Shown here: positions 1-50,196 of the stretch, in pieces
How the letters are laid out: each line of letters begins with the position of its first letter
Numbering within the stretch: position 1 is the stretch's first letter
DNA from: Bacteroidota bacterium
GTDB lineage: Bacteria > Bacteroidota > Ignavibacteria > Ignavibacteriales > Melioribacteraceae
DNA length: 50,196 nt
NCBI GenBank assembly: GCA_018818165.1
Contig: JAHISP010000003.1
Span: forward strand, 1-50,196
Direction: 5' to 3'
Notes under the pieces: generated by a model
Database searches by the model: none
What the model was told of the DNA's origin: nothing
The model's input: the letters and a program-made list of their open reading frames with translations, nothing else
Program-made: the position numbers and the translations under genes

Positions 1-310
1 TATTCTGAAAAAGAGCTACAATGTTGATTTTTGTGTGTCGGCTGATAATTTTTATTCTAATTATGTTAATGAAAAATTTGATTTAATTATTATGGATATC
101 TCACTTGGTAGTGGAAAAGATGGCTTGCAGCTTACAAAAGAGATAAAGAAAATGTCTAATTTTTCAAATACACCAATTCTTTGTATAACTGCCCATGCTT
201 TTAGACAAGACAGGAAAAACGCTTATGATGCTGGCGTAGATTTTTATTTATCCAAACCTGTTTCTAATGAAATTGTTCTTGAAACAATTAGCGAGTTATT
301 AAATACTTAA
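1..310 (+). CDS. Response regulator receiver domain, 5'-truncated by the window edge
   Basis: The reading frame is open from base 2, so the gene starts outside the window; a GTG at 35 lies inside the domain and is not the true start. Visible are the second half of a CheY-like receiver: the phospho-acceptor Asp in LIIMDISLG, the switch Thr in ILCITAHAF and the conserved Lys-Pro in YLSKPVS, followed directly by the stop. The domain ends the protein, so this is either a stand-alone receiver or the last domain of a hybrid kinase whose N-terminus is not visible. The receiver resembles the last receiver of the protein at 41260-43626. Receiver assignment is firm; partner and output are unknown. Confidence 0.9.
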   Translation, partial: ILKKSYNVDFCVSADNFYSNYVNEKFDLIIMDISLGSGKDGLQLTKEIKKMSNFSNTPILCITAHAFRQDRKNAYDAGVDFYLSKPVSNEIVLETISELLNT

Positions 311-362
311 TAATTCTAATGAATTTATAGTTTATATTTTAGTTTGTAGGCTAAGTGAATAG

Positions 363-409
363 AAAAAAAGTTGCCATAAATACAGTAAATAACCATAGTT
401 TATGACAAC
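363..409 (-). terminator. Intrinsic terminator of pgk
   Basis: Arms 370-380 and 399-409 pair over 11 bp. The one imperfect pair is G-U when read on the minus strand but C-A on the plus strand, and the run of seven T on the minus strand (369-363) follows the stem. Both facts orient it to pgk, whose stop lies about 27 bases upstream of it. Confidence 0.8.
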
Positions 410-435
410 CTTTTAAAATAAGTTTTATACGTTTT

Positions 436-1632
436 TTAAGCGTCCGTTAAAGCTTCAACTCCTGGAAGAATTTTACCTTCTAAAAATTCTAACGATGCAC
501 CGCCACCAGTAGAAACGTGTGATACTTTATCATCTAACCCAGCTTTTTTAATTGCTGCAGCAGAATCACCACCGCCAATAATTGTAATAGCACCATTTTC
601 AGTTGCTTCCACTAATGCATGAGCAACAGAGTTAGTTCCATTTGCAAAATTATCAAATTCAAAAACTCCCATTGGACCATTCCATACTACTGTTTTACTC
701 TTTCTAATTTCATTACAAAAAAGTTCAATTGTTTCTGGTCCTATATCTAACCCCATTTTATCAGCTGGCATTGAATCAACTTTAACTACTTCTGATGGTG
801 AGTTATTATCAAATTCTTTTGCAACTAAAACATCTTTTGGCAATAGAACATTTACTTTAGATGTTTCAAACTTAGTTAGCATTTCTTTTGCTAATTCAAT
901 TTTATCTGAATCTAAAAGAGATGTTCCAATTTCAAAACCCTGAGCTTTGTAAAAAGTATAAGCCATTCCCCCACCAATAATTAGGGTATCAACTTTTTTT
1001 AGTAAATTTTCAATTACATCAATTTTGCCAGTTATTTTTGCTCCACCAAGAATTGCAGTAAATGGTCTCTTTGGTTCTGCAATTGCTTTATGAAGATAAT
1101 CCAATTCCTTTTGCATTAAAAAACCAGCAACACAAGTGTCAATAAATTTGGTTACTCCTTCTGTAGAAGCATGAGCACGATGTGCACTTCCAAAAGCATC
1201 GTTAACATAAACATCACCGTAACTTGCTAATTCTTTTGAAAAATCTTCATTATTATCTGTCTCTTCAATGTGAAATCTTAAATTTTCTAGAAGCAGAATA
1301 TCACCATCTTTTAATTCAGAAACTAATTTAGAAACACTTTCGCCAATGCAATCATTAGCAAATTTAACTTCTTTACCTAATAACTCACTTAATTTTAATG
1401 CAACTGGTTTTAAACTAAATTCTGATTTTACTTGACCTTTTGGACGACCTAAATGGCTCATCAAAATTGTCTTTCCACCATCTTTTATTATTTTTTCAAT
1501 TGTAGGTAATGCAGATGTAATTCTTTTATCGTCAGTTATGTTAAGATTTTCATCAAGTGGTACGTTAAAATCAACACGAACTAAAACACGTTTACCTTTT
1601 AATTGAACATCATTAATTGTTAGTTTATTCAT
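436..1632 (-). CDS. pgk: Phosphoglycerate kinase
   Basis: 398 residues, normal for bacterial PGK. It transfers phosphate from 1,3-bisphosphoglycerate to ADP in cytosolic glycolysis. Visible family signatures are the N-terminal substrate-binding block [28 protein letters not shown] and [14 protein letters not shown], and in the nucleotide-binding C-domain [19 protein letters not shown] and the glycine-rich [12 protein letters not shown] followed by [15 protein letters not shown]. The start is supported by AGAGGA a few bases upstream. It lies downstream of gap on the same strand, but a terminator-like hairpin sits between them (1654-1680), so expression of pgk from the gap promoter would need read-through. 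Identification is secure. Confidence 0.98.
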
Positions 1633-1653
1633 TATTTCCTCTATAAAATTAAA

Positions 1654-1680
1654 TAAAAAAAAGACGGCTAATGCCGTCTT
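1654..1680 (-). terminator. Intrinsic terminator between gap and pgk
   Basis: AAGACGGC (1661-1668) and GCCGTCTT (1673-1680) form a perfect 8-bp stem with a TAAT loop; on the minus strand it runs straight into seven T. It lies 13 bases after the gap stop and about 28 bases before the pgk start, so it is also effectively in the pgk leader. Confidence 0.85.
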
Positions 1681-1693
1681 CTATAAATTATAA

Positions 1694-2722
<1,029 letters not shown>

Positions 2723-2765
2723 TTATTTTTTTTATTACTAAAATTACTTCTAATTATTTACGAAT

Positions 2766-2796
2766 CAAAATTACCTAAAATTCCTTAATTATTCAA
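2766..2796 (-). promoter_or_regulatory. Candidate Bacteroidetes-type promoter of gap
   Basis: On the minus strand, TTG (2794-2796) is followed after 20 bases by TAATTTTG (2766-2773), a full match to the TAnnTTTG minus-7 element. The predicted transcript would have a leader of about 65 bases ending in the GGAGG of gap. This is a consensus match only. Confidence 0.5.
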
Positions 2797-2970
2797 TTTA
2801 TACTCCACTTTTATGTAATATATTCAGATAATACCATGTTTTTAATTAAATATTTTAGGCTATGAATTATTATTTCTTATTTTTTAAAATTAAATCATAA
2901 AACATTTAACTTGAAAAATGATTATTTTTTCATTATTTATTTGCTTTAATTCAAATAACAAAGGTTGATT

Positions 2971-3654
2971 ATGGAAATAGTATCTACTTCTTTACAGTTT
3001 GTCCCTATTTTTGCCGATTTGCCAATTGAAACACTTTTAAAAATTGAACAAATTGGAAGTAAAAGAAAATATAAAAAAGAAGAACCAATATTATTAGAAG
3101 AAGATGCTGGTAATGCCCTCTTTGTTATTCTTACAGGTAAAGTAAAAGTTTCAAGGTCCAGTAATGACGGACGCGAAGTAATTTTAACCATTTTGGGTGA
3201 ATCAGATTTTTTTGGTGAAATGGCTATTTTAGATGGCTTGGCGCGCTCAGCAAATGTTATTGCAATTGAAGAATCCGAAGTTTTTCTTATTCAGAGAAAT
3301 GATTTTTTGTTACTTCTTCATGAGCATCCAGAAATATCTGTTATTTTATTACAGGAATTAACCGCAAGATTGAGAAATGCTGACATGAAAATAAAAGCAC
3401 TTTCTCTAAAAGATGCCGAAGGAAAAGTTGCCACTGTTTTGCTGCAAATTGCTGAATACTCAGGTAAAATTAAAAGTGGAGTAGTTGAAATTGATAAACT
3501 TCCTATTCAACAAGATTTAGCAAATATGGCAGGAACATCTCGCGAAACTATTTCACGAACTCTTCACTCATTTGCAAAACGCGGTTTCGTTGAACTTGAT
3601 GGAAACAAACTTAGAATAGTGAATTTTGAAAAATTTAAAGAGACATTTGAGTGA
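2971..3654 (+). CDS. Crp/Fnr-family transcriptional regulator
   Basis: 227 residues. The N-terminal cyclic-nucleotide-binding fold (about residues 10-125) shows the FFGEMAILDG loop and the nearby RSANVIA segment typical of the family; a dimerisation helix follows, and the C-terminal winged helix contains the recognition-helix signature GTSRETISRTLHSFAKRG. There is no N-terminal Cys cluster, so it is not an oxygen-sensing Fe-S Fnr; whether it binds cAMP or another ligand cannot be told. Start: a TTG at 2965 is in frame, but AAAGG at 2960-2964 is six bases from the ATG at 2971, which is preferred. Its stop overlaps the GTG of the following PHP gene, so the two are co-transcribed. It is divergent from gap and could regulate it, but no clear operator was recognised. 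Confidence 0.93.
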   Translation: MEIVSTSLQFVPIFADLPIETLLKIEQIGSKRKYKKEEPILLEEDAGNALFVILTGKVKVSRSSNDGREVILTILGESDFFGEMAILDGLARSANVIAIEESEVFLIQRNDFLLLLHEHPEISVILLQELTARLRNADMKIKALSLKDAEGKVATVLLQIAEYSGKIKSGVVEIDKLPIQQDLANMAGTSRETISRTLHSFAKRGFVELDGNKLRIVNFEKFKETFE

Positions 3655-4475
3655 AAAAATTTCCAAGAATTGACCTCCACATGCACACCACTTTTTCTGA
3701 TGGCCATTATACTCCAACTGAGCTAATTAAAAAAGTAAATGAACAGAACATAAATATAGTTAGTATTACTGATCATGATAGCTTAAACGGATTAGAAGAA
3801 GCTATTGCTGCTGGGGAAGAATTTGGAATAAAAGTTATACCCGGTGTAGAAATTAGCACTGATGTTGAAGATCGTGAAGTTCATCTTCTTGGATATTTTA
3901 TTGATATTAATAATTCTGAACTTAAAAAATATCTTAGTTTTTTTAGAGACGAACGAATTGAAAGAGCTAAAATAATGGTAAATAAATTAGTTAATCTCGG
4001 ATTTGATATTTCCATAAATGATGTGTTGGATGTGGCAAAAGACTCGGCTGTTGGCAGACCACATGTTGCGTTGGCTATGATGAATAAGGGTATTGTAACA
4101 GATTTTTATGAGGCTTTCCAAAAATACTTGCGCGACGACGGTCCTGCGTATGAAAGAAAAATTCATGTTTCATCGCAAAGTGCATTAAAGTTAATTGCTG
4201 ATGCTGGTGGTTTGTCTTTTATTGCACATCCAGGCCATATGAAAGAATCTATTTTAATGTCACTAATAAATGCTGGAGTTGACGGAATTGAAGTAATACA
4301 TCCTTCGCATAATGATTATCAAAAAAAATATTATAAAGGAATTGTAAATCAATATTGCTTGTTAGAATCTGGGGGATCCGATTTTCACGGTGGTATTAAA
4401 GGTGATGAAGAAAATCTTGGTAGATATTTGCTTGATCCAAAGCGTTTCCAAGATATGGGGCGTATATTAAATTAG
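3651..4475 (+). CDS. PHP-domain metal-dependent phosphoesterase (TrpH/YciV type)
   Basis: 274 residues. The PHP metal-binding motifs are all visible: DLHMHTTFSDG near residue 10, ITDHDS near 42, PGVEIS near 65, RPHVALAM in the middle, IAHPGH near 190 and SGGSDFHGG near the C-terminus. Family members hydrolyse 3',5'-nucleoside bisphosphates or the 5' ends of RNA fragments; which substrate applies here is inference. Translation starts at a GTG overlapping the stop of the Crp/Fnr gene by four bases (GTGA), implying translational coupling. It differs from the PHP domain of DNA polymerase III or X in being stand-alone and short. Confidence 0.9.
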   Translation: MKKFPRIDLHMHTTFSDGHYTPTELIKKVNEQNINIVSITDHDSLNGLEEAIAAGEEFGIKVIPGVEISTDVEDREVHLLGYFIDINNSELKKYLSFFRDERIERAKIMVNKLVNLGFDISINDVLDVAKDSAVGRPHVALAMMNKGIVTDFYEAFQKYLRDDGPAYERKIHVSSQSALKLIADAGGLSFIAHPGHMKESILMSLINAGVDGIEVIHPSHNDYQKKYYKGIVNQYCLLESGGSDFHGGIKGDEENLGRYLLDPKRFQDMGRILN

Positions 4476-4651
4476 AGATTTCTCCAAAATTTGAATTGTA
4501 ATTCACTTCAAACAACTTTTAACAGATTAAGTTACTATTTAAAATTTGTGATAAATAAATAACTATTTTTTTTTAACATTTTTAACTAATTATGTATTCA
4601 AGATATATTTTTTTTAATTGAATAAATTTTTTCGAAATTAAGGCAATTGAT

Positions 4652-6859
4652 ATGTTATTAAAAAGAACAGTTATTTTATTTTTTATAGTCACCTCTTCAC
4701 TTTTGTCTCAAAATATTGGAGTTTGGAAGAACTATACAAACATGGAAGATGTAATGAATATTTCATCAACCAACGCTGGCTTTTGGATTGCTACTACTGG
4801 TGGTGCTGGTTATTTTTTAAACTCATCTAATGAGTTTGATTTCTTTCTTACAAATTCTGAAGGTTTAAGTAGTCAAAATGTTACTTCAGTGGATATTGAT
4901 AACACAGGCAATATTTGGTTAGGTATGCAAAATGGTTTGATAGATGTTTATAACCCAAATGATAAATCAACTGTAACAATAAGGGATATTTACGAATCAC
5001 CCAATACTTCAAAACAAATTACTGACATTTTAATTATTGATAATATTGCATATGTTTCAACTGAGTTTGGTTTGTCACTTATTAACACTAGTAATCTTGG
5101 CTTTATTTCATCAACATCTAAATTTGGAAATTTCCCAAGTACTATTGTAGTAAATAGTGTTACTGTTGATAATAAAATTTATATTTCAACCGAGTCTGGA
5201 ATTGCAATTCAAAAAGATGGTGCTACAAATTTAGTTGCTCCAGAATCTTGGGAAAGCTACAGTGTTGTTACTGACATTGCTGCAAATAATATTTATAGAA
5301 CTATTAAATTTGGAAGTTCTATTATTTCAGCTACTGATAAAGGACTATTTAGTTTTAATGGAACTAATTGGATTCATTATTTTTATTCTGACCCAATTCT
5401 TGATATTGAAGTATTCGAAAACAAATTGATAGTTTTATTTAATAATTCACTTCACACATATGATGGAACAACTGATAGAACAATCTATACTTCATCAAAT
5501 AGTACGTTTAGAAAAATGAATGTTACAGAAGATGGCACAATTCTAATTGCTTCAAATATGGGGACAATTAGGATTACCGAAAATAGCGATGAAGTTTTGC
5601 TCCCCAATGGTCCAATAAATAATTCTTTTGAAAGCTTAGCCGTTGATAAAAATGGTGCATTATGGGTTGGAACTGGGAAAGATGAGTTTGGAAATGGATT
5701 CATGAAATTTGAAAACGGTTTTTGGACAAACTACAACACAACAACTTTTCCAGAATTGCCTAATAATAATTATCACAATGTTTCTGCCGATAATAATCAA
5801 GTGTATCTTTCAAACTGGGGATCAGGTTTAACAATTGAAAAGGATGGAGTTTTTTCATATCTGAATGCAAATAATTCTGAACTTGTTGGTATTCCTGGGC
5901 ATCCTAATTATGTAGTTATTATGAATGCTCAACGCGATAGCAAAGGTGATTTGTGGTTTTTTAATCATGCCTCTGATGATGGAAAACCATTAATTCAATT
6001 AACTTCTGATTCAACTTGGTACCATTATACTTTCCCTTTTGCTCCTTTAACACTAGATAATTTTATGCTTGGTGGCTTAATTGACGAATATGATACAAAG
6101 TGGTTTAATGTTCTTGGAAGAGGTTTGTTTTATTTTAACGAAAATAGTTCACCTGCAGATAATTCCAACGATGTTTGGGGACAGTTAACAACTTCTGAAG
6201 GATTAAATTCAAATTACGTAAACGCAATTGCACTTGATAAGCGTGGTGAATTATGGATAGGAACAACAAGTGGAATGAATGTTCTCTCAAACACGTCTTC
6301 GCCAAAATCGCTAATTACATCTGTCTTGGCTTTTGCTTTACGCCAACAATCAATAACCGCTATAGCTGTCGATCCACTAAATTACAAATGGGTTGGAACT
6401 TATCAAGGACTTTTTGTAATGTCACCAGATGGTTCTCATCTTATTGCTCAATATGATAGCAAAAATAGTCCACTTCCATCTGATAATATTTTATCTCTTG
6501 CAATTGATGAAAGTACTGGTCTTGTTTATATTGGAACAAGTTTAGGATTAAGCACTTTAACAACTTCATCACTTGAGCCAAAACAAGAATTTAGTAAAAT
6601 TCTTACTTACCCAAGTCCGTTTAAAATTGGAGTTCACGAATATGTTACTTTTGATGGATTAGTAAAAAATAGTACAATTAAAATTTTATCAATTTCTGGG
6701 AAATTAATAAAAACGCTAGAAACTCCAGGTGGAAGAATAACTTTTTGGGATGGTAAGGATGAAAATGGTAAATTTGTAAGTAGTGGAATTTATCTTTTAG
6801 TAGCTTTTGATGAAGAAGCAGATAAAATTACCACATCAAAATTTGCTGTTATTCGTTAA
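4652..6859 (+). CDS. Secreted two-beta-propeller protein with T9SS sorting domain (PorZ-like)
   Basis: 735 residues. It starts with a signal peptide (about residues 1-19, MLLKRTVILFFIVTSSLLSQ) after an AAGG ribosome site. The body consists of repeated propeller blades of the two-component-regulator type (for example GNIWLGMQNGLIDVY, GALWVGTGKDEFG, GELWIGTTSGMNVL, YKWVGTYQGLFVM), enough for two propellers. The last 85 residues carry a T9SS type A-like sorting domain: YPSPFKIG, IKILSISGKLIKTL, FWDGKDENGKFVSSGIYLL and the final KFAVIR. This architecture and length match PorZ, the cell-surface component of the T9SS attachment complex in Porphyromonas; the orthology is inference. The ABC-F gene starts 14 bases downstream, so the two may share a transcript. 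Confidence 0.8.
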   Translation: MLLKRTVILFFIVTSSLLSQNIGVWKNYTNMEDVMNISSTNAGFWIATTGGAGYFLNSSNEFDFFLTNSEGLSSQNVTSVDIDNTGNIWLGMQNGLIDVYNPNDKSTVTIRDIYESPNTSKQITDILIIDNIAYVSTEFGLSLINTSNLGFISSTSKFGNFPSTIVVNSVTVDNKIYISTESGIAIQKDGATNLVAPESWESYSVVTDIAANNIYRTIKFGSSIISATDKGLFSFNGTNWIHYFYSDPILDIEVFENKLIVLFNNSLHTYDGTTDRTIYTSSNSTFRKMNVTEDGTILIASNMGTIRITENSDEVLLPNGPINNSFESLAVDKNGALWVGTGKDEFGNGFMKFENGFWTNYNTTTFPELPNNNYHNVSADNNQVYLSNWGSGLTIEKDGVFSYLNANNSELVGIPGHPNYVVIMNAQRDSKGDLWFFNHASDDGKPLIQLTSDSTWYHYTFPFAPLTLDNFMLGGLIDEYDTKWFNVLGRGLFYFNENSSPADNSNDVWGQLTTSEGLNSNYVNAIALDKRGELWIGTTSGMNVLSNTSSPKSLITSVLAFALRQQSITAIAVDPLNYKWVGTYQGLFVMSPDGSHLIAQYDSKNSPLPSDNILSLAIDESTGLVYIGTSLGLSTLTTSSLEPKQEFSKILTYPSPFKIGVHEYVTFDGLVKNSTIKILSISGKLIKTLETPGGRITFWDGKDENGKFVSSGIYLLVAFDEEADKITTSKFAVIR

Positions 6860-6873
6860 TAAAAAGTTTTTAT

Positions 6874-8820
6874 ATGATAGATTTAATTGATGTCTCCATT
6901 CAATTTACTGGAGTTCCCCTTTTTGATTCCACCAATATTAAAATTAATAAGGGTGATAAAATTGCCCTTGTTGGTGCTAATGGAACTGGCAAATCAACAA
7001 TATTAAAATTAATTGCTGGCTTGGAAGAAACTTCCACTGGTAAAATTCAAAAACAAAAGAATATTTCTTCTGGCTACCTTCCGCAGGAATATTTGAATAC
7101 TTCAACAAAATCTGTATTTGAAGAAGTAAAACAATCTCTTGAAAAAGTTCATGCAATTGAATTAAAAGAAACAGAACTGCACGAAATAATTAGTGATTCC
7201 AAAATTTCTGAAACTGAAAGAGAACGTGCAATAAACGAATTGGGCAAGTTAGAAAATAAAAAGACCGAAATTGATTTCTATTCAATAAATTCTCAAATTG
7301 AAAAAGTTCTTGAAGGACTTGGATTTACAGTAGCAGATTTTCAGCAGCCAGTTTCCACTTATTCTGGTGGATGGCAAATGCGAATTGAACTTGCAAAAAT
7401 ATTGCTTGGAAATCATGATATTATCCTTTTAGATGAACCTACAAACCATCTTGATTTAGATTCGCTACAATGGTTAATAAACTTCCTAATGAACTATAAA
7501 GGTGCATTACTGCTTGTTTCGCATGATAGATATTTTGTAAATAAACTTACAACACGCACACTTGAAATTTTTAATAAAAAACTAACTCTCTATAATGGAA
7601 ATTATGACGCATACTTGCGATTTAAAGAAGAACGGGATAAACAATTAATCGCAAACTTCCAGAGCCAGGAAAGAAAGCGAAAACAAACAGAAGATTTTGT
7701 TGAACGCTTTAGATACAAGGCAACAAAGGCGAAGCAAGTTCAGAGCAGAATTAAACAACTCAACAAGCTTGAAGAAATAGAGTTGCCAGAATTTGAGGGG
7801 AAAATAAATCTTCGTTTTCCAGAACCACCACGAAGTGGCTCAATCCCAATTGATATTAAGGCGCTTACAAAACAATATGACGATAATTTAGTTTTCAAGA
7901 ATTTTGATTTTAGAATTGAGCGTGGTGATAAAATTGCATTTGTTGGTCCAAATGGAGCAGGCAAAACTACGCTTGCTAAAATAATTGCAAATAAAATAAA
8001 TTTTAATAGTGGTGAAATGATTGTTGGTCACAATGCAATTATTTCATATTATGCGCAGGAGGTAACTGCCGATTTAGATTTAGAAAGTGATGTTCTCGAT
8101 TGCGTGATGCAAAGCTCAATTGAATCAACTCCACAGCAGATAAGGACAATTCTTGGCTCATTTTTATTTACTAATGATGATGTATTTAAAAAAGTTAAAG
8201 TCCTTTCTGGAGGTGAAAAAAGTCGTGTAGCTCTTGCAAAAATACTTTTGACAAAAGCTAATCTAATAGTTCTTGATGAACCGACAAACCATCTCGACTA
8301 TAATTCAAAGTTAGTTCTGCAAGATGCATTAGTTAATTTTTCAGGTTCGTTAATTATTGTATCTCACGATGTAGATTTTCTTAAACCTATTGTAAATAAA
8401 GTACTTGAGATAAGGAAATTGAAAACTACTCTTTTTGCTGGCGGTATTGATTATTATTTTACAAAGCGAGAATCTATAATTGAAAAGGAAGACACTCCAA
8501 CTTTAGGAAAGGTATCAGAAAATAATGCAAATAGAAAGGACCAAAAAAGATTTGACGCAGAAAACAGAAAAAAAAGATATGAAGCTACAAAAATTCTGAA
8601 AAAAGAGGTGTTGAAATTGGAAAGTGAAATTGAATTACTTGAAGCACAAATAGAAGCATTGGAAATTGAACTTGGTGATGAAAAAGTTTATTCAAATCCT
8701 CAACTATCCGCTAAAAAGAACAAAGAGTACGAGAATTCTAAAAACATATTAGAAAAGATTTATTCCATTTGGACAGATAAATCGGAGGAATTAGAAAATA
8801 TTGAACAGGAATTTAACTAG
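6874..8820 (+). CDS. ABC-F family ATPase (ribosome-associated, Uup-like)
   Basis: 648 residues with two ABC ATPase domains and no membrane segments. Domain 1 has Walker A GANGTGKST, signature YSGGWQMR and Walker B ILLDEPTNHLD; domain 2 has GPNGAGKTT, LSGGEKSR and VLDEPTNHLD. Between them lies the charged interdomain linker (about residues 240-310, rich in RKRKQ and KAKQVQSR), and a Lys/Glu-rich coiled coil closes the protein (about residues 545-648), as in Uup. Family members act on the ribosome and help resolve stalled translation; which subfamily this belongs to cannot be settled by eye. Its end overlaps the convergent ROK kinase by eight bases, leaving no room for a terminator. Confidence 0.93.
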   Translation: MIDLIDVSIQFTGVPLFDSTNIKINKGDKIALVGANGTGKSTILKLIAGLEETSTGKIQKQKNISSGYLPQEYLNTSTKSVFEEVKQSLEKVHAIELKETELHEIISDSKISETERERAINELGKLENKKTEIDFYSINSQIEKVLEGLGFTVADFQQPVSTYSGGWQMRIELAKILLGNHDIILLDEPTNHLDLDSLQWLINFLMNYKGALLLVSHDRYFVNKLTTRTLEIFNKKLTLYNGNYDAYLRFKEERDKQLIANFQSQERKRKQTEDFVERFRYKATKAKQVQSRIKQLNKLEEIELPEFEGKINLRFPEPPRSGSIPIDIKALTKQYDDNLVFKNFDFRIERGDKIAFVGPNGAGKTTLAKIIANKINFNSGEMIVGHNAIISYYAQEVTADLDLESDVLDCVMQSSIESTPQQIRTILGSFLFTNDDVFKKVKVLSGGEKSRVALAKILLTKANLIVLDEPTNHLDYNSKLVLQDALVNFSGSLIIVSHDVDFLKPIVNKVLEIRKLKTTLFAGGIDYYFTKRESIIEKEDTPTLGKVSENNANRKDQKRFDAENRKKRYEATKILKKEVLKLESEIELLEAQIEALEIELGDEKVYSNPQLSAKKNKEYENSKNILEKIYSIWTDKSEELENIEQEFN

Positions 8821-9781
8821 TTAGAAATTCCTCTACTAAAGCAATTCCTCCATAAAGTGGTGCATCATCACCAAGATTTGTTGCTATTATTTTAACGTCT
8901 TTCCCAGGTTCAGCAAGAACTATTTTCATAAAACTTTTTTGAACTTCTGGTAGAATAAAATCGTCCATTGCTTCTACAACGCCTCCACCAAGTACAATTG
9001 TATCTATATTTAGCAAAGTTGTTATACTTCCAAGAACTGAGCCTATAACTTTACATGCTTTCTTAATCTCTTTTAAAACAAGTTTATCACCACTTTCAAC
9101 AGCATTAGCAAGTGCACTGCTTTTAATTTTATCATCCTTAGCAAATTCTAGAATATTACTTACACTGCCTTTCTTAAGCTTTTTATTTATACTTTCAACA
9201 ATCGCTGTCCTACTGGCTATCATTTCAAAAGATTTAGCATTTTTACCTTTTATGAACTCCCCTTTTCTATTTACCTTCATGTGTCCTATTTCGCCAGCAA
9301 AGAAATTTGTACCACGATAAATTTTACCGTCAAAAATAAGGGCGCCACCAATTCCAGTTCCAATAAAAACAACTAACATATTATTTACTTTATCTTCAAA
9401 CTCATATTTTTTAATTCCTAAAGCAGCAAGATTAACATCATTTTCGAGAAGAACTGGAATATTGTAACTTTTTTGTAATGCTTCTTTTATATTAAAATCT
9501 TTAATTCCAAGATTTGGCGCATTACTTAATAAACCAGAAATAGGATTTACTGTACCTGGGACACCCATTGCAATAGCTTTAATATTTTTTTCAGTTACTT
9601 TGTGATTGTCAAATAGTTTGCTAATGGATTCAACTATACATTCCACAATGAAATCTGCACCCTTTGAAGAATCTGTTGGTTGTTTAACTTTTCCAACAAT
9701 TTCATTTTCAGAGTTTAAAAGAGCCGAAAGGATTTTTGTGCCACCTAAATCGACAGTTATTATGTATTCAGAATTTTTCAT
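8813..9781 (-). CDS. ROK-family sugar kinase lacking the zinc-binding Cys motif
   Basis: 322 residues, the usual length for ROK glucokinases or N-acetylglucosamine kinases without a DNA-binding domain. Visible are the ATP-binding VDLGGTKI (residues 10-17), the catalytic Asp in ENDVNLAALG (Asp115), FIGTGIGGALI and GEIGHMKV with the conserved His167. The following zinc site CxCGxxGCxE expected for the family is absent: residues 176-186 read FIKGKNAKSFE with no cysteine. The enzyme probably phosphorylates glucose or a related sugar in the cytosol and would feed the nearby glycolytic enzymes, but the substrate is not determined. No clear ribosome site precedes the ATG. It overlaps the 3' end of the ABC-F gene. 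Confidence 0.88.
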   Translation of the reverse strand: MKNSEYIITVDLGGTKILSALLNSENEIVGKVKQPTDSSKGADFIVECIVESISKLFDNHKVTEKNIKAIAMGVPGTVNPISGLLSNAPNLGIKDFNIKEALQKSYNIPVLLENDVNLAALGIKKYEFEDKVNNMLVVFIGTGIGGALIFDGKIYRGTNFFAGEIGHMKVNRKGEFIKGKNAKSFEMIASRTAIVESINKKLKKGSVSNILEFAKDDKIKSSALANAVESGDKLVLKEIKKACKVIGSVLGSITTLLNIDTIVLGGGVVEAMDDFILPEVQKSFMKIVLAEPGKDVKIIATNLGDDAPLYGGIALVEEFLTS

Positions 9782-9901
9782 TTTTTTTAATCACTTATTT
9801 AATTTTATTTACTTTTAAATAATAACAATGGATAATTTGAGAAGCAAAGAGAAAACCAAATTTCAATTTTCAACTGCGATTTTTTTTATATAATTTGCAC
9901 C

Positions 9902-10690
9902 ATGAAAAACAAACCATTAAAGAAATTCGGACAAAATTATTTAACGGATAGAAATACAATTCTAAAAATTATTGACAAATTTAATCCACAAAAAGATGAC
10001 GAAATAATTGAAATTGGGCCAGGTCGTGGTGCTTTAACAAATGAACTATCAAAAAAATGTAATAATATTAAAGCAATTGAAATTGATACTCGTGTAATAG
10101 AAAGTTTATCTATTCAGTTTCCTAATATAGCTTTTATCAATAAGGATTTTTTAAAACTAGACTTTAATGAAATATATGAATCTAGCAAATTGCGAGTGAT
10201 TGGAAATATTCCTTACAATATAACTTCTCCAATAATTTTTAAATTAATTGAAAACAGAACTATTTTTAGTGATGCATTAATGATGGTTCAATATGAAGTT
10301 GCAAAAAGAATGATTTCTAAACCAAATACTAAAGATTATGGAATTTTAGGTGTTATTTTAAATTATTTTACAACTGTAAATTTAGAATTCAAAATACCAC
10401 CCACTGTTTTTATTCCTAAACCAAAAGTGGATTCTGCAATTATTAGTCTAAATTTTGACAAAGATATTGATGATGACTTAAATGATCGTTTTTTTATAAA
10501 TGTTGTGAAAGCGGCTTTTGGAAATAGAAGAAAAACCTTAAAAAATTCATTGAACAATAGTATATTTGTAAGTCATAATTTAAATGAAGTTGATTTTGAT
10601 TTTTCGAGACGTGCTGAAACATTGAGTATTGAAGAATTTGTTTGGTTAGCTAAAACACTATCAAAGCAAAATGATAATGGAAGAAAATAA
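9902..10690 (+). CDS. rsmA: 16S rRNA dimethyladenosine transferase (KsgA)
   Basis: 262 residues, typical for the family. It dimethylates two adjacent adenines in the 3' terminal hairpin of 16S rRNA using S-adenosylmethionine during 30S maturation. Motifs seen: N-terminal KKFGQNYLTD, SAM motif I EIGPGRGALTNEL, the acidic residue of motif II in AIEIDTR, the catalytic NIPYNITSPI, and the C-terminal AFGNRRKTLKNSL. The ATG is the first in frame. The 3' end overlaps the start of mgtE, making this the first gene of a packed set rsmA-mgtE-PAP2. Confidence 0.97.
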   Translation: MKNKPLKKFGQNYLTDRNTILKIIDKFNPQKDDEIIEIGPGRGALTNELSKKCNNIKAIEIDTRVIESLSIQFPNIAFINKDFLKLDFNEIYESSKLRVIGNIPYNITSPIIFKLIENRTIFSDALMMVQYEVAKRMISKPNTKDYGILGVILNYFTTVNLEFKIPPTVFIPKPKVDSAIISLNFDKDIDDDLNDRFFINVVKAAFGNRRKTLKNSLNNSIFVSHNLNEVDFDFSRRAETLSIEEFVWLAKTLSKQNDNGRK

Positions 10691-12059
10691 AGAAAAAATA
10701 GAAGTTAAAGATGTTATTCAAGTAGATAATGAGCTGCTTAATAATATTTCGGATTTGGTTAAAGAAAAATCTTCTGCCACCCTATTAAACCTTTTTGCCG
10801 ATATTCACTCAGCCGATATTGCAGAAATAATTAACCATTCTAATGCATCAAATGCACAGTATTTATTTTCGCTTCTTGACACAGAAACCGCCAGTGAAGT
10901 AATCACCGAAATTGATGAAAATCTTAGAGAAAAAATTATCAATAATTTTGATACTGAAAAACTCTATGATATAATAGTTGAACTTGAAACAGATGACGCA
11001 ACCGATATAGTCAGTGAATTGACTGACGAAGTGGCTGACGAAGTTCTTAAAATGATGGCAGATGATGAAGCCAAAGATGTAAAAGAACTGCTTAAATACA
11101 ACGAGGATACTGCTGGAGGTATAATGAGCAGTGACTTTGTTGCTGTTCAAGACACTGAAACGATTCGCGCTGCAATTAGAGAAGTTAGAAACAATGCAGA
11201 AGATTTTGAACACATTTATTCTGTATATGTTTTAAACCATAAAAAAGTGTTGGTAGGAATTGTAACTCTTAAATCTCTTCTCACTAATCCTTTAAGAACT
11301 AAAATTACATCCGTTATGCAAGAGGACCTAATCTATGTTACTCCAGATGTAGATCAGGAAGAAGTTGCTTATTTGATGAAAAAATACAACTTAGTTGCAA
11401 TTCCAGTTGTAAATGCTAAAAAAGTAATGATGGGCCGTATTACTATTGATGATATAGTAGATGTTATTCAAGAAGAAGCGGATGAAGATATTCAAAAAAT
11501 GGCTGGACTTTCTGAAGAACAAGAGTCAAGTGATTCAATATTCCGTATTTCACGAATTAGGTTACCTTGGCTTTTAATGGCGCTTGTTGGTGAACTTTTG
11601 GGAGTTTTTCTCCTTTCTAATTTTGGACATATTATTGAACAAATTACTATCGCAGCATTCTTCTTCCCCATTTTAATGGCTATGGGTGGAAGTTCTGGAA
11701 ATCAAGCTGCTATTGTTATGGTTAAAGGATTAAGTACAGGTGAAGTGTGGTTAAAAGATTCATTAAAAAAGCTAACTAAAGAATTACTTGTTGGAATTAT
11801 GAATGCGCTTGTTATTAGTGGAATTCTTTATGTTGCCACTTCATTATTTTTTGATGATCACCGTTTTCTTATAATTCTTGCAATAAGCATGATTACAATT
11901 ATTATTTTTGCAACAATGCTTGGCGCAATAGTTCCACTAGTTCTTAAAAAATTAAAATTAGATCCTGCAGTTGCAACAGGTCCTTTCGTAAGTACTTCAA
12001 ACGATATTCTTGGACTAATCATTTATTTAACCTACATCACTCTTTTTATTATTAAATGA
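10671..12059 (+). CDS. mgtE: Magnesium transporter MgtE
   Basis: 462 residues with the full MgtE layout: an acidic superhelical N-domain (about 15-135, with LFADIHSADIAEI and ELETDDATDIVSEL), two CBS domains (about 140-270, including GGIMSSDFVAV and IPVVNAKKVMMGRIT), a connecting helix and a C-terminal pore domain with five hydrophobic helices. The pore signature is seen in MAMGGSSGNQAA, and a conserved acidic residue in TSNDILGL is in the last part. It is an inner-membrane Mg2+ channel gated by cytosolic Mg2+. The start is ATG 10671 or ATG 10677, both within the end of rsmA; neither has a clear ribosome site. Its TGA overlaps the ATG of the next gene (ATGA). Confidence 0.95.
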   Translation: MIMEENKEKIEVKDVIQVDNELLNNISDLVKEKSSATLLNLFADIHSADIAEIINHSNASNAQYLFSLLDTETASEVITEIDENLREKIINNFDTEKLYDIIVELETDDATDIVSELTDEVADEVLKMMADDEAKDVKELLKYNEDTAGGIMSSDFVAVQDTETIRAAIREVRNNAEDFEHIYSVYVLNHKKVLVGIVTLKSLLTNPLRTKITSVMQEDLIYVTPDVDQEEVAYLMKKYNLVAIPVVNAKKVMMGRITIDDIVDVIQEEADEDIQKMAGLSEEQESSDSIFRISRIRLPWLLMALVGELLGVFLLSNFGHIIEQITIAAFFFPILMAMGGSSGNQAAIVMVKGLSTGEVWLKDSLKKLTKELLVGIMNALVISGILYVATSLFFDDHRFLIILAISMITIIIFATMLGAIVPLVLKKLKLDPAVATGPFVSTSNDILGLIIYLTYITLFIIK

Positions 12060-13000
12060 TGAAATTTCACAAAGACTCTTTACTCAATCTGTTCGCAGTT
12101 GATTTGTTAATTATTTCATTTGCAACATTTTTAACATTTTTAAATTTACTTTTTTTTGATAAAGTAGATAACTGGCTTACTCATATTTTTTATAATACAA
12201 TATTTTCAATTTTTATTTTGCTAATTGCTAATATTGATGCTAAAAAGAAAAATTCTTTTTGGGAACAAATTCATTATTGGTATGTACTTCCAACTATTTT
12301 CTTTTCTTTTAAAGAAATTTATTTTATGGTAAAACCAATAGCTGGTTTTGATTGTGATCAATGCTTAATTGCAATAGATAAGTTTGTTTTTGGTGTGAAC
12401 CCAACTCAATTTTTATATCAATTTTCCAATCCGCTATTAACTGAAATTTTGCAGATTGCTTATTCAATTTTTTTCTTTTTGCCAATTATTTTAGTTTTTG
12501 AATTACAATTAAGAAAGAATATTATAAATTTCAAATTTGTGATATTTTCAATTACACTTGGGTTTATTCTGTCATATATTGGATATTTTTTAGTGCCCGC
12601 AGTTGGTCCGAGATTTACTTTACACGAGTTTGAAATGACAAATATAGAGTTGCCTGGACTTTGGTTAACAAATTATTTAAGAGAAATAATTAATTCTGCA
12701 GAGTCAGTTCCAGCAGGCACTATAAATCCTATTAATTTTGTTCAAAGAGATGTTTTTCCTAGCGGGCACACTCAAATGACTTTAATTGTAATGTATTTAT
12801 CGTATAAATTGAAAATAAAATCTCGCTATTTTGTCTATTTTTCTGGCATTTTATTGATTTTTGCAACCGTTTATTTGAGATATCATTATGTAGTTGATGT
12901 TATTGCTGGCGTAGCATTTATGATTTTAACTATGTACTTAGCCAAACTATTGTTTAATTGGTGGAACACAATAAGGAGAAAAGATATTTTTGAATATTAA
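12056..13000 (+). CDS. PAP2-superfamily membrane phosphatase/phosphotransferase
   Basis: 314 residues, strongly hydrophobic with about six membrane helices. The three PAP2 motifs are recognisable: a VPAVGPRFT block near residue 185 replacing the usual KxxxxxxRP site, FPSGHTQMT with the catalytic His, and YLRYHYVVDVIAG with the second His. The arrangement resembles the PAP2_3/inositolphosphotransferase-like group rather than undecaprenyl-pyrophosphate phosphatase PgpB. Probable substrate is a lipid phosphate or phospholipid headgroup at the inner membrane; this is inference. The start overlaps the mgtE stop by four bases; an adjacent second ATG at 12059 is equally possible. Confidence 0.8.
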   Translation: MMKFHKDSLLNLFAVDLLIISFATFLTFLNLLFFDKVDNWLTHIFYNTIFSIFILLIANIDAKKKNSFWEQIHYWYVLPTIFFSFKEIYFMVKPIAGFDCDQCLIAIDKFVFGVNPTQFLYQFSNPLLTEILQIAYSIFFFLPIILVFELQLRKNIINFKFVIFSITLGFILSYIGYFLVPAVGPRFTLHEFEMTNIELPGLWLTNYLREIINSAESVPAGTINPINFVQRDVFPSGHTQMTLIVMYLSYKLKIKSRYFVYFSGILLIFATVYLRYHYVVDVIAGVAFMILTMYLAKLLFNWWNTIRRKDIFEY

Positions 13001-13062
13001 TTATATGTTTACTGTTGATATAAATACCTCATATTTAGATCACGTAATAATGGAATTTAATT

Positions 13063-13743
13063 ATGAATAAACAAAAACAAGTTCGTAGAATTTTTGATTC
13101 TATTTCTTATAGATATGATTTTTTAAACCATTTATTAAGTGGTGGAGTTGATTTTTATTGGAGAAAAAAAGCACTGAAACTTAGCAATATTAGCAAAGAT
13201 TCAATTCTTCTGGATGTTGCTTGTGGAACTGGTGACTTTGCTATTGCAGCAAAAAAAATGGGCGTTAATAAAATAATTGGTGCAGATTTGTCATTGAATA
13301 TGCTAAAACTTTTCACTAAAAAATCTGATTGGATTAAAGGCAATTTAGTTGAAACTGTTGCGGAAGAAATTCCATTTAAAGAGAATTCATTTACAAATAT
13401 TACCGTAGCTTTTGGAGTGAGAAATTTTTATAACCTTCTTGAAGGTTTCAAATCATTTCACAGAATTTTAAAAAAGAATGGAAAAGCAACAATTTTGGAA
13501 TTTAGACTTCCTTCAAACTCACTAGTTAAATGGGTTTATTTATTCTATTTTAAAAATATATTACCTTTTGTTGGTAATCTTATTTCAAAGGATAAAGAAG
13601 CCTATACCTATTTACCTGAATCTGTAGACGAATTTGATGCAAAAATAGATTTAAAAAAATATTTATTAGATGCTGGTTTTTCAAAAGTGACAATAAAACA
13701 AGCAACTTTTGGAATTGTACAAATTGCAATAGCCGAAAAATGA
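13063..13743 (+). CDS. ubiE: Demethylmenaquinone methyltransferase
   Basis: 226 residues, the normal length. It is a SAM-dependent class I methyltransferase performing the last step of menaquinone synthesis. The UbiE/COQ5 signatures are present: RRIFDSISYRYDFLNHLLSGG near the N-terminus, SAM motif I DVACGTGDFAIAA, the second signature VAFGVRNFYN and LEFRLPSN. The FCB setting argues for menaquinone rather than ubiquinone (menG). It follows the PAP2 gene by 62 bases on the same strand and ends three bases before the convergent DUF1523-like gene. Confidence 0.96.
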   Translation: MNKQKQVRRIFDSISYRYDFLNHLLSGGVDFYWRKKALKLSNISKDSILLDVACGTGDFAIAAKKMGVNKIIGADLSLNMLKLFTKKSDWIKGNLVETVAEEIPFKENSFTNITVAFGVRNFYNLLEGFKSFHRILKKNGKATILEFRLPSNSLVKWVYLFYFKNILPFVGNLISKDKEAYTYLPESVDEFDAKIDLKKYLLDAGFSKVTIKQATFGIVQIAIAEK

Positions 13744-13746
13744 TAT

Positions 13747-14118
13747 CTAATTTAAAATAATAATACTTTTTGTGTCAACAATTTCAACAATATTCCTATG
13801 CCCTAAGAATAATGGCAATTTAACACCAAAATTAAAGCCAACAACTTTTACTCTATAAGATGATCCAATTTTTAGTTTTATACCCTGCTTACTTTCATTC
13901 TCTTTAGGGTATTGATAGTTATTTCTATTTTCAAATATTTCATTTTTAGTATAGATTAAATAAAGCACTTCATCATCATCGGTAACTACTTTTTCAATTT
14001 TATCAACTTTAATAGAAATAGTTTCTTCTGTTACAGTTTTTTCAAAAACTTGTAACACAAAATATATAACAACTATTACTAATAATAGTCCCAAGAAAAG
14101 TTTTAAAAAATCTGACAC
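13747..14118 (-). CDS. Small membrane-anchored DUF1523-like protein
   Basis: 123 residues. One N-terminal membrane helix (about residues 5-24, LKLFLGLLLVIVVIYFVLQV) is followed by a soluble beta-rich domain. The segments ISIKVDKIEK, LYLIYTKNEIFEN, GIKLKIGSSYRVKVVGF and GHRNIVEI follow the pattern I associate with DUF1523, a family of unknown function. The start is a GTG preceded by AAGGAT. It is convergent with ubiE with only three bases between the genes. Confidence 0.65.
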   Translation of the reverse strand: MSDFLKLFLGLLLVIVVIYFVLQVFEKTVTEETISIKVDKIEKVVTDDDEVLYLIYTKNEIFENRNNYQYPKENESKQGIKLKIGSSYRVKVVGFNFGVKLPLFLGHRNIVEIVDTKSIIILN

Positions 14119-14198
14119 AATATCCTTATCTAATTAAAAAGAAATAATCTAGAATTCAAAAATGAGCTATAAAGCATAAACTAATTAAATTTAAATTT

Positions 14199-14570
14199 CT
14201 ATTTATGCTTAAAAAAATTATCAAATAAATCCATTAAATCATGTCTAAAACTATCTATCTCAATCTTTTCATCATCAACATGTAAAAGTGCAGGACCTTC
14301 ATCGCAAATTTCCAATTTAAAGTGATTTTTTGCAGAAGTAATATTATCACATATTTTCACATATGGATGGTGCGAAACTTTTCTCATCATTCGTTTAACA
14401 GTTTCACTTGCCTCTAATGGTGAGTTTTTAATCCATGGTTGTAAATGCACAACAGTGGAAGCAAAGGTAAAAATATTATCACCATTTAATTCTTCTTCTA
14501 GCCTTTCATTATCCCTCGTTAGCTTTTCATATAAATCTCTGGGGCATTCAAATTCATGAAATGCTGACAT
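14199..14570 (-). CDS. Uncharacterised 123-residue soluble protein
   Basis: No signal peptide or membrane segment. A strong ribosome site (TGGAGGTAAGCC then ATG) supports it as a real gene. Segments such as ECPRDLYEKLTRDNERLEE, FASTVVHLQPWIKN and ICDNITSAKNHFKLE, with conserved-looking Trp, His and Phe, remind me of a family of small uncharacterised proteins with a pattern like FFxTAxHLxDW followed by GAKHF; I cannot name a function. It is helical and charged. It lies downstream of typA on the same strand, separated by a region with paired palindromes (14610-14685). Confidence 0.7.
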   Translation of the reverse strand: MSAFHEFECPRDLYEKLTRDNERLEEELNGDNIFTFASTVVHLQPWIKNSPLEASETVKRMMRKVSHHPYVKICDNITSAKNHFKLEICDEGPALLHVDDEKIEIDSFRHDLMDLFDNFFKHK

Positions 14571-14609
14571 GGCTTACCTCCAATAATTTAATAAATGAAC
14601 TTAATAATA

Positions 14610-14685
14610 CCATTTACAATAAATGGAATCAATTGATAAAAATCAAGACTTTTAAAATTTCATAATTTCTATCAATTGATTTCCA
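14610..14685. promoter_or_regulatory. Nested inverted repeats between typA and the next gene
   Basis: TGGAATCAATTGATA (14624-14638) pairs with TATCAATTGATTTCCA (14670-14685) with one bulged base across a 31-base loop. The inner 10-mer ATCAATTGAT is itself palindromic and occurs at 14628-14637 and 14671-14680. A second small hairpin, CCATTT-ACAAT-AAATGG, occupies 14610-14626. Either the typA terminator or a double operator for the downstream gene; there is no strong T-run. Confidence 0.45.
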
Positions 14686-14699
14686 ATAATAGTTATAAA

Positions 14700-16505
14700 T
14701 TAATCTTCCTGCATATTATACTTTTTACGATTATGAGGGTCTAAATGAAGTTTTCTCATTCTAATTGATTTTGGTGTAATCTCAATTAATTCATCGTCCT
14801 TAATATATTCAAGAGATTCTTCTAATGAAAACTTAATTGCAGGAACAATTTTGGCAGCTTTATCGGCACCAGAAGATCGCATATTTGACATCTTTTTTTC
14901 ACGGTTAATATGTACTTCAATATCATTTTCTTTATTATATTCGCCAACAATTTGTCCTCTATAAACAACTTCTCCAGGTTCGCAAAAGAACTTACCTCTA
15001 TCTTGAAGAGAATTTATTGCATATGTTGTTGTAAGCCCTTCATGCATAGCAATTAAAACACCAGCTTGACGTTGAGCAATTGATCCTTTAAAATATTCAT
15101 ATTGATAAAAACGATGATGCATTATTCCTTCACCAAATGTAGCTGTAAGAATTCTGTTTCTTAATCCCATTAAACCACGTGCTGGAATGTGAAATTCAAG
15201 TTTAGTTAGTGAACCTTTTGGTTCCATTTTAGTCATTTCACCTCTTTTATTTCCAACAAGTTCGATTACTTTTCCAGAAAGTTCGTTTGGAACATCCACT
15301 ACAAGTGTTTCAATTGGTTCAGCTTTTTTACCGTTTATTTCTTTATAAATAACTTTTGGAGCACCAACTGCAAACTCATAACCCTCACGTCGCATATTTT
15401 CCATTAGGATAGAAAGATGCAAGATTCCTCTTCCAGAAACTTTGTAAGTATCTGGTGATCCAGTTTCTTCAACATGAAGAGCAACATTTTGTTCTAACTC
15501 TTTATAAAGTCTATCGCGAAGATGGCGAGAAGTTACATATTTACCTTCTTTTCCATAAAAAGGTGATGTATTTACTGTAAAATTTAAACTCATTGTTGGT
15601 TCATCAATTGCAATAATAGGCATTGGTTCTGGTTCATCACCACCAGCAATAGTATCACCAATATCAATATTATCAACTCCAACAATAGCACAAATATCAC
15701 CAGTTTGAACTTCTTCAACTTCTAGCCTTCCAAGACCTTCAAACGTAAATAATTGTTTAATTGTTACTTTACGAACACTTCCGTCTCTTTTTATAATGCT
15801 TAGTGGCTCTGATCGTTTTAGTGTACCTCTAAAAACTCTTCCAATTCCAATTCTTCCAACATAATCACTATAATCAATGGAAGTAACTTGCATTTGCGAA
15901 TCACCTTCAAGAAGTTCGGGTTGAGGAATGTTAGTAATAATTCTATCAAGTAAAGGAGTTAGGTCTTCACGTTTATCTGTTAATTTTTTAATTGCCCAGC
16001 CGTTTCTTCCACTTGCATAAACGTATTTAAAATCAAGTTGATCCTCTGTAGCGTCTAAATCAATAAAAAGATCATATATTTCGTCAAGAACTTCTTCTGG
16101 ACGATTATCTGCTCTATCAATTTTATTAATTACAACAATTGGTTTTAAATGTAAACTAAGTGCCTTTTCAAGAACAAATCTTGTTTGTGGCATTGGACCT
16201 TCAAAAGAATCTACTAGCAGCAAAACGCCATCTGCCATTTTAAGAACACGTTCAACTTCGCCACCAAAATCAGCATGGCCAGGTGTATCAATTAAATTTA
16301 TTTTAAAATCTTTATAAGGAATGCTAATATTTTTGGATAAAATAGTAATTCCACGTTCGCGCTCTAAATCGTTTGAATCCAGAAAACAATCTTGAACTAC
16401 CTGATTTTTTCTGAATATTTTGCTTTGTTTTAATAATTCATCTACTAATGTTGTTTTACCATGATCAACATGAGCAATTATTGCAATGTTTCTAATATTT
16501 TTCAA
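14700..16505 (-). CDS. typA: Translational GTPase TypA/BipA
   Basis: 601 residues, the normal length. It is a ribosome-binding GTPase of the EF-G superfamily involved in 50S assembly and stress adaptation. Seen in order: P-loop AHVDHGKTTLVDELL, switch I region RERGITILSKN, DTPGHADFGGEVER, NKIDRADNRPEEV, domain II, an EF-G-like domain (SGRGILHLSILMENMRREGYE) and the TypA-specific C-terminal part with PARGLMGLRNRILT. The start is a TTG, five bases after AGGAG (16511-16515), giving MKNIRNIAIIAHVDHG, the expected family N-terminus. A consensus promoter and a terminator-like hairpin lie in the leader, the hairpin's T-run abutting the ribosome site. Confidence 0.97.
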   Translation of the reverse strand: MKNIRNIAIIAHVDHGKTTLVDELLKQSKIFRKNQVVQDCFLDSNDLERERGITILSKNISIPYKDFKINLIDTPGHADFGGEVERVLKMADGVLLLVDSFEGPMPQTRFVLEKALSLHLKPIVVINKIDRADNRPEEVLDEIYDLFIDLDATEDQLDFKYVYASGRNGWAIKKLTDKREDLTPLLDRIITNIPQPELLEGDSQMQVTSIDYSDYVGRIGIGRVFRGTLKRSEPLSIIKRDGSVRKVTIKQLFTFEGLGRLEVEEVQTGDICAIVGVDNIDIGDTIAGGDEPEPMPIIAIDEPTMSLNFTVNTSPFYGKEGKYVTSRHLRDRLYKELEQNVALHVEETGSPDTYKVSGRGILHLSILMENMRREGYEFAVGAPKVIYKEINGKKAEPIETLVVDVPNELSGKVIELVGNKRGEMTKMEPKGSLTKLEFHIPARGLMGLRNRILTATFGEGIMHHRFYQYEYFKGSIAQRQAGVLIAMHEGLTTTYAINSLQDRGKFFCEPGEVVYRGQIVGEYNKENDIEVHINREKKMSNMRSSGADKAAKIVPAIKFSLEESLEYIKDDELIEITPKSIRMRKLHLDPHNRKKYNMQED

Positions 16506-16515
16506 ATTTACTCCT

Positions 16516-16544
16516 AATAAAAAACCCCACTTACCGTGAGGTTT
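16516..16544 (-). terminator. Terminator-like hairpin in the typA leader
   Basis: Arms 16522-16530 and 16536-16544 pair over nine positions (one pair is G-U only on the minus strand), loop of five bases, then TTTTTTATT on the minus strand running into AGGAG. The minus orientation is fixed by the wobble pair and the T-run. It lies downstream of the candidate typA promoter, so it can act as an attenuator as well as a terminator for upstream transcripts. Confidence 0.7.
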
Positions 16545-16566
16545 AAATGCATTTTATTTACGATTG

Positions 16567-16597
16567 CAAAAATAGGCATTATATTTGTGAAAACAAA
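16567..16597 (-). promoter_or_regulatory. Candidate Bacteroidetes-type promoter of typA
   Basis: On the minus strand TTTG (16594-16597), exactly 19 bases, then TATTTTTG (16567-16574): a full match to TTTG-N19-TAnnTTTG. The predicted start, near 16560, gives a leader of roughly 55 bases that contains the hairpin at 16522-16544. Confidence 0.6.
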
Positions 16598-16630
16598 TTT
16601 CCTACATTACGATAATATTAAGTTTACTTT

Positions 16631-17194
16631 CTAAAACATCCAGTTTATTCCCATTCCATATTCAAATCCTGTTAAATTATAAGGAATACTTGGGTTAATT
16701 AAATGAGAATTATATAAAGCTGATATTTCTAATTGAAAATTGTTAATTATGTAAAAATCAAATCCAGTACCAATCTGAAAATTCATATGAGTTTCCCTTT
16801 CATCAATAAGAGCATCACCTGATTTATAAAACAGCCTAATATAATTTACTCCAGACAAAACAATTACATATGGTTTAAATATACCATCCAAAAAATAATG
16901 TCTTCCCCCAATTTGAAATGCAAGCATTGATAATTTAGGTGACTCAGAATATTGCGAACCCGTTTTAAGACGATATTTATTATAGCCAATTTGGAATTGG
17001 ACGCCCCATTCTTCGGAATAAATCCAACCATAACCCAAATAAAATGCACTTCCAGTATTCCAGTTTTCTGCAAATATTCCTATTGGTGTCAATGCTCTAG
17101 CAGAAACTGAAATTACAGACTTTGTTGAATCATTTTCCTGAGCAAAAAGATTGGTAATTAAAAATAAGGATATTATATATATTATTTTTTTCAT
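16631..17194 (-). CDS. Small outer-membrane beta-barrel protein
   Basis: 187 residues. A signal peptide (about residues 1-18, MKKIIYIISLFLITNLFA) is followed by alternating amphipathic strands rich in aromatic residues (AFYLGYGWIYSEEWGVQFQIGY, PYVIVLSGVNYIRLFY, GFDFYIINNFQLEISALY) and ends in a terminal aromatic, FEYGMGINWMF, the usual outer-membrane barrel C-terminus. It would form an eight-stranded barrel of the OmpW/OmpA-barrel size class; function not recognisable. It is 31 bases downstream of the DUF3943 gene on the same strand, probably in one operon with it. Confidence 0.75.
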   Translation of the reverse strand: MKKIIYIISLFLITNLFAQENDSTKSVISVSARALTPIGIFAENWNTGSAFYLGYGWIYSEEWGVQFQIGYNKYRLKTGSQYSESPKLSMLAFQIGGRHYFLDGIFKPYVIVLSGVNYIRLFYKSGDALIDERETHMNFQIGTGFDFYIINNFQLEISALYNSHLINPSIPYNLTGFEYGMGINWMF

Positions 17195-17225
17195 TAAATT
17201 CTCAAACTAGATAATCTATTTAATA

Positions 17226-18644
17226 TTAAAAACCATATCCAATAAAGATACGCGCTTCATTATTTTTAAAACTTCTATTTTCTAAATCTTCATATTTTCC
17301 GCGTCTATGATAGTATAAATACTCAATGCCAATAAACCAATTTTCGTAAACTCTAACTCTAAATTTTGGAGCCAACATACCTATTAATTCATCTCCAGGA
17401 GCACCATCCCAAGTATGAATCCACCAAAAATTATAGCCTAGATAAAATGACCCAAAGGAAAATTTTAGCAACGCTTCTGCTTTTAATAACGCCCCAGGAC
17501 CCATATTATAAGTTCTTGCAGAATCAAGAAAATCTACATTATTATCTGCCGCATAATCAGAATTTGCACCACCCATTAAAACTGATCCAACATTTAAGGT
17601 TCCAATGAACTCAATATTTTTTTGTGGCTGCGTTCTGTATCCAATTCCTAATCCAATTCCCGTAGCACCAATTTGATATACATTATTTTCCAAATAGTCG
17701 AAATAGCCTAAAACTCCATACAAGAATTTACTTTTATTTTCATAACTTATTACGTTTCCCACAAAAATGTTATATAAACTTAACTGACCAATTAGCGGTT
17801 GCTTTTTGAAATTTATTGCGGTTCTTAATCTAAAAAAATCAAAAGGTCTAATTTTCGAATTTTTAAAAAGCTTTCCGTATGTAAAATCCAAAGTAAGCAT
17901 CGGGTTTTTTTCGCCATTTTCAAAATCTGTACCTTCAGCAATATAATTACCACCAAAAGCTATTTCACCAAAATAATGGTCTTTTTTATATAATTGATTA
18001 TTTGTCACACGGGATGCTCTACCGTATATTAGTCTGTTAAATAAGCGGCCCGGGTTAAATATACCAGCACCAAGTTCCCGAAAAAACCTTTCTGTTCCAA
18101 CTGTACTTTCATCAATTATTAAGTTGGATAATTTAAAAAATACTTCACCAATTAAGGAGCCGCCATATGAAGTCATGATTTGATCATTAAGTGAAGGTGG
18201 TTCGTTTTCCATGAAGTACTCCCATTGCCAACTGCCAATTGATGCAACACCCAGCGATACCCAATAGTTATAGCCACTTGAACGAGCAAGATTATAGTAA
18301 ACGGTTCCTTGTAAAGGATGCCCAACCATATTTGTTGGAAAACCATCAGCATCTGTAGCCCAACCACGTTCAAAGTTATGTTTAATTGTAGATATACCAA
18401 TTTTGGCAAATTCTGAACCAGTTATAAAATTAAATGTACCCATCATAAAACTTTGAGTAACTGATTCAACAACTGGTACCCAAAGTGGCTTTTGTGGATT
18501 AAATTTATTAATTAAAGCTAAATCTAAATTATTAAATTCAATTTGTACGTCTAATGTATCTGCATTTGAGGAATATAAATATTGGCCAATTATATTTTGA
18601 TTTACGGCAAAAATAAAAGAAATAAGAAATATAATTTTTCTCAC
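17226..18644 (-). CDS. DUF3943-type outer-membrane protein
   Basis: 472 residues with a signal peptide (MRKIIFLISFIFAVNQNIIG). The central segment MVGHPLQGTVYYNLARSSGYN, then SIGSWQWEYFMENEPPSLND and SLIGEVFFKLSNL, matches what I know of the DUF3943 family, an outer-membrane protein of unknown function. The rest is beta-rich with aromatic strands and the terminal ARIFIGYGF, consistent with a barrel. The GTG start is chosen because AGGAG (18650-18654) is five bases upstream. A TAATTTTG minus-7 element lies at 18696-18703. It is first in a two-gene operon with the barrel protein at 16631-17194. Confidence 0.75.
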   Translation of the reverse strand: MRKIIFLISFIFAVNQNIIGQYLYSSNADTLDVQIEFNNLDLALINKFNPQKPLWVPVVESVTQSFMMGTFNFITGSEFAKIGISTIKHNFERGWATDADGFPTNMVGHPLQGTVYYNLARSSGYNYWVSLGVASIGSWQWEYFMENEPPSLNDQIMTSYGGSLIGEVFFKLSNLIIDESTVGTERFFRELGAGIFNPGRLFNRLIYGRASRVTNNQLYKKDHYFGEIAFGGNYIAEGTDFENGEKNPMLTLDFTYGKLFKNSKIRPFDFFRLRTAINFKKQPLIGQLSLYNIFVGNVISYENKSKFLYGVLGYFDYLENNVYQIGATGIGLGIGYRTQPQKNIEFIGTLNVGSVLMGGANSDYAADNNVDFLDSARTYNMGPGALLKAEALLKFSFGSFYLGYNFWWIHTWDGAPGDELIGMLAPKFRVRVYENWFIGIEYLYYHRRGKYEDLENRSFKNNEARIFIGYGF

Positions 18645-18695
18645 TCACTCTCCTAGCAATTTAATTGTGTTATATATTTTAGAAATATATTTTGA

Positions 18696-18703
18696 CAAAA
18701 TTA
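18696..18703 (-). promoter_or_regulatory. Minus-7 element (TAnnTTTG) upstream of the DUF3943 gene
   Basis: TAATTTTG on the minus strand, about 52 bases before the GTG start. No convincing minus-33 TTG partner is present at the expected spacing, so support is partial. Confidence 0.35.
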
Positions 18704-18761
18704 TAATATTTTTAGATTAATATTTTGATAATAAATAAGCAGAAACTGAAAATAATTAGCC

Positions 18762-19766
18762 TCACTGTTCAAAAGCAGTTTCATATTTTGCAATAATCAT
18801 ATCAATAATCTGGTTATTCTCATCATCTATTTCACAATATTTTGGATGAACTTCAAGCCAATTTAACGATTTTCTAATTCCCTCTTCATATTTTACTGTA
18901 CAATTAAATTCTGGGACAAAACTTTTAATTTTTGAATTGTCAAATACAATACTGGTTGCTTTATCGCCTAATAACCCCTCACCAATTTGAGGTGCATAAG
19001 TGTTTATAAAATCTGATGGAATGTGAATTATATTTGGTTCAACTTCAAGAATTTTTCCAATAGTCATAAATATTTGGTTCCAAGTTAAAACTTCATCAGA
19101 TGTAATATGAAATATTTCTCCTATTGTTTTTTCGTTTCCAAGTAACCCAACAAATCCCTTTGCAAAATCAGAATTGTGAGTCATAACCCACAGCGATGAT
19201 CCATCGCCATGAACAATTATTTTTTTTCCAGTTTTAATCCTATTAATTAATGTCATTGGTTTTTTATTATTTGTTATTGTAGCCGGAATCAATGTTTCAC
19301 CATATGTAAATGATGGTCTAACAATTGTAACTGGAAATCCTTCTTTATTATATTCGTTTATTAACAATTCCTCGCACGCAATTTTATTTCTGGCGTACTT
19401 CCAATATGGATTTGAAATTGGTGTTTTTTCCGTTACTAAATAATTGCTCAGAGGTTTTTGATATACAGAAGCTGAACTGATAAAAACAAATTGCTTGGTT
19501 TTATTCTTAAAAAGTTCAACATCAAATTTTATGTCTTCTGGAGTAAAAGCTAACCAATCAACAACCACATCAAAGGTTTCATCTTTAAGAAGTGATTTCA
19601 TTTCTTCTCGATTGGAAATATCGCCTTGAATAAGTTTTGCATTTTTGTTTATAAATTCGGTATTTAATCCTCTATTAAATAAATAAAGGTCTATTCCCTT
19701 TTTTATGCACAATTCTGAAACTGCCGCACTTATTATTCCTGTACCACCAATGAATAAAACTTTCAT
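18762..19766 (-). CDS. NAD-dependent epimerase/dehydratase (extended SDR)
   Basis: 334 residues. The N-terminal Rossmann motif reads GGTGIISAAVSELC, slightly divergent from GGxGxxG. The catalytic Tyr-x3-Lys is visible in YWKYARNKIACEE and the active-site Ser in FISSASVYQ. The segments TIVRPSFTYGET and IIVHGDGSSLWVMTHNSDFAKGF are typical of the group related to chloroplast CSP41/isoflavone-reductase-like epimerases acting on nucleotide sugars. The substrate is unknown. A GGTGGA ribosome site precedes the ATG. It is a single gene, with a repeat-bearing gap on its upstream side. Confidence 0.85.
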   Translation of the reverse strand: MKVLFIGGTGIISAAVSELCIKKGIDLYLFNRGLNTEFINKNAKLIQGDISNREEMKSLLKDETFDVVVDWLAFTPEDIKFDVELFKNKTKQFVFISSASVYQKPLSNYLVTEKTPISNPYWKYARNKIACEELLINEYNKEGFPVTIVRPSFTYGETLIPATITNNKKPMTLINRIKTGKKIIVHGDGSSLWVMTHNSDFAKGFVGLLGNEKTIGEIFHITSDEVLTWNQIFMTIGKILEVEPNIIHIPSDFINTYAPQIGEGLLGDKATSIVFDNSKIKSFVPEFNCTVKYEEGIRKSLNWLEVHPKYCEIDDENNQIIDMIIAKYETAFEQ

Positions 19767-19829
19767 GTTTCCACCATATTTTGAGATTAAGAATTAATGA
19801 TTCCACTCCAAAAACTATATTTTTATTAC

Positions 19830-19913
19830 TGTCTTTGTGAGAGAGCGAAGCAATCTTTTGATATTAGCTTAAAATCGAAAGATTGCTTCGCCAAAAAACG
19901 GCTCGCAATGACA
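19830..19913. repeat. Palindromic dispersed-repeat-like element
   Basis: An 84-bp element. The inner arms GCGAAGCAATCTTT (19845-19858) and AAAGATTGCTTCGC (19878-19891) are perfectly complementary over 14 bp around a 19-base loop. The outer ends TGTCTTTGTGAG and CTCGCAATGACA are imperfect complements. The wording (GTCATTGCGAG...GAAGCAATC) matches a dispersed intergenic palindrome known from many bacterial genomes. The rest of the 296-base gap (19767-20062) holds only the terminator of the PorV-family gene. Confidence 0.7.
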
Positions 19914-20000
19914 AGAACTACCTTTTCGGAGTCAACTCATTTATATTAAAACTCGTTTTTAAAAATATATTTTATTTTTAAATGTTTTCTAAAAAATAGC

Positions 20001-20028
20001 AAAAAAAAAGAGGAGCCGAAACTCCTCT
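20001..20028 (-). terminator. Intrinsic terminator of the TonB receptor/cargo/PorV cassette
   Basis: AGAGGAG (20009-20015) and CTCCTCT (20022-20028) form a 7-bp stem with loop CCGAAA (plus-strand reading), followed on the minus strand by eight T. It lies 35 bases past the PorV-family stop. Confidence 0.85.
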
Positions 20029-20062
20029 CAATATATCATTATTTTTTAGAGAATTAAATATT

Positions 20063-21094
20063 CTATAACTCTAAACTAACATCAAAGAAATGTACATCTT
20101 TAAGTCTATTATAGTTAGCAAACGCATAGTTAATTATAACTCCCAAATTACCATTTACCTTATATTTAATTCCACCACCGAAAGTTAATCCACCTTCACT
20201 GTTGTTCATAAATAATTGACGATATCCAACACGAAGCATTAATAATTCATCATAAGCAAACTCAGTTCCAAGATTTAAGTATTCGGAGTTATCGTTTGGA
20301 TGGATTGCATCAACTGCGCCAGATAGACGAATGTAACGAGATTTTACGACATCCATTGCTAATCCAAATCTGAACATCAAAGGAATAGGATATGCATTTG
20401 TTTCATAGTTTGCTGGAATATTATTTGGTCCAGTATCGATATTATCATTTGGATCAGTATTAAACTGAATATCTCTACCTGATAAAGATAAATCGGAGCC
20501 GAAGTTAAATATTGCGGCAGAGATTGTAAGATCGTTAAATGGAGTACGATATAAAGTACCAATATCAAGAGCAAAACCAGTTGCAGAAGAATTCCACACA
20601 TTTTCTCTAATATACTTTGCATTTATACCCACTGAAAATCTATCAGTTAACATTTTAGAATATGTTAAACCAACAGCAATTGCTCCAGCATCCCACATTC
20701 TTCCATCACCATTTGGGTTAGTTAATGTAGTAACTTCCTGTTCTGGAGTTCCAAAAGAAGTAAAACTTGCAGCAATTGTTCCCATATCACCCATATTAAA
20801 AGAAGCAGCAGCAAAGTCATAACTCATATCTGCAAGCCAATTAGCATGGTTAAAAGTAACTTCTGTTGTGTTTGTACTTGTAGCTAATCCAGCAGGATTC
20901 CAATAAACTGCATATATATCGTGACTCATAGCAGAATAAGCACTTCCCATACCAACAGCTCTAGCGCCAGCTCCTATTTTAAGGAACTGAGCTGAAGTAG
21001 TTCCAACTTTAGTTGTACCACTTTTATCTTGTGCTTGTAATTGTATTAACAATCCAAGCACTAAGAATATAATTATAAGGCTATATTTTTTCAT
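20063..21094 (-). CDS. PorV/PorQ-family outer-membrane protein
   Basis: 343 residues. The longer in-frame start at 21136 is rejected: GGAGGA (21101-21106) sits just ahead of the ATG at 21094, and this start gives a clean signal peptide (MKKYSLIIIFLVLGLLIQLQA, cleaved near QA-QD). The mature N-terminus TSAQFLKIGAGARAVGMGSAY followed by YWNPAGLA is the hallmark of the PorV/PorQ (UPF0164) family, an FadL-like barrel. In Bacteroidota PorV binds C-terminal sorting domains and shuttles T9SS cargo from the translocon to the attachment complex. Its place directly after a large T9SS cargo gene suggests that it handles that cargo, which is inference; it may be one of several paralogues. It is the last gene of the cassette. 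Confidence 0.88.
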   Translation of the reverse strand: MKKYSLIIIFLVLGLLIQLQAQDKSGTTKVGTTSAQFLKIGAGARAVGMGSAYSAMSHDIYAVYWNPAGLATSTNTTEVTFNHANWLADMSYDFAAASFNMGDMGTIAASFTSFGTPEQEVTTLTNPNGDGRMWDAGAIAVGLTYSKMLTDRFSVGINAKYIRENVWNSSATGFALDIGTLYRTPFNDLTISAAIFNFGSDLSLSGRDIQFNTDPNDNIDTGPNNIPANYETNAYPIPLMFRFGLAMDVVKSRYIRLSGAVDAIHPNDNSEYLNLGTEFAYDELLMLRVGYRQLFMNNSEGGLTFGGGIKYKVNGNLGVIINYAFANYNRLKDVHFFDVSLEL

Positions 21095-21136
21095 TAATTT
21101 TCCTCCGTTATAAAATTTTAGTGACTTCTTATTCAT

Positions 21137-24100
21137 CTATTTTATAACCCCAATTCTTCCAATTTTTTCACCAACATTAGGTACATCAACATGATAGATA
21201 TAGACGCCATAAGCAATTCTATGTCCTTCAAAGCTAAGTAAATCCCAAGTTGCATAACTTGTAAAATCGTTTTTATATATTTCTTTAACCAATTCACCCG
21301 TAATAGTGTAAATTCGTATAGTACACTCTTGAGGCAAATTTCTGAATTGCAGTTGTCTTTCACCACGCTGTTCTGGCAATCTACCTGGTTCCTCTGCCAT
21401 GCTATAACCAACATAAGGGTTTGGAACAACATTTATTTTATCTAATCCAGATTTTACAGCAGCAGGATTAATTTCTACAGCTTTACTAGAATAGCTATAT
21501 TTATCTCCAATTTGGAAAGGTTTATCGGTTCTTACATGATATACATCACCAGCCTTAGGCAAAATAGGATTAGACTTAACAACTAATGTATCTATATGAT
21601 CAACTGAGTCAGGAATTCCAACTACGAAAGTTGTATCATAAGATGTAGTATCTGGTCTTAAACTATACAATACTAAATACGAAACTTCAGATGCACTTTT
21701 AGGAGTTGTTGGACGAAGTATTACGCCTTCACCAAAATCCCATCTTCCGTTTTTAGCAGTTTTTGGAGTTTTGGATTCATCAATCATGTAGTTACCTTTC
21801 ACAAAGCTTCCATTAGAGTCAACTTCTGTAATATTAATAATGTTAAATGGAGTAGAAGCGAACTTCATTGAAGGAACAGCTAAAACTGAATCACCACCAA
21901 TATAAGAACCATCAGCAGCCGTATCAGCTAAATCTAACCACCTAACTTCCCAATCAGCTCTGTATTGAACGTGTGGAGTGCCTACATAATCAGCATTTGA
22001 TTTACTAAAAAGGACTTTATCAACAATATTAGTATTAACATTATCAGCCCAAACAGAGCGTTTTGTGCTCAAGTTTAGTTCTTGATTACTAACAAATAAT
22101 CTCATTCCATCAAATACTGGATTGGCGTCAGAACTATCAATTAATGTACTATTCTTTACAGGGAAATATGTATAATTTGCATTAAAAGCTTCACCAGTAG
22201 GTAAATCGCCAGGTTTATTACCTCTAATTTTACCGTCTTGTGCTTTAATAAGATATTTTGATTTATTAATTATATTTCCACCAGCATCGGTAACAACAAA
22301 GCTACTTTCTTTAATATTCTGTTTTACTAAATCAACATAGACAGTGTCTTTCGAAACAAACGCATCTTTTACCCCTGTTGAATCAAACACGTTATATCTA
22401 TCAATATCAGCAAATTCAATAGTATAAAATTTATTACTTACATTTTGTGGTTCAATAATTTTTAGAATTACATCACCAGTAGAATTACCCTTAATTTGAT
22501 CTGGTCTACCAGAAACACCAGCTTCAGCTTCTGTTAATCCTGAAACATCTCCCATTGGAATAGCCATTGCAGTATTAGGATCAAATGACAGTACACTTGT
22601 AATAGGATCAACATTAATAATTGTTTGTGTTTCTGTTGGTGGAATATTAAATTTAATTGATCCGCCATCATAAGCAGCTAATGCATAGTAATATGTAATT
22701 CCATTAGTAACAGTAGAATCAACATATTCATGAACTAAGCCTTCATTTTTACCAATATTATATTTAATTCCACGTCCAAGAAATTCAACTGGATGAAATC
22801 CACTTAAACTATCAACAACGTCAAACTGCGCAATACCTTCTCCAATAAAAGGATTACCAAAACCATCAGTAATTGTTTTTACATCTTGGAATTTAGGATC
22901 GCGACTTCTATAGATTTTGTAACCTTGAAAATCAAATGATCGAATAAATGGATCAAATGATTGTTCTGAATAATCATCCCAATATAGAGTAACTCTTCCA
23001 TCACCAGGAACAACAGAAAGATTTGGCTTGTTTGGTGGTTTTGCAAATCTATAATCAGATTCAAGAATACGAGTAGAAGTTTCAGCATTCAAAAGCAAAT
23101 GATCAACATTGTTACCAAATAAAATTGCCATTGAGAATCTTTGCGTTTCACCAGCTTCAAGATCCAAAGGACCTGTTCCAAAGTTGAAAATATTATCACC
23201 AGCTGTATTTAATAGCTCTTGATCAGCGCTAATAGAATCTGAAGATAACCATTGCCACATTAAAGGATCATTACGCGGAACGTTTGGATCAGAATTTGTG
23301 TAAGCAGCAGCATGGAAACTTGATAAACCAATTTGATCAGATTCTGAAATATCTCTTAACCCAAAGTTTAATTCAGAACCAGCCCAACGTAAGCCTTCTG
23401 ATCTAATATCGCTTATTGGCTCACCAGCATTATATTCGCCATCGCCATTAACATCAGAATACCAACCTTGTGAAGGAACGCCATCACCTTCGCCATAATC
23501 AGCTCCTGGATAGTTTTCAGAATCTGGACCAATACCGTCTATACCAATATCATCTTTAGTAACATCCCAATCGCCATCTTCATCACCAGAAAATCTTTCT
23601 TTAGGTGTACCGTATATTGCCGTAAATTTTTCAATATCACTAATATTAGTTTCTACAGGAATAGTAATTCCATCAATAAAATAACCTGCACTATTATCTG
23701 GTGATTCATCAATTAAACCATCATCATCGTTATCAATTCCATCGGAGTTATTAGAAGGTGATTCAAGAAATTTCCAACCAAAATAACCAGTAGGTCTTCC
23801 TGCAGCTCCAACCATGTCTTCGTCCCACGCATAAACCATACTTCTAGCTCTTTGTGGTACATTTGCCAATTTTATTGATTCACCAAATGGGTCAATAAAA
23901 TCTGCTCTGTCATCACCATAATCGGCTGAACCACCCACATGAGGGTCGCCATGCATACCAAAATATGCTCCGTTAATTTTCTTTTCGCTTGCATTAGTAA
24001 TTTGATAAACAAGGAACATTATATCTTCTGCAAGTGAATTGTTAAATTGCAAAACTCTCACTTCCATATCTAAACCCAAACCTTTGATGGATGAGTCAGA

Positions 24101-24787
24101 TGGTGAAGGTGTATAATCAAATTCTGCATTTGCAAAATCATCAACAACATAATAAACTTCTTCATCCGGTGCAGAAGATTGGTCGCCAAGAAACGCTGGC
24201 CAAACGTATTTACCTATTTCTGGGCTATACCATTTGTCAGGCCATGAATCTGGTTTACCATCTCCATCGGTATCGGCAATACCAAGACGAGCAATTTCGT
24301 TCTGCCCTTCGGTAGTATCAACATAACCATTTTTTGGTAACCATCCCCATTTAAGGGTTCCATCCGAATTCCAATCACCTTGACCTGTTAATACAAATGA
24401 ATCAGATACAATATTTACTGTTGCTCCAGAATTATTAACAACAGGCGCAGCAGCTAAAGGACCAAATTCAAATCCGTAACCTAAACCATTCCAAACTAAA
24501 TCCGCAATGTTACCTAAAGTATTAGGTTTACAAATTGAAGCGTAGTTATAAAGAATAGTTGTAATTTTATTTCCATTAATAATGGATTCTTTGGTATATC
24601 TTTTTTCTTCACCATTAACTTTAAAGAATTTTGGTGAATACATATCTCCCAATATTCTTTGTGCGTCTGCTTCAGACATCTCTTTGTATATTGGAAATCC
24701 ATTCTCATCAAGTTTTTGAGCAAAGGAATTCGCAGAGATGAATAGGGCAAATGCAAACAATAAGAATATTTTCATTTTAATTTTCAT
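21137..24787 (-). CDS. Large secreted T9SS cargo protein with FnIII-like and Ca-binding motifs
   Basis: 1216 residues with a signal peptide (about residues 1-23, ending NSFAQ). In order: an N-terminal domain of unknown type; acidic Asp-rich loops resembling calcium-binding or thrombospondin type 3 motifs (ADTDGDGKPDSWPD, DGIDNDDDGLIDES, SDVNGDGEYNAGE); an FnIII-like stretch near 580-720 starting PGDGRVTLYWDDYSEQS and containing FDFQGYKIYRSRDPKF; further beta domains; and a sorting domain at the end (VVPNPYVGYS, CTIRIYTITGELVKEI, AYGVYIYHVDV, IGRIGVIK). The FnIII-like module is shared with the protein at 48375-50196. Probably surface-attached or released by T9SS. It sits 25 bases after the TonB receptor and before the PorV-family gene in one operon. 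Function unknown. Confidence 0.85.
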   Translation of the reverse strand: MKIKMKIFLLFAFALFISANSFAQKLDENGFPIYKEMSEADAQRILGDMYSPKFFKVNGEEKRYTKESIINGNKITTILYNYASICKPNTLGNIADLVWNGLGYGFEFGPLAAAPVVNNSGATVNIVSDSFVLTGQGDWNSDGTLKWGWLPKNGYVDTTEGQNEIARLGIADTDGDGKPDSWPDKWYSPEIGKYVWPAFLGDQSSAPDEEVYYVVDDFANAEFDYTPSPSDSSIKGLGLDMEVRVLQFNNSLAEDIMFLVYQITNASEKKINGAYFGMHGDPHVGGSADYGDDRADFIDPFGESIKLANVPQRARSMVYAWDEDMVGAAGRPTGYFGWKFLESPSNNSDGIDNDDDGLIDESPDNSAGYFIDGITIPVETNISDIEKFTAIYGTPKERFSGDEDGDWDVTKDDIGIDGIGPDSENYPGADYGEGDGVPSQGWYSDVNGDGEYNAGEPISDIRSEGLRWAGSELNFGLRDISESDQIGLSSFHAAAYTNSDPNVPRNDPLMWQWLSSDSISADQELLNTAGDNIFNFGTGPLDLEAGETQRFSMAILFGNNVDHLLLNAETSTRILESDYRFAKPPNKPNLSVVPGDGRVTLYWDDYSEQSFDPFIRSFDFQGYKIYRSRDPKFQDVKTITDGFGNPFIGEGIAQFDVVDSLSGFHPVEFLGRGIKYNIGKNEGLVHEYVDSTVTNGITYYYALAAYDGGSIKFNIPPTETQTIINVDPITSVLSFDPNTAMAIPMGDVSGLTEAEAGVSGRPDQIKGNSTGDVILKIIEPQNVSNKFYTIEFADIDRYNVFDSTGVKDAFVSKDTVYVDLVKQNIKESSFVVTDAGGNIINKSKYLIKAQDGKIRGNKPGDLPTGEAFNANYTYFPVKNSTLIDSSDANPVFDGMRLFVSNQELNLSTKRSVWADNVNTNIVDKVLFSKSNADYVGTPHVQYRADWEVRWLDLADTAADGSYIGGDSVLAVPSMKFASTPFNIINITEVDSNGSFVKGNYMIDESKTPKTAKNGRWDFGEGVILRPTTPKSASEVSYLVLYSLRPDTTSYDTTFVVGIPDSVDHIDTLVVKSNPILPKAGDVYHVRTDKPFQIGDKYSYSSKAVEINPAAVKSGLDKINVVPNPYVGYSMAEEPGRLPEQRGERQLQFRNLPQECTIRIYTITGELVKEIYKNDFTSYATWDLLSFEGHRIAYGVYIYHVDVPNVGEKIGRIGVIK

Positions 24788-24812
24788 ATTTATATAACCT
24801 CTATCTTTATTC

Positions 24813-27641
24813 TCAATTAAAGTTTAGTGAAAAACCAAGTCTTACTTCTCTAGGATTACTTACGTTTTGTGGTCTTCCTGAATAATAATTATCTATTTCG
24901 CTTATATCAAATAAACCAGGATCATTTCTCTCAATTCTCTGCTTAATACCACTAAATTCAGTTGGATTTGTTGTCTCTTCAATTGTACTAAGTGCACGAC
25001 CTGTGCTTGCATAAACTGTAAGTTCATTTTGGATATCGAGAACATTGCTAACCCATAAGAAAACAGACCAATCAAAATCACCCATTTTGAAAAACTTCTC
25101 AAACTTGAAATCAAGATTATGTTGTATTGGTTGGGTTGCAGAGCGTTGCACAAATGTAATAGGAACAATACTTGCTGGATAAGCAGGAGTATATGGTTTT
25201 CCAGATTGTAAGTTATAAATTAAACCTAGTGTCCAGTTGTCATAATCATATAATCCAAAAGTAATATTAACTACATGAGATCTATCAAAACTTAGTGGAA
25301 CAAGAAATGTTTCCGCTGTTTTGCCTGACGCCTCACTAAAGTAAATTTGATTTGTTGGCTCAGTTCTGTTGCCTTCAGCAATTTGATATGTGTAATCTAA
25401 AGTACCATAGAATATATCTTCTTTATTTCTTCTTCTTTCCAATCTAAAAGCTAAACCACGAACATTTGAATATGCTAAGTTTGTTAAAACACTATATTCT
25501 CGTCCAGTGTTAGTATAAATAGTTTGGAAATAGATATAGTCTCGTACGTCTTTATAATATCCAGTAACTTCTACTTTAAGATTATCTGTTAATTGTTGCT
25601 GTAAACCAAGTTCGTATTGAACAGAGCGTTGCATTTCAACATTGGCATTTCCAAAAGTAGGAGTTGAACCAACGTTTGTAACATAGAAGTTATCATTACG
25701 ATAAAGCGAAGACAAGCTACCATTTTGGTAAAAATGCCCATAAGAAAATCTAATTACAGATTCTGTGGTAATAGGATAAGAAATTGAAAGTCTTGGAGAT
25801 AGATATTGTTTAGCTTCTGTTGGAGCTAAATTTCTATACATTACTTTTTCTTTTAAATCTTCCAAATCTGATGTTAAATTTTTATTATAATGCGATTTAG
25901 CATCAAAATATTCGTACCTCAAACCAAAATTTAGTATAAAGTTGTCTGCTAATTCCATTTTATCAACTATATACAAAGCAGCATCAACAGGATCATGAGT
26001 ATAATCGGTTAAAAGGGCTGGAGATGTTGGGCGTTGTTGAATAAAACCTTTATCACTTTGATATAATAAATAGTCATTAGAAATTTTATCACCCTTTGCA
26101 GTTAAAAACTCTAAACTATATCCTTCATACTTTATTTCATGTTTTCTAGCTTCAAATCCAAGTTTGAATTCATGATTTCCCATTTGAGAAACCAAATCGC
26201 CTTTAAAGGTCATAGTAGTTGTTTTTCTATCGCTTCTCCATAGGTCAGTTCCACCAGCAACAAAACCAGTGTTAGAAATTCCTAACTGATATTGAGAAGG
26301 TAAATATCTTGAATCGTTCATGTCTTCATAAAGATAATATTTAGCTGTATTATAACCATAAGAACCTTTTAAAGTATAGAACATATTGGAATTTACAGTA
26401 TGAGTTACGTCAAGAGTCTGAATTAGACCAGTCGTATAATTAGTTCCAACACCATCTGGATTAAATTTCCAATCTGAGCTATAGTTTTTCCATTCCCCTT
26501 GATTATAAACTGCTTCATAACGCACTTTTATTAAAGAACTAATATTAAATATTAAATTACCTTGTAAGTTCATGCTAGTAGATGGGTTCATTTGAACATA
26601 AGCACTATCACCAGTAGGCAAACCTGTTGAATTACTGCTATATGGATTAAACCAATATGCTTCACTCGCACTACCCTTTCTTACATCACCAGTACCTGTA
26701 AAAGATTCACGGCTTAAGTATGAGTCGGTAGTATTATATAAGCGCGTTCCTTCATATAATCCATTAAAATTTTCATAAACACCAGACACAAAAAACTTAA
26801 CAGTGTTTGGTACAATTGCTCCACCAAGTGTAGCTTCAAATCTACCACGATTTAATGGATTGATATCATCGATATTTGTAAATAGTTCAGTTCTATCTGT
26901 CAAATAATCACCAGCATATCCGCGTAAACTAAAAGATAAATTGTTTCCACCTTCGCGAGTTACATAGTTAACTATACCAGAAAGAGCATTACCATATTCA
27001 GCACTAAAAGTACCAGTAGAAACAGAAACTTCTTGCACTGCGTTTGTTGCAAGTCCTACAGAACGTGAGTTTCCATAAGGATCGTTAAGAGAAACGCCAT
27101 TAAGTGTATAAGCAGTTTCATTACCAAAACCACCACGCATGTGAATTGTTCCGTCATCACCAACAGTAACACCAGATTGCAATTTAATAATATCGCTAAT
27201 TTGGTCAACTGGTAATTCTTGAATTGTCTCAGCGTTAATGGAAACAATTGGGTTTGTTAAATCTTGCCTAATAAGTGGGTCTCTAACGCCTTGGACAACA
27301 ACTGCTTCCATGGTTACAGAACCGCTACTAAGTTCAAATTCAAGTCGTGTAGTGAAATCAACATTTACACGAACTTCTTTGATAGATACTTTTTGAAATC
27401 CAACAACAGATGCAGTAATTGTGTACAATCCTGGTGGAACATTAAGAATTGTAAAATTACCATCCATATCAGTTGCTGCGCCCATTGTTGTTCCATCCAC
27501 GAAAACATTTGCAAACGGAAGGGGTTCACCAGTCTCTTTATCTTTTACAATACCTGCAACTTTTCCAACACTCCCCGCAAAAAGGATAGTGGATGCAAAT
27601 AATGTGAAAAAGAAAAGTGACAATAGTAGATGTTTTTTCAT
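24813..27641 (-). CDS. TonB-dependent receptor with carboxypeptidase-regulatory-like N-domain
   Basis: 942 residues. Signal peptide (about 1-22), then the Ig-like regulatory domain typical of Bacteroidota receptors (KVAGIVKDKETGEPLPFANV to about residue 110), then the plug (about 120-235; IQELPVDQISDIIKLQSGV, GTIHMRGGFGNETAYTLNG, EYGNALSGIVNYVTREGG) and a 22-strand-size barrel ending VRLGFSLNFN. It imports or senses a ligand at the outer membrane with TonB energy; no ligand can be read from the sequence. It lies first in an operon with the 1216-residue cargo and the PorV-family protein. The plug shows no Sus-type neighbour (no SusD gene nearby), so it is not a standard polysaccharide utilisation system. 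Confidence 0.92.
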   Translation of the reverse strand: MKKHLLLSLFFFTLFASTILFAGSVGKVAGIVKDKETGEPLPFANVFVDGTTMGAATDMDGNFTILNVPPGLYTITASVVGFQKVSIKEVRVNVDFTTRLEFELSSGSVTMEAVVVQGVRDPLIRQDLTNPIVSINAETIQELPVDQISDIIKLQSGVTVGDDGTIHMRGGFGNETAYTLNGVSLNDPYGNSRSVGLATNAVQEVSVSTGTFSAEYGNALSGIVNYVTREGGNNLSFSLRGYAGDYLTDRTELFTNIDDINPLNRGRFEATLGGAIVPNTVKFFVSGVYENFNGLYEGTRLYNTTDSYLSRESFTGTGDVRKGSASEAYWFNPYSSNSTGLPTGDSAYVQMNPSTSMNLQGNLIFNISSLIKVRYEAVYNQGEWKNYSSDWKFNPDGVGTNYTTGLIQTLDVTHTVNSNMFYTLKGSYGYNTAKYYLYEDMNDSRYLPSQYQLGISNTGFVAGGTDLWRSDRKTTTMTFKGDLVSQMGNHEFKLGFEARKHEIKYEGYSLEFLTAKGDKISNDYLLYQSDKGFIQQRPTSPALLTDYTHDPVDAALYIVDKMELADNFILNFGLRYEYFDAKSHYNKNLTSDLEDLKEKVMYRNLAPTEAKQYLSPRLSISYPITTESVIRFSYGHFYQNGSLSSLYRNDNFYVTNVGSTPTFGNANVEMQRSVQYELGLQQQLTDNLKVEVTGYYKDVRDYIYFQTIYTNTGREYSVLTNLAYSNVRGLAFRLERRRNKEDIFYGTLDYTYQIAEGNRTEPTNQIYFSEASGKTAETFLVPLSFDRSHVVNITFGLYDYDNWTLGLIYNLQSGKPYTPAYPASIVPITFVQRSATQPIQHNLDFKFEKFFKMGDFDWSVFLWVSNVLDIQNELTVYASTGRALSTIEETTNPTEFSGIKQRIERNDPGLFDISEIDNYYSGRPQNVSNPREVRLGFSLNFN

Positions 27642-28418
27642 AAAAAAAACCTCTCGAATAAGTTATACGGTAGTTAATAGTTTAATTATAATATCCTAAA
27701 CTTTGATGTGTTTAAGATACTATAACAATTTCATTTTTGCAATTCTTTGAAGAACTTTTTAAATGTAATTTAGGAAATGAATATAGTCACAAAAAAAAAA
27801 TTGTGACACCAAAATAAAAATTTATTTGCATTAATTTGTACAAAACTTATTTATAATCAAATAAATGAATATGATATACATGCAAATAATAATAGTTTGA
27901 TGCAATAATGTTTAGTTAGGTAGAAAATAATTACTATATTCTTAAAATTAATAATCCAAGATTTCCACATTTATTTTCTTTTGTAACTCAATTTATTGGA
28001 AAAGAGGTTAGTATTTTAAAACCGAAAACCATTTTAGAACTCAAATTAATAATTTTTATTATTATCATTTTAAGACTAATTTAGTGTTAATTTCAACATG
28101 TCCATAAATTAATTGCAATATCCGTTTATTTGCATTTCTTATTAGAAAGAGAAATGTTTCCTATTTCATAAATTTTATTGGTTTAAATATTTGATAATAT
28201 TTTTCGACTATATTTTTAGGTTTATCAAAAAAGTAGTTAAAATGAAAAGCATAATTTTGAGTATCCGTTATGAAAACAATTTAAGTTTTGTAACAGCAAA
28301 TGATAAGATTTCAAAAGTTGAATTTAGCACAACTTTTATGAATATATTTGTAATAATTGTTCTTGTAAAATTAAAATTATTTAAAGAAAAACTAAACTTA
28401 CTTGCTCGTCAATATTCC
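27642..28418. other. 777-base gene-poor stretch upstream of the TonB receptor
   Basis: Very AT-rich. The only frame of any length (28191-28424) looks spurious: AT-rich composition, no ribosome site, and it runs into the end of a histidine kinase. A perfect 7-bp inverted repeat, GTCACAA - eight A - TTGTGAC, lies at 27786-27807. No RNA gene, terminator or clear promoter was recognised; it should hold the promoter of the receptor operon. Confidence 0.6.
27786..27807. promoter_or_regulatory. Perfect inverted repeat upstream of the TonB receptor operon
   Basis: GTCACAA (27786-27792) and TTGTGAC (27801-27807) flank eight A. It is about 145 bases upstream of the receptor start. The arms are in the reverse order of a Crp site (TGTGA-N6-TCACA), so it is not a standard Crp operator; operator or hairpin role is unproven. 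Confidence 0.35.
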
Positions 28419-30293
28419 TTATAAAAATGTAACTGTAAAACTACTTCCAACCCCTTTCGTTGATTCTACTTCAATAGTTGCATTATTTAGATTACAATAT
28501 TGCTTAACTAAAGCTAAACCAAGACCATTACCTTCATAATTTCGCGTATAACCTTGATTTTCCTGTGTAAAAGCGTTAAATATTCGTGATAAATTTTCAG
28601 TAGCAATTCCAATTCCAGTATCAGTAACTTTTACTGCTAAACAGCCAAGTTCATTATTATAACAGTTAATATTAATTTCGCCAACATTAGTGTACTTAAT
28701 TGCATTTTCAATGAGATTATCAAAAATTTGCATAACTGAATAATGATCAATAGGCACGATTGTTTCATTTGTTGATTTGGAAAGATTTATTTTAATTCCC
28801 TTTATGCTAGAACTATTATATTTTTCCAATAAAATTACTTCAAGTACATCTGTATAAATATCAGTATTAACTTTGTTTATTTGATAAGAACCCGTTTGCA
28901 AGTCAGTCATATTTAATATTAAATCGACTGTTCTAATTATTCTATCGCTCGCATTTTCAGCCCCTTTTAAGCATCTTGAAATATCTTCACTAAGCTTACT
29001 AGAATCTATATCTGAAAGGATGAGTTGATGGGAAGAAAGCAAAGTATTTAAAGGAGTTCTAATTTCATGAGACATTTGAGCTAAAAATTCTGACTTAAGC
29101 AAATTAGCAGCTTCTGCTTCTTTTTTAGCAATTATTAATTCACTAAAAATTTCTTTACGTTTTGTAATATTTATTTTTGTAATTAAATAACGAAATGTTA
29201 CATTATTTTTATCAACAATTGGAGTAATTGTAACATCTTCCCAATACAACTGTTTATTTTTAGTTTTATTATAAAACTCACCACTCCAGATGCCATAAAT
29301 TTTAACATCATTCCATATTTTCTGATACTGATCATCATCCAATTCGGAAGCAATAAGGTTTTTTAAGTCAATTCCATTTAGCTCTTCTTCAGAATAACCA
29401 GTTCTTTCTAAAAGCATATTATTAAAGTATACAACTTTTCTATCAAGGTCAGTAATAATTAAGACTATTGGACTTTGGTTACTTGCTTTTGACAGAATAG
29501 CTAATTTTTCTTGTAATTCATTTTGTTGAGTAATGTCTCGAACAAATCCGACTATAATTGATTCATTGTTAGGTGCTTTAAGAATGGTTGTTTTAATAGA
29601 ACCGATTAGAAAACCACCATCTTTTTTTAATATTTTTACTTGAAATTCACCATTTGAAATTCCTTTAAGAAATTCATTAAACTTATCAATAGCTAAATCA
29701 ACTGAATCAGAATGGATATAATTTAGAAAATAAGTGCCAATAATTTCCTCTTTACTCCAACCAGAAATTTTAGAAGTAGCTTGATTGCAGTTAATAACAT
29801 TTCCTTCTTTAGAAAGAGTAACAATCATATCGGCAGCATTTTCAACTAAAAGTCTATAATTTTCTTCAGTCTGATCTGCTTTTTCTTGAATAAGTTTTTT
29901 TGCATTTCTGTTTTTGGCTTCAACCAATTCCCGAATAATTGCAGGTGCTAAACGGCTTAAATTATCTTTCATCACATAATCATTAACACCAGCTTTCATG
30001 GCACTAACTGCAATTTCTTCACCCATTGTTCCAGAAACTAAAATGAAAGGAATGTCAATATTATATTCTTTAAATACTTCAAATGCTTTTAATCCATTAT
30101 AGGTGGGTAATGAATAATCAGACAAAATAATATCCCATTTACTATTTTCGAGCGCCTCTCGAAACTCCTTTTCTGTATCTACACGCTTAGAAACTATTGA
30201 AAGACCATTGCGCTTTAGATTTCTTAAAATTATAAAAAGATCGTCTTCCAAATCTTCAAGAGCTAATAATTTTATTTCTTGTTCAATTTTCAT
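28419..30293 (-). CDS. Receiver-PAS-PAS histidine kinase
   Basis: 624 residues, no membrane segment, so cytosolic. Order: N-terminal receiver (about 8-125) with acidic pair Glu13/Asp14 and phospho-acceptor Asp59 in ILSDYSLP, though the switch position reads VSGTMG and the conserved Lys is in VMKDN; PAS domains about 145-260 (NYRLLVENAADMIVTLSKEG) and 265-385 (LSKASNQSPIVLIITDLDR); HisKA with His409 in QMSHEIRTPLNTL; HATPase with NLIENAIKYTN, DTGIGIA and GNGLGLALV. All kinase boxes look intact. It is the last gene of the TonB receptor/YfiR/kinase operon and could accept phosphate from the upstream kinase on its receiver, which is inference. Confidence 0.92.
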   Translation of the reverse strand: MKIEQEIKLLALEDLEDDLFIILRNLKRNGLSIVSKRVDTEKEFREALENSKWDIILSDYSLPTYNGLKAFEVFKEYNIDIPFILVSGTMGEEIAVSAMKAGVNDYVMKDNLSRLAPAIIRELVEAKNRNAKKLIQEKADQTEENYRLLVENAADMIVTLSKEGNVINCNQATSKISGWSKEEIIGTYFLNYIHSDSVDLAIDKFNEFLKGISNGEFQVKILKKDGGFLIGSIKTTILKAPNNESIIVGFVRDITQQNELQEKLAILSKASNQSPIVLIITDLDRKVVYFNNMLLERTGYSEEELNGIDLKNLIASELDDDQYQKIWNDVKIYGIWSGEFYNKTKNKQLYWEDVTITPIVDKNNVTFRYLITKINITKRKEIFSELIIAKKEAEAANLLKSEFLAQMSHEIRTPLNTLLSSHQLILSDIDSSKLSEDISRCLKGAENASDRIIRTVDLILNMTDLQTGSYQINKVNTDIYTDVLEVILLEKYNSSSIKGIKINLSKSTNETIVPIDHYSVMQIFDNLIENAIKYTNVGEININCYNNELGCLAVKVTDTGIGIATENLSRIFNAFTQENQGYTRNYEGNGLGLALVKQYCNLNNATIEVESTKGVGSSFTVTFL

Positions 30294-30326
30294 TTCTTCC
30301 TAACAAACTTTTTTTTAACAATAAAC

Positions 30327-32585
30327 TTACAAATTAAAATCAGGAGAATCACTAAGTGTGAAAAAGAAAGTTGCACCTTCATCTATTTTGCCATCTGCCC
30401 AAATTTTTCCACCGTGTTTTTTAATAATTCTATTTACTGTAGCTAAACCAATACCACTTCCCTCAAAATCTTTTGTAGAGTGAATTCTCTGAAATGCGCC
30501 GAACAATTTATTTACATATTTCATATTAAACCCAGCGCCATTATCTTTTACAAAGAACACAACATTTTCAATACCAAATTTCTCCTTTGATTCCAAAGCA
30601 CTGAAACTGCCAAATTCAATAGTTGGATTTTTAATTTTTGAAGTAAATTTAATTGCATTAGAAAACAAATTTGTAATAGCAATTCTCATTAAACTAGGAT
30701 CAGCAACAACATTATAATTGCAGTTAACAATAAATTCTACGTTATTAAATGGCAAGCTATCGTTAAAAGAATTAATAACACTATTAACTATTTCTTCTAT
30801 TTTGAAGTTTTCTAAAACAATTTTTTCTTGAGATAATTTAGAAAGTTTAAGTAAATCGTCAATTAAATGGTTCATTGCTACAGTATGATTTATAACTTTA
30901 AGCAAATGTGTCTTTCCATCATCATCAAGATTCTCCATATTATCTTCTAGAATAATCTTGCTAAATTCTCTAATTCCTCTTAATGGAGCTCGTAAATCGT
31001 GTGAAACAGAATATGAAAAAGCTTCCAATTCTCTATTGGCAAATTCTAATTCAGCAGTTCTTTTATTTACTCTGTTTTCCAAATCTGCATTAAGTTCTTT
31101 TATGTCTTTCTCAGCCTTTTTTAAGTTAGTAATATCAAGAAAAGAAAAAAGGATATAACCTTGTCCGTCAACTTCAAAATCCAATTGCATTAAATCCAAA
31201 ATTACGGTAATAATTTTATTGTCTTTTCTAACCCATTCTATTTCATTATGGCTAAACCCATTTTTTGCAATTTCGTCAACAGCAATTTCACTAAACCTTA
31301 AAAAATCCAATTCACTTTTATAAATTATACTTGAATCTTTGCCAACTAATTCTTCTCTGGAATATCCTATCAGTTCACATGCTTTATTATTTATTTCAAT
31401 AATATTTCTGTTTGATAATAATCCAACACCAACTTGAAGAATATCGAAAATCTTCTGAAGTTTAGTCTCACTTTTCTGTAATCTATCATTTGCTTTTATA
31501 ATTTCAGTTATATCGCGAACTGTTGAAAGGATTATTTCATTATCCGAAAGTAATATCTTTTTCAAGTTTACTTGAACAATAAATTCTTCCCCAGTTTTTG
31601 GTTTTTGGGCAATCCAATTAAACTCTTGTGGATAATTGTTAACAACATTACTCCATATTTTTTCAAAAGAAGCAAAATTATTATTTTTTGATGAAAATTC
31701 TTTTTCAAATGATAGAGTTAAAGCTTCATTACGAGCAATTGAATACATTTGCGACATAGTTTCGTTAACATCCATAATGTCTTTATTTAAATTATGGATA
31801 AATATTGCATCGTGACTACTATTAAATATTTCCCTAAAGTTTTTTTCACTTACTTTTAACGAACTTATTGCAGCATCTCTTTCCATTCTTCTAGAATTAA
31901 TATTGCTTAACATAATATTTAAGCTATCATATAGTTTTCCTATTTCATCTTGTCCCAGTTTTTGAAGTTGTACGTCATATGAATCATTTTTTGTTATTTG
32001 CCCAGCTTTTTCAACTAAATTTTCAATAGGAATAATTAGATTTCCGGCAAATTTCTCTCCTACATAAATGGCTAATGCCAAAATTAGTATTGCGATAAAA
32101 GTGGTGCCTAATAGAAAATCGAAAACTTTTGCTTTTAGTTCCTCAGTGGAAGTTACTATTGAAATTGTACCATAAACAATTCCATTACTTTTAATAATGT
32201 GATAATAGTAGAAATTTTCATTTTCAAAATAGCTCACATTTTCATTCTTATATAAAACTTCCTTTTTACTAAAATTATCTTTTGAATATTCTGAGAATAT
32301 TCCACCATTTTTTGTAAAGATAGTTATTTGCAAAAAATTTGCATTTTTACCAATAAAAGAAATACTATTTGTGGATACATCGGGTGAATTAAACATTATA
32401 TCTGCAACACTTATATCTGAAATAATTTTTGCTGAAAGTGAGACTTTATTATATAACTCATTTTTATAAAATTTACTTCCATTAAGTAGAATTAGTGAAA
32501 TTGCAAGAATAAGAGGAATAAAAACCGAGAAAAATATTATTACAATTATTTTATATTTTAACGAAATATCTGCATATTTTTTCAT
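30327..32585 (-). CDS. Membrane histidine kinase with CHASE8-like sensor, HAMP and PAS domains
   Basis: 752 residues. Two membrane helices (about 12-33 and 150-170) bound a periplasmic domain of roughly 115 residues whose wording (SAKIISDISVADIMFNSP, then a TIFTKNGGIFSEYSK strand) resembles CHASE8, the sensor of the diguanylate cyclase YfiN. After the second helix come a HAMP (about 172-225; NLIIPIENLVEKAGQI), PAS domains (about 245-365 and 370-490), HisKA with His529 in SYSVSHDLRAPLRGI and an intact HATPase (NLFSNAIKFTSK, DNGAGFNMKYV, GSGIGLATV) of the phytochrome-like class. Its ATG overlaps the stop of the YfiR-family gene (ATGA), so the two are translationally coupled. The CHASE8 call is by eye and is less certain than the kinase call. 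Confidence 0.88.
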   Translation of the reverse strand: MKKYADISLKYKIIVIIFFSVFIPLILAISLILLNGSKFYKNELYNKVSLSAKIISDISVADIMFNSPDVSTNSISFIGKNANFLQITIFTKNGGIFSEYSKDNFSKKEVLYKNENVSYFENENFYYYHIIKSNGIVYGTISIVTSTEELKAKVFDFLLGTTFIAILILALAIYVGEKFAGNLIIPIENLVEKAGQITKNDSYDVQLQKLGQDEIGKLYDSLNIMLSNINSRRMERDAAISSLKVSEKNFREIFNSSHDAIFIHNLNKDIMDVNETMSQMYSIARNEALTLSFEKEFSSKNNNFASFEKIWSNVVNNYPQEFNWIAQKPKTGEEFIVQVNLKKILLSDNEIILSTVRDITEIIKANDRLQKSETKLQKIFDILQVGVGLLSNRNIIEINNKACELIGYSREELVGKDSSIIYKSELDFLRFSEIAVDEIAKNGFSHNEIEWVRKDNKIITVILDLMQLDFEVDGQGYILFSFLDITNLKKAEKDIKELNADLENRVNKRTAELEFANRELEAFSYSVSHDLRAPLRGIREFSKIILEDNMENLDDDGKTHLLKVINHTVAMNHLIDDLLKLSKLSQEKIVLENFKIEEIVNSVINSFNDSLPFNNVEFIVNCNYNVVADPSLMRIAITNLFSNAIKFTSKIKNPTIEFGSFSALESKEKFGIENVVFFVKDNGAGFNMKYVNKLFGAFQRIHSTKDFEGSGIGLATVNRIIKKHGGKIWADGKIDEGATFFFTLSDSPDFNL

Positions 32586-33103
32586 TCTATTATTCTCGCT
32601 AACCTTAACAATCTAGAGGAAAAATTAAACAAATCACTTTTAACTGCAGATAAATTAATTTCAAAATGAATTTTATTATCAACCTTATAAAAATTTATAT
32701 GAACACCTTTTTCCCCAAATCCATCAGAATCAGAAATTAACAAAATTCCTTTACCTTTTGTTAAACTTATTATTTTGCTTAACTCTTCATCCGAACACTT
32801 AGAAATAAATATTAAATCACAATCCAATAATAAGTCAGAATTTAATTCTTTATACTTAATCTTCTTATTTTTAATTTTAACAAATTGAACCATTTCATTC
32901 AATTTATATTCAAAATTATTTTCTCCATATATTCCTATCCTAAATGGTATTTCTTGGTTATATATTGCCGCTCCTTTAGGCCATTCTATATATTGAGTAA
33001 ACCGCTCCATAAATTGCGCTTTTACATCATACTCAGTAAACTGAGCATAAATTGGGATAATTACCAAAGCATTTAATAGATATATTATGTTTTTTATTTT
33101 CAT
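32582..33103 (-). CDS. YfiR/HmsC-family periplasmic protein (DUF4154)
   Basis: 173 residues with a signal peptide (about 1-20, ending PIYAQ). The mature protein begins TEYDVKAQFMERFTQYIEWP, the usual opening of the family (VKAAFLYNFAKFVEWP type), continues with PFRIGIYGENNFEYKL, the central CDLIFISKCSDEEL and ILLISDSDGFGEKGVHINFY, and ends FSSRLLRLARIIE, all in family order. YfiR in Pseudomonas is a periplasmic repressor that binds the CHASE8 sensor of YfiN. Here the only partner in sight is the CHASE8-like kinase encoded immediately downstream with overlapping codons, while the TonB receptor gene ends four bases upstream. Signal relay from receptor to kinase is inference. Confidence 0.9.
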   Translation of the reverse strand: MKIKNIIYLLNALVIIPIYAQFTEYDVKAQFMERFTQYIEWPKGAAIYNQEIPFRIGIYGENNFEYKLNEMVQFVKIKNKKIKYKELNSDLLLDCDLIFISKCSDEELSKIISLTKGKGILLISDSDGFGEKGVHINFYKVDNKIHFEINLSAVKSDLFNFSSRLLRLARIIE

Positions 33104-33107
33104 TTTA

Positions 33108-35303
33108 TTAAAAATTTAATTCTATTCCTAAATCAAACCTACGCATATCTTGCAAAATTAATGGACTTCCCCACTGCGCGTTAATTGTCTGGCCATAATA
33201 TTCCGTGTTAAAAAGATTTTTTATTCTAAGGTATGTCGAAAAAGCTTCAAATATTTCATTTACTCTTATATTTAAATTAAAAAGCAAAACAGAATTAAAA
33301 TTTAAGTATCCATCTTCATCCAGCAATATCGCATAGTCTGTTAAAGAGTGATTTGATTTTATTCTCTTATCACTTATCCAAATGGCTTCACCATAAATTG
33401 ATAGCAATTTATATTTGTACTTTAATCCCAAATTAATTTTATGATTTGCAATTAAATTATCATTTAAATCAATTCTTGTATTATTAACATTATCATATCC
33501 TAACAATAGCGAGTAATTAAATTCGGTTTCAAAATTTATATTAATTTTATTTGATACATAAACATTTAATCCATAATGTTCGCCATTACCTATGTTTTCA
33601 CTTTGAAGTATTGGCACGTAGAATAATTCATCACCAATTTTTACATTTATAGAATCACCGTTCTCAACACTTTCAGCTATTATATTAGAGAATTTACTAT
33701 AAAAGAAATTTGTACTAATTCTAAAATTCTCTTTTATGAAATCATAATTAAATTCAAAATTAGAGGTTTTTTCTGGTTTCAGATTTTCATTCTTTTTAAT
33801 CCAGGAAAATGTTGTTAAGCTTTCAAAATATACTTGTGTTATACTTGGTGCTAAATATCCTGTTGAATATATGAACTTAATAACATTTGAACCATAATTA
33901 TAGATAGTTGATAAGCGTGGCATAAAAGTAGTGCCATAATTAGAACTATAATCAAATCTGCCACCGACTGTAAAATATAAATCATAGTTTGTCCTATAAG
34001 AAAATTCTGAAAAGAGTCCATAAGTATAAAAATTATGCTCATAACGGTTTCGTTGTGTGTTAGTGGTTATTGGTTTACCACCTTTGCCTTCACTAATTAC
34101 AGGAATACCATCAATGTAGTTGTAACTAAAACCTGAAACATTTTTAAGATTTGAAGTAAGGTTGTATATTGCTTTTAAATCAAAATTATGAGAAAGCGTG
34201 CGGAAGTAATAATATTTTCTGCCTCCATAGGCATATAATGGATCAACAACCGATGAAGAATCATTTTTATTGGTAATTATTGATCTATCCAAATCTCCAA
34301 GGTAAAGATTTGCAGTTATAGGATTAAATTCATATAATTTAAAATTATAACCTAAAGACAGATTTAAGTTATCCGTAATATTTTTTGAATATCCCAAATC
34401 GAAAAGCTGATTTCTAATTCCTAACTGGGTAGAGTATTCAGTTGCATATAAATTTGGATTGCTACCGTAAGTTTCACTTCCCCAAATATCATATAGTAAA
34501 TATTTCAATGAAAAATCATAAATATTAAAATCTAATCCAACCATTTTATTTTTAGATGCTCTGTAAAAAACATTAGTATAAGGTTCTTTAGAAAATACTG
34601 TTCTGTTTTTATAAGAGGTTGAAATAGAAGTTGGATCTTGTTCATCGCTATCGTAAGAATAAAAATTTACATTCATACTTAAATCATCTGTAAATCTATG
34701 GAAACCACCAGCAAATAATTTTTGCGTATTAAAACTTCCATAACTGTACCCAGCATATTTATCGTGATTATTAGTGATTAAATTTATCATTCCTGCATAT
34801 GCATCTCTTCCGTATAAGGTAGAATTAGGACCAAATACAATTTCAATCTGTTTTATTGAATATAGAGGAATGCTATTAAGTCCCATAAATAAACCCTCAC
34901 CACCACTGTCGCTAATTTTTATTCCATCAACGAGAAGAAGAACTTTGTTATTACCAGAATCACCACTTCTACTTCCTTTAAGATTAATGATTCCACCTTT
35001 AGTCCAATGCCCATGTTCAGATTGTATTTGGAAATAAGGTGTACTATTTAAAACATCAAATAGATCGTAAAAGCCTTTCTCTTTAATCATTGCAGAAGTT
35101 ATAACCACTACCATTGCTGGAGTTTCTTTAAGTTTCTGGTCACTTTTAGAAACAGTAATTACATTTAGGTTCATTAAATCTTCAATAGATAATTCACTTA
35201 ATTTCCTCATTTTTGATTGCCCAGTAATATTAGCTAACAAACCAGATAAAAGAATTATCAAGCAAATAGTATTAATAGAATTGTATATTCTTGATATTTT
35301 CAT
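33108..35303 (-). CDS. TonB-dependent receptor of the signalling operon
   Basis: 731 residues from the preferred start: AGGAG is six bases ahead of the ATG at 35303, whereas the in-frame GTG at 35309 abuts it. A signal peptide leads to an N-terminal segment LSELSIEDLMNLNVITVSKS, a layout I associate with receptors next to YfiR and sensor genes. The plug spans about 50-180 (KETPAMVVVITSAMI, GGIINLKGSRSGDSG, VLLLVDGIKISDSGGEG, GPNSTLYGRDAYAGMINLIT), then a barrel ending DMRRFDLGIELNF. Unlike the receptor at 24813-27641, it lacks the carboxypeptidase-regulatory-like domain. It is the first gene of a four-gene operon with YfiR-family protein and two histidine kinases, suggesting a sensing rather than bulk-import role. 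Ligand unknown. Confidence 0.92.
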   Translation of the reverse strand: MKISRIYNSINTICLIILLSGLLANITGQSKMRKLSELSIEDLMNLNVITVSKSDQKLKETPAMVVVITSAMIKEKGFYDLFDVLNSTPYFQIQSEHGHWTKGGIINLKGSRSGDSGNNKVLLLVDGIKISDSGGEGLFMGLNSIPLYSIKQIEIVFGPNSTLYGRDAYAGMINLITNNHDKYAGYSYGSFNTQKLFAGGFHRFTDDLSMNVNFYSYDSDEQDPTSISTSYKNRTVFSKEPYTNVFYRASKNKMVGLDFNIYDFSLKYLLYDIWGSETYGSNPNLYATEYSTQLGIRNQLFDLGYSKNITDNLNLSLGYNFKLYEFNPITANLYLGDLDRSIITNKNDSSSVVDPLYAYGGRKYYYFRTLSHNFDLKAIYNLTSNLKNVSGFSYNYIDGIPVISEGKGGKPITTNTQRNRYEHNFYTYGLFSEFSYRTNYDLYFTVGGRFDYSSNYGTTFMPRLSTIYNYGSNVIKFIYSTGYLAPSITQVYFESLTTFSWIKKNENLKPEKTSNFEFNYDFIKENFRISTNFFYSKFSNIIAESVENGDSINVKIGDELFYVPILQSENIGNGEHYGLNVYVSNKININFETEFNYSLLLGYDNVNNTRIDLNDNLIANHKINLGLKYKYKLLSIYGEAIWISDKRIKSNHSLTDYAILLDEDGYLNFNSVLLFNLNIRVNEIFEAFSTYLRIKNLFNTEYYGQTINAQWGSPLILQDMRRFDLGIELNF

Positions 35304-35309
35304 ATACAC

Positions 35310-35723
35310 TCCTGTTTTAGCAAAACATAATATAAGAAAAGTTGTAAATTATTTTTAGTGAACAAGTTAACAAATTAAATAATTCTTTTTTAATGATTTT
35401 GTATTGTAACTTATTTTTTCTTTACATTTTGAAGTATTTTGTACTTAGTAGTATACAAAAATGTTTAAATATGAATGTTAAAATAATTTTGATTCAATTA
35501 AAAACAAAAGAGATTTACTACTAATAAGGTTTGAGATTACTAGTTATTAAATTGCTCAATGTTAATCTATAAGGAAAGCAAAATTGTATGATAATTAACA
35601 CAAATAGCTAATCTATATTTTTTTTTGAAAAAGATAAAAAATAATTGAATATCTCTTTTTACTTTTCATTTTTATTTATATATTAGCGTGTTCTTTCTAA
35701 TTTTAAAAGTTAGCTAGGCATCC
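35310..35723. other. 414-base non-coding stretch upstream of the TonB receptor and tRNA-Ser
   Basis: AT-rich, no coding frame of note. It must contain the promoter of the receptor operon (minus strand) and of the tRNA (plus strand), but no clean TAnnTTTG match, hairpin terminator or repeat was recognised. Confidence 0.5.
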
Positions 35724-35813
<90 letters not shown>

Positions 35814-35893
35814 AATGTTGTTGACTGTAGGTTGTATTGGTTTAAATTTTAATTTAGAAGAATATATTTTTTAATTATTTTGGAATAATTTCT

Positions 35894-36106
35894 ATGTCAG
35901 ATCGCAAAGTAGGCTCTGTTAAATGGTTTAACAGTTCTAAAGGTTATGGTTTCATCTCTCAAGAAAATGGTGATGATGTTTTTGTCCACTTTAAATCAAT
36001 CAACTCTGATGGTTTTCGTTCTCTTGAAGAAGGCCAAAAAGTAACATTTACAGTTGGTGAAGGTCAAAAAGGCCCACAAGCTCAAGATGTTGAAATAGTA
36101 AAATAA
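35894..36106 (+). CDS. Cold-shock domain protein
   Basis: 70 residues, a single cold-shock OB fold. RNP1 is seen as KGYGFIS and RNP2 as VFVHF, with the flanking [13 protein letters not shown] start typical of the CspA family. It binds single-stranded RNA/DNA and acts as an RNA chaperone. Numerous paralogues exist in bacteria, so no specific letter is assigned. A strong terminator follows at 36182-36220. It stands alone downstream of the tRNA. Confidence 0.97.
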
Positions 36107-36181
36107 GTATTAAATTTTAGATAGTTTATCTATATTTCTTTACTACTTTTATACATTTTTTTTAATCGAAAATAATTTCTA

Positions 36182-36220
36182 AAAAACTACCTTCATTATT
36201 TGTGAAGGTAGTTTTTGTTT
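36182..36220 (+). terminator. Intrinsic terminator of the cold-shock gene
   Basis: Arms 36182-36195 and 36203-36216 are perfectly complementary over 14 bp around a seven-base loop (TTATTTG). The stem ends in five T and is followed by GTTTTTT. Because the outer arm is A-rich, it could also stop transcription from the other strand. Confidence 0.88.
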
Positions 36221-36252
36221 TTTACCCTTTCCCATAATATTCTTATAATAAA

Positions 36253-36483
36253 ATGAAGCTATTACTTAAAATTGTTGCATTTCCATTTATAATGCTTGTT
36301 AAATTTTACCAAATATTTATTTCTCCATTATTTCCTTCATCATGCAGATATACACCAACATGCTCTCAATATACCATTGAAGCTTTACAGAAACATGGTT
36401 TAATAAAAGGTGGTTGGTTAAGTTTGAAGAGAATTGTAAGTTGTAATCCTTGGGGTGGTAGTGGTCATGATCCTGTTCCATAG
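36253..36483 (+). CDS. yidD: Membrane protein insertion efficiency factor YidD
   Basis: 76 residues. The family motif is complete: [20 protein letters not shown], then [37 protein letters not shown], with the three conserved Cys. An amphipathic N-terminal helix attaches it to the inner membrane, where it helps membrane protein insertion with YidC. In many bacteria it lies beside rnpA and yidC; here it is alone between a cold-shock gene and topA. There is no obvious ribosome site. It is convergent with topA. Confidence 0.95.
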
Positions 36484-36499
36484 TTTGAGAATCATGACC
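36463..36499 (+). terminator. Possible hairpin terminator at the yidD end
   Basis: GGTCATGAT (36463-36471) is perfectly complementary to ATCATGACC (36491-36499) with a 19-base loop; TTTAG follows. It overlaps the last codons of yidD, so it may be a terminator or chance complementarity; the T-run is poor. Confidence 0.4.
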
Positions 36500-36510
36500 T
36501 TTAGTTAATA

Positions 36511-38835
36511 TTATTTTTTCTTTTTAGATTTAACATTAAAAGCTGTTACCATTTCTTTAACTTTTTCATACGTTAATTCTTCAATATTTACATCTTTCTC
36601 GAGTGGAATATTTTTCTTGCCAGCCCGCAAATATGGTCTTCTCCATCTTCCAATAACAATTTTAAGCTCTGAGTCCTCTGGAAAACTTTTAAGAGTATTA
36701 TCAATATCTTTTTCGCGTTTTACTTTTATTACTTCAATTGCTTCAGAAATCTCAATTGTGTATGGGTCATAATTTTTATTCAGTGAAAAAAAGTTAGAAT
36801 CGTGACGAATGTAAGGACCAAACCGCCCAATTGCTGCAACAACTTCTTTATCTTCAAATTCACCAATTGTTCGTGGAAGTTTAAATAATTCTAGAGCATC
36901 TTCTAAACTAATTTGAGCCATTTTTTGGGTAGCTCTTAACCCAGCATAAATTGGTTTAGCTTCTGCATCATTTAAATCAGTAATCTGAGCGACAGGACCA
37001 AACTTAGCCATTCTAACCGAAACTTGATGCCCCGAAACTGGATCAGTTCCAAGTATTCTTTCTCCAGAAACTCTATCTGCATTTTCAGTTGTATGTTCAA
37101 CTTTTTCATGAAATGGAAAATAGAATTCATTTAGCATATCAGTCCATTCCATTTTACCAGAAGCAATATCATCCAATTCTTCTTCAAAATGCGCAGTAAA
37201 TTGGAAATTCATAATATCGGGGAAATTTTGCATTAAAAAATCATTAACCAACATCGCTATATCTGTAGGAAATAATTTGCCTTTATCCGCACCAGTAATT
37301 TCGCTTTTTTCTTCAACAACTATTTCTTTTTGTGGTTCAATTGATAAAACTTGGAAATTTCTTTTTTTGCCTTCACGTTCATCTTTGTTTACATATCCCC
37401 TTTTTTGAATTGTACTAATTGTAGGAGCGTAAGTTGACGGACGTCCAATTCCAAGTTCTTCCAATTTTTTTACAAGACTGGCTTCAGAATATCTTGCAGA
37501 AGGTCTTGTAAAACTTTCTGTTGCAGTAATTTTTTCATATTCTAATTTTTCACCCTCATAAAGTGGCGGAAGTAATGTTGAATCATCGTTATCTTTATTT
37601 TCATCTTCGCTTGATTCAAGATAAACTTTTAGAAATCCATCAAATTTAATTACCTCACCTTTTGCTGTGAATTTTTCACTGCTTTTTGATATGCTAACTT
37701 TAACAATAGTTCTTTCAATTTGAGCATCGCTCATTTGAGAAGCAATTGCTCGTTTCCAAATTAGTTCATAAAGCTTTTGTTCATCAGCGGTTCCAGAAAC
37801 TGTTGGGTTCTGAAAATATGATGGTCTAATAGCTTCGTGCGCTTCTTGAGCAGATGCTGATTTTGTTTTGTATTTTCTAGTTTGAGAATAGTTCTTACCA
37901 AAACTTTCACTTATTACATTTTCTGCATTACTTAAAGATTCTTCAGACATATTAACCGAGTCGGTTCTCATATACGATATTTTACCGGCTTCATACAATT
38001 TTTGAGCAACCATCATAGTTTTTAGTACAGAAAACCCAAGTTTTCTGCTAGCTTCTTGCTGCAATGTGGAAGTAGTAAAAGGTGCAGATGGTGATTTAGA
38101 AACAGCTTTTTTCTCCAGTGATTCAATATTAAATGTTGAAGTTTGGCAAATTTTTAGAAACTCCTTTGCGTCCTTAATATTTGCAAATCTTTTTGGTAAT
38201 TCAGCTTTAAGTTTCCATTTTTTCCCATCTTTATCCACAACAATAAAATCGGCAATAACCCTAAAGAAATTTTCAACTTTAAAATTCTCTATTTCTCTTT
38301 CTCTATCAACAATTAATCTTACGGCAACCGATTGAACACGTCCGGCAGACAGTGATGGCTTAACTTTTCTCCATAATACGGGCGAAAGTTCAAACCCAAC
38401 TAATCTATCAAGAATTCTCCTAGCCTGCTGAGCGTTAACAATATTAATGTCAATAATTCTTGGGTTTTCAACTGCATGAAGAATTGCATTTTTAGTAATT
38501 TCATTAAATACAATTCTTCTAATATTTTCATCTTTTAAACCTAAGGCTTCTTTTAAATGCCATGAAATTGCTTCTCCTTCACGGTCCTCGTCAGTGGCAA
38601 GCCAAACCACTTTTGATTTTTTGACCATTTTTTTTAGTTCAGATACAACTTTTTTCTTCTCATCAGGTATTATATATGTTGGTTTAAATTTATTTTCAAT
38701 ATCAATACCACTGTTTTTCTTTTCTAAATCGCGAATGTGACCATAACTAGATGTTACAATAAAATCTTTTCCTAAAAAACCTTCAATCGTCTTTGCTTTC
38801 GCTGGAGATTCCACAATTACTAAATTTTCAGACAT
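36511..38835 (-). CDS. topA: DNA topoisomerase I
   Basis: 774 residues. Type IA topoisomerase that relaxes negative supercoils. The Toprim domain starts the protein (VIVESPAKAKTIEGFLG; acidic triad in ATDEDREGEAISWH), and the catalytic Tyr288 is in ISYMRTDSVNMSEE. QQARRILDRLVGFELSPVLW and RVQSVAVRLIVDREREI are conserved. After about residue 590 the protein has repeated topoisomerase C-terminal domains (RFGPYIRH, VVAAIGRF) and a Lys-rich tail, with no Cys4 zinc fingers, a form I know from Bacteroidota. It is divergent from pyrE with 160 bases between the starts and overlapping candidate promoters. Confidence 0.97.
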   Translation of the reverse strand: MSENLVIVESPAKAKTIEGFLGKDFIVTSSYGHIRDLEKKNSGIDIENKFKPTYIIPDEKKKVVSELKKMVKKSKVVWLATDEDREGEAISWHLKEALGLKDENIRRIVFNEITKNAILHAVENPRIIDINIVNAQQARRILDRLVGFELSPVLWRKVKPSLSAGRVQSVAVRLIVDREREIENFKVENFFRVIADFIVVDKDGKKWKLKAELPKRFANIKDAKEFLKICQTSTFNIESLEKKAVSKSPSAPFTTSTLQQEASRKLGFSVLKTMMVAQKLYEAGKISYMRTDSVNMSEESLSNAENVISESFGKNYSQTRKYKTKSASAQEAHEAIRPSYFQNPTVSGTADEQKLYELIWKRAIASQMSDAQIERTIVKVSISKSSEKFTAKGEVIKFDGFLKVYLESSEDENKDNDDSTLLPPLYEGEKLEYEKITATESFTRPSARYSEASLVKKLEELGIGRPSTYAPTISTIQKRGYVNKDEREGKKRNFQVLSIEPQKEIVVEEKSEITGADKGKLFPTDIAMLVNDFLMQNFPDIMNFQFTAHFEEELDDIASGKMEWTDMLNEFYFPFHEKVEHTTENADRVSGERILGTDPVSGHQVSVRMAKFGPVAQITDLNDAEAKPIYAGLRATQKMAQISLEDALELFKLPRTIGEFEDKEVVAAIGRFGPYIRHDSNFFSLNKNYDPYTIEISEAIEVIKVKREKDIDNTLKSFPEDSELKIVIGRWRRPYLRAGKKNIPLEKDVNIEELTYEKVKEMVTAFNVKSKKKK

Positions 38836-38931
38836 ATTTTCTCACGTACTCCATTTTAATTTATTCCATTTTTGATATGAAAATAAATTTAATATTTTTA
38901 ATTACTATTTTTTTCTTAAAATATAGAAGGG

Positions 38932-38964
38932 CAAAGTTAACGGATTATTTCGTATTTTTGCAAA
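38932..38964 (-). promoter_or_regulatory. Candidate Bacteroidetes-type promoter of topA
   Basis: On the minus strand TTTG (38961-38964), 21 bases, then TAACTTTG (38932-38939), a full TAnnTTTG match. The predicted leader is about 90 bases. It overlaps the pyrE minus-7 element on the other strand. Confidence 0.5.
38953..38960 (+). promoter_or_regulatory. Minus-7 element (TAnnTTTG) of pyrE
   Basis: TATTTTTG, 36 bases before the pyrE ATG; the same eight bases form the minus-7 element of typA. No clear TTG is present at 19-21 bases upstream, so the promoter is only half supported. Confidence 0.4.
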
Positions 38965-38995
38965 TTATAATAATTATTTTAAAAATAGAGGAAAT

Positions 38996-39526
38996 ATGAA
39001 GAGAGAAGAATTAGGTAAAAAAATTTACGATATTGCCCATATTACTGGCGAATTTTTGTTAAGATCAGGTAAAATTTCAAATGAGTATTTTGATAAATAT
39101 AAATTTGAATCGCGACCTGAAATATTAGAACCAATTGCAGAACACATGATGGAATTAATTCCGGAAGGTACAGAAATTCTAGCAGGTTTAGAAATGGGAG
39201 GAATTCCCCTATCGTCTGCTATTTCGTTAAAAACTGGCAAACCTTCTATTTTTGTTCGAAAAAAAGCAAAAGAATATGGCACTAGAAAATTAGCTGAAGG
39301 AATTGATTTTGCAGGTAAAAACATCTGTGTAATTGAAGATGTTGTAACAACTGGTGGACAAATAATTGAAAGTGTAAAAGAATTGAGAGATTTAGGAGCA
39401 AATATTGACTCGGTATTATGTGTAATAGTGCGTGAGGAAAAGGCATTTGAGAATTTAAAATCCGCTGGTTTAACCCTTATTCCTCTTTTTGAAATGAATG
39501 AATTAAAAATTCTAGCTCAAATTTAA
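38996..39526 (+). CDS. pyrE: Orotate phosphoribosyltransferase
   Basis: 176 residues, at the short end for the family. It joins orotate and PRPP to give orotidine 5'-phosphate in pyrimidine synthesis. The PRPP-binding signature reads ICVIEDVVTTGGQIIES; the segments GKISNEYFDKYKFESRPEIL, GLEMGGIPLSSAISLKTGKPSIFVRKKAKEYG and LAEGIDFAGK are in family order. An AGAGGA ribosome site precedes the ATG. The next gene's ATG follows its stop directly, so it heads a short operon with a TPR protein. Confidence 0.92.
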   Translation: MKREELGKKIYDIAHITGEFLLRSGKISNEYFDKYKFESRPEILEPIAEHMMELIPEGTEILAGLEMGGIPLSSAISLKTGKPSIFVRKKAKEYGTRKLAEGIDFAGKNICVIEDVVTTGGQIIESVKELRDLGANIDSVLCVIVREEKAFENLKSAGLTLIPLFEMNELKILAQI

Positions 39527-39847
39527 ATGGAAACAATAGACAACAATATTAGAGTATTAAAAGAGCTTATTAAGAATAAGGATTATGCTGGAGCAAGAAT
39601 AATAGCAGAGAAACTTGTGCGTATTCATTCTGCTCATGCAGAAATTAATTATTTAATGGGTTATATATATGATAAATTAAATTTAATAAATAGAGCAGAA
39701 GAATTTTTACACAATGCACTTAATCTTGATCCAATTCATTATGATGCTCTTGTTGAGTTATCACTTTTTCATGAGAAAAATGGTGATAGAGAAAAAGCTG
39801 CTATTTATAGAGAACGTTCATTTCGTGTAGCAAATAAAATTAATTAA
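39527..39847 (+). CDS. Small TPR-repeat protein
   Basis: 106 residues without a signal peptide. Two to three tetratricopeptide repeats are visible, best seen in HAEINYLMGYIYDKLNLINR-AEEFLHNALNLDPIHYDALV and ELSLFHEKNGDREKAAIYRE. Such repeats mediate protein contacts; the partner is unknown. The ATG directly follows the pyrE stop, which makes it translationally coupled to pyrE. No enzyme domain. Confidence 0.8.
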   Translation: METIDNNIRVLKELIKNKDYAGARIIAEKLVRIHSAHAEINYLMGYIYDKLNLINRAEEFLHNALNLDPIHYDALVELSLFHEKNGDREKAAIYRERSFRVANKIN

Positions 39848-39860
39848 TATTTTGGTGATT

Positions 39861-39893
39861 AAATAATTGATAAATAATTGATAAATAATTGAT
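39861..39893. repeat. Three tandem copies of an 11-bp unit before the lipoprotein start
   Basis: AAATAATTGAT is repeated three times without mismatch (39861-39871, 39872-39882, 39883-39893). The third copy contains the TTG start of the following gene, and the nearest ribosome-site-like GGTG is about 32 bases before that start. Confidence 0.85.
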
Positions 39894-40698
39894 AAATAAA
39901 GTAATAATATTTTTAATAATAATCGCATTTATTGGATGCAAAGAAGATAAACAGAATGAAATATTTTCTGATTCAGATTCAGTTAAATCAATTAACTTTG
40001 ATGATAATCAGATTAGATATTATGAAAAGGTGTACTTTAAATCGTATGGCAATTCTCTAGACTCAAACGATTATGCCGAGGTAAAAATTGAGTATCCAGA
40101 AATTATTACTGCACGAGCTTCCTACGATTCGATTAATAATTATATAAATAATCAAATTCTGAACTTTCCCTTAAACGAAGAGACTTATAATAATATTGAC
40201 GAAATAGCCGATTCTTTATTTTCCAGCTACATTGATGTTCAAAAAGAATTTGCTGATTATCAGACAAAGTGGTTTATTAATTCTAATATAAAAATTTTGG
40301 GAATATTTAAAAATATTATATCCTTTAAGACAGAAGAGGCAATGTTCGTTGGTGGTGCAAATAGTTTCTATAATGTTATTTATTCAAATTTTGATATATC
40401 TACAGGCAAAATTATTTATTTTGAAGATGTAGTTAATACAGATAATTTAGAAGAATTAGAAAGTATTGGCAAAAAAATATTTTACAACATTAGAAACATT
40501 CCAGAAAGTAAATCTCTAGAAAATGCAGGATATTGGTTTGAAAATAAATCGTTTGAACTAAACGACAACTTTGCAATTACTGATTCTGGATTGATATTTT
40601 TCTATAATCTGTATGAGATTGCTTCCCGAGCTGAAGGAACTACTGAATTATTTCTTCCAAAAGAAAAAATTATTGGATTAACTAATATTTATGAATAG
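39889..40698 (+). CDS. Lipoprotein of the DUF3298/RsiV-like type
   Basis: 269 residues. A lipobox at the end of a short hydrophobic signal (IIIAFIGCKED) marks it as a lipoprotein. The mature part resembles proteins with DUF4163/DUF3298 domains: EVKIEYPEII, then ADYQTKWFINSNIKILGIFKN, GGANSFYNVIYSNFDISTGKII and FAITDSGLIFFYNLYEIASRAEGTTELFLP. Function in the envelope is unknown. The start must be the TTG at 39889, since a stop codon directly precedes it in frame and no ATG occurs before the lipobox. The ribosome site is distant, because a tandem 11-bp repeat lies between. The next gene follows by eight bases. Confidence 0.75.
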   Translation: MINKVIIFLIIIAFIGCKEDKQNEIFSDSDSVKSINFDDNQIRYYEKVYFKSYGNSLDSNDYAEVKIEYPEIITARASYDSINNYINNQILNFPLNEETYNNIDEIADSLFSSYIDVQKEFADYQTKWFINSNIKILGIFKNIISFKTEEAMFVGGANSFYNVIYSNFDISTGKIIYFEDVVNTDNLEELESIGKKIFYNIRNIPESKSLENAGYWFENKSFELNDNFAITDSGLIFFYNLYEIASRAEGTTELFLPKEKIIGLTNIYE

Positions 40699-40706
40699 GA
40701 ACTAGA

Positions 40707-41153
40707 GTGCCAAGAAATCCTAAAGATTATTATCCACCAATGAATAGTGCAGAACATATACTTAATCAAACAATGATTAGAATGTTCAATACGGAGAGAT
40801 CATTTTCTAATCATATTGAAAGGAAAAAATCTAAATGCGATTATCATTTTAATCGAAATTTGTTAGATGAAGAATTGCAAAATCTTGAGAATGAGATAAA
40901 TTTAATAATTAATCAACATTTGGATGTTACTGAATCGACCATTGAAATTGAAAAAGCTAAAATAAAATTTAATTTAGATAGGTTGCCTGAAAATCATGAT
41001 AATGAAATTAGAGTTATAAATATTGGCAATTATGATTCTTGTCCATGTTCTGGTGAGCATGTTAACAATACAAAAGAAATAGGAAAGGTTAAAATTTTAT
41101 CTTCTTCCTTCGAAAATGGTGTATTAAGAATAAGATTTAAATTACTAGACTAA
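40707..41153 (+). CDS. AlaX-like stand-alone tRNA-editing (SAD) domain protein
   Basis: 148 residues. The start is GTG with AGGA six bases upstream. The N-terminal NSAEHILNQTMIRMF corresponds to the HxxxH metal motif of the AlaRS/ThrRS second additional domain, with Asn in place of the first His. The C-terminal block IGNYDSCPCSGEHVNNTKEIGKVKI carries the matching Cys-x(3)-His motif (CSGEH) and the family's ThrEIG-like segment; the final FENGVLRIRFKLLD is also typical. Such free domains hydrolyse mischarged aminoacyl-tRNA; the charge edited here is unknown. It lies eight bases after a lipoprotein gene. Confidence 0.75.
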   Translation: MPRNPKDYYPPMNSAEHILNQTMIRMFNTERSFSNHIERKKSKCDYHFNRNLLDEELQNLENEINLIINQHLDVTESTIEIEKAKIKFNLDRLPENHDNEIRVINIGNYDSCPCSGEHVNNTKEIGKVKILSSSFENGVLRIRFKLLD

Positions 41154-41203
41154 ATAATACTTAGGTAATTGATTTATTGCTTTAACTTTATTTAATAAAT
41201 AAT

Positions 41204-41211
41204 TATGTTTG
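41204..41211 (+). promoter_or_regulatory. Minus-7 element (TAnnTTTG) of the multi-receiver protein
   Basis: TATGTTTG matches the consensus; TTTA lies 19 bases upstream at 41181-41184. The element covers the alternative TTG codon at 41209, so transcription would begin after it, arguing for the ATG at 41260 as start. Confidence 0.45.
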
Positions 41212-41259
41212 AATAATAATTTAACTTTATACAAAGAATATATAAATAGAAGAAAACTT

Positions 41260-43626
41260 ATGGCAAACAACTCAAAAATTGAAACTCTTAATTTGTTTAA
41301 TCAGTTACTAACTTCTGCTATTTCTGGTGCAACAGATTTTCCAGATAATTTATGTAACTATATTACAAATGAATTTGATTTTCAAGCGATAATTATATTT
41401 GAGCATATTGAATCCAAAGGATTAAAAGTATTTGGGAAATCACTAAATGCAAGAAAAAATTATCTTCATGGTTCAGAATTTACATGTTCTCATTGTAAAT
41501 TAAATAACGATGTGAACGATTTTTCGATGCATCATGATTCAAATTGTGAGTTGCAAATTTCGGAATTTGTAATTTATGAGAGTTGTGCAAGTTTTAATAT
41601 TCAACTTGGTAAAAGAGGTTTTTTGAAAGTTGCAAAGAAAACTCCTTTTACTCAAATTGATTCCGACACATTAAGGAGTGCTTCAAAATACATTGCTACT
41701 TTAATAAAAATGTGGGATATAGCATCTGGAAAATCAACCAAAGTTAGTGAAAAATCGCTTGGAACTTTATTTTTAGAAGTAACTAATGAACTACGGACAT
41801 ATGCAAACTCAATACTTGGTTCAACATCCATTTTAGCCGAAGATAATTTATCAGTTTCGCAGACAGAATATGTTACTACAATTAAAAAGAATGCACAATC
41901 TCTTGTAACAAATCTTAAAGACTCAATTGATATAGCAAAACTTGAAGAAGATGCTCCAAATTATTCCAAAAATATTAATCTTACAACATTAATTGAACAA
42001 GTGGTTGATGGAATAAGGGGTAAATCTGCGCATTCATTATTAACAATAAATTTTAATATTGATTCAAATGTTCCTTCTGAGGTGAATCTAGACGATATAC
42101 GTTTAAAATATATTCTAAACTCTCTTCTTTACTTTTTGATAGTTTCATCAAATGATAAATCTGCTTCTTTAAAAGTTACTTCACTTTCTGATGATAAACT
42201 TCAATTTATAATTCAAAATAGTAACTCGCAATTGGATAAAGATATTTTGAAATCAATTTTTGATCCTTTTGTTGTTTCTAAAAAACTAGCATTAGTTGAA
42301 AATGGTTTTACTGGACTTAGTTTAACTCTAGCTCAAAGATATATTTCATCGCTAAATGGTGAAATAAATGCTAAACATAATTCCTATGATGGAATTACTT
42401 TTAATTTTACATTAAAAGCAGATCAGCATAAAGCACCAAGTCAAATTGATTTTTCTAAGCTTCCAAAACCAACTAAAGAGAGAAATAGCATTTTAGTTGT
42501 TGAGGATGATTATGCTACATCAAAACTTTTGAGCAATTACTTAAATAAATGGGGTTATACTCCAACTATTGTAAACACTGGCGAACAAACCTTATCGCAA
42601 ATTAGTAAGGAGAAATTTCTAGCTGTAATTCTTGATATTGAAATACCTTCTGTAAATGGATTGGAATTACTAAAGAAAATTCGTGAACATAAAAACGCTA
42701 AAAATGTGCCGGTAATTGTCTGTTCTGTTGAACCAGATGAACAAAAAGCATATTTAATGGGTGCTGTAGAATATTTTGTAAAACCAATAAATTACAACTA
42801 TTTGGTTGAAGTTCTAACAAGTTATAAATTAAGAAAAAATTCCAATATTCTGTGTATTGATGATGACATTCCTACTCTTAACCTTGTTAAGCAAGCAATT
42901 GAAACTGCAGGTTTTATTGCCATTGCTGAAAGTGTTTCTGCAAATGTTATGGATAGAATTAAAGATCTGCAAATTGATTTGGCTATTGTTGACCTTGATA
43001 TGCCACCTCCAAATGGATTTGAATTAATTAAATTGATTAAATCTGATCCAAAATTTACAAAACTTCCTATCATAATTTACACCGGCAAAGAGAATTTTGA
43101 TGAAGACTTAAAAAGCATTGATGGACTTTTTGAAGACCTATTAAGTAAAAAAAGTGTAAACATTGAGGATCTTTCTGATACAATTAGCTCAATGTTAAAT
43201 AGATATGAAGAACCAACACCTTTTGAAGAAGTTATTGAAAAATCTGATGATGAAATTAAAATATTATTTGCTGAGGATTATAAACATTCACAAATTATTG
43301 TAACTCGCCTACTTAAGAAAAATGGTTTCGAAAATGTTGTAGTTGTTGATAATGGCGAAGAGGCTCTGAATAATGCAAAAATTGACCAGTTCGATTTAAT
43401 TCTTATGGACATGCAAATGCCAATAATGAATGGATTTGAAGCAACCTCTCATATTCGTGAACTTTCTAATTACCAAGATACTCCAATAATTGCGCTAACA
43501 GCATTTGCAATGAAAGGCGATAGAGAAAAATGTCTTGATGCTGGTGCAACAGATTATATTCCAAAACCAATTGATAGCAAAGAGTTTATTGAAAAAGTAA
43601 AATATTATTTGAACGCAACTAAATAG
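41260..43626 (+). CDS. Histidine-kinase-like pseudokinase with three receiver domains
   Basis: 788 residues from the ATG at 41260; an in-frame TTG at 41209 falls in a promoter-like element and is rejected. Order: N-terminal GAF-like domain (about 5-150) with a Cys/His group (TCSHCKL, MHHDSNC); a HisKA-like helical pair (about 168-235) in which the phospho-His position reads TNELRTY, Asn176; an ATPase-like domain (about 245-400) whose N box (ILNSLLYFLI) and G1 box (IIQNSNSQLD) are eroded and only GFTGLSL recalls G2; then three receivers. Their phospho-acceptor Asp residues are in VILDIEIPS, AIVDLDMPP and ILMDMQMPI; the second has a degenerate C-terminal half. Cytosolic. A clear terminator follows. 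Confidence 0.88.
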   Translation: MANNSKIETLNLFNQLLTSAISGATDFPDNLCNYITNEFDFQAIIIFEHIESKGLKVFGKSLNARKNYLHGSEFTCSHCKLNNDVNDFSMHHDSNCELQISEFVIYESCASFNIQLGKRGFLKVAKKTPFTQIDSDTLRSASKYIATLIKMWDIASGKSTKVSEKSLGTLFLEVTNELRTYANSILGSTSILAEDNLSVSQTEYVTTIKKNAQSLVTNLKDSIDIAKLEEDAPNYSKNINLTTLIEQVVDGIRGKSAHSLLTINFNIDSNVPSEVNLDDIRLKYILNSLLYFLIVSSNDKSASLKVTSLSDDKLQFIIQNSNSQLDKDILKSIFDPFVVSKKLALVENGFTGLSLTLAQRYISSLNGEINAKHNSYDGITFNFTLKADQHKAPSQIDFSKLPKPTKERNSILVVEDDYATSKLLSNYLNKWGYTPTIVNTGEQTLSQISKEKFLAVILDIEIPSVNGLELLKKIREHKNAKNVPVIVCSVEPDEQKAYLMGAVEYFVKPINYNYLVEVLTSYKLRKNSNILCIDDDIPTLNLVKQAIETAGFIAIAESVSANVMDRIKDLQIDLAIVDLDMPPPNGFELIKLIKSDPKFTKLPIIIYTGKENFDEDLKSIDGLFEDLLSKKSVNIEDLSDTISSMLNRYEEPTPFEEVIEKSDDEIKILFAEDYKHSQIIVTRLLKKNGFENVVVVDNGEEALNNAKIDQFDLILMDMQMPIMNGFEATSHIRELSNYQDTPIIALTAFAMKGDREKCLDAGATDYIPKPIDSKEFIEKVKYYLNATK

Positions 43627-43632
43627 ATTTTT

Positions 43633-43661
43633 GCAGTGGTTGTATAGTTTACAACCACTGC
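43633..43661 (+). terminator. Intrinsic terminator of the multi-receiver gene
   Basis: GCAGTGGTTGTA (43633-43644) and TACAACCACTGC (43650-43661) form a perfect 12-bp stem with a five-base loop, seven bases after the stop. The T-run is short (ATTATTT), so efficiency may be moderate. Confidence 0.75.
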
Positions 43662-43777
43662 ATTATTTAAAAAACTCTTTAATTAACTCACCAAATATTT
43701 TTCAGTCTCATATTTTATTTTACTAACTTTACAATCTGATTTTTTAGAAAATAAGTTTGTAATAATTTTGAGATAAA

Positions 43778-45256
43778 ATGATTAATAAAACACCCCGAGT
43801 TCGCTTTGCTCCTAGTCCAACTGGATATTTACATGTTGGTGGTTTGCGAACTGCACTTTATAATTATCTTTTTGCAAAAAAAAATGGCGGCAAGTTTATA
43901 CTCCGAATTGAGGATACTGACCAAAATAGATTTGTTGAAGGTGCAGTTGAAAATTTAATTGAGACCCTAAATTGGGTTGGGTTGGAATATGACGAAGGAC
44001 CTAATAAAGAAGGAAATGTTGGTCCATATTTCCAATCGCAAAGATTGGATATTTACAAAAAATATGCTGATCAACTTGTGGAGCAAGACAATGCCTACAG
44101 ATGTTTCTGTTCACCAGAAAGACTGGCGGATTTGAAAGAGCAGCAGCAAAAAGCAAAACTTCCTCAAGCAAAATATGATAAACATTGTCTGCATCTTTCA
44201 AAGGAAGAAATTAAAAATAATATAGATGCAGGTATATCGCATGTTATTCGTTTAAATGTTAAAGCTGGTGAAAGTGTTGTAATAAATGATATTGTTCGCG
44301 ATAGAGTAGAATTTTCACGCGAAGTTATAGACGATCAAATTTTAATTAAAACAGATGGATATCCTACTTACCACATGGCAAATGTTGTTGACGACCATTT
44401 AATGGGCATCACACACGTTATACGTGGCGAGGAATGGTTATCATCAACCCCTAAGCATATTTTGCTTTACAACGCATTTGGATGGGAAATACCAATATTT
44501 GCTCACCTTCCCCTTTTGCTTAATGCCGATAGATCAAAACTTAGCAAGCGTCAAGGAGATGTTGCTGTTGAAGATTACAAATCGAAAGGATATTTGAAAG
44601 AAGCACTAATTAATTTTGTTGCCCTTCTTGGTTGGAGCACTACTGAAAACGATGAATTTTTTAATTTGAACGATTTAATTGAAAAATTCACTTTAGAAAG
44701 AGTTCACAAAGCTGGTGCAATTTTTAATGTTGAAAAACTTGATTGGATTAATGCAGAACATTTGAGAAAACTGGAAAAATCAGCTATTCTTAAAATGCTT
44801 AGAGAAAATCTTGCAGAATCAAAATACAAAGATTTAAATTACACTGATGAATACTTACTCTTGGTTATTGCAGCAATGCTTGAGCGAGTTTCATTTGTAA
44901 AAGATTATATTGATAATTCCCCCTATTTCTTTGAGCGTCCCACTACTTATGATGAAGAAGTAATTAAAAAACGCTGGAAAGAAGATTCTGTTCAATTACT
45001 TGAAAAATATATTATTAAAATTTCGCATTTAGAAAATCCAAAAAAAGAAGATTTTGAAATTGCACTAAAACAAGTAGCCGAAGAAGCAGAATGTGGTGCA
45101 GGAAGAATAATTCATCCACTCCGTGTTGCAACCTCTGGAAGTGGAATTGGACCTGGAGTTTATGATTTGCTTTTCATTCTTGGAAAAGATGAAGTTATTG
45201 CAAGAATTAATAATTCTTTAGAAGTAATTCCAGAAATTAAAGCAAAACTTGGTTAA
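43778..45256 (+). CDS. gltX: Glutamyl-tRNA synthetase
   Basis: 492 residues, class I aminoacyl-tRNA synthetase. The nucleotide-binding HIGH-type motif is SPTGYLHVGGLRTALYN, the KMSKS motif is KLSKRQGD, and LRIEDTDQNR is conserved. A zinc-binding insertion is suggested by YRCFCSPERL and the downstream KHCLHL. The C-terminal half is the all-helical anticodon-binding domain of bacterial GluRS with GRIIHPLRVATSGSGIGPG. It charges tRNA-Glu. A dedicated GlnRS gene follows 132 bases downstream, so GluRS need not misacylate tRNA-Gln here. Confidence 0.97.
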   Translation: MINKTPRVRFAPSPTGYLHVGGLRTALYNYLFAKKNGGKFILRIEDTDQNRFVEGAVENLIETLNWVGLEYDEGPNKEGNVGPYFQSQRLDIYKKYADQLVEQDNAYRCFCSPERLADLKEQQQKAKLPQAKYDKHCLHLSKEEIKNNIDAGISHVIRLNVKAGESVVINDIVRDRVEFSREVIDDQILIKTDGYPTYHMANVVDDHLMGITHVIRGEEWLSSTPKHILLYNAFGWEIPIFAHLPLLLNADRSKLSKRQGDVAVEDYKSKGYLKEALINFVALLGWSTTENDEFFNLNDLIEKFTLERVHKAGAIFNVEKLDWINAEHLRKLEKSAILKMLRENLAESKYKDLNYTDEYLLLVIAAMLERVSFVKDYIDNSPYFFERPTTYDEEVIKKRWKEDSVQLLEKYIIKISHLENPKKEDFEIALKQVAEEAECGAGRIIHPLRVATSGSGIGPGVYDLLFILGKDEVIARINNSLEVIPEIKAKLG

Positions 45257-45292
45257 CAAAAACCAAAATGTTTTTTCAAAATGCAAGTAAGC

Positions 45293-45320
45293 TTTTAGTG
45301 CTAACTAATTGACACTAAAA
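45293..45320. promoter_or_regulatory. Inverted repeat between gltX and glnS
   Basis: TTTTAGTG (45293-45300) is perfectly complementary to CACTAAAA (45313-45320) across a 12-base loop. It lies 37 bases after gltX and 69 before glnS. It could be a weak gltX terminator or an operator; no T-run follows. Confidence 0.35.
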
Positions 45321-45388
45321 ATAGAAAGTTTTAGAAATTGAATTTATTGATTTTATATAGCTCAACAATTTTTGAATAAGGATACACA

Positions 45389-47071
45389 ATGATTGAAAAT
45401 ACCGAAAATAAAATGCCACCGAATTTTATTAAAGAAATTATTGATGAAGATTTAAAAAATAATAGATATACAAAAGTTCACACTCGCTTTCCTCCCGAGC
45501 CAAATGGTTATTTGCATATTGGGCACGCAAAATCTATTTGTTTAAACTTTGGTTTAGCAAAAGAATATGCCGGCTTAACTAATCTTAGATTTGATGATAC
45601 AAATCCAACAAAAGAGGATGTTGAATATGTTGACTCAATTAAAGAAGATGTTAAATGGCTAGGCTTCGATTGGGAAGACAGACTTTATTTTGCTTCTGAT
45701 TATTTTGACACGCTATATGAATATGCAATAAAACTTATTAAAAAAGGTAAAGCTTATGTCGATTCTTCCCCTTTTGAACAAATAAAAGAAGAACGAGGTG
45801 CGCCAACCAAACCTGGAGTTGAATCAAAATATCGCTCAAGGACAATTGAAGAGAATCTTGAATTATTTCAAAAAATGAAAGCTGGTGAATTTGAAGATGG
45901 TGTTCATGTGCTTCGTGCAAACATTGATATGACTTCGCCAAATATGAATTTACGCGACCCTATTTTATATAGGATTAGACATGCAGAACATCATCGCACT
46001 GGTAATAAATGGTGCATATATCCAATGTACGATTGGGCTCACGGTCAGTCCGATTCAATTGAAGGAATTACTCATTCAATTTGTACGTTGGAATTTGAAA
46101 ACCATCGTCCCCTTTATGATTGGTTTGTTGAACAATTAGAAATTCATCATCCTCGCCAAATTGAGTTTGCTCGTTTAAATTTAAATTATACAATTATGAG
46201 TAAGCGTAAATTACTTCGTCTTGTTGAAGAAAAACATGTTTCTGGTTGGGATGATCCTCGTATGCCTACCATTTCGGGATTACGCAGACGTGGTTACACT
46301 CCAGAATCTATTCGTAATTTTGCCGATAGAATTGGTGTTGCAAAGCGCGATAATGTTATTGACCTTTCTCAATTGGAATTTAGCATTCGTGAGGATTTAA
46401 ATAAACGAGCAATGCGCGTTATGGCTGTATTGAATCCTATAAAAGTTGAACTTCTCAATTATCCAGAAAATGAAGTTGAGCAATTAGATGCAATAAATAA
46501 TCCTGAAGATGAATCAATGGGAAGTCGCAAACTACCTTTCTCACGGGAATTATTTATTGATGCAGATGATTTTCAAGAAGTTCCTCATAAAAAATTTCAC
46601 CGTCTTTCGCCTGGAAATGAAGTTAGACTTCGATATGCTTACATTATAAAATGTAAAGAAGTAGTTAAAGACGCTAATGGAAATATTGAAAAACTGCTTT
46701 GTACTTTTGATATTGATACAAAAAGTGGTACTGGAACTAGTGATAAAAAAGTAAAAGGGACAATTCATTGGGTCTCTGCTAAACATGCAGTTAATATAGA
46801 AGTTCGTCTTTATGATAGACTTTTTAATGTTTCAGCTCCTGATAGTGAAAAAAATATTGATTTTATTGAACATATAAATCCAAATTCACTTGCAGTACTT
46901 AAAAATAGTATGGCTGAGCCATTTCTTAAAAATGCAAAACCTGGTGAGCGTTTCCAGTTTGAACGACTCGGTTATTATTGCGTTGATAGTAAAGATTCTT
47001 CCGAAAATAAATTAGTTTTTAACAGAACTGTAACTTTAAGAGATTCATGGGCAAAAATTGAAAACCAATAA
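45389..47071 (+). CDS. glnS: Glutaminyl-tRNA synthetase
   Basis: 560 residues, the usual bacterial GlnRS length. Class I catalytic motifs: HIGH-type in [17 protein letters not shown] and KMSKS-type in [46 protein letters not shown] and [19 protein letters not shown] are GlnRS-specific. A C-terminal two-barrel anticodon-binding domain follows ([54 protein letters not shown]). It charges tRNA-Gln directly, so the transamidation route is not required for Gln. A ribosome site AAGGA is nine bases upstream. Confidence 0.98.
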
Positions 47072-47076
47072 AATAC

Positions 47077-47150
47077 TTGTCAAAATGGCTATTTATCTAT
47101 CATTTTGTTTGTCATATTGACAAAGTTTCACTTTCTTTTTCAATTTGACA
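47077..47150. promoter_or_regulatory. Palindromic operator-like cluster upstream of hsp20
   Basis: TTTGTCA-TAT-TGACAAA at 47108-47124 is a perfect 7-bp inverted repeat. Further half-sites of the same kind are TTGTCA at 47077-47082 and TTGACA at 47145-47150. The last could also be a sigma-70-like minus-35 with TTAAAT 18 bases on. It lies between glnS and hsp20. Confidence 0.45.
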
Positions 47151-47190
47151 GTTTCAATTATTGATTGATTAAATACAAACCTTTTCTATT

Positions 47191-47227
47191 ATGCCAATTT
47201 CAATATTTTTGAAATTGGCATACTTTT
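47191..47227 (+). terminator. Hairpin between glnS and hsp20
   Basis: ATGCCAATTTC (47191-47201) and GAAATTGGCAT (47211-47221) form a perfect 11-bp stem with a nine-base loop, followed by ACTTTTTAT. Probably the glnS terminator, but it is 120 bases past the stop and 58 bases before the hsp20 ATG, so it may lie in the hsp20 leader. Confidence 0.6.
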
Positions 47228-47278
47228 TATATCTCTTTATGCGTTCACTATTTATAAATTAATTTTTGGAGGTATAAA

Positions 47279-47740
47279 ATGGCACTTACAAGATGGAATC
47301 CTGCTAAAGAATTAATTAGCATGGAAAAAGAATTTGGTAAAATATTTGATTCGTTTAACAATCGTTTTGGGATAAAATCTTTTGATGAGAATGAAGATTT
47401 TACGAATGCTGTTTGGTCACCACTAACTGATATTAGTGAAGATGACAACAAATATTCTTTACATCTTGATTTACCTGGAGTAAAAAAAGAGGATGTAAAA
47501 ATCACATACAATAATGGTCAAATTGCTATTAGTGGAGAACGAAATTTTGAGAAAGAAGATAAAAACGAAAAATTTCATCATATTGAAAGAGCATTTGGCA
47601 AATATTATAGAGCGTTCAACTTACCCGAAAGGATTATCGAAAATGGAATTGATGCAGAATTTAAAGATGGAATGCTAAATATTACAATTCCAAAAGCGGA
47701 AGAAGCTAAACCAAAACAGATTGAAGTAAAAATCAAATAA
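47279..47740 (+). CDS. Small heat-shock protein (Hsp20/alpha-crystallin)
   Basis: 153 residues, normal size. The alpha-crystallin domain spans about residues 38-143: WSPLTDISEDDNKYSLHLDLPGV at the start, the conserved EDVKITYNNGQIAISGER, the FHHIERAFGKYYRAFNLPERI strand and the closing DGMLNITIPKAE, with a C-terminal extension carrying KQIEVKIK. It is an ATP-independent chaperone forming oligomers in the cytosol. GGAGGT lies just before the ATG. A perfect hairpin terminator follows four bases after the stop. Promoter region holds a palindrome that may be its operator. Confidence 0.96.
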   Translation: MALTRWNPAKELISMEKEFGKIFDSFNNRFGIKSFDENEDFTNAVWSPLTDISEDDNKYSLHLDLPGVKKEDVKITYNNGQIAISGERNFEKEDKNEKFHHIERAFGKYYRAFNLPERIIENGIDAEFKDGMLNITIPKAEEAKPKQIEVKIK

Positions 47741-47743
47741 AAC

Positions 47744-47769
47744 AAAGAAGCCGCAATAGCGGCTTCTTT
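47744..47769 (+). terminator. Intrinsic terminator of hsp20
   Basis: AAAGAAGCCGC (47744-47754) and GCGGCTTCTTT (47759-47769) form a perfect 11-bp stem with loop AATA. The stem itself supplies the T tract; it could also work on the minus strand. Confidence 0.85.
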
Positions 47770-48374
47770 AATTATTACAAAGTCTTTAACAATTGTTCCA
47801 TAACTGACTTATACAGAAAACTAATTCATCAGTTCTAGCTATATCATAGTTCCTCTTTATTAATGGATGATAACCTATTTTAAACTTTTCAGATTTAATT
47901 TTTCTATTTTTTAATGTTTTTAAATTTCTGATAAATAAACCATTTTGGACTGCAAGTCAATAGTTTTGGTTACAAATAATATTCGTTTTGAAAGACCAAA
48001 CGACAACCAACAAAAACCAAATAATATCCAAATTTCAATTTCTAATATCCAAACTTTTTTATGCATGATTCAAAAATATGAGTTTGAGTTTTGGTTATTC
48101 TTTTTTGATATTTGTTTGAAATTTATCTTTTGTTGTTTGCTATTTAGTCTATCCTTAAAAAGGCATATAACATTAGAAAAGAGACAAAAAAAAATCTTTT
48201 TAATCTTTTCTAAAATATCGAATCTTTTGAATTTCATATTAACTTAAGGAAGTGAAACGGAAATAATTCTGACTTTTTAAGAAACGACTAACTAGAGATA
48301 ATCTCAAATAATTTTCAAATCAAATTATTTCAATTAGAAATGGCAACTTTGTATTCTGTCAATATTTGTCAATA
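47770..48374. other. 605-base gene-free stretch with a long inverted repeat
   Basis: No convincing gene. One plus-strand frame (47945-48247) exists only because it runs across the imperfect inverted repeat (47993-48150); it is low-complexity with no ribosome site. The remainder is AT-rich and shows no terminator for the minus-strand gene that ends at 48375. Confidence 0.6.
47993..48150. repeat. 158-bp imperfect inverted repeat
   Basis: The left half (CCAAACGACAACCAACAAAA onwards) and the reverse complement of the right half (ACTAAATAGCAAACAACAAAA onwards) align over about 60 bases with many mismatches and small gaps, ending near a central TTTTTTATGCATGATTC. The left half is a string of CAA/CCAA-type words, the right of TTG/TTTG words. 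This style of AT-rich intergenic palindrome is familiar from dispersed repeats in several phyla; copies elsewhere in the genome are not visible here. Confidence 0.6.
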
Positions 48375-50196
48375 TTATTTTAGAATAATCATTTTATTTG
48401 CAATGCTACCAACAGGTCCATCTAGTCTGTATATATAAACTCCGGATGATAATCCAGCAGAGCTAAAAGTAGCAGAATAGTTTCCAGCACCAAAACTTTT
48501 GTCATAGAGTGTAGACACTATTTGTCCAATAATATTATATACTTTTAAAGAGTACTTCCCTTCCTGAGCAATTGAAAACTCAATTGTTGTAATTGGATTA
48601 AATGGATTTGGATAATTTTGTTTTAAACTGAATTTATCGGGGATAGGATTATTGTTTGTTAGTTTACCCTTTGGATCAACGTTTAATTTAATCACATCAG
48701 TTTCCATATATGGTCTATCAAAATCAACCAAATAAATATTATTTGGCTGAGGCATTGATAATTCATCCTTAATTAACGAAAAATCAATAGCAAAAACAGT
48801 TCCTGCCCATAGAATTTGGTTTGCGAGTGTTACAGAATGTCCAACCAATACTTGGTCGTTTTCTCTGTTGAAAATACCATCCTGGTTTTTATCGTGTACA
48901 ATCAAATCTAACTTTTCGTAAGTTCCATCATTTAATTGAAAGGATTTATTAAGAACATAGAAATTGAATTTTTCGTTTAATAGTAAAGCTGCGGGACCAA
49001 GAGGAAGATCGTCATGTGACCTTATTCCTTTAACCTTATTTGTTAATCCGGTGTATTCATCACTATTATCTGTAAATATAATTTCATATTGCCACGGAAA
49101 GAATTTAGATTCACTTTTGCTTGGTAAAATTTGCATATCTGCTTCACCTTTAATCCAACCAGATTTATTTTTTGAATATTGAGCAGTTCTGGATTTATAA
49201 TCCATTGTAATTTGAATTCCTTCAAATTCCTCAGATATAATTAACTCGTTACTATTTAAAAAATACTTGTTTAATATTTTGTCAAATACAATATTATTTT
49301 TGGCATAAGAATTCATATCTTCTTTATATACTAAAGTGTTATCATTTTTGTAAATAGCAAATCCACTATTTGAATATAAAAGATCATTTTTGTGTCTATA
49401 TCTATTATTTAATTCGTGATATTCCAAAGTATCAACTAAAAACTTAATTTTATAAGTTTCTTTTTCTGTTATTTTTTTGGTATCAAATATTCTTGGAATT
49501 ATGCTTTCATTACCAATTGTGGAATTATTCGAGTCTTTTATTATTGATGGAATAGAAACGCCACTATTCGATTTCTTTGGAGTAACAATAGCTGTATTTT
49601 GAGAATTATATAAAAGATTACCACTTTCATCAACCTCTATTTCATAGGAACATTCACTGGGAGCAAAACCTGTCCCTATACCTGAAAATCCATCATCATA
49701 GGATGTTAATACATAATAGTACGTAACTCCATTTGTTACATTATAATCTGAATAGAAGTGTTGCAATCCAGAATCTTCGCCAAGGAAATACCCAAAGCCA
49801 TTAATTATTCCGTAATTTGTATAGCCTTTAATTCCATCAATCTTGTCACTTACCAATATTGGTTTTCTAAGTAAGGGTATATCCCAACTGTTTTCAACCA
49901 AAACCGCGTCTTTCATTTTAGGGTCTTTTGAACGATATAATTTGTATCCTTGGAAATCATTTCCTTCCTTAAAAAATGTTTCATATGTCGAATCCTCAGC
50001 AACTCTATCCCAAATCAAATTTACCTGATTATCACAAGCAATTGCATTTAATACTGGTCGAATTGGAGGGGTAGGAAATGTGAATTCTATTTTAGCAAAA
50101 ACGGGAAAATGATCAGAGATAAATTTATCATTTGGTTTTTCATTTATAATACCACACTTTAGCGTTTTAAAAAATTGATTCACAAAAATAAAATCA
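48375..50196 (-). CDS. Secreted endonuclease/exonuclease/phosphatase-like protein with FnIII and T9SS domains, 5'-truncated
   Basis: The frame stays open to the window edge; the GTG at 50183 is not the start. The visible N-terminal residues DFIFVNQFFKTL and SDHFPVFAKIEF match the last motifs (DxIF, SDHxPV) of the DNase I-like EEP hydrolase fold, so the catalytic domain lies mostly outside the window. Next comes an FnIII-like module (NQVNLIWDRV, NDFQGYKLYRSKDPK, NVTNGVTYYYVLTSYDDG) closely resembling that of the protein at 21137-24787, a long domain of unknown type with DKNQDGIFNRENDQ, and a C-terminal T9SS type A sorting domain: LKQNYPNPFNPITTIEFSI, YSLKVYNIIGQIV, LSSGVYIYRL and NKMIILK. Probably an exported nuclease or phosphatase on the surface or released. 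Confidence 0.82.
   Translation of the reverse strand, partial: DFIFVNQFFKTLKCGIINEKPNDKFISDHFPVFAKIEFTFPTPPIRPVLNAIACDNQVNLIWDRVAEDSTYETFFKEGNDFQGYKLYRSKDPKMKDAVLVENSWDIPLLRKPILVSDKIDGIKGYTNYGIINGFGYFLGEDSGLQHFYSDYNVTNGVTYYYVLTSYDDGFSGIGTGFAPSECSYEIEVDESGNLLYNSQNTAIVTPKKSNSGVSIPSIIKDSNNSTIGNESIIPRIFDTKKITEKETYKIKFLVDTLEYHELNNRYRHKNDLLYSNSGFAIYKNDNTLVYKEDMNSYAKNNIVFDKILNKYFLNSNELIISEEFEGIQITMDYKSRTAQYSKNKSGWIKGEADMQILPSKSESKFFPWQYEIIFTDNSDEYTGLTNKVKGIRSHDDLPLGPAALLLNEKFNFYVLNKSFQLNDGTYEKLDLIVHDKNQDGIFNRENDQVLVGHSVTLANQILWAGTVFAIDFSLIKDELSMPQPNNIYLVDFDRPYMETDVIKLNVDPKGKLTNNNPIPDKFSLKQNYPNPFNPITTIEFSIAQEGKYSLKVYNIIGQIVSTLYDKSFGAGNYSATFSSAGLSSGVYIYRLDGPVGSIANKMIILK

Follow-up and report, generated by a model that had tools for sequence, protein, structure and literature searches.

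The window, by which we mean the whole analyzed stretch of DNA of 50,196 nucleotides, encodes a relative of the hybrid histidine kinases that retains one of eight kinase residues and three receivers with complete catalytic residues (Table 1). It is well supported by the alignments that the protein could not start a phosphorelay. Its best reading, which we consider somewhat probable, is that of a non-catalytic hub resembling RetS and DivL, whose receivers would be phosphorylated in trans. The gene is usually present in a single copy and is spread across the whole order Ignavibacteriales, and the loss of kinase residues extends through all orthologues that were scored.

Table 1. Features of the pseudo-histidine kinase gene and its surroundings (positions in the window).
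Feature	Position	Strand	Remarks
Pseudo-histidine kinase gene	41260..43626	+	788 aa from ATG; GAF-fold - HisKA - HATPase - REC - REC - REC
N-terminal GAF-fold domain, aa 1-158	41260..41733	+	AlphaFold model and structure alignment; no Pfam GAF match by sequence
Four conserved Cys codons	41485..41586	+	C76 41485-41487, C79 41494-41496, C96 41545-41547, C109 41584-41586
HisKA (DHp) domain, aa 166-235	41755..41964	+	phospho-acceptor lost
Asn176 codon AAT, at the phospho-accepting His site	41785..41787	+	
Degenerate HATPase domain, aa 236-390	41965..42429	+	
Eroded N box, aa 282-298	42103..42153	+	essential Asn column is Phe292
Eroded G1 box, aa 316-326	42205..42237	+	NSNSQ vs DxGxG
Eroded G2/ATP-lid stretch, aa 346-358	42295..42333	+	GFTGLSL vs GGTGLGL
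Receiver 1 (REC1)	42484..42825	+	acceptor D459, codon 42634-42636
Receiver 2 (REC2)	42838..43194	+	acceptor D578, codon 42991-42993
Receiver 3 (REC3), most conserved part	43258..43614	+	acceptor D717, codon 43408-43410
Intrinsic-terminator-like hairpin 3' of the gene	43632..43662	+	13 pairs; 1 observed vs 0.7 expected in shuffles (weak by count)
gltX, usual downstream neighbor	43778..45256	+	named by eye from translation

Loss of the Kinase Residues

Pfam recognizes the kinase core of the window protein in part: HisKA, at 20.9 bits, misses its gathering score of 26.9, and HATPase_c, at 31.0 bits, exceeds its own of 26.4. A preliminary description of this DNA had located the phospho-His site of the H box (TNELRTY, residues 175-181) at Asn176 and had called the N and G1 boxes eroded, and both observations hold. 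Among the eight kinase residues considered (His, N-box Asn, G1 Asp and two Gly, and three G2 Gly), Gly352 alone is left. The earlier argument that this is no sequencing slip is strengthened as well, since Asn176 is present in all five examined genomes of the genus, which makes such a slip very unlikely.

To place these losses in the family, 112 distinct orthologues (at least 450 bits, with rows of identical last 300 residues merged) were aligned with five relatives from outside the order (f13, L155-L159) and five paralogues (PAR), both described below. The His column was read in 108 rows (four have a gap, and L053 aligns doubtfully there) and the kinase residues were scored in the 110 rows with at least five of the eight columns filled. 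Orthologues keep between zero and six of the eight residues and none keeps all of them, against 10 of 10 comparison proteins with the full set. Orthologues with a His and an intact ATPase domain, which would have spoken against the reading as a pseudokinase, were looked for and none was found. With the catalytic residues gone throughout the examined orthologues, the proposal that the protein could not start a phosphorelay is well supported.

His is kept at its column in 19 of the 108 orthologues (L032 and L079 are examples) and lost in 89. The column holds N 32, Q 21, H 19, S 9, L 5, D 4 and P 3 times, E, M, F, A, G and T twice each, and K, V and R once each; Tyr does not occur among the 108. 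Asn176 is therefore conserved within the genus (five of five) but not across the orthologues, where the fifteen different non-His residues indicate that Asn is one resting state, common to the genus. Read from this alignment, Asn176 itself is incidental and no specific replacement of His. The column ranks 19th in variability among the 70 HisKA columns, as expected of a site without a special role left, and on a tree of the receivers it required at least 7 changes between His and non-His and 39 changes of residue. These counts are approximate, as the tree was built by a quick method, leaves 36 of its 113 inner branches open and has an outgroup branch of 4.9 changes per column.

The 19 orthologues with a His are probably dead kinases too. 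Gly350 of the ATP lid is absent from all 109 orthologues with a residue at that column, and no orthologue combines His176, Asn292 and Gly350. In the tree, 17 of these 19 fall in the region closest to the outgroup. This suggests a loss of ATP handling before that of the His, which, once idle, would have drifted to Asn or Gln through one-base substitutions and to other residues as well. The very long branch on which the tree is rooted makes this order of loss tentative.

The degenerate core is still under selection, as judged from substitution rates, although more weakly than the receivers. Within the genus dN/dS was 0.02-0.03 in the receivers and 0.10-0.14 in the rest of the protein; dS was 1.15-1.65, near saturation, so that these values are used for the contrast between domains only. 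Several residues around the former His persist in the 89 orthologues that lack it, namely E177 (69), L178 (69), R179 (67), N183 (83), I185 (81) and G187 (79), as a kept docking or dimer face would give.

Conservation of the Receivers

Pfam Response_reg finds three stretches in the window protein, all of them strong. The acidic pair, the acceptor Asp, the Ser/Thr and the Lys are present in each (15 of 15 positions), and this goes beyond the preliminary description, which had vouched for the acceptors of the first and third receivers at least. The catalytic quintet is intact in 99 of 111 orthologues for REC1, in 112 of 112 for REC2 and in 110 of 111 for REC3, and on the approximate receiver tree the acceptor Asp required at least four, zero and one changes, respectively. 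Seven of the orthologues (L020, L045, L046, L048, L050, L051 and L078) have Asn in place of the REC1 acceptor Asp, and in these the quintets of REC2 and REC3 are intact.

The protein encoded by the downstream gltX gene served as a yardstick in 89 genomes (3916 pairs). Median pair identity was 0.80 for REC3, 0.70 for REC1, 0.67 for REC2 and 0.66 for GltX, followed by 0.43 for HisKA, 0.31 for the N-terminal domain and 0.30 for HATPase. REC3 was more conserved than GltX in 3904 of the 3916 pairs (12 exceptions), REC1 in 2738 and REC2 in 2397; the HATPase domain exceeded GltX in 4 of 3828. A stretch of REC3, EDYKHSQIIVTRLLK (residues 672-686), is invariant in all 51 sequences of a second alignment (A2). 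By these sequence comparisons the receivers are under strong constraint. Such conservation is evidence of function, not of phosphorylation.

The N-Terminal Domain

The N-terminal 160 or so residues adopt a GAF fold in their predicted model. The AlphaFold model of the domain has a pLDDT of 88.8, and VIA-align superimposes it on the GAF domain 3ci6_A with a Z of 12.5 (rmsd 3.9, 147 aligned). The Pfam GAF family matched neither the whole window protein nor the 40 members of a third alignment (A3), and no other Pfam family matched this region convincingly. A predicted model of the full-length protein had a pTM of 0.37, too low to fix the arrangement of the domains.

The domain has four conserved cysteines (C76, C79, C96 and C109). 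The full set is found in 91 of 107 orthologues and is partly or wholly missing in 16. The same four columns hold one Cys in total (in the outgroup row L159) in the five outgroup and five paralogue rows. Invariance of the cysteines in A3 is a selected property, as this alignment comprises 40 of the 51 rows of A2 and leaves out several odd N-termini. The domain is likely a sensor, and by analogy it is a fair guess that the four Cys hold a putative metal or Fe-S site. An Fe-S cluster is described in the sensor region of the staphylococcal kinases AirS and NreB in the accessible part of PMC8774646. These two are active kinases, and the window protein is likened to them by its four Cys alone.

Distribution and Gene Neighborhood

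The window belongs to a genome assembly of 4.9 Mb in 105 contigs. Matches to the protein at E <= 1e-60 were found in 149 of 164 genomes of the order, and in 103 of the 109 with a completeness of 90% or more and a contamination of 5% or less. Stygiobacter electus 09-Me, a cultivated member, carries an orthologue (L113). The nearest named records among the matches listed are metagenome-assembled genomes of Melioribacteraceae and other Ignavibacteriales. When named genomes were scanned, an identity of at least 42% in the best segment was seen for 78 of the 80 loci among the matches listed; the remaining two, from a planctomycete and a Flavobacterium, have 26-28%. In a class sample of 294 genomes, the matches outside the order at E <= 1e-60 were the five f13 proteins, with 30-32% identity.

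The usual downstream neighbor, on the same strand, is gltX: it occurs there in 96 of 112 loci, at a distance of up to 260 bp in 91 of them and of 0.5-3.2 kb in five. Of the other 16 loci, 14 have at least 400 bp of sequence on that side without it, and two have less than 400 bp of sequence there. In none of the f13 loci fetched is gltX beside the gene. Given the terminator-like hairpin between the gene and gltX in the window, we take the two to share a location, not a function.

The genes for glutamyl- and glutaminyl-tRNA synthetase stand in tandem downstream (43778-45256 and 45389-47071, named by eye from translations). Upstream, at 40707-41153, a 148-aa protein with a tRNA_SAD domain resembles a stand-alone alanyl-tRNA editing protein, and a relative of it is upstream of the pseudokinase gene in 10 of 113 loci. 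Two adjacent sensor kinases are encoded about 9 kb away on the minus strand (28419-32585). The first has the layout REC-PAS-PAS-HisKA-HATPase, and the second starts with CHASE8 (sub-threshold)-HAMP-PAS-PAS.

Relatives and Origin of the Protein

The f13 proteins (about 1065 aa) share about 30% identity with the window protein over the core and three receivers and have all eight kinase residues intact. In the two of five that were scanned, PAS precedes the core and Hpt follows the receivers, both above the Pfam cut-offs, whereas the window protein ends after REC3. PAR is a second, widespread hybrid kinase of about 1150-1200 aa (L187-L216; the copy of the window genome, L213, is at G000:C61:36465-39920). 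Of 42 matches, 35 reach the C-terminal receivers; 30 were fetched, and for 27 of these a scored pseudokinase was available as a counterpart. The PAR kinase has all eight residues in each of the five proteins in which all eight were scored, and His with the N-box Asn in 30 of 30. In 22 of the 30 proteins, the first two receivers together are left with 1-6 of their 10 catalytic residues. The third receiver (REC3) is complete in all 30, and Pfam detects one receiver in the copy of the window genome. Of 55 genomes, 13 gave no PAR match at E <= 1e-100, and the pseudokinase is present in 12 of these 13.

Because the f13 proteins resemble PAR (36-38% over the PAR core and receivers) more than the window protein (30-32%), it is probable that a three-receiver hybrid kinase underwent duplication. 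After the duplication PAR probably kept the kinase and the window gene the receivers, if we infer correctly from these identities. The complementary decay of PAR and of the pseudokinase is suggestive. Its degrees correlate (Spearman 0.65, n=27), but the correlation is confounded by kinship. A tree-aware test of this decay had three independent pairs, too few, and in these the kinase score almost never differed.

The preliminary description had added two possible roles, the collection of phosphate from other kinases and that of a scaffold. Both would fit the conserved receivers but are inferred, and a search among HPt proteins and PAR identified no donor. PAR is not claimed as a donor, given the kinship-confounded correlation and the genomes without a match, and it is kept as a rival explanation. 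Among the HPt proteins, a REC-HPt form of about 240 aa is found repeatedly in the order (L175-L186). It lies beside motA-, motB-, csrA- or fliW-like genes in 11 of the 12 copies read, all but L178 (genes named by eye). In the window genome three HPt matches were found, all within larger frames of 614-779 aa, with no REC-HPt frame of about 240 aa among them, and the REC-HPt protein is therefore unconvincing as a partner.

Comparison with Known Systems

Solved kinase cores that match the model include that of RetS (6dk7_E, TM 0.75 to the target, 24% identity). The match to RetS says little about mechanism, since the best Foldseek E-value belongs to ShkA (6qrj) and ZraS is matched equally well. 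RetS has a membrane sensor, and the window protein differs from it in having the four-Cys GAF-fold domain at its N-terminus. DivL, unlike the window protein, is not known to carry receivers. With its H box lost and its receivers present, the window protein is filed under neither.

RetS of Pseudomonas aeruginosa is the closest precedent for the hub proposed below. The likeness, as far as the accessible text of PMC5992135 covers it, lies in a degenerate HATPase domain without G boxes, a HisKA core and receivers with an acceptor Asp, and REC2 of RetS takes phosphoryl groups from GacS. RetS differs in keeping its H box (HExxT) and in having two receivers, compared with NELRT and three receivers in the window protein (PMC5992135). 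In DivL of Caulobacter crescentus the phospho-His is replaced, the protein is neither a kinase nor a phosphatase, and the core binds a receiver protein, according to the accessible text of PMC4211667. The Tyr at this site of DivL is important for function (same text), in contrast to the drifting residue of the present family, which is Asn in the window. PhyK and PhyP of the alphaproteobacterial general stress response have a kinase fold without autokinase activity, and the CA domain of PhyP is degenerate (PMC5964349, in extract). PhyK needs its His (same extract), which is mostly gone in the family described here. Finally, in a laboratory-selected ChrS pseudokinase the dead kinase acts through an intact paralogue, as given in the accessible sections of PMC9491836.

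Proposed Function and Alternative Explanations

As a non-catalytic hub, the protein would be a relative of hybrid histidine kinases that has lost catalysis and presumably forms a dimer. Its GAF-fold domain would sense a signal, possibly the redox state or iron, through the metal or Fe-S site of the four Cys. The HisKA/HATPase part would neither use ATP nor take phosphate and may serve dimerization and docking. The three receivers would be the working parts. They would be charged by at least one other kinase or phosphotransfer protein and would act as a sink, store the phosphate or pass it on, as tuned by the GAF domain. Against this reading count the negative donor search, the loss of the REC1 quintet in 12 of 111 orthologues and the 19 orthologues that keep their His. 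A more specific version, which we consider rather unlikely, makes the protein a core regulator of the whole order, in which the dead core would do no more than couple the receivers mechanically to a metal sensor built on the cysteines. All three receivers would then be phosphorylated in trans by conserved partners of their own, and metal or redox state would gate the sharing of phosphate from several kinases.

Instead of collecting phosphate, the protein could remove it: the E-x-x-T/N half of the HExxT motif in the DHp domain would strip phosphate from a receiver of a partner or of the protein itself, with the receivers setting the state. The window protein reads NELRT, and E/D177 with T/N180 is present in 74 of 108 orthologues and in 56 of the 89 without His. 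RetS, with its degenerate HATPase, has a transmitter phosphatase activity that needs its Thr, but it retains the whole motif including the His (both from the accessible text of PMC5992135). In the present family 34 of 108 orthologues, and 33 of the 89 without His, lack part of the motif, which is thus not conserved as enzyme residues should be. From these sequences a phosphatase role appears possible but less likely than the hub, and we consider it unlikely. The receivers might also bind partners without being phosphorylated in the cell. The invariant REC3 stretch of the 51 A2 sequences looks like a protein-protein face, and the REC1 acceptor or another residue of its quintet is lost in 12 of 111 orthologues. 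The quintets of REC2 and REC3 are nevertheless kept in 222 of 223 rows. Unphosphorylated receivers should drift as the kinase residues do, which these two do not, and a phosphorylation-independent scaffold is therefore quite improbable in our view.

Phosphate could also be supplied within a heterodimer with an intact kinase such as PAR, the work of an ancestral three-receiver kinase being divided between the two proteins. The retained kinase residues of PAR, the degradation of its first two receivers next to an intact REC3, and the correlated degrees of decay all point in this direction. The correlation is confounded by kinship, however, with three independent pairs only, and the 13 of 55 genomes without a PAR match also speak against such a split kinase, to which we give little credence. 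That the gene is a product of sequencing error or a decaying pseudogene has a negligible probability. An in-frame stop is present in the match of G004, G016, G026, G075 and G247, and in L072 near its end, but the other listed matches of the order are without a stop, dN/dS is 0.02-0.14 in all domains, and Asn176 is identical in the five genomes of the genus.

Significance of the Protein Family

Few pseudo-histidine kinases have been studied, and here one can be traced through a whole order. In the literature consulted on the taxon, on pseudokinases, on RetS and on AirS we found no account of this protein family; most subscription papers were outside the scope of that search, and we do not claim that an account is absent. 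The family shows a fold that outlasts its enzyme, with a drifting phospho-His column and receivers constrained about as strongly as a tRNA synthetase or more so. It also forms a natural series, from members with a His and partial boxes to members with almost nothing left, which lets the remaining use of the dead core be probed. The family points to an uncharacterized signaling hub in Ignavibacteriales.
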